This document shows, one piece after another, positions 1 to 38,806 of a stretch of 38,806 nt of DNA. The DNA is from Ectocarpus siliculosus (taxonomy: Eukaryota; Sar; Phaeophyceae; Ectocarpales; Ectocarpaceae), in contig FN649752.1 in NCBI GenBank assembly GCA_000310025.1, positions 1,289,987 to 1,328,792 of the forward strand, written 5' to 3'. The notes under the pieces were generated by a model. That model made no database searches, had not been told where the DNA came from, and worked only from the letters and a program-made list of their open reading frames with translations. Position 1 is the first letter of the stretch. Every line of letters begins with the position of its first letter. A program made the position numbers and the translations under genes.

Positions 1-145
1 GCCCTAGGCAGGATTTTTTTTTACAAAGGGGGGCCCGCCCAACGGTGGGGGGGTGGGGGGGGGGGGCGTCCTAAAGGCGAACTCGAATTCCAACGGAAGT
101 ACGCCGCACTGAAACCCACCGCCACGGCGGTCATGCCGAGCCTCA
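1..145. other. Window edge, low-complexity, no secure feature
   Basis: The first 70 bases are homopolymer-rich (runs of T and G) and may be poor consensus at a contig end. On the minus strand an acceptor ending at 109 opens a frame reading CGVLPLEFEFAFRTP to the edge. That could be an alternative last NOC2 exon but shows no family similarity I can recognise. Confidence 0.4.
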
Positions 146-3100
146 CTACTACAAAAATGCACCAACAACGCGAGCCACATCATCACGCCCCCGAAAAACA
201 ACAACAAAATATTCCGGGCTTAACAACGATCAAAACTAAACACGAACACAGAAACGTGGCGAGAGGTATGTATCTCACCATGCCCCTGAACGTGTCTACC
301 GGGCCAGCCTCCCCGGGATGCTTGCTCCCTCTCGCCCTCCTCGCCATGGTCTCCGCGGCCGACTTCCCCAGCGACGTCTGGAGGGCCTTCACCCTCGCCC
401 GCCACCTCCCGGCGGCGCCGTCCGCGCCCCCCCCCCCATCCCCCCCGTCCAGCAGGCGGCCCAGCCGGGCCCGCGTGCTCGCGCACAGCTCCGGCATCCC
501 CGCGCTCCAGCGGTAGCACACCGCCTCCCTCGCTACCAAACCCGCCGCCTCTCTCGAGACCGCCGCCCGCACCTCCACTACCCTGAGATCTTCCTTCCCG
601 AGACCGGCCATCGCCGACAGATCTAACGCCGCCGCCGCCGCCGCTCCCCGTCCTTGCCTCTTGGAACTGCCACCGCCACCATTAACCACAGCCAGCCCCC
701 CCGGCCCCGCCTCCTCCCCACCCGCCGGTCCCCCGGCGGAGGAGGCGGTGGAGCCAGGGCGGGCCTCGCGAGCATGCAATAGCTCCAGCAGGCCGACGAG
801 GTGGTGAGAGGTCGGCAGGAACACGCCGGCGGCGGCAGCCAGGTCTTGCGCAGAGCGGGCGAGAGCTAGGGTGCGGGGGGCACCGTAGAGGCCGGGCGAC
901 AGCTGGAACGTGATCTCCAGCGCCTGGTTAACGAGAGGACGACGGATCGCGTGGGGCGTGGTCAGAAAATGAGGGTTTGCTGTCCAGAACAGTTGGTCGT
1001 TTTGCTAGGGGGGGAGAGGCGTGGTCTCACAACTAGCCAGCACCAGCACGGCGAAGCCCGAAGTTGTCGGCAGCACGGCTAACGGAACCAAGTAGCGGCC
1101 ATAACCAAGAAGTATTTCACAAACAACCAGCAGTCGCGATTTAAGTTCGGCGTGGTCGGAACGAAACCTTCACCCTAAACGACGTGCGTGTAAAAGTTCC
1201 TCGGCCCCGACAGCAAACAAAGCTGCTGTTTTCGACGTTCCAGGCAAAAACAGTTGGCGGAAATAGAGGGGAACGGCGTAACAGCGACACACCCAACAAC
1301 AAGATTACCGCCGCGAGGATGCTCTAAACCACAAATCCCGTACGCGTAGCCATCTCTCTCGGCGCTGGCGCAAGCCCGTCAAAATGTTGCCACGAGAATG
1401 CAAGGAGAGTCAACCCAAACGCACCTTGGCCAGAGGAGGTACTAGGGGGCCAAGAGAAGACTTGGCAGGGTGCGCCGTGACGACGCTAGTCCAGAGCTAG
1501 CAGGAGAGGAGTCATGGTGGAAAAGTTCCGGGATGCACACGGCGGATGGCGGACGGGGGGGGGGGGGGTCCATGAGACAAACCTTGCCTCGGAGGAACGA
1601 CGAAACACAGCTTGTGCGAAAAAAATCGATTCAACACACCTCGCTCGTCTTATCCTCTCTCTCTCGGTGTGCCTCTCTCTCTCTCTCTCCCTCGCTGCCT
1701 CTCTGCCTGCCTGTCTGTCTGTCTGTCTGTCTGTCTCTCTTTGGTAGCCGAGAGAGATCGGTCCACCTACGCATGCAAGAAAACTTTGCACGCGGGCTCA
1801 CAGCCACACTCGTACGATCAGGAAAGACGACGGCTTGTGGCTCCACCACATTTCCAAACAAATCACAAGAACACACAGACGACAAGCCACACGCAAGCAC
1901 AACACCGTGCACCATCAGCCCCCGTCCCCCTCCCTACCTGCAAGCTTTGCAAGAACCCCCACGAGCGCAACCTCCTCAGTGCCGGCCCCGCGTCCCTGGC
2001 CTTCCCGCCTCCTTTCTTCACCTCCGCCGCCGCCTCCACCGCCTCGCGAGCGAGATCATGGATGTACACGTACGCGTGCTGCGTGGCCAAGAGAGGGGCG
2101 TCAGGAGTATTCGAGGTGTCAGGCATACAGTAGAGGTCCCTGTTTAGTGCCGGTTTAGGGTGTAGTCCCGGTGTTTTCGGCGTGCACACACTGAATTTCC
2201 ATGTTATTCTCGATACTTTGAATAGCGCCGGTCCGGTATGGTGCCGGTGAATTTTCTGGGCACATGCCAGCACTAAACAGGGGCCTCTAGTGTACGTGGT
2301 CGGGCGCATCGGGGGACAGGGGAGACAGATATTGCACTCGAACAGGACTCGGATCATGCGCACGTGGGGGCATCGCGGAGAGCGCGTGGGTAAACGTCAC
2401 ACGTGGCAAGCATGGTGGCACAGACGGGGACTGTGATGGCAGCATGGTCTCCAGGACACCTGAAGAAGGGCCAGTTCACGCGGCAACACCAAACAGAATG
2501 TTCTCACCCATTGAGGGGGAGCAAACAGCGAGCACGGGCGGCGGCGGCACACCCAAGGTGACACACGCACCAAACAATCTTCAACCGCTTTCCGAAGAGT
2601 GTGACAAATGTTATCGCTATTGAAGTGTTTTTCTTGGCGAAATCCACACCAGCGGAACAACCCCGAACCAACTCAAAGCTCTCACCAGATAGGCAGAAGG
2701 CTTCTCCACGCCGAAGAGCTCCGCGAACCACTCCCGCAGCAGCGGCAGGGAGGATCCAGCGCCGTCGCCCTTCGCCATCACCCCCGCCCCTCTCCCCCCG
2801 CCGATGCGCTCCGCCGCCGCGCGGTAGCAGCGGTAAGACCCCTTGAAGGCATCGTGCAGGAAGGGCATCGGCTGAGAGGTGGACAGCTCGTACAACCGGA
2901 CGAAGGCCAGGGATAGCGCGGCCGTGTTGTCGGACGTCTGGAGAACGTCGAGCAGGAACGCCAGGTATCGGCGCGCAAGCCGCGGGAAAGGGAAGAGAAG
3001 CGGGACGTGGTTCCGCATGCGGTCTAGCCCATCCACGAGAGAAGCAGAAGTAGCGCCCGAACTCCCCTGCTTGCTGCTGTCGGCACGACCCTCCACAGCA

Positions 3101-3876
3101 ACCGAGTTTGACGTTGCCCACTCCGTCTCGACGCTGTCCAAAGCCGACGTCAGGAAGCTCAGCAGAGCCCCGCCCAGCCGCGGCCAGGCCTCCGCCTTCT
3201 CAAGCTTCTGCCGGTGCGCCCTGACGGCGTCCTCCCACTCCTCCACGGAGGACCCATCCTCCTCGTCGCGCTCGGGCCCCAGGTGGGCGCGAAACGCCAG
3301 GTGCAGCCGCGACGAGGCCTCGCTGACGAGCGCGCCCGCGGCCTTTGACCCGGGGGCGGCCCGCAGTGCTTGATGACATGTCGTTGGCAAGGCGGGGGAG
3401 GAAGGGTCGCCCGCGGCCGTTGTTGCTTCCTGCAACGCCCAGACCACGCGGAGGAGGTCGTCAAGCGAGCGCTCGTCCACGGCTCGTCCGACCATGGCAC
3501 GCGCTGCCTCTTCGGTAAGGCTGCTGCTGCCGCTGCCCTTGCTGCCGCCTCCCCGCTTGCCGCGCTTGCTGGTGGCAGCGCCCTCGAGAAGAGCCACCTC
3601 GGGCTCGAATGGGGCTACGCAGGCGTCACGCCCGGCGGCAGCACAAGCCTCCCGGCTCAGCCACGGGCACTCTAGGAAGGCGGCGGTGTCGACGCCGTCA
3701 GGCAGAGTCTTGCGGTGCTGCGCCCCTGGCGCCTGAGAGGCTTCCAGGGCGGTGGCAGCACCAGCAGCAGCTCCGTTGCCCTTTGACTTGTTGTCGCGGC
3801 GCACGCCACCCTTCTTCCTGTGCGTCAGGACCTTCTTGCTCAGGAACTTGCGCTGGCGCTTGTTGACCTTCCCCAT
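146..3876 (-). CDS. NOC2: Nucleolar complex protein 2 (NOC2) homolog, 60S ribosome biogenesis
   Basis: Three coding exons on the minus strand: 3876-2686, 2078-1938 and 1004-279, all joined in phase 0, giving about 686 aa. The start MGKVNKRQRKFLSKK resembles the basic N-terminus of yeast Noc2. Exon 1 ends ...PSAYL and exon 2 begins HAYVYIHDLA, together matching the family block AYxHAFVYIRQLA. Exon 2 ends RSWGFLQSLQ, and exon 3 carries PLVNQALEITFQLSP and GVFLPTSHHLVGLLE, the Noc2 helical-repeat core. Noc2 proteins pair with Noc1 and Noc3 in the nucleolus and nucleoplasm to mature pre-60S particles (family knowledge). Residues from about 80 to 150 are a family-atypical, low-complexity A/G/S region. 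The exon 3 donor ATG|GTGAG (exon ends at 279) leads to two possible acceptors, each followed at once by a stop (TAG at 148-146 or TGA at 145-143), so the protein probably ends ...TFRGM. A later acceptor at 108 would instead leave the frame open to the window edge. Confidence 0.85.
1005..1937 (-). other. NOC2 intron 2 with pyrimidine microsatellite
   Basis: The donor is CTTGCAG|GTAGGGA at 1937 and the acceptor CCCCCCTAG at 1005. Phase is 0 and the joined protein reads SLQ-QNDQLFW. On the plus strand it holds a (CT)n run followed by about seven CTGT units (about 1655-1740), and a G run at about 1555-1567. No other gene is seen in it. Confidence 0.75.
1655..1740. repeat. (CT)n/(CTGT)n microsatellite
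   Basis: Plus-strand CT dinucleotides run from about 1655 into CTGC/CTGT tetranucleotides (about 1700-1735) within NOC2 intron 2. It is low-complexity sequence and accounts for the spurious long open frames here. Confidence 0.85.
2079..2685 (-). other. NOC2 intron 1
   Basis: The donor is CTG|GTGAGAG at 2685 and the acceptor CCACGCAG at 2079-2086. Phase is 0 on both sides and the joined frame restores the conserved AYLHAYVYI block, so both borders are secure. The intron contains a 165-bp MITE near its 3' end. Confidence 0.85.
2128..2292. mobile_element. 165-bp MITE with pogo/Tigger-like inverted ends
   Basis: The left end (2128-2153) begins CAGTAGAGGTCCCTG and the reverse complement of the right end (2267-2292) begins CACTAGAGGCCCCTG. 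The 26-bp ends agree at 23 positions. The element is flanked on both sides by TA (2126-2127 and 2293-2294), the target duplication expected of Tc1/mariner/pogo elements, whose ends often start CAGTA. The interior (about 113 bp) has no coding capacity, so it would be a non-autonomous element moved by a transposase elsewhere. It lies in NOC2 intron 1, about 50 bp from the acceptor. Confidence 0.7.
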
Positions 3877-4118
3877 GGTGCCTGCCTCGAGATGTCCCGG
3901 CGAGTGCTGCCCTTCCTCTCCCCTGATACGGAGAAGTTGTCGCACCGTCGTACCTCCTGAGCTGATGATCGATGATGTTTTTCTCGTGTGCATGCACGCC
4001 AACTTGTATTTGTTTACGCCGAGACTGTGAAGTTCTGTGGCCTCGCGCGGTCTTGACGCTGCCACGCCCGCACAACCGCACTCCCACAGCAGCAGCGCCC
4101 TCCACGCCATCCTCCACC
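3877..4118. promoter_or_regulatory. Putative bidirectional promoter between NOC2 and the SET-MYND gene
   Basis: Only 242 bp separate the NOC2 start codon (minus strand, 3876) from the start codon of the SET-MYND gene (plus strand, 4119). Both 5' UTRs and core promoters must lie here unless there are non-coding upstream exons. No obvious TATA box stands out; the segment is mixed, with GC-rich stretches towards both genes. Shared regulation is inferred from geometry alone. Confidence 0.55.
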
Positions 4119-4318
4119 ATGAGTCTAGTCGGCCAGCAAGATTGCGACGGCGAGGCAGCAGCTGCTGCGGTTTCCATCGGCATGACGGACGGGCGAGGGC
4201 GGGGGCTGTTCGCCTCGGCAGACATGAAAGCCGGAGCAACCATCTTGATCGAGAGGTGCGCGCGTGCCACTAGCTGTCTGTACCACACAACACACACGGC
4301 TCGGCCGCCGCCGCTGCC

Positions 4319-4351
<33 letters not shown>

Positions 4352-7300
4352 CGTGTTTGTTAACACCAGCCCCGCGGCTCTTTCAACAGCATCTGCTGTG
4401 CCGGCATCTCGTCGACATGTGCGGTGCAGATGAAGCCTCTCTTGTCCCTCCCGTCCAAGGTGTGTTGTGTGTGTGTCGATCTCTGTGTTGGGAGTAGGAG
4501 ATGCTCTATCTAGGCGACTATGTGGCTAGTAGGTATGTGATGCCCGTTGCTCCGCTGCCTGGTGTGCATGTAGACCTTCCACGTTGACAGAGCCGGGCGG
4601 GGGCACGTGCTCCTGAAGCGCATTGAGCATTTCACAGCACTGGGTACGTCGCGAGACATTGGTCGAGACGCGGCCCCGAGACTCAGCGCCAAATATTCAT
4701 CTTCAGTCTGTCATAGTTCGAATGGTGGATGGCTACTCTAGATGGGAGTGCTAATCGGCCTTGTTTGCGCGTAACAATATGTGGAATATCGCGGTGTGCC
4801 GCTCGGAAAATTGTGGGAAAACACAACTTTCGCTGACGCTTTGGATCCATTGCTAATCTATCTTAGACTTTCTTCTATAGATGAGATGGATTCGCTGGGT
4901 CATAATGACAAAATAAAAACACAACCAAGTCCGGCTGTTTGAAATTTTTCGTCCGAAAAAAATGTGTCAATTTTTGTCCATCCGACGGCGCCGTTCCCTA
5001 GTACTGTACTCGATAAAAGACAGCCTTTGGATGTTCGTTTTTGGACACGTCCTTGCTCCTAGGGACGCCGCGGATGTTGATATCTAGCATACACCTGGCT
5101 ACAGGCGTTATAAAGTGTACTGCAAACTCTTTGTTTTTCTTACATTCACACAACGCGACATGACTGCGAAAAACCTGTGATTTTGGCACTTTTCGGAACG
5201 TTTGTCTTGCTGACATCGAAGGCGATGCGAGTCTTCAAAAAGCGAGTTTGCAGTGCACTACCTTGAGATACAAAGCCGGCAGCACAAAAAGAAGTAGGTC
5301 AATCGCGCCAGCATTTATTTTGTGATGGAAGACAGCGCGTTCAGTTGGATGGATGCAACGGATATTTTTCGTCACATCTGACACCCATCACCCATGTCAG
5401 CAGCAGCAACAACAACACAAGTCTCAACCTCCAAGGACCAAGCAAACTGTCTGCTTTCCTGGCGTCGCCCTCGTCACGTGTGTATGTAGGATTCGTTCGC
5501 CATCGTTTCTGTTGTAGGCGTATGTTGTGTGTGCTCCTCAGCTCGCTGTGATGCGGTTTTCACGGTGCCCAAGGATCGGTTCTCGAGATTTGGTTGGCTC
5601 GAACATTTTCCGTCCGCAAGATCCGGGACGCGTTTTGAAATATTTTTCTTTACTTCGTTCAATGGGCCATTAGCAGCCCTAACTATAGCTGCCCTGCTGA
5701 GTGGCGGGCTTGATAGGACGCCCCGGTCGGGAGAGGATGATGCGAATGGTATGAGGGATGACTGGCGTCATGTGCAAGGATGTCGAAAGAAGTGCGGCGT
5801 TATCCGTCGCGCTCTCTTAATATACGCTCTGTAGGCTCCGTTGGGGTCGGTGCGGATACTTTCAAATCGCTGAGCACGCTTCGCCATTTGCGGAACATGT
5901 CTACCGCTGTATTTCGAGCAGCTCTGTTTCTACAGCAGCAGTACGTACACTCATCACTTCTATCCCGTCCAATTTGGTCGTCTGTGAGTAGGCCGCAAAG
6001 TCGGTTCGCCGTGTCCAATTTCTGCCCCCAGATATCAGCTAACCAACTGCACAGGGTTTCGGAGTCGGCTTCTCAATCGCTGATCGGATTACAGAGTTGG
6101 TGCGCAGCAGCGCAATAGCCGTCAGATGAATTCCCGTGTCCCCTTCGCAAGCATATGTGGCCTTTTAGGACCTCCCCTCAGGCATTTCTTGTGTGCGAAT
6201 ATCATTTCTCTCTCTCACATGCACACACGCATGATTCGGGAGCACAAAAAGGATTCGCTACCAACACCCAACCCGCGCCAGACATCAGGCAGCCGACAGT
6301 GCACGCTCCATGCGCTGGTCAGGCGTTCTCCGGCGCGGAGATCAAACCCCATACGTTCCATACCACCGCTCTCCCACTGGCTCCGTGCCTTTTGACGCTG
6401 CATTGCTGCTGCTGTCAAAGGTACCGATCGCTATTGGCCCCCCTGGCGTGTGTGTGCTCACAGTTGAACTCTGGCCTCCGGGCTGGAGGTCCTGGAGTGC
6501 GCCGCCTTGGTGACCTTCTATGGGTTGAAACGGCAATTCGGAGCTTAACATCCAGCTTTGTTTTGGAAAGATGGCGAAGTGCATGAAAGTCAACGACATG
6601 GGAATTATTTGAAAACGCACGAGTACATGCAATCGCTGATAAAAGACTAAACACATCCCTTGGACCTGGTTTCAACGATGTACCTCCAACCCCGATGTTG
6701 AAGTCTGCACCGCGAGTCCGTGAGCGGGGCAAGGAACTTGATGGTCTTGCTTGTTTCGCATCTATCCACTATTCAATGATCTAACGACTACGGCATGCAC
6801 GACTATGAGTACACACACAAACACCCCTCCCCCCTTGCCATTGTCCACCGAACCGCCCTGGAAACCAGGCCACTCGTCGCCATGCAAAGCCTTGACAACG
6901 CCCAAGACGTGACCGTCTGCCGAAACTGCCTCGGCTTCGCCGGCGACGTTATCTCGCAGGTGAATGTTAATTTGGGCACTTGGAAGACTGCGGTTATTTT
7001 TCATCTGATTTCTACAAGTGTGCATCCTTCTTGTGTTGTTTTCCTGTGTCGCGGAAGGCAACCGAGTCAGCTGGACCAGCACGGGTATTGTAAGGTACTG
7101 AGCGGAGACCGGAACGACTTTTGTTGTGGAGGCAATAGCGATAGCGGTCATACGGAGGCGTTGTGATTTGTTCTTGCTGTATTTGGTCGTCCAGCCCGAC
7201 CGTGTGGTGCGCTCGGCTCATGTGTCCTCCTTGCACGCCTTCCTCTTTTTTTGTTTCCGGTCCCCTGTATTACAGCGGCAGTCCATGTTGTGACCAATTC

Positions 7301-10300
7301 GGGCAGTTTATAGTTGTGGTGCGATTCCATCTGTGGCATTGAACCACATCGATTATCGGGCACCTTTTTGGAAGGCTCGAGAACTACTGTCCAAGCCTCT
7401 TCGATTGTCTTCAGGAACTGTGTTAATTGCGAGGAGCACTTGTCGGGCACGCTAAAACCGTTTTTTGTGTTTCAGCGAATGAATCGAGATACTGTGGCAG
7501 CGTGGGATGCCTTGTTTGTCGATGTGCGTATGATGGGAAGCTTAACCTTTGACGATTCTAGACAGCAGCCTGGGATGCCTTGTTTATCGCCGTGTCAAAT
7601 GTGCATATGATGGGAAGCTTAACCTTTGACGTTGACGGTGGTTTATTTTCCGCGACGAACATTGTCTTGGAACCACTGACAGCGCCTCCCTCTTTGTGCA
7701 ACTCTCCTGTCCTGGGCCAATCGAACGGTCCCATTGACAGCTCGATAATTTGACGGGGCTCAATCGACCTGAGTGCCTCGCACGACACAAGGCTCGCCAA
7801 CGGTGTTCGAAGTCCAACGGCTACGACGATCAGGTGAGCAGCGAGACCGAGATTTTCAGAAATTTTCAGAGACGATTGCACCCAAGCGTTGGAGTCTTTT
7901 GAATGGCTGGCTTGCTTGGTCCCATTTTGGTTCCGGTTGGTTCTCCAGTCTGGAGCAATTTGTGAGAATGTTGGTGTTGTTCGAGTCCTGTGACCTTAGG
8001 CCCATGCCGACGCATGAACACCGTTTGCGGTTCTGGCTCTGCGTGGTTTTAAGCGTGGGCACGTTGCTCGTCGTGGCGTTGTTATACATTGTCATTCTGG
8101 CTCACTAGGTCGTGGGTGCGTGATTGGCAGCAGTCTGTTGCGGCGGATTGTTTTTACTTCATCTTCTCTTGTTGATTTGAGAAAATGAAATATGGGGGCG
8201 ATGATGAAGAAAACATACATAATATACGCTATTCATAATCTACGGTTCCCTTTTGGGAACTTTGTGATGAATACTCCTTCACTTGCTGAGCCCCCTTTTT
8301 TCGTTCTCTCTCTAGTGATCATTTGCGTCACCTGGACCGCTGTGGTCGAGGTGCCTGTTGGCTGCTTTCGGTTCTCCCTTCGTAGCACAGCAATTTTTAT
8401 TGTCCTTTGAGTTTTCCTACATGCAAGGCTTTTCTGGCACCGATTGTCTTTTGTTTTTTTGCTTGCTGTCGGTGCCAATTATTCTTTTCCCGAATAATCT
8501 GTTGCTTTGTGGCATCGTTGCAAGATTCCCAATCGATGGAAAAAGGGTTTTTTTGTGCTCTTGTGACACAGCAAAAGCAGCCGGTTCTCTTTGCCCAAAC
8601 TAAAACTTGCATGAATGAGACAGATAAACTGGTACCCTACCCCGCCCACTCGGAGATGATAGTGTCTGATGTCCACAGGATTGGAAGCGCGTGTGTCGAC
8701 CGTTTGTATGTTTGGTGAGGCCAGAGCGCCCATTGCTACATCTACTGACCCCCAGCACTGATTTCAGCGTCTTGCGGCATGTAAACCTCGCGCCTGACTT
8801 GTCTGTATTTTTTTGTCTCCGTGGAAAAGTGTGACCTCTTGTGTCTACCGTTGTGTACACTCTGCCAAGAAACGTAGCGCGAACGCCACTCTCCTGGCTC
8901 CCTGCTCCTCCCCCTAAATACAGCCCGACCATCGCCGGTTCTCCCTCTCCCTGTGTGATTCGTTTCGGGCACTGAACGATCGGCTGCAGACTGCGCCAGC
9001 GCACGAGCTATCGGGGTTGTACGAGTGTCTTGGGGGCTGCGGTGAAGTGTACTGCTCGCCCCGCTGCAGATCGGAGCACTGGGAACGGTGTCACCGCCTC
9101 CTTTGCGTCGGCCCCGTGCCGGACGAGGAGGCACAAAGCCACCCGCTTGTTGAGTTTCGGGTGAGCAAGTTTCGCCGCCTTCTGCGGGAACCCGTGTGTT
9201 GCCGTTTGGGTGGGTGCGTGCCCGCGTGTTTTCTGTTGCACGTGATAGAGTATGGCATCACATGGGTTGAAGAAACAAGAAACATGTTTTGTGTACGGAA
9301 TATTTTGAGAAAAGTCTTGAGAGACCGTGAAGATAGTGAATATGGGGGCCAGTTTTCCTGTGCACGTATGATAGCATACTGCTGTCTGTCTTGGGTGCGA
9401 CTCCTACAGTACGACCACGGGGGGCGAGCTTCATGGCCTTCGATGGCTGTTATGGTATCAGATTGGTTGGCTGGGTTCCCGCCTTGGAGAACGTTCCGAG
9501 GATTGTTCCTCCTGTGGCCTTCACCGCATAGTAGGCGACGCTAGCAACCTTCGTGAATTTGACTTTCCTCCCCCCCCCCGCGTCAACAACACAGATACAC
9601 GCGATGCAAACGAACGAAATATTTCTCCTGGTGGGAGAGGTGATGGCGCAGATCGCGACCGCGTTTACCGAGAAGGTGCGGGAGAAGCCCGGCGCCGACG
9701 GCAGCGGCGGAGATCTCGACGTTGACGACGAAATTTCCGCCGCCCGTGCCCCTTTCGCGGACTTCGTTCAAGAGCCCTGGTGGGACGTTGCCGTCGCTAG
9801 GGACGGCCGGGACAAAACAGATGGGTCATCGCCGCCACCCTGCACACCCGACGACGGCTGTAACGGTGACGAAAACGTCTGCGCCGCCGCCGCCGCTCTC
9901 CCGGGCACCCTGCGAGCCCTGTGTGGAGAGTCATCGGCGCTGCTGCGCAGGGCCTTCGCCCGTTCCGTGGGACCCCTGCCGGCACCCCTGGAGCAGGCCC
10001 TCACGGCCGAGATGTTCGGCAGGGTGGTCGGCATGTTCGAGCAGAACAACGTCGGCATCCGCGCGCCGTCCCCGATCCCAGAGGTGCTTCGGGAACTGCT
10101 CTCTGCGTCGAGCGAGGGTGATAGTGATGATGCTACGAGAGGAATCTCGCGGGAGGTGCTGGGGGAGGTAGCGCAGCTGGTGGGCGAAGTGATGGACGAC
10201 GAGTATGAGGAAGAGGAGGGGGAGGATGAGGATGAGGGTGATCTACCGATGATCTGTCGCGTGTCGCCCAGAACATTTGTTGCTGGAGATGATGCGTTAG

Positions 10301-10725
10301 AAGGGTCAGGGATGGGCCCAGGGGAGGCCGAGACGATACTCAAGGTTGCGATGGACGGTGGCGGTGAGGAGGGGGAGGAGGTCGTGTCGTTGTTCCCCCC
10401 ACTCGACGGCACCGCCCTGTACCCCCTCATCTGTTGCATGAACCACTCGTGTCGGCCCAACTGCCTCGTGCGCTACCCGGGGAGAAGGCGAGAAAAGAAG
10501 GCTACGGCGGACCCTGAAAAGGCGGCGGGTGCGGGTGCCGGGAGCGCTGATCCCCTGGTTGCGCAACTGGTGCTTTTGGAAGACGTGCCCGCCGGGGAGG
10601 AGCTGACACAGAGCTACGTCACCAGAGAAATGGGTCTTGTCGAGAGAAGGGAGGCACTAGAGGATTACGGTTTCTTTTGCACGTGCCCCCGCTGCTTGGA
10701 AGAGGAAGCCATGGCGTCATCGTGA
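4119..10725 (+). CDS. SET-MYND lysine methyltransferase, SMYD5/ATXR2 type
   Basis: Four exons: 4119-4255, 6869-6959, 8990-9160 and 9595-10725 (stop TGA at 10723). All phases fit and the protein is about 509 aa. The split SET N-part is GRGRGLFASADMKAGATILIE-RPLVA across the first junction. The MYND zinc ligands are C63/C66, C89/C93, C98/C102 and H111/C115. The second SET part has NHSCRPN at about 416, GEELTQSY at about 467 and the post-SET CTCPRC at about 495. The stretch GMFEQNNVGIRAPSP and the HPL segment after the MYND finger resemble SMYD5 and plant ATXR2 rather than SMYD1-4. The family transfers methyl groups from S-adenosylmethionine to lysine in histones or ribosomal proteins; the substrate here is unknown. 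An acidic run (about 334-349) interrupts the region between the MYND finger and the catalytic SET part. The exon 3 acceptor (CTGCAG at 8984-8989) has a weak pyrimidine tract and is the least certain border. Confidence 0.85.
4256..6868 (+). other. SET-MYND gene intron 1 (2.6 kb)
   Basis: The donor is GAGAG|GTGCGCG and the acceptor GAAACCAG at 6861-6868, phase 2. It contains a (CAG)10 run at 4320-4349 close to the donor, and otherwise unique, stop-rich sequence. I see no nested gene. Confidence 0.75.
4320..4349 (+). repeat. (CAG)10 microsatellite
   Basis: Ten CAG units follow CCGCTGCCG, about 65 bp downstream of the first donor of the SET-MYND gene. It would read as polyglutamine in one frame but lies inside the inferred intron, because the ER|PLVA junction skips it. 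Confidence 0.9.
6960..8989 (+). other. SET-MYND gene intron 2 (2.0 kb)
   Basis: The donor is TCGCAG|GTGAATG at 6960, phase 0. It contains a diverged tandem duplication at 7497-7631. No family motif is seen in its open frames. An extra small exon cannot be excluded, but the flanking exons join in frame without one. Confidence 0.65.
7497..7631 (+). repeat. Diverged tandem duplication in intron
   Basis: The copy at 7497-7554 and the copy at 7565-7631 share GGGATGCCTTGTTT and ATGATGGGAAGCTTAACC. The second copy has a small insertion in the middle. They are separated by about 10 bp. No coding role is apparent. Confidence 0.8.
9161..9594 (+). other. SET-MYND gene intron 3
   Basis: The donor is TTTCGG|GTGAGCAAG at 9161 and the acceptor CAACACAG at 9587-9594, preceded by a C-rich tract. 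Phase is 0 and the junction reads HPLVEFR-IHAMQTNEIF, as expected for this family. Confidence 0.8.
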
Positions 10726-13700
10726 AGTGAAGAAGAGTCAGGTTGTGGGCTTCTTCGAGGCCAAAGTTTTTCCTTCACGCCGCCAGTGTTCCCTCGGAAC
10801 GAGGTGGCTGGTACCTTGTTACGGTTCGTTTTTGTGCCTTCTTGCTTCCCGTTGTCGTGGGATAGCCGAACACGTTTTGAATGCTGTTTGTGTTGACGGG
10901 TGTCTCATGACGAGGATGAACCTATGATATGGTACCCTGTTTCTTGTGTTTGACCCCTGGTCGGAGTTGTTGAGTTGAAACAGGGAAAGGCAAGCAAAGC
11001 CCCTTTGGGACAGGTAAAAAGCCCGGGCAGCGCAGGGAGGCTTATCTACCCCCACGGTGGGGTGTTGAGCCGCACTGAACAGTAACAAACGGCGTGAGAA
11101 GTAGAGACCCCGAGTCGAGTGAGAGCCAGTTCCGCTAATAGAGGCCCTGAGGAAGGAGGGAAAACACCAACCGCTGCGTCAGCCGCCTTCGATGTGACTC
11201 AAGCAGCGAAGGTTTTTGCTATTGGTTGATGATATTTGAAGCAGCATGGAGCAGGATAACCACCACCACTGCCGAACCTGTCAAGAAATAATAATTGAGA
11301 GACATTCATTCCACGAGGGGCGCTCCAGCCATATTTTTCGTAACTGAAGTACATGCTGCTGCTGCCCCTTCCAACCTACCAGAATATCGAAGACGGTTTT
11401 ACCGTCAAGAGCAGAGTATGATGTGGCTTTGTATCGCGTGTGTGTGTTGCAAGTCGAAACAGTCCAGTTAGTTCTTCATTCGACGATAATTAGTTGCAGC
11501 CCATCCACCTTGACGTCCTTCATATCATGCGGTGGTTTGCCGATCTCTAGCGATGATTCTACCCGATTGGCAGAGGTGGACACGGCCTCTTGCTTTCTGA
11601 AACGATGCCCGCCATCAAGGCATGGTTTTGCGAAGTCGAAATCCGGAGGTCGAACGGACGTAACAGCTTAGTTTGTCGTACGTCTATAAGCGAGAGACAG
11701 ACGTCCGGCCGCGCGTCGAAAGGCCACAGCTAGATGGACAGCGGACAAACTCGAGCGTTCCGCCACACCGAAGTCAGAAGCCCCCGCTTTTGTGGGGAAA
11801 CACGAAAACACGCAACACGGCTATTTACTTTTCTCTTGACAGAAAGGTGGTCGATGTTTGTTTGTGACCCCGATCAGTCGAGGGACGAAAATAAAGAACA
11901 CTGCAAAACATCATGTTGTAGCAAGGAAGAGGTTGATGAAGTGTCTGCGTATACCAGTCGTTTTCGGTGAGTTGCTTTTGGAACGAGACTACTGGGGTAG
12001 GCACCGGCCTCAACTCAAGCCGCGTTGTTATTATTATTCATTCTGCATGCCCCAGCGACCTGGCGAGTGCAAAGTGGAACATTTATTCCTGTGTTCCGGC
12101 TACGATGGACAAAGAAAACATTTGTATCTTGTCTACGCAAAGTCCGATCATCCAAATAACCCAAAGGCATTTCATACCCTACCTACCCCCCCATGGTTTC
12201 TTTCTCTCTCTCTGCTCTCTCCCCTACACTTATCATTACCAATCGATCACAGAAAGAAGGGCGGCATTCGACACAATCACTGCCGACTTGAGGGGACATC
12301 ATCACTCCGGTGCGGGCGCTTGTTCTACATACGTCCACCTCTCTCGGTATCCACTCACATCATACATACATGCGAAGGCCGGCAACGCCGGGTAGAGGGG
12401 GGTACGGGACGACAATCAGTCAACAGACGGAGCGATAATCAATCAGCCAATACATACACACTCAACTCTAACTCTCCCGTGGAAAACGATGAGGACAGCG
12501 GGAATGAATGCATCGTGGGCTGGGCGATAGACCGACGGAGGAATGCAGCACGCGTGCGTGCCACATACGACGATATATTGACTCCTCCACGTTCCTTTCC
12601 CCATCCATCCCTGCTGGGATGTATCCGTCCATGCATCCCCTCCTTTCCGTCGTCCCCCCGTCCCGTGATGTCAAGATGTTGTAGCATCTACGCACCGAGT
12701 GGAGCAGCTATCGTCTCTACCTTAGCTGCAAAATACCGCCACAGAGTCTGACGTACTTGCATGCACCCCCTCCGCCAACAACCTGCCTGTTACTATGTGT
12801 TGTCTAACTTTCGCCCGCCCACCCGCCGGTATCCCGAACACTGGCGGTGACAAAACGGCGACAAGCTCCCGTGCTTGGGTGGGGTACTTCGACGCCACCT
12901 TCTCCATCCTAAAACTAACCCGGTCTATCGACAAAGAAAGCCTGTCTCAGCTCTCACTGCGCTACTAGTGTTGGTTGTGTGAGATCGGATGGTGTATTCT
13001 GCCTGGCCACCCACGGTCTCAAAGTGTGACCATTAACTGCCGGAGACAAGGCAGCAGCGGCAGCAGCAGCAGCAAGCAGCTGCGGTGATGCAGCCAATCG
13101 TACAACCGACTGTCGCCGACTCGCTACCATACCAGCGCTTTCTTTTCCAGCTTACTTACCTTACGGCAGGCACCAGCTAGCCGGTTCCATACCCACCCGT
13201 TGGCGCAGTATCACACAACAACGGTAACCAAAACAGCGTCGCCCGTACATACAGATTTGAGGGCGAGACACGGCATGACCGGGCACGCAGCACAGAAACG
13301 CAAAGCTAAGTCGGGTCGAAACGGATACACCCACTGTCTTACTCGCGTGTGCTCTAACTAAATGATAACTTTCACCCCATGCACCCAGTGGGCGTCCGTC
13401 CCAAAAACTTGCGCGGTCCACTTGCACATTGGTCCCGTTCTTACCGGGGGGACTGCGGTTCGTTCCACGTAAGACACCTTCCCCGCACTCTCCTTATACC
13501 CCGCGCTATCTGGAGTGCCGCCCGCAAGGGCGAACACAGTTGGTTTGCAAGAGACAGAAAACATCGCCGCGTCGAGCAACCAAAATACGCCATCTGTGCC
13601 ATACAAACTCCCTGCTGTACACCGGATGGTCCGTCCCCTCCCCTGTCTACAGCTAGGCCTCGACCATGTCGTCTGGGAGAGCAAACAAATCCAACAAACC

Positions 13701-15108
13701 ACAGGGAAACAAGTGCGCTTGAGCACGCCACGCCAACGCGCTCCGAAAGCACACGCGCAGTAAACAAAAACGCCACCATACCTACGCATACGTAGGACCT
13801 AGCGCTCCTCGCCCTCCTCCCAGAACCTAGAGGGCAGGACCCTAACAGTTCTACTTACTATAAACCCCGCGAGAACCCGCCGCCGCCACCGTGGCCGCAA
13901 GGCAAGCGACACCCTTCGACTGCAGCAGCGTCTGGTCTCGGAGAAGAGCCGAGAGAATGGTTGGCGGCCGCCCCCGCCCCCGAATCCGCCGCAACATTCG
14001 ACGAGGTCGCGCCTGGCCGGACGTTTTCCGATGAGATCGATTATGGCTTGCGAGCCGCTACCGCTGCCGCCCGCCGCCGCCGCCGCCGCCGCCGCCTTCC
14101 GCAGCTTGACGAACACAGGGGGCGCGGCGTCATATTTACTACTGTCCGGGGGGCGTTCGCCCCCGTCGTCACCGGCCCAACTCTCCGAGCCACGACGAGG
14201 TCAGGCATCAATTCACACGGCGCGCCGAACTAAAAATAAAAAACTGGCGCGCTCGGGGCACAAGACACTCGTCGTTGAGGACCCAGCGGCACCAGCCGCG
14301 GCTCTACTGTGGTGATGCCCAAACGGTATCTACGTTACTATTAAATATCCTTAAGAGGAGGATCCTTGTAGGGAGAGACGGGAGCTCGCCCGCGCCAGCA
14401 AAAATGTACCCTTCGAGAACGCGCCATGGCCCCCCTCCGTGCGGTTGGATCTACCCACGCTCGATCTCTCTCCCAAAGAGATGGACGTCGACCGCAGAAA
14501 AACGGCAAGCAAAACGCCAGAACCCCCCCCCCCCCGGTCAACTACCCCGATACATGGCATGGACGCCAAGGAAGGCAGGCGTGGCCCCAGCAATAAAGGC
14601 GTCCTTCCTCGTGTGCAGCCCGGCCTCGCCACGATGAGCCCGTGCCGCTGCTGCAACACAAACCGGTGCGCACGCCAAAAGGTTCACAACGCCAACACCC
14701 CGCCTCAAGCTCCAAGGACGCGAGAGACGACTCGTGGCGCCAGACTTCCGTGCAGCAGCAGTGATCTGTCGGGCGAAAAACGGTTCGCTCGGCGGACAGG
14801 CGGCGCAATTTCTGCCACTCCGGGTGTGCAGATAGGGGGGGGTCGAACATAACAGGCCGGGGGGGGGGGTCGGGGGGGGGGGGGTTGACGCCCGGTCGCT
14901 TGCCGGAAAGCTAGGTGGGTCAGCCGGTGCTTGAAACCAGCCTTGCGCCCGCCGCCGGCGTCGCTCCGCTCGAGGGTGCCCAAAAAACACAGGAAAAAAA
15001 TCCACGATGCTAGGTTCGAAGCACACAGCTCTTGTGCCTCTTGCGGAGGGGACAAACGTCCCCCGCCCGCCCACCCCTCCTTGCCGTTGCCCTTGTCATT
15101 ACCCATTG
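10726..15108. other. Intergenic, no supported gene (convergent 3' ends)
   Basis: This 4.4 kb lies between the stop of the SET-MYND gene and the stop of the RGG/PAM2 gene, which converge, so their 3' UTRs lie at its two ends. The longest open frame (plus strand, first ATG at 11937, end 12751, about 271 aa) is rich in CT-derived Ser/Leu/Pro and in Arg/His/Asn and has no motif I recognise. The GC-rich segment 13850-14200 is open in several frames on both strands because of GCC repeats. G and C homopolymers occur at 14522-14536 and 14862-14884. Confidence 0.6.
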
Positions 15109-17806
15109 TCAGTACCCCCCGGGTACGAAGGCCGGGGCATCGGCGTTTAGGTCGGGGTCGGCGCAAATGTCCTGGATGTCCACGTCGAGGGACGGGTCCG
15201 CCAGAATCTTCGACTGCCCGGGGCTCAAGAACGGGGACACCGTCGAGCTGCTGCTGCCGCCGTTCTGCCTCGGCGTGAAATCTGCGATTCCGATTCTATT
15301 CTGCTTTGGCGTGAAATCTCCTCCTCCGCTCCCGGTTCCGCCTCCAAACAGCCCGTTGCCGCCGCCGCCGACAACACGGGAAGGGCCTAGCGGGGGGGTC
15401 ACTGCGGACGGCTGGTGGTGGTGCTGGTGGTGGTGGTTGTGATGGCCGGTGAACAGGGGAGGCGGCGGCGGCGGCGGCGGCGGCGGCGTGGAGCTCAGCG
15501 CGTTGGCGAGGTCGCACAGGTACTCCGGGGAGTCTGGCGGGAACATCGGAGGAGCGGGGAGGGAGGGCATCGCCGTTACCAGCGAGGGCGGCGGCGGTGG
15601 CCCCACGCCCGCCCCCGAACCCCCGCCATTGATGACGGCCGCCACCGTCGTCGCCGTTCCCCTGGCTGGTGGTGGCGGGGCTTCCATAGACCACGGGCCT
15701 TGCCCCGCCACAAGCGGATGGCCACCGCGACCGTGCTGCTGCTGGTCCCGCTGCTGGGGCTGATGATGTCGCCCCTCTGACCAACCCCGGACGTTGTTGC
15801 TCAGAGGCTGCTGGGAGGGGGGGACGACGCTAGCCCCGCCGGTGCCGGTGCCGACACCACGTGCTTGGCGGGCCGAGGCGCCCGCTTGGCCGTGGTAGTT
15901 CAGAGCCGGAGACGCCCGATGATGCGGCGGAACCCCGTTCGCCGACGGGCCGTGCTGCGGCACGCCGTTCGCCCTTCCACCACCGCCGGCCACCCCACCG
16001 CCGCCATTGCCGCGCCCCATGAGCGCCTTGCTGGCGCCGTTCGCCCTCTGGGCACGCCTGCTGCTGCGCTGGTTGTTCCCCGAGCCCCCGCGTTCCCCGG
16101 CTCTCGCTGCCTCCGCCATCGTAGCTCCAGCGGCATCCCGAGAAGCGGGACTTCCGCCGCCGGCGCCCGTCCCACCCCTCCCCCGTCCCCCGAACCCCCC
16201 AAGGCCCTCCCGTCCGGTAGCGGCGGCGGCGGCGCCTTCTGCCCTGCCACCGCCCCCGCGCCCCGCCCCGATCGCCGCCNNNNNNNNNNNNNNNNNNNNN
16301 NNNNNNNNNNNNNNNNNNNNNNNNNNNNNNNNNNNNNNNNNNNNNNNNNNNNNNNNNNNNNNNNNNNNNNNNNNNNNNNCCGTCAGAAATCCGCCACCGC
16401 GAGGACCGTAGGCGGTTCGACCACCCCCGGGCCCCCCGCCCCGCCCCCCTCGCGCGCGGCTGCCGTTACCGCCACGTGAGGGACCCCTTCCTGTGCCGCT
16501 GCCGCCTCCGCCGCCGCGGCCGCTGTTGCCACCGCGGGGACCGCCGGCGGGGGGCGGGCCGTTCTCTTCGCGGTCTTTCCAGAGCTCCTGGTAGTGCCTG
16601 TCGAGGCGTTCGTAGTCGCCGGTGTCGTGGGTTATCGCCGTCCCGACGCGCCCGAACACGCCTCCCTGGGGGTCCATCTTTGGGCGGGGCCTGGAGTCCG
16701 AGGCGGTGTTGCACCACCTGTTGCGGAAATAGCGATGGGGGGGGGAGGGGGAGGGTCAAGCCGAGGCCGCTACAAATACCTGATTGAACGGTCTCTTGTG
16801 TGCACCCGGGAGGTGCGCGTAAATGTACTGGGCGGGGTAGAGGCTGGTGACGTCTGGCGGGTGGGACGGCAGCAACACGTGTTCCGAGCACGTGCGGCCA
16901 CGACTTGGTGTTCAGAACGTCCCGGATAAGCACAATCATGTTGCCATGAAGGACCAGGAAATACACATGTTGAAAAAACATAACAATTTTGGATACTATA
17001 TATTGTAAGAAAAAAAACAAAAACAGAAGTGATATCCATTACCCGTGCTCGAGAACACCAAACTCTGCAGCACTGGCGGCGCATCATTAGCGGACCCCCA
17101 GAACATTCCTCAACGTCTCTCCTCAGCATCTCTTTTTGATAGACCCGCGGGCCCGCGGCGGAAAGAGTCAGAACTCGCCACCGCCCGGTGGGACAAAAAA
17201 ACCAAGCCCTCACCTGAGATCCCTGTCGTACGGCACCTCCTCTAGGCTCAACGAGACCACACCGCCCTCGACCCCTCCGTTGGCCTGCTCCGTCGCCGCC
17301 AAGAACTCGCTCTCCAGCATTCCGGGGTGAACTTTCCGCACAGCGCCACCGCCGAAGCCGTTACCGGCAACTGGCGCCGGCGCCGGGACTGCCGTCAGTA
17401 CCACCGCCGCCTTAACGTCGCCACCACCGGCCCCGCCCTTTCTCCGACCGCCTCCATTCTTGCCTTTGGAAACCTGGCTGCTGCTGCCGCCGCTGCGTAC
17501 GGCAGTGGGTGTTGTGGACACCTTATGCGAGCGCCCCGCGGCCGCCGCTGCCGCCGCCGCGGTTCCTGCTGGTCCTGGCGCTGTTGCTGTATTCTCGGCC
17601 CAGATCGTTCTGCGCCCGCCGCCTCGCCCACCGCCGCCGCCACCGCCGCGCCCACCGCCATCGCCGGCCGCTGCCTTTCCGCCGCTACCGGAGGCGTGTT
17701 GCAGCAGGGTCGTTGGCTGTCGAGCAGCCGGCGTTGCCGCAGGCGTTGCTGCGTGTCCACCTCTTCGGCGACGTCTGCCGGAGTGTGCGCCAGACCCGTT
17801 GCTGGC
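15109..17806 (-). CDS. RGG/Pro-rich protein with C-terminal PAM2-like motif (5' end unresolved, gap inside)
   Basis: Three inferred exons on the minus strand: 17806-17214, 16903-16780 and 16717-15109. Exon 1 to exon 2 joins in phase 2 and gives EEVPYDRDL-SRGRTCSEHV, then DVTSLYPAQYIYAHLPGAHK. The last exon begins near GGVFGRVGTAITHDTGDYER, is followed by long RGG/GGR, Pro, His and Gln tracts and two DFTPxQN repeats, and ends LNADAPAFVPGGY before the stop. RGG tracts suggest RNA binding, and the ending fits the PAM2 consensus that binds the MLLE domain of poly(A)-binding protein, so a role in mRNA metabolism is inferred. Problems: exon 2 ends in phase 0 but the RGG frame needs phase 2 at the 16717 acceptor; the 100-N gap makes frame continuity across it unproven; and no start codon is identified upstream of 17806, where an in-frame stop precedes a plausible acceptor. 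Globular family unrecognised. Confidence 0.6.
15112..15150 (-). other. PAM2-like motif at protein C-terminus
   Basis: The last 13 codons encode LNADAPAFVPGGY. The PAM2 consensus has the core LNxxAxxFxP, and here L-N, A, F and P are all at the correct spacing. The motif normally docks on the MLLE domain of poly(A)-binding protein through the Leu and Phe side chains (family knowledge). An acidic stretch (SLDVDIQDICADPD) lies just before it, as is common for PAM2 sites. Confidence 0.65.
16280..16379. other. Assembly gap of exactly 100 N
   Basis: Exactly 100 unknown bases interrupt the GC-rich glycine/arginine-coding part of the PAM2 protein gene. A round 100 is typically a placeholder of unknown true length, and the flanking GGC repeats explain the failed assembly. 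Confidence 0.95.
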
Positions 17807-18653
17807 CTATGTTCAGGTGGTCGATTGAGACGGGGGGGGGTAGACCGGCGAGGGGGGGGGGGGGGAACCACGGTCACAAACATTCGAAAAAATCCAAGAT
17901 GCTACTGCTACTGCTGTGTTTGATGACTTGCTGGGCCCACTATTTAGTAACAGGTATTTTCCTCTCTGTAGTTCTAGAAGTGTGTGCCCTTTCTTGGGCA
18001 GTTGGCCCGTGACCACGGAAGACATGCGCGTCCGATAGATCGGTAAGGATGGTCGAAGGTGCTGCAGCAGAGACCAGCTGTCTCAAACGCGCAGACAACA
18101 AAAATGACACAACTACAATATACTGCTGCTGCTGTAGGCGGCGATTTGGGAGGAGTCGATGGACACAAGAAGTGGCAGTTGCTCCACCTCGGCCCTACAC
18201 ATTGTGCCACTGCTGTACGGGGTGCAGAACGTTAAAGTCATCTTATCAAGCAGGTCGCTGCAAATGCCGATGTAGAGGTTCTGTCAAAGCAGAGTAGCTT
18301 GGGGTCGTGCATCGGCACTTTTGGAAGCGGAACGCAGTGAGCTCCTGCTGCCCCTTGTCACGAACAAAAAAAAAAACTACCGTACATCATTCCCCTCCTT
18401 GTTGCGGCAAGTAGATGGAGGCAATTCTAATGAGTCCACATCTAGCAAGTGTTTTCTTTCATGTTCGTATTTCAACACTGACTGGCGGCACATACATGCG
18501 AATTGCCTACCGTATACATCCTCTCCTGGAAAGTCGGTCTATCGTCCTTCAACAACCCTAAAAAGTGTACCACACGATGAGAGAGCACCAGCAAAAGGTG
18601 AGACAGTTGAATAGCACAGGGATCGAATCGATTGTACCAGCCTTACGAAGCCG

Positions 18654-18715
18654 AAATCAAACCGGTAGAGACCGTTATATAGTCAGCGCTGACTAAATAG
18701 TCTACGGTTTGATTT
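18654..18715. repeat. 62-bp imperfect palindrome
   Basis: AAATCAAACCG (18654-18664) is the exact reverse complement of CGGTTTGATTT (18705-18715). The centre AGTCAGCGCTGACT (18681-18694) is a perfect palindrome, and the parts between are partly complementary. It could be a cruciform-forming MITE remnant or a hairpin RNA. No target duplication is evident. Confidence 0.75.
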
Positions 18716-19255
18716 GGCTCCTATAATAAGTCACACTAAAACAGGCAGAGTAGCGGGTAGACATCGACGCCATCAAGCACGACAGGTAGTGGTCGTGCCC
18801 CAGCACCCCCGTCACTTTGACAAGGCAAGGCATGGTACTGCTGCTGCCGTTACCGCTGTTGCTGGATGGAGCCAGCACAGCGCCTCCAAATCACGGTAGG
18901 GCGACCCGCCCTCAGTGTAGCAGTATTAATAGCAGCAGAACGCCACCACTTGCAGAAAATTGACAACTGACGAGAGTGAGCATTACGCATAACAACTTGA
19001 CCATAAGGAGAAACCAGAAAAACCATCTGGGGTCGATATTGGGATACACCCCAGAGGTGAAACAAAGAAGCCCGCTCTCGGCCGTAAGAGCTATTTTCAA
19101 GTGTTCCGTAAGAAGCAAGGGCGCCTTTGACCTTTGACAGGGGGTGGATCCACGCCATCTTCAAGGCGGAGCTTCGAGATACACATCCTGTATACTATGT
19201 ATACCGCGCTACAGCAGTCACGCGGTGTTTCATTACATCCCACTGTAATGTGAAG

Positions 19256-19256
<1 letters not shown>

Positions 19257-19286
<30 letters not shown>

Positions 19287-19287
19287 C
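19257..19287 (+). repeat. (ACA)n microsatellite
   Basis: About ten ACA units in the region upstream of the kelch-EGF gene, with no coding context. Confidence 0.85.
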
Positions 19288-20019
19288 TGTACTCGGGGTA
19301 GGTTGCAACGGCTCTTTGCTTCCGTTCGTCAGCCGGGCATCATCCCGAAACCAAAACTTCAACCAAATATCAACGACCTGGGTCTGGTGTTTAGCGTAGT
19401 GTATGGTCGCGGAGTAACAACCAACCGCTAGCAATAGTTGAAGCACCCATTTGCGACCGAACTGAACCGGGAAAAAAATGTGGTGTGGTGTGGTGTATGT
19501 TGGATTTCGTACGCCCACAGGGATATTGAAACTGGATTGGCTATTTGAGAGCAATCTGGTACTGGGATCTGGGGCAAGCAGAGAGCCCAGGACAAGAGAG
19601 AGAGCCATTGAACAAGATGAATCACACCACATGATAACCAACTGATGTATCTACATGTGCACAGCTTTGTACGGATGAAGCCATGAAGTCGCTACTCCTA
19701 AACCTCAGCGTGTCTGTCATCGAGGGCAGCGGCAAGTGTTTTCGGATTTCGATATGTTTACCCATTGCCGCGTGCGCCTGCCCACCCGCCCGAAACTCCA
19801 CCGAACCACACAGGGCGCCTGCAATAGTCTACGCGTGGTTCTCCCAGCCGCATCAGCTCTCTCAATCGCACATCTCGGTATCCAAGGTCAATGTCACATG
19901 TGGGCTAGGCGGCCCGCAACCGCTTGACACGCGTCATCAAACGCCCGTTTACATACATACACGTTTCTCGTGTGATTTTGTCATGTACAGCAGGGTTATT
20001 CCGCAACTCTAGGCGTCTC

Positions 20020-20115
20020 GGAGCAGTAGTGAAGGAGTCGGCGGCGTCTCAAAGCAGAACATGTCTGGTACAGCCGCAGGGGCTAATCGTGGTGGGTTCG
20101 ACCCCCTCCCTTTCC
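20020..20115 (+). other. Degenerate tRNA-like / SINE-head-like sequence
   Basis: TAGTGAAGGAG at 20027-20037 fits the pol III A-box pattern TRGYNNARNNG, and GGTTCGACCCC at 20095-20105 fits the B box GGTTCGANNCC. If these are tRNA positions 8 and 52, the acceptor halves GGAGCAG (20020) and CCTTTCC (20109) pair at only about five of seven positions and no convincing anticodon stem is seen. This suggests a decayed tRNA or the head of a tRNA-derived SINE rather than a working tRNA. Confidence 0.3.
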
Positions 20116-20903
20116 GTGAGTACGCGTAGTTTCTCGCTGAAACTGGGCAAGCAATACCAAGGCTGCCGCGATGCGCGGTCATGGAGTGTGCGACAACATG
20201 CGATGAAAAAATTCACCTGAGAGTTCAACCGGAGGGTACCAGACCGACCTGCACCTGTTGCTGCCGGTTGGGAACTGTCTCTCTAACCCCGACTGCTACC
20301 GGCCGCGGACACCCGAAGGCTCGAGCTCACCTGCTGCCGCGCTTGAGACACCGACATGAGGTGCTGGGTGCCGAAGTCACAGCACCCGCCTCCGTCGCTC
20401 TCTTTCCCTCCCTTGTACAATGTACCTTGGCGAGCAGCTGCTACCTTCTCGCGTGCAAGTTCTTTTCGAAAAGAGAGGAGCGAGATCCTCGAGAGTTCCT
20501 TGAAGCCTACTCTCACTCTCTCTCTCTCGCTCTATGTATCTCTCTCCCTCTTTCCAGTCGATACCAGCCGGCACCAGCGCTGACACCAAATATAGCCCCC
20601 ACAGCCGCCGCCCCCCGCTCAGGGCGCGTGCTGGGGCTTCAAAGTGGGTTGCTTCTCCAGGCCGCGCTCTCTACAGCTGCTTTGTGGGGGGAGCCGCGCA
20701 GACTGTATTTTAGCAGTAAAGAGGCATCCCAAGGGGGCTCCGCACATAACTCCGGTGCGTCCAATCTGAAGATCTTCCAACGGCGGGCGGCCCTCCCCCA
20801 CAGCCCAGGCGAGCGCTAGTCCACAGCACTGAGCAGGGCCGAAACAAGGAGTTTCGCTCTCAACAACCCGAACGAACGGGCAGTGAAGGGGTGGGGAGTG
20901 GAG

Positions 20904-21106
20904 ATGGCGTCTCGAAAGGAGGTGCCGCCGAGAGATCCGCCGATTCCAAAGACCGAGACATGGACCACGCCAAAGATCCTCAACGGTCGAGGAAGAAGTG
21001 GAAGATTTCGTGCTGTTGGTGCATCGGCAGCCGTAGCCGCGGCGGCGTTGGTGCTCACCAACTTCGTGCCGAGCGCCGACGGTTGGCGGATGTGGACAAA
21101 CGGCGG
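20904..21106 (+). CDS. Kelch-EGF gene exon 1: start and N-terminal hydrophobic segment
   Basis: It encodes MASRKEVPPRD... through a basic stretch (GRGRSGRFR) into AVGASAAVAAAALVL and ends ADGWRMWTNG, with the donor GG|GTGAGAG in phase 2. The unusually long basic N-region before the hydrophobic core suits either a signal anchor or a cleaved signal peptide ending near SADG. Confidence 0.7.
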
Positions 21107-24100
21107 GTGAGAGTAGACGCTGCAGACAACTAGAATATTGTACGTGTAGACCAGTCGACTGACCTCAGCAGAGTGCAAGAGCACACAGCAGGTAGGCTAT
21201 GGACCAAACCACCGTCCCAAGCGCCAATGCACAGGCAGTATTCAGTGTGTGGATCATCAAAACATGAGTCTCAGCCATGAGATTTTGCTCTACCTTATTG
21301 TATAACTGAGAGGTTTGTTGAGTTTTGGACCAAGGAGGAGATCAGCATCCATGTGCCTAAAACCGACTGATCGGCCAACTTGGATTGGCGACGATATTAT
21401 TTGCCGCAGCTTCAAGATAACACACCCTCACACAGTAGAACGTCACCGGTACAAAGCTATAGCTGACATCTGTGGGGATGAAAGGAGAGAGTCACGTACC
21501 ATTCACAATAGGGATCGTTTTCTCCATTCAAGGACGTTGGAGAGTTATTTCAGCTAGACTACATGTACATAGTAGTCTACCTAATAAAGATACGGTATGT
21601 ACGTACCCACCGTAGCATATGCAACCTACAGCAGGCCGCGGTAAATGCCGTCCCAACAACGCTACAATAACTTCTCCATTGAAAATTGGTCGAGTTCTTC
21701 CTGTGACATGGCCGGCTGTGCACGCACCCCAAACGCGATCCATCTGGAGGTTCATCTCATTCCTCCACACGGACTTTCCTGCTGCCATGGTTCGTCTTTG
21801 GAAGGGATGAGGTATCCGGGGATGGTGGCCCAGGGGGGCGTATCGGGCACAGCATGGTTTTAGCTGGAAACGACAGCCGCGTGATCATGTTCGGTGGGAG
21901 GGACAACGAGATCGTGCGGCAGCACATCCCTAGGACATACGAGGTGGGCAAACTCCGATCACACTCCAGTAAAATGCGGTCAGTCCAACAGTCTACATTT
22001 GCTGCCTTAAACTGCTGTATGCTGTGGTTAGTGTTTTCTCAAGTGTAAGCAGGCGTGCCTGTACGATGCAACATCAGGTACGCACTTTTTGTTGCGCTGT
22101 AGACATGCATCCGTACTGACATACAGCCTCCTGTCTCCACGAAGTGCTGTGTTGGTCAAACTCCGGCGCGCTGCACTCGGATAGCGGACCGTTTCGCTCA
22201 TGAGAGACGCCCTCGTTGCTTTGGTGCTCGCGGAAACCGCGTACACGTTCATGCTGTGGCTGTCCGTATGCTGACGACACGTGCTTGTTCGGGTAACCTT
22301 TGCATTTGTTTCAAAACCCCGCCCGCACCCGTCTTGCTATCGGAGCTCTTCTATTGCATTAGACTGGCGGCAGATTTTTTTAATGACGAGCGGCAGCAAG
22401 CTATTTTGATGACGACGAGACATCAATACATGACAGGTCACTCGACAGGACGGCACTCTAGAGTTCGTGAGCTACGACGAGAAAATAGTCCTGGAGTGTC
22501 AGGAAAACGCGTTGGAGAACAACGTTACCTTCGATAGCTCCGCCAGCAGCAGCGTTTCCATCAGCAGCAACGGAAGCACCAACAGCACCGGGGAGACTTG
22601 TAGCACTACCGTGGCCGTGGGGTTGTACTACAATGACGTGTGGGAGTACGATCTCAATTGTACAAGGTGGGCCCTCGTCCTGTGTAGTGTCGGGATGAAG
22701 CGGATGTATGCGCTGCGTTGAGCGTCTCCCGTGTTCTATCAGAGTGAGAGCACGCCCCGCATGGACCAACGCGTGCCCCTCTGCTAAGCACCACTACCAC
22801 GGTTACCGATAGCTTGTTGTGGCTTCGACTTCGACGACGTGTCTGGCATAGCGATTTAGCCTTCAGAGCATCAGTCTTGATTCGTTCGCCCATATTACCG
22901 CACAACCTTGTGGTGATTGATTCAACACGCATCAACACGAACTGATGTGTTGGTCGGGAACAAACCGTGCAGGTACGCGGATGGACCATGCGAAGGCACC
23001 GGTTGGAATGTCCTCCACGAGGGAGCCAGGCACGGCGCGTGCGAGTACGTCAGGGGGACGGAGATATGCGGGGTAAGGCGAAGCACTGGAGTCAATCAGC
23101 GCTTCATGCATGGCAGAAATGTGGCGGTGCAATATCACGTACGCGTGCCCGGGTGCAGCAGGAGTGGTGATGTTGCGAGCCCCCTCCGCCCTCGCCAGAA
23201 CCTCTTCTTCTGCAGTACCCCTTCCTTCTGACGACCCCTCTACCATGTTGGGCGCTCTGTCTGTCTCTCTTTCTCCCTCTCTCTCTCGCTCTCTCTCTTT
23301 CTGTCTCTCTGTCTCTTTCTCCCTCTCCCTCTTCGTCTCTCCGTCTCCCCGTCTCTCTCCCTCTCTCTTTCTTTGGTCCCTTTCTTCATTTCTGGTCCAA
23401 ATATTTCCCTCTTGGGTGCGTTCCACGCAATCATTGCGTGCGTAGGTCGGGGCTCGCCCGCCGCAATCGCCTTGCCGCCGGAAAAGGAACCCTCGTGTCA
23501 GGCGACACGACAAACGTCAACTCACCATCCGCGGTGACCCCGACCTCGCTGACTGCGGCGGTACTTGCTCCTGCCCCCCCCCTGCTCGTCCGAAAATGGT
23601 GGACTATCTCGCCTTCCACCTCCACTAGCTAATCTATCGTTTTCCCCCCCGCCGCGCCAACGGCGACAGGTCCCAAGCGAGCGGTGGAGGCAGGGAGCGG
23701 CCATGTTCGACGACAACACGATGATCGTCTACGGCGGGTACAGCCAGCGGTGCGGGGACTACTGCGACGACGTTTGGTCGTTCGACCTGCGGGACAACTC
23801 TTGGATGGAAATTTATCCGTTGGGCCACTTCGCCGAAGGTTTGACGTGTTCCGAGCTGTGTGATCGGCAAAGATATACATCCGTTGAGACGTTTTGCTGG
23901 AGGCGGAGATTTGAACAAGTGTGATTACCCCCAATGCGGCAGCCAAGCTGCGTCCAGCATCTGTTTGGGAGATTGGATGAGAGGTCATTTGGGAGAGCAC
24001 TCCGAGCCACACCTCAACCCTGCTTCTGTTTGGGTACCTTAGTGTTTGCACCTGTGGTAGACGGAATATGAAATGTCGCTAGACCGCCAGTTGCGTTTCG

Positions 24101-27100
24101 TCGTACACCCACACCTGTATTTCGAAACATGAACACCAACAACATCAACGATGACAACAACGACTGCAGAAACGACAACAACGAAAATACCACGAACACG
24201 ACACGTATCCAGACCAGAGACTACTCGTAACGAAACCGAGGAGGAGCCGCTATTTCCGCGCCGTCCGTTGGATCGGAAAACACATCGACACACACGCCAC
24301 GCACACACACCGAATGATCACGACCTTCGACAGACACACTACACCAACCACCAAACGCCAAAAAACGAAACTGACGGCCACACAGGAGAGGGCCCGGGCA
24401 AGCGTTGGAAGTTCTCGGTGGCCTACGACGGCCTGTCGATGATGGTCTTCGGGGGTCACCGTCTCTGGCACGGCTTCGCGACGGACAACTCGGAGGCCAA
24501 CTCGTGGTCCAGCTTCGCCGAGTACCCCGAGGGGGGCTACCTGCAGGACCTCTGGGTGTACACGAAGAAACAGCTCGCAGAAGACGAGCAGGTACACAGT
24601 ATGTTTATCTTGTACGCAACGACGGTTTCGCTTGGAAGCGACGGTGTCGCTTGATATGACTAGCTGTCGAGTGTAAGAGAGTATACAGAACCAAGCACCG
24701 TTTCGTCGGTTTTTTTTTTTTTTTTTAGATGAGGTCGTTACGGCGAGTTGGTCGAGCGGCACCTGTGGGCTTAGCTTGTTCTTAAACACAGCAAATGTAC
24801 GCGCATCAAACCCGCCTTTTTGTTTTGAGTTCTTGCCTGGTACTGTTTCTTGGCGTTTGGTTGCCGTTTGCACTCAACAGCGAGTGGTGATGACGATGGC
24901 GATGACGACGCCGATTTCCACCACCGCCGTCGCTGCCACTGCCATCACCAAACCCACCACCACCAACAGCAACAATATTGACGACGACGACAACCATTGA
25001 CGACAGGTGCCGACCGATTCATCCGCCTACGGCAACTGGACCAAGATCGCCCCAAAGGAGTCCTGCGTCGCCGATCCAGGCCTGGCGTGGGAAGAGAGGA
25101 ACGACATATCTTGTGACATTCGGTGGCCTCAGGGCAGGCGAGTTCTTGCGCAGCTCGAGCTTTAGCGCTCTTGCGACACACTTTGGGGCCAAACAGCAGG
25201 CTAATTAACATTGGGCTGACCATTGGAGAAGGCGCGATGCGCTCAGCAGCCTCAAGGCACGTGAGCGATCCTGAATGTACTCTCAACATATATGAGCAGC
25301 CTCTCCGTCGACAAAAACGTCCCTTTGCGAGAACGCCTTGCGAAATGGGGAACGCCGACAGGGATGAGTCGACCTGTAGTTGGACCTCACAACGGCGGGA
25401 ACAAGACGAACACACAAATCAACAAATTTATTGTTCTGCTGTAAAACTTGGTTACAATGTTGCCGAAGGTCGGCGGTTCGCCCGCGTTGTTGCTATTGTC
25501 GATGTTGCTGTTGCTGTCGTTGTTGTTGCCATCTTGACACAAAAAAACCGTTCCGGTCTATGCTCAGCACCTTCCAACGCCGGCCCAACTGACGTGGACT
25601 CCTTCCATGGTCACATGCCAACTACTCAGAACAATTCCCGACGAACGGCCAGGTATTGTTGTGCCTTGCGTGAGCAGCTAGCGGAGTATGTTCCGACCAC
25701 CAGGAGTCTGGCCCTCAACTTTTCAAAATCTAAAAGAAAAACGTATTTTCTTCTCTTACTGAAGGGCTGGACACGCGGCGGTCTGGGACGAGGACAGGGG
25801 GGGCATGTGGCTGCATGGCGGTTACACGACGTTTTTCCCCTACATCAGTTCTGACGGAGCAGGGTCGGACTACGGAACTACGGTGGGGCTGTCTGACTGG
25901 CTAACCAAAGAGTGCGGAAACAAAGATAAAAAGTGTTGGTCATTTATGAGCTTTTAGTTCGTGCCTAGTTTCGGGTCTGACGGCATTACCTGACCAAACC
26001 TTCCACTTTCAGATGTTCCAAGCCAGAGCAAACTAGTCCGTGGGTAGTATAGGTTGGACGGCCAGGGACCGTGAGGAATAAAAAACATGCGAAGTAATCA
26101 GCAGAGATGTCTACCTTTACAATTCTCGACCTTTCGCCAGGGGGCGGGGTGGGGGCGGGATCCGGGGGGCGGATGATGATGGTCAGAATCCAACGAACTA
26201 GATCCAACCACGTGTGATGACACCGCTCACAACTCAGGCGTTGGGACGCGGAGGATTTCGCCCGTACCCAGACTACCCGTACTTCTTGTCCGACATGTGG
26301 TTCTTCAACACCTCTTCCGGGCAGTGGGGCGAGGTAAGGGTGGCGATCACTGCCTACCGTGATACGTGCGAGTTTTGGTTGGTGTACGCCGCCCCCTGCT
26401 TGTAGACTGGCCGTCGAGACTCGGCTGATGATGCACAACCAAAAGGGTACGTACGCAAACCGAGTGATTGACAACAACAGAGAAACGTGAAAGGAAAAAT
26501 CTCTCTGTCGCCGAGATCTTTTCCATCGCCGCGGTTTTCGGCACTGGCGCGTCCTCTTGGCTGTGGAGCAACCGCGCTACGAACCTTTGGGCTGGGGTGT
26601 GTGCGAGAGTTCGACGATTCGCATTTTTCCGGTGTCTGAGTATCGGTGCTACTCGCTGTGTATGGTATGTACTATGACTGCCGACCGTTGGGAAAAGGAT
26701 GCGCGAAGAGGAAGCTACTCTTTGGGACGATGTGAAAACGGTTTGCTCGGGGACAGAGGGAGCGACGTGGCATCCTTTTGAGATCCCGACGCCCTCCGGT
26801 ACGTTGTTCTTCTCGTTTTGTCTTGTATTCTCCTCTTTTCCGAGCCGACCCCAGGTACATTCACGTCCTTTCCCGTCTTTCGACTCATCTAACATCTTGA
26901 TTGATCGGTACGATACGAAACGGCAACCGTTCCGTGTACAACCGATGGCTGCGACAAGCCCTGCCGAGTCGACCTCACGCATATACCGCATTCCTGTTTT
27001 TCTCTTCCCACCCACATCTTGCATGGCACGGTACGGTACAATACGGAATGAAACCGCCGCGTGTATGACAGATCACTGCGACGAGCCCTACCCAGCCGAC

Positions 27101-30100
27101 CCCACGCATGAACCACATGATGGTCATGGTCGACCACATCCTCGTCGTATTCGGGGGATTCTACTTCAACCACCACTACGACGACACGTGGTTCTTCAAC
27201 ACCACTACCAGGCGAGGGAGAGGGAGAGAGAGAGGCAGAGAGAGACAGAGAGAGGCAGAGAGAGACAGAGAGAGAGAGTAATACACCCGGCGTCTTTTTC
27301 TCGAAGACCCCCGCTCGTACCTTGCCGTCGCCGTTTGTTTGCCGTCCGGCTCGTGCCGCGTACACACACACATTAGCAACGGAGGATGTGTCTTCTTTGT
27401 GGCCTTGCGTTGATGTGGTATACTTGCGCGGTACGTAGGGCATTTTTGGCGGAAGCGTGTGACAGAAATGTTCACAAACTACTTGTGCGCAACGCGCCTG
27501 ACCGTGATCGGTTGTCATCGCTAGAACTACTGCTGACGCTGCTGCTGCTTATTGTGGGCACGCGTGGCCGTACGCGCACGCATTTGTTTCTACTTTTTTT
27601 TCCTCACCGGGTAGGCATGACAGTCGTGTTTAGTTTACCTTTCCTCGCAGTCACATCTATCTAAAGGCTGCGTTCTATGATCTATGATCTACTTGGTGGT
27701 TGTTCTGGAGTTGTTCGTGATAGATCGACCACAGGAAGCCTGCATGCCCGTCTTCTTCGTTCGCGTTCGGTGTGTGTGGTTTGCTAGCACCACTTCCGGC
27801 AAATCACCGGTCATTGTTTCCATTGGAGACCCTTGGTGGCATTCTGTTGTCTTTCGTTTCCGTTCGGCTTGCGACGTTTCCGGCAGCCTTCTCTGACAAT
27901 TCCTGCGCCCTTTGTTCGCTTGCATACTGCGGTCGTCGTCGTCGTCATCGCGGCCGTTTTTTGTACTTTCTTTGTGTGGCCAATTGACGGGTGCAGCTAC
28001 TGGCTGGAGAAATCCAGCCACGTACACGCGGTGTACCCGGCCAACTGCACCGACGACCTTCTCTACATCGAAGAGAATAACTGCACCGAGCTTCTCTGGC
28101 CCAACGTATGCGAAAAGCAATTTGTCTCTGTTTCTATCAACCTACCAACGCTGAATTTCGATTACTAGCTAACGGTTGAATACAATACCGGGTGTAGCGC
28201 AAGCTTCACAAGATCAACTTGCAGCAACTAGCGATTGTGCGGACGTAGGACTTGCAAGTTTTCAGCAGCTACTGTGGCAGACAAAAACTGTACCGGCTAC
28301 CTGGTGAGCACTAGTAGCTAGAACCATCCCTTCGACATCCAAGCCCGAAAGAACGCCACCTAACTGTAGACTACTGGTTACGTCGGCGCCGGAGTCTTTT
28401 TCTTTTATAACGGTCGTGTCGGTAATGTTCCCGCCATGAAAATACCGCCCTGGTGGGCGGTACCCGGCAAGCCGCCGGTTTACCGCCGGTTTACCGCCAT
28501 CTCTTTGCTTGACCGCCTCCTCCGCCAAAGTCGTTTCGTACCTCAAAAAAACGAAAGAATCATACCGCCGTACGTACAGCATTTCCGAGGAAACAACCAC
28601 CGCCACATACATACAACGGAATCGCCTTTTGGACTTAATCATCACCACGTACATGTTGTACACATGTCGCCTTTTGGCCTTCCTACCAGGATCTCGAAAG
28701 GGACCAGGACTCCCCCTGGGACGTCCTCCCTTACGCGGAGCAGCCAAACTACTACCCCGACGGAGAGTTCGCGAGATACTACGGCGTTCATACCAAGGGA
28801 GACATAGGATCCAGGTGACGACTCCCCACGCGCACGTGCACGCACACACACACACCACGCCCTCACGGGGCTCCAAATCATGCGCCTTTGGAAGGCTTTC
28901 CGTTTTGAGACACTGAGACTGGCGTCTTTTTCGTTGCCCAGCCTCTTATTGTGGCGCGTCGATTCTAACAATAAATGCGAACACGAACGCACGCAAACAC
29001 GCGAAAGCAAGCACACAGGAGGTATTACACGGTTCTCGTCGCGACTTCGGTGCATCTAGAGGAGAAGAGCAGGGAGAATCGTTGGGCGTGCAACCGTAGC
29101 ACATGGCGTCTTGTGCTACTGTATGCATATGCATAGGAAGAGGAAGGAACTATTTTGCTACTCCCCGTGGCGTTGACGTGGAGAGGCCGGGATGCAGATT
29201 GCTCCAGCTTTCGTTCTCGGCGGATAATCTAGACGAGCGAAACCTCCCGTTGTTTGATGTATTCTTGAGAGCCCATCGGCGGTCTGTCTTCAATCATTCG
29301 ACGGTATATTGCCCCTCAGATGAAATGTTGCTGTTGTTGCTGCTGGTTTCATTTGTTGTGTTTGCTGCTGCTGATGGTTTGTTTGGTTGCTGATGCAGCC
29401 ATTGTTATTCTCAATAACCGCGTCTCTCCAATCCCAAACACGCCCCCTCTCTCCTGAAAAACAATCGACATTTCCATCCAAACGGAAACCGACAACAGAG
29501 AAGCACTGTTCTCGGTCGGGTCGCCCCTACCCCCCTACATGGCCACCGCCCCGAGGCAGCACGTGCGGCGTTACGTCCACGCCTTTAATGACACCCACAG
29601 CGCGGTCCTGTACGAGTGGTGCACCAGCGTCCTGGGGGAGCCCACGAGGTACGCATCGCAAACACGCACAATGCTGTAGGATGCATGAGATGCCACAACC
29701 CCCCTTGACCTGTTTTCAAGGCTCGACTCCTGTGCAGAAAGAAGACAGCAGGAGAGAGGCGAGCTGTATCCGTCGATTCACTTGTACATGACCACTCTGA
29801 CCGGTTGTCAAACAACTATTTACAGCAATAATTAAACATCGGGTTCGTTGAATCGAATTTTTCCTCCCCCGTGTGGTAACGAACCCTTCCTGATTGGACG
29901 AGCGGTTCGACAATCGTCGTTCATGGGACCTGTTGATTGACATCTTACCACACCTCCTCCGCTATATCTAGGAAACTCATGGTAGACCTATTCTGACACT
30001 TATCCTTCGGCACTAATTCGCCTTGTCCTTGCACCGAAGGGACACAACTCTTGACGGTCTATTCGGACGAAGCGACAGCCCGGTCTTTGTCTCGCAGCCC

Positions 30101-33100
30101 AGGAGGCAAGCCCCCGGTTGGGACGGGTGTCGCGACAGAGAGGACGGCCGGACGGACCTTGACCAAGGTCTAATGTGGGAACACCCGGGGCACCGCTCAG
30201 ACGCCCAGGTGGGAAAACATCATGATAACCTCGTCTATGAATACACACCACGCCACCACTTTCAAAAAATCGTTGAGCAACCGTCGCTCGATATCTCGTC
30301 AGTGGGGAAACCGACAGGGAATACATAGGTTTTTGGTGTGGGTAGGGTTCTAGTTCCTAAACTTCGTGAAAATCGAACCCTTTCTCAACTTCGAAGTTCA
30401 GCAGTTCGTTGTGGTGCGATCTGTACAGCACAACAGTAAATATAAAAAAAAACTGTCCTACACACCACGCGATGAGAACTGTTTAGCGAGAAGACGCAAG
30501 GTATCAGGGCAGCCACTGAGGTACACACGGCCATCTTCCCGACAGCCCCCCCCCAAAGATAGATAGATATCTGCCAAAATTAATTTTCCTTCTGATTCCG
30601 TATGGTAATCGATGTTAGGAAAGCTGACAGTACGGTCATTATCTCATGTGGTACTACTAGCTTTGAGTGTGGTACTCTCATCTTACCTTTCATGGTGAAG
30701 ACCGTCCCTATCAATCTATGGAACCTGAAGCCCGCTTCCCCCCCTAGCTCTGCGCCACCGATGACAAAATATCTCCACACGAACCTGCCTCGTCGCCTAC
30801 GTGCCCTCCTCAAAACGTTAAATTCCCCGACCTCCTCGAAAGACAAAAAGCCGAAAATATGGTACTAGTGAGACCATCGATGGCACCTACCCGGGCGTCT
30901 CCTGTCCCATTCCTTCTGGTCTTCGCCATATCGTTGCCAAACATATTTTCATTCTCCATTCTGCTCTGTCTTGTGAAGGCGGTTGTATGTATCCCCATGC
31001 TGACTAGTTCTTGCAACCGTCCGGCGAAAAATTGTTCCGAGAGAAGGCGGTGTACTCTAAGAAGCACGCGATGGTGCTCATGTACGGGGGTCAGGGCTAC
31101 AGCGACTGGCAGACGCCTTCCGTCAACATCACCACCGCCACCTCGGTACTGAGCGACTTCTGGTGGGTGCAGCTCTGCCTAGCGGACATCTCCACTTGTT
31201 CTTCTTGCCGAGTTGACCCTAACTCTCGGATGGGAATGCGAAGCACCCCTCCCCGAAGTTGTTGAACCAGAAAGTCTTAAAACGTAACTGCTATTGATAG
31301 GATTATACCACGGCAAAAGTAGGAATACTGTGTTGTTGGGCGCTACTTGCCTTATATCGGAATGCCGGGAATCTAGGCAGGTAGTCGGTGTAATTCTACA
31401 AGATATACCCGCCCAGAAGGTATCTCAGCCCAACGGTCCAAATACCATGACACCTCTTTCCTTCCTACTCGAGTATAAAACGAGTAGTAGGATGCAAATA
31501 ACTCCCTCCTTCATGCCACCGGCCAAACACCTCGCGATGCTCTGCCTGGTTGTAACCCTCCCCCTCTCCCAACAAGGCTGTCGCGACCCCCCCACCACCT
31601 CCATCCCGACTCCCGCCCCCACCCACCTCTTTGCAGTTGCTCCAAAGCTTGTCTCCCCCCCCGCCCTCTCTCTCTCTCTCTGTCAACACACAACGAGACC
31701 CATCACCCGTCTCCGCCTCGACCATGGCTGCTTTGGTAGGGTGCTGGGGATGTCGGAGTGCGCCTCCAACTGCTCCTTCCACGGCGACTGCAGCTACGGT
31801 TCCTGCTCGTGCCACGACGGGTTCTTCGGACTGGACTGCTCCAACGCCTCCTGTCCTGGAGACTTCTGCTACTACGAGGAGACGACGCACGTCGAGGTCT
31901 GCTCCCATTGCTGCCAGGTGAGCGAGGGAGCCGTGCGGGGAGTTCTGTGCGGCACGCACACGTTACTCCATGCCACGGAAGGCACTTCGGGTTGGCGTGT
32001 TGACAATGATTTTTGAGTCATGGACATTACCCCCCCCCTTCCCTCGGGGTACAAAAAGTGCGCGAAAGAGGCCGGAATCGACACCGATAGGATAAATAGG
32101 ATAGGGACAACATTTTTGAGACACGATGCTGTGGGATGAATGCTCCCTCTCTCGAGGACGCGTGACCAATGGTCCAACAACTATATAAGGCATGCGAAAC
32201 ATAATTACGCCTCCCCTCCCGACCCTCGAGCGCGCGTAACGTTGGCTTCTTTGTTTGCTTTTTTCCTCAATGAATGTTCTTCTAAACGCAAGACGTGTTT
32301 GTCGTGTCTCTCCCGATCACAGCCCCAAAGTAAGTTCTACGTTTTCCCAGGGGTGCGGAACGCATGCTTCTGTCTCCGAAATTGTGGCCGGCGTACACCA
32401 CCCTCCTGGAGGTTGTTTTGCGAAGAACGACAAAGAATAAGCTAAAACACTCCCACACCTGTTGGTAAGCATGGCACCTCGTATTGTATGTGACAGGTCC
32501 GGGCAACAAAGTCAACAATCACCGCTATTCACACTGCACAACGTGCTGTATCTATTCAAACACTTATCTATCGTCAGCGAGCCCCTAAATGCCTTACGTT
32601 CGCTCGTTTGAAACTGTCAAACGGTGGGGACAGGATGATATTGCTAAGCTACCATATGGCATTGAGTGTGCCGGTGCCAGCGGCTTGAACCAATTTTTTG
32701 TGCCACGTTTACTTTACAAACCTCTGAGCCTCGACGTTCCCTGTGAGCGGGCCGTCACACACACAACATTCTACTGCAAAATGGACACAAACCGAATAAT
32801 ATCTAGGCCGGCTGGAGCCACCAGGACGGCGATACGTACGTAACCGAGGATGTCTCCCGCTCCGAGTGCTCGGTGACCAGCCCGGGAGAGAGCCACGGCA
32901 TCTGCGACGGGTTCGGGACGTGCCAGTGCGCGCCGCCGTTCATCGGAGACGACTGCTCCATCAAGGTACAGTGCTACAGTACAACCGCACAGGAAACTAC
33001 AATACTGTAGCTCCTTCTTCTCTGGGAGGCCCGAACCCTTTTCGGTCGAGGAAGTTGAGAATTTCGTCGGGCCCGTTGCAAGTAGAACTACATTCTTGGG

Positions 33101-36100
33101 TATTTTCGAAATAATGCGGGGTGGTTCAGCATGACTGGGAATACATGGGCGTAACGGGCGTTCTAAACGTAGCACAAATCTTCGAAACCCTGCCCTAAGC
33201 GTCGGTCGATTAATAAAAAACCGAAAATTCGAAAATGAACCCTTCGAAACCGGTTTCCCTACATAGATTTCTATCAAATTCAGTTTCTGGTCTCTTTTCG
33301 AAAAAGGTAAAGGTTCCGAGACGCTGATTTGAAACAAACTTATTTTCAAATTAGCGGGTGAAGAGGTACCTCGGGCGATTAATTAGTATCTGTAGTACGT
33401 TTTTTTTTTGTGTATTACCCTGGCACGGTGGCTTAAAGGCTGTGTAGTCGACGTTAGTCGAGGTGATGACACGTGCGAGAGGGTAGCCTGGAAGACGAGA
33501 GTCCTTCCACAGTGCGAAGAAGATGTTGAGATATTGGAAAGCTGGCGCTTAGGTGGCCAACACACACAGATATAAACCGCAGAGTATGCAGGAGCCCAGA
33601 CGGCGGCTGCTTCTCAGAGGTGACCAGTGCAGTTATGATGCCATGACAACCCGGAAGGATCAAACGAGAGAGAGTGAGAGGTACGCGATCCCTCGAGCAG
33701 AAAATACTACAGAGGTAATTCCTCTGCATACAGATGCGTTACCTACGAATAAACTGATAGAGAGAAATGCTGCTGAACATTGATTAGTGCAGGACCAATA
33801 CTTCAATAACATGCCCCCTCAATGAAAGTGGCATTAATCTAGGTGAAATAAGCAAAAGAAATAAATCCATTTGATGCGTTAACCACGAAGGATCGTACCT
33901 AGCAAAGGTGCTTGGCACTATTACATATATACATCTATGCATATGTGCTTGCAGAGTACTGATATCGTTTTCCTTCACAAACCAAAAGTGCTACACTTTC
34001 AACCTAGCCTAGGTGGCTATTTAACCAGCGATGATGCGAAGTCGAGAAGTTAACGACTGAAACAGTAAAACAACTCATTCAGGCAACAGGTGACAAGCAC
34101 ACAAACATTAATGATGACGGTGATAATTCTTGAAGATAGATGTCGTCGAAGATGTGGAAATAATCTCGTTGTTGATATCGAAAGATGACTTTGAAGATGT
34201 AGAATCTCGTTCTCGACGAAGTAGTAGCTGTAACTCGTCCAGAGATGAATTTAACAACGAAACGTTGATTTGCGAAACGGATTAGAATTAAGACGCGCCA
34301 AACACCCGATCAGGTAGTAGATGATGATAGTCCTTCTTTGCCGTTAAAGATGTCTCGTCCTTGGATGTGTTTGCCGAAGCCTCGGCCAGGGACTCCCCCA
34401 TAGTGCTGAAGGAGAACCCGACAGTGGATGGCTCGGGCCCCTGTCGTTATGCCAAGTGGGCGTTGCCGACGTTGGAAAAGTCGGTTTGGCCAGCGGACTG
34501 AAGCAGCAGCGCCAGGTTCGCAGCCAACCCTTTGAGAGCTCTTTTTGCTTGTTTCTTCCGAGTTCCTGCTGTTTTGACACTCAGCATCGCTGTCCAAAGT
34601 GGTCCTACTGGTCAAGGGTAGGCTGTGAACCTGGCGCTGCTGCTTCAGTCCGCTGGCCAAATCGACTTTTCCAACGTCGGCAGCGCCCACCTGGCATAAC
34701 GACAGGGGCCCGAGCCATCCACTGTCGGGTTCTCCTTCAGCACCATGGGAGAGTCCCTGGCCGAGGCTTCAGCAAACACATCCAAGGACGAGACATCTTT
34801 AACGGCAAAGAAGGACTATCATCATCTACTACCTGACCGGGTGTTTGGCGCGTCTTAATTCTAATCCGTTTCGCAAATCAACGTTTCGTTGTTAAATTCA
34901 TCTCTGGACGAGTTACAGCTACTACTTCGTCGAGAACGAGATTCTACATCTTCAAAGTCATCTTTCGATATCAACAACGAGATTATTTCCACATCTTCGA
35001 CGACATCTATCTTCAAGAATTATCACCGTCATCAATCTCATCAATCTGGGACTTTGGCGTGTGATGAGCTGAGGCAACCGTTCTCGGACAATATGAGAAC
35101 TAACTGCTGTTCGCCAAACAACGGTACGAAGGCAGGAGGAGCGGTTCTAGCACAGACCACGACCAGGAGCACCTCAGCGAAATACTTGCGACGATGACCT
35201 TCTCACCATGTCGAAGTGCTTCGTTGGCAAATTGTCTCAGAACTCTTCCAACTACTGACCGGAATGGATTTAAGTGCTTTCAGAGTTGAGAACCTTGCTG
35301 TTCTCCGCCAAATGACGCAAGAAAAAGCGCCCAACTATCTATCTATGTAACTGAACACCCCAACTCCCACATAACGCAGGACTGTCAGTACAATTGCTCC
35401 TTCAACGGCTGGTGCTCCGTCGAGTTCCCAGTGTCGCGGTGCATGTGCACCCCGGGGTACTACGGGGAATACTGCCAGTACCTCGAGTGCCTCAACAACT
35501 GCTCCTACCCCCACGGGACCTGCGACAGCTCCACGGGGGTATGCGCATGCGAGATGACCTACTCGCCATACAACAACACGAGGTAACAAACAATCCCAGC
35601 AAAGAACGTGGGCAGCGTTTCACAACAACTGACTCGTTTTCTGCGTGAGTTAGGCGGGGGAGATGGTTAAACACCCAGGAGTAGCTTGTTCTTGACATCT
35701 ACGGCATTGCATATCCCATGGGAATGCCTGGACGCGGAGGGAGGGTCCTTCCTTCGCTCTCGTCGCCATTGCCACGAAACGTCACCAAACACCAAAATAG
35801 AAGACCTATACAAGATGTACCCCCCCCTCCCGTCGACAGGCGAAAACCCGGCATATCGCTGTGTCCCGGCGTTGTAGGGGTACCAGGTGAATGGCCTACA
35901 TGCGAATACATTAACCCCCCCCCCTTCCCCCCTTCTCCGTCTTCTCGAAGATGCGCGATGAACGGTCGAACAACTAAGGCATGCAAAACATGGCTCCCCC
36001 CCCCTCCCCCCCCCTTCCGGCTGGAACATTCGAAGACCATGGTACGCTTGGATGGGCGAAGATTGCTCCTTCCTCGTGGCGTTCGCTGCGGCCCCGCGTT

Positions 36101-36900
36101 CCTCCCGTGCCCCGTCGATGCTAGCGGCGTTGCTGCTACCTTTAGCCGTAAGCGTGGCCCTCGTGATGATGATGGACGGCATCGGCGGCGGCAACAGGGC
36201 CACCTTCGGCGCGGGTGGTACCGCCGCTTTGGCGAGCGGCAGTCAAGCCTGTCCGGACGGCGCTGCTAGCACTACCAACGGCATTCAGGGCATTTCAGAG
36301 GCCTCTCGCGGCAGCGAGGAGGGCAGAGAAACACACGTTTTGAGGAGCGCTACAAGTGTTACCGGTGACAAAAAAAGTAGCAGCAGCTACGACTGGAGCG
36401 GGAGAGTGACAAGCACGGCGACGGCGGTGGCGGCGGCACGGAGGCCATCAAGGATCACCAATACGGCGGCGGTGGCGGAGACACGAAGTTCGCCATCATC
36501 ATCAAGGAAAACCGTAGCGGCGACGGCGACGATGACGACGGTGGTGGCGGCAGAACCAACGGGGGCGGGGGGGGGCTCTAGCGCACACTGCACAGCAGGA
36601 AGGAGATGGGAGAAGGCGACAGAAAGGTTCAAGGCAAGAAGAAGAGAGAGGCCGAGGCCGGCGAGCGAGGTGGTGGTGGTACAGAACGTGTTGTTACGGG
36701 ACATGGCGAGGAAAGCGGAGCGGAATGTGGCACGGAATATCGCAAGGAACGTGTCTGCCGGTGGGGTTAGCGGGGGGGGTTCATCGCCACTCTACGATGA
36801 TGAGGGGCCTTCTTCCACCTACTATACCGCTCACGGCTCCCAGGTGCACTGGATAATTGGCAGGATGGATGGGTCGCCGAGTTCAAGGCTGACGGCTTGA
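20904..36900 (+). CDS. Kelch-repeat and EGF-like single-pass membrane protein, about 1,210 aa
   Basis: Exons: 20904-21106, 21805-21943, 22449 (or 22437)-22666, 22973-23072, 23670-23838, 24386-24591, 25007-25137, 25765-25882, 26238-26333, about 26759-26798, 27096-27211, 27997-28105, 28690-28814, 29499-29648, 30040-30208, 31008-31162, 31740-31917, 32825-32965, 35380-35582 and 36036-36900. Every junction fits in phase except at exon 10. Residues 37-54 are hydrophobic (signal peptide or anchor). Kelch motifs follow (RVIMFGGRDNE, MIVYGGYSQR, MMVFGGHRLW, MWLHGGYTTF, LVVFGGFYFN, VLMYGGQGYS, each with a DxW partner), then EGF-like Cys-rich modules at about 750-925, a transmembrane helix at about 950-970 and a 240-aa basic, Ala/Ser/Thr-rich tail. 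NxS/T glycosylation sites are frequent. Propeller-plus-EGF ectodomains occur in attractin and MEGF8; function here is unknown, but a surface adhesion or receptor role is plausible. ATG 20904 is the first in-frame ATG. Confidence 0.8.
23249..23400 (+). repeat. CT-rich polypyrimidine tract
   Basis: About 150 bp of CTCTCT/TCTGTCTC/TCCCTC in intron 4 of the kelch-EGF gene. It is low-complexity, with no coding signal. Confidence 0.85.
25138..25764 (+). other. GC-AG intron (kelch-EGF intron 7)
   Basis: Exon 7 ends GGGCAG and the intron begins GCGAGT. The acceptor is CTTACTGAAG at 25755-25764. Phase is 2 and the junction restores WPQG-R-AGHAAVW, the start of a kelch motif. No GT donor nearby gives that frame. 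Confidence 0.75.
27212..27996 (+). other. GC-AG intron (kelch-EGF intron 11) starting in a GA microsatellite
   Basis: Exon 11 ends ACTACCAG and the intron begins GCGAGGGAGAGGG, passing directly into a GA-rich repeat (to about 27283). The acceptor is GACGGGTGCAG ending at 27996. Phase is 2 and the junction reads WFFNTT-T-S-YWLEK, the expected end of a kelch unit. The next GT lies after the repeat, about 70 bp downstream. Confidence 0.7.
27213..27283 (+). repeat. GA-rich microsatellite
   Basis: GAGAGGCAGAGAGAGACA-type units follow immediately after the exon 11 donor. It is purine-only for most of its length and gives a spurious Arg/Glu frame on the plus strand. Confidence 0.85.
28690..31162 (+). 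other. Exons 13-16 of the kelch-EGF gene: linker and last kelch motif
   Basis: Exons 13-15 encode a region with no named domain I recognise: DLERDQDSPWDVLPYAEQ, GSPLPPYMATAPRQHVRRYV and SPVFVSQPRRQAPGWDGCRD. Exon 16 returns to a kelch-like motif, KKHAMVLMYGGQGYSDW with VLSDFWV, and leads straight into the EGF modules. All junction phases agree. This may close the propeller by supplying the last blade. Confidence 0.75.
32966..35379 (+). other. Kelch-EGF intron 18 (2.4 kb)
   Basis: The donor is ATCAAG|GTACAGTG and the acceptor CATAACGCAG at 35370-35379, phase 0. It is the longest intron of this gene and is largely accounted for by the inverted repeat and its flanks. Confidence 0.8.
34112..35034. 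repeat. 923-bp inverted repeat (419-bp arms, 85-bp spacer)
   Basis: The left arm (34112-34530) and the reverse complement of the right arm (34616-35034) align end to end without gaps. I count nine mismatches (about 98% identity), eight of them transitions. The outer 197 or so bases are identical and all nine differences lie in the inner half. The outer ends read TGATGACGG and CCGTCATCA. No target duplication is seen at the flanks. It lies wholly within intron 18 of the kelch-EGF gene, so the pre-mRNA would form a long, nearly perfect hairpin. Open frames in it are mirror copies of each other and show no family motif. Confidence 0.92.
36036..36900 (+). CDS. Kelch-EGF gene last exon: membrane helix and basic tail
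   Basis: The acceptor CATTCGAAG (36027-36035) in phase 2 joins NNT-R-PWYAWMGEDCSFL, still EGF-like, followed by MLAALLLPLAVSVALVMMM, a good single-pass helix (about residues 950-970). The tail of about 240 residues is Ala/Ser/Thr/Gly-rich with a basic cluster (RRWEKATERFKARRRERPR) and repeated RNVARNIARNV. It ends TGA at 36898-36900. The tail is probably cytoplasmic if the N-terminus is a cleaved signal. Confidence 0.75.
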
Positions 36901-38601
36901 GGGTGGCGGCTGTAATTGACGCAACGACAAAAAAAACAACCGGACCGTGAACAGTCGTTCGTTGTCGTCCCCGACAGCGAACACGGCACACACACTCCGT
37001 TTGACGCTCGTCGTCGATAAGAAGAATGAATGAATGCGTTCCCTCTGTATTATTCATTGTGGATGTCGCGCTTTTTTGTTTGTGGATGACGTGAGACAGG
37101 CTCGCTCATCATTGTCGTCGAAAACAGAAAAAATAATCTCGGAACAGCAACAACCCGTCGATGAGGTAGCTCTCTCCAGCTTCTTCTTCGTAAAGAGACA
37201 TCGGTTCGTTGTCAAGCGTTCGTTGTGCTATGTTCTTCGTATTGAGTGTCTTCAACCAACCGTGATTTGGGTGCAACTCAGCAAACAGACAGGTAGTAGG
37301 TAATGTGTGCGTGGTGGTTGGTACGATGCCGCCAAACATGATCATGATGATGACCGCCACCTCGTGTACCACCACGACGAGCACACGCACGTACGTACGT
37401 ATGTACGTGCTGGGCGGCATGATGACAAAACAAATATCACGGTAAGACGGGCGGGCGTATATCGGATACCACATGCCAATGCGTGGACTTGTTACAGAGA
37501 GAGCCTGAAGAGAGCCTGTCTTGTCTGTGCCTGAAGAGAGCCTGTCTTGTCTGTCTATATGTGCATGCACGGACCACGAAGCCTGCATTTTTCCGCAGAG
37601 AGAGGCCACCAGGCAGGCCAAAAGCGCAGTAGTAGTAGTAGTAGTAGCTTGAAATGATAAAATTCTTTTTAACACAATTAATCGTCGTTGCTTCATCAGG
37701 TAGGCATTTTATCTAACTAACTAACCAATGACAAACACGCAATACAGCATATGATCGACAACGCCTGATCTTCCTCTCCCTCCCCAAGAGAAAACACCCA
37801 CCACCCACAAAAAACAAGATAATAAAGTTATCCAGACTAACAAATAATACTAACCCCCCTCGAATCAACAACAAGAATCAAACGATACGAACGAGCCATT
37901 CGCACAGTACCCCAGTACGTTGTGCTGCAAGGTATAACCAACCGTGTTGCTTCTCTACGGTACGTACGGTATAGCCAACAGAACTCCACGCACGCGCGCA
38001 CAAAAAATACCCTGTATCAGGGCGACGACATGGATACACAAACAAACCAAACGCCACGTACGAGAAAATGAACGACTATGGCCCTTTTCCTGCTACGGGA
38101 GGCATCCCCAACCAATCTGAAGTCAGCCACCGTTCGTTCACTCACCCCTGAGTGAGAGGGAACCCAACACTCCGCGTGCCAATGGCTCGAAATTAAACCA
38201 CTAACCTCTTGACAGGGAAATACGTAACTCCCCAAACGATCAAAACACAGCACGACACGTGGGAACAAACAACAGACACAATCACCCAAAATCACCCGAA
38301 AACAGAATACAAACGCACACACCAGATAGATAGATAGATGCCTGTGTTGACTTCGTGCCCTTCCAAGGAAGGTCCAAGAAGAAACAAACAACAAGCGGTC
38401 ACAAAATTTTCTGGAAGCAAGCCGATCTATCTGTCCAGAGCTGACGAACCGAAGTCTACATCGTCATAATATTCGTCATAATATACACGTTTTCGCTACT
38501 TCCGAGCCTCCTCTTTTTAAGTCAATCCGCGCCCCCCCCCCCGCCCAGGCTCTCCGACACATCTCGGAAGAACGGACACTTTGATTGTTGGTTCTCGTGA
38601 C
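36901..38601. other. Intergenic, convergent 3' ends, no supported gene
   Basis: 1.7 kb between the stop of the kelch-EGF gene and the stop of the minus-strand gene at the right edge, so 3' UTRs of both should be here. It contains ACGT/ATGT repeats (about 37388-37410), a perfect 26-bp tandem duplication (37503-37554), a TAG repeat (about 37629-37648) and GATA repeats (about 38325-38340). The open frames are short and unrecognised. Confidence 0.6.
37503..37554 (+). repeat. Perfect 26-bp tandem duplication
   Basis: A unit starting GCCTGAAGAGAGCC occurs twice in a row without mismatch (37503-37528 and 37529-37554). Confidence 0.9.
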
Positions 38602-38806
38602 CTAGGGAAGCGAGACCTCGGGCAGCGATAGTGACGTCGCCGAGTCCACCCAGAGCCCCGCCGCCCCCGCCGCGTCGGCGGCGGCGGCGACGACCTCGAA
38701 CGACGGCGAGCATGCGTAGATGGTGTCGTCCCCGAACAGGCCAACGCGAATCTTGTACATGCCGTCCTCAGAATCGGTCGGGATCACTACGTTGTAGTCT
38801 CCCTCT
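38602..38806 (-). CDS. C-terminal exon of a secreted/surface protein with a Kre9/KNH-like beta-sandwich (partial)
   Basis: It is open from the right window edge to a TAG at 38604-38602. It reads EGDYNVVIPTDSEDGMYKI then RVGLFGDDTIYACSPSFEV, followed by an Ala-rich stretch and LSLPEVSLP. The pattern GxYxVxIPxDxxxGxYxIRV...S..F.V is that of the Ser-Thr-rich Kre9/KNH-type domain found in extracellular proteins of fungi and stramenopiles. The 5' part lies outside the window and I cannot see whether the edge falls inside an exon. Codon usage is GC-rich, like the other coding exons here. Confidence 0.55.
   Translation of the reverse strand, partial: EGDYNVVIPTDSEDGMYKIRVGLFGDDTIYACSPSFEVVAAAADAAGAAGLWVDSATSLSLPEVSLP

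Follow-up and report, generated by a model that had tools for sequence, protein, structure and literature searches.

The predicted intron of a putative kelch/EGF-type gene of Ectocarpus siliculosus carries an inverted duplication of 923 bp, which we tentatively read, at just short of an even chance, as a foldback element: two copies of one transposon-like end lying head to head, held as an intronic passenger between copies of a 3-bp AAT duplication. The structure is well bounded and looks like fairly ordinary transposon-like or locally duplicated DNA. The whole stretch analysed, 38,806 nucleotides long, is called the window here, and all positions refer to it.

Extent and setting of the inverted duplication

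The duplication (34112–35034) consists of a left arm (34112–34532, plus strand) and a right arm (34614–35034, minus strand) of 421 bp each, which are 98% complementary with nine mismatches and no indels. Realignment agreed with the original prediction on the 923-bp span, the nine differences and the lack of indels, while the arms of 419 bp and the spacer of 85 bp that it had given were remeasured as 421 and 81 bp. The spacer (34533–34613) is not self-complementary overall, its score being equalled or exceeded by 243 of 500 shuffles. A repeat of 421 bp at 98% far exceeds chance; the next-longest inverted match in the window, counting pairs whose copies lie within 5 kb of each other, covers 78 aligned positions at 79%.

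The upstream exon, which ends in ...DDCSIK, has its last base at 32965 and is followed by gtacag, and the downstream EGF-like exon (predicted at 35380–35582, plus strand) opens with DCQYNC... at 35380 and is preceded by cgcag, both borders being in phase 0. Since two in-phase EGF exons with splice-type borders flank the repeat, we place it inside a predicted GT...AG intron of 2414 bp (32966–35379, plus strand, phase 0), as had been proposed from the outset. The joined exon peptide matches EGF_2 in three stretches at 1.5e-07, above the Pfam cut-off, and EGF_TEN at 7.1e-11 with 42.6 bits, under the cut-off of 65 for that family. On the plus strand, kelch-type matches were found near 23697 and 27078, with weak ones near 21830 and 24316, and the EGF-like type was matched near 31720, 32885 and 35371. 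The host thus appears to be of the kelch/EGF type, with the kelch and EGF stretches forming a putative single gene. The EGF stretches also match mastigoneme proteins weakly, in a way that is not diagnostic of lineage; the long introns and the base composition give the impression of a brown alga.

Elsewhere in the window, a SET-domain match at 9535–10725 scores 21.9 bits, just under the Pfam cut-off of 22.4, and the open frame upstream of it (8918–9544) has a weak MYND-finger match; the two possibly belong to one SMYD-like gene. A 26-bp unit stands in perfect tandem duplication at 37503–37554.

The ends are abrupt and flanked by AAT

The similarity between the arms stops abruptly, the 60-bp flanks aligning no better than shuffles do (114 of 500 as good). 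A direct repeat of 4–10 bp was searched for within about 20 bp of both ends and none was found. A shorter candidate for a target-site duplication is the triplet AAT, present flush at 34110–34112 on the left, where it shares base 34112 with the arm, and at 35034–35036 on the right, where it shares base 35034. With AAT/AAT taken as flush copies, the terminal repeats would read GATGACGG...CCGTCATC. The chance of any flush 3-mer is 4.2% and that of an ANT-type one 2.4%, a level that is optimistic because AAT was spotted only after the search for 4–10 bp had failed and with ANT duplications already in mind. As a sign of transposition, the 3-bp repeat is weak. The abrupt ends and the flush AAT/AAT are observations that add to the original prediction. 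Across the right end of the repeat, at 35030–35047, the 9-bp unit CATCAATCT occurs twice in tandem.

Outer and inner halves of the arms differ in character

The outer half of the left arm (34113–34308, plus strand) is identical to its partner and AT-rich, with 34% and 42% GC in its two 100-base steps. Its coding score is low, 88% of 430 intron windows scoring as high, and a 25-mer recurs within it at 45-bp spacing with 20 of 25 positions identical, a level that none of 100 shuffles reached (best 19). The inner half (34309–34532, read on the minus strand) carries all of the differences, is GC-richer (51–60% in the covering 100-base steps) and is mildly coding-like. In one common frame, which runs on the minus strand in the left arm and on the plus strand in the right arm, scores as high were reached by 2.8% (left) and 2.6% (right) of 427 intron windows, values that are only rough since the windows of this null overlap and may include unrecognised exons; the coding model was trained on about 1,100 codons. 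Shuffling the bases of the left arm 2000 times gave a score as high only once. Most of the signal lies in 27 codons that precede a TAA common to both arms. With the spacer added, the best score is -14.1 over 300 bases and 11% of 420 windows are as high, which is the range of ordinary intron, so that the spacer is not coding-like. Each arm may thus run from the last part of a coding stretch into a non-coding terminus, the coding signal being modest.

We also considered coding selection on the arms. In the best frame, five of the nine differences are synonymous and consecutive, when 37% are expected, and other frames reach 4/9; the frame with 5/9 has a stop codon common to both arms. These counts are not telling, and the idea was dropped.

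The differences between the arms fall, in left-arm coordinates, at 34309, 34375, 34396, 34402, 34455, 34463, 34484, 34520 and 34526. Eight of them are transitions and one is a transversion, a pattern more suggestive of ordinary mutation than of errors in sequencing. This bears on whether the inverted copy could come from the assembly or the library, through a chimeric read or a missed adapter. Inverted copies are a known type of artefact, and the assembly is scaffolded, with a run of 100 N at 16280–16379 that is probably a scaffold gap; however, one would expect an artefact to produce a near-identical copy or one bearing indels, whereas the arms differ by nine substitutions, eight of them transitions, with no indel, and they have two different flanks within a well-formed intron. 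We consider such an origin very improbable.

All nine differences are confined to the inner 224 bp, the outermost 197 bp of the arms being identical. If differences were placed uniformly, the probability of this is 0.003 for the outer end and 0.006 for either end, and that of a mismatch-free run of 197 bp anywhere in the arms is 0.03, all as post hoc tests. The mismatch positions bear out the original description of identical outer and differing inner halves, and they are compatible with the two explanations proposed for it, a recent origin or gene conversion that starts at the ends, although they demonstrate neither. On the mismatches at 34309–34526, which spare the outer 197 bp, a conversion tract, constrained termini and chance are indistinguishable.

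A possible foldback element or local inverted duplication

The abrupt ends, the flush AAT/AAT, the 25-mer repeats of the outer half and the coding-like inner half favour the foldback reading, and identical outer with differing inner halves are as expected of constrained or converted termini. The unit end would consist of an AT-rich outer terminal part and a short coding-like stretch, two copies of it being joined head to head, and the structure would have arrived in the intron by transposition or aberrant transposition. Against this stand the lack of a 4–10 bp direct repeat, of a transposase or family match and of a second copy in what was searched, as well as the modest coding signal.

A local inverted duplication, in which no transposon takes part, is nearly as likely, though we rate it clearly short of an even chance. 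Here an arm and the spacer would be the original sequence, to which snap-back or template switching at a replication fork added the inverted arm; foldback priming with template switching is a documented route to inverted duplication (PMC10622511, PMC10766183). It needs no target-site duplication of 4–10 bp and fits with arms in which Pfam recognises no known element. Another point for it is that the minus-strand frame of the left arm stays open through the spacer while that of the right arm is stopped, a very weak argument, as one of the nine differences accounts for the stop and the spacer has no coding-like score. The AAT/AAT flush at the ends and the terminal-like outer half with its 25-mer repeats speak against a local event, which by itself also leaves the mismatch-free outer 197 bp unexplained. 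The poor coding score of the spacer weakens one point each for the foldback and the local duplication, and our estimates for the two are unchanged by it.

Comparison with described elements gives a mixed picture. Tm1, a Mutator/foldback element of root-knot nematodes, has long composite inverted repeats, one element measuring 1080 bp, and 45 of the 53 complete elements covered by that account have target-site duplications of 8–10 bp (PMC3169594). Like Mutator/foldback elements, the Ectocarpus structure has long inverted repeats (421 bp) with internal short repeats, but in place of a duplication of 8–10 bp it has one of 3 bp at most. The original suggestion of a foldback element is thus supported to some degree by the flush 3-bp repeat, the abrupt ends and the terminal-like outer half, and falls short on the usual 8–10 bp target-site duplication.

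Shorter duplications of the ANT type characterise the Pangu group (PHIS/Harbinger), whose terminal inverted repeats, as described for the group, span 11–40 bp and usually begin with AG or GG (PMC4482050), and a group with ANT duplication has been reported in Ectocarpus (PMC12477816). The flush AAT/AAT could be such a duplication, with the 2.4% chance of an ANT-type match given above. The terminal repeats do not have the form described for Pangu, as they are about 420 bp long and begin with GA, and membership was rejected on that ground.

Searches for relatives of the arms

None of five arm pieces matched a Pfam family, and six-frame scans of 29000–38806 placed no Pfam family over the arms. One reading of one arm found no relative in the PDB (best E 1.6) and no match among phages by tblastn. 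Distant blastn with the arms gave no match among phages and plasmids. Among viral contigs, 21 stretches fitted a peptide pattern derived from one reading of one arm and none was confirmed, and two DNA patterns had no match there; nor did one 28-base pattern among GTDB contigs. Missing relatives say little here, because these collections comprise phages, plasmids, viral contigs and prokaryotes and include no eukaryote genomes. Within the window there is no second copy of the arms: besides each other, arms and spacer have a single match, of 28 bp at 82% (38378–38405, E 0.046). A tRNA scan was empty, and bacterial models, which are unsuited to a eukaryote, gave no terminators and two promoter-like sites against 1.1 expected.

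Predicted hairpin RNA and its possible products

As RNA, the inverted duplication is predicted to fold at -861.3 kcal/mol, compared with a mean of -278.7 for 20 shuffles, in support of the capacity for long double-stranded RNA claimed in the original prediction. Whichever its origin, the pre-mRNA could yield a dsRNA stem some 420 bp long, a possible Dicer substrate; the roles suggested originally, as a source of siRNA or a regulator of the host gene, are hypothetical. The usual miRNA precursor is far shorter than this hairpin.

Precedent for small RNAs from such a setting exists in Ectocarpus. There, 75% of miRNA loci lie inside protein-coding genes, mainly in introns; only three are not on the same strand as their host gene, and intronic hairpins are proposed as a source of such loci (PMC4513859). 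TEs give rise to around 15% of the RISC-associated small RNAs of Ectocarpus (PMC12867755). The present hairpin shares with those miRNA hairpins its place in the intron of a coding gene (PMC4513859), but it is far longer, and small RNAs from it would be hypothetical.

Together with the long, near-perfectly paired stem, these two precedents (PMC4513859, PMC12867755) are what could be said for a hairpin-siRNA or proto-miRNA locus under selection, one that is transcribed and diced and whose products regulate other genes or transposons. We regard such a locus as unlikely: a search of the intron against Rfam was empty even with E values up to 1 allowed, the window offers no clear target, and the differences between the arms give no hint of selection on the hairpin. 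With only one weak 28-bp match to arms or spacer in the window, there is no basis in the sequence for an action on the host exons that were identified.

Under the foldback reading, the host gene would be transcribed through the element, the transcript would fold into a dsRNA of about 420 bp, and Dicer may cut this stem to give siRNAs that act on related copies, in the way suggested for Mu killer of maize; the spliced host mRNA would be little affected. Mu killer is an inverted duplication of one MuDR end, each terminal repeat carrying part of the adjoining gene; a hairpin RNA was proposed for it, and the data in that same account favour short antisense transcripts over a large hairpin (PMC3440606). 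As in Mu killer, both terminal repeats of the Ectocarpus structure read as the same element end, inverted (PMC3440606). Unlike Mu killer, which is about 4 kb, it is 0.9 kb long, is intronic and has no transposase that we could find, and any silencing by it would be hypothetical. A natural silencer of this kind, in which the inverted duplication of a transposon end in an expressed gene's intron is transcribed from the host promoter and its hairpin siRNAs silence the parent transposon genome-wide, seems to us improbable, somewhat more so than the selected small-RNA locus.

If siRNAs are made from the hairpin, the locus would permit a clear-cut test, confined to one site, of how transposon silencing begins in a eukaryote or of how intronic inverted duplications give rise to hairpin small-RNA genes.
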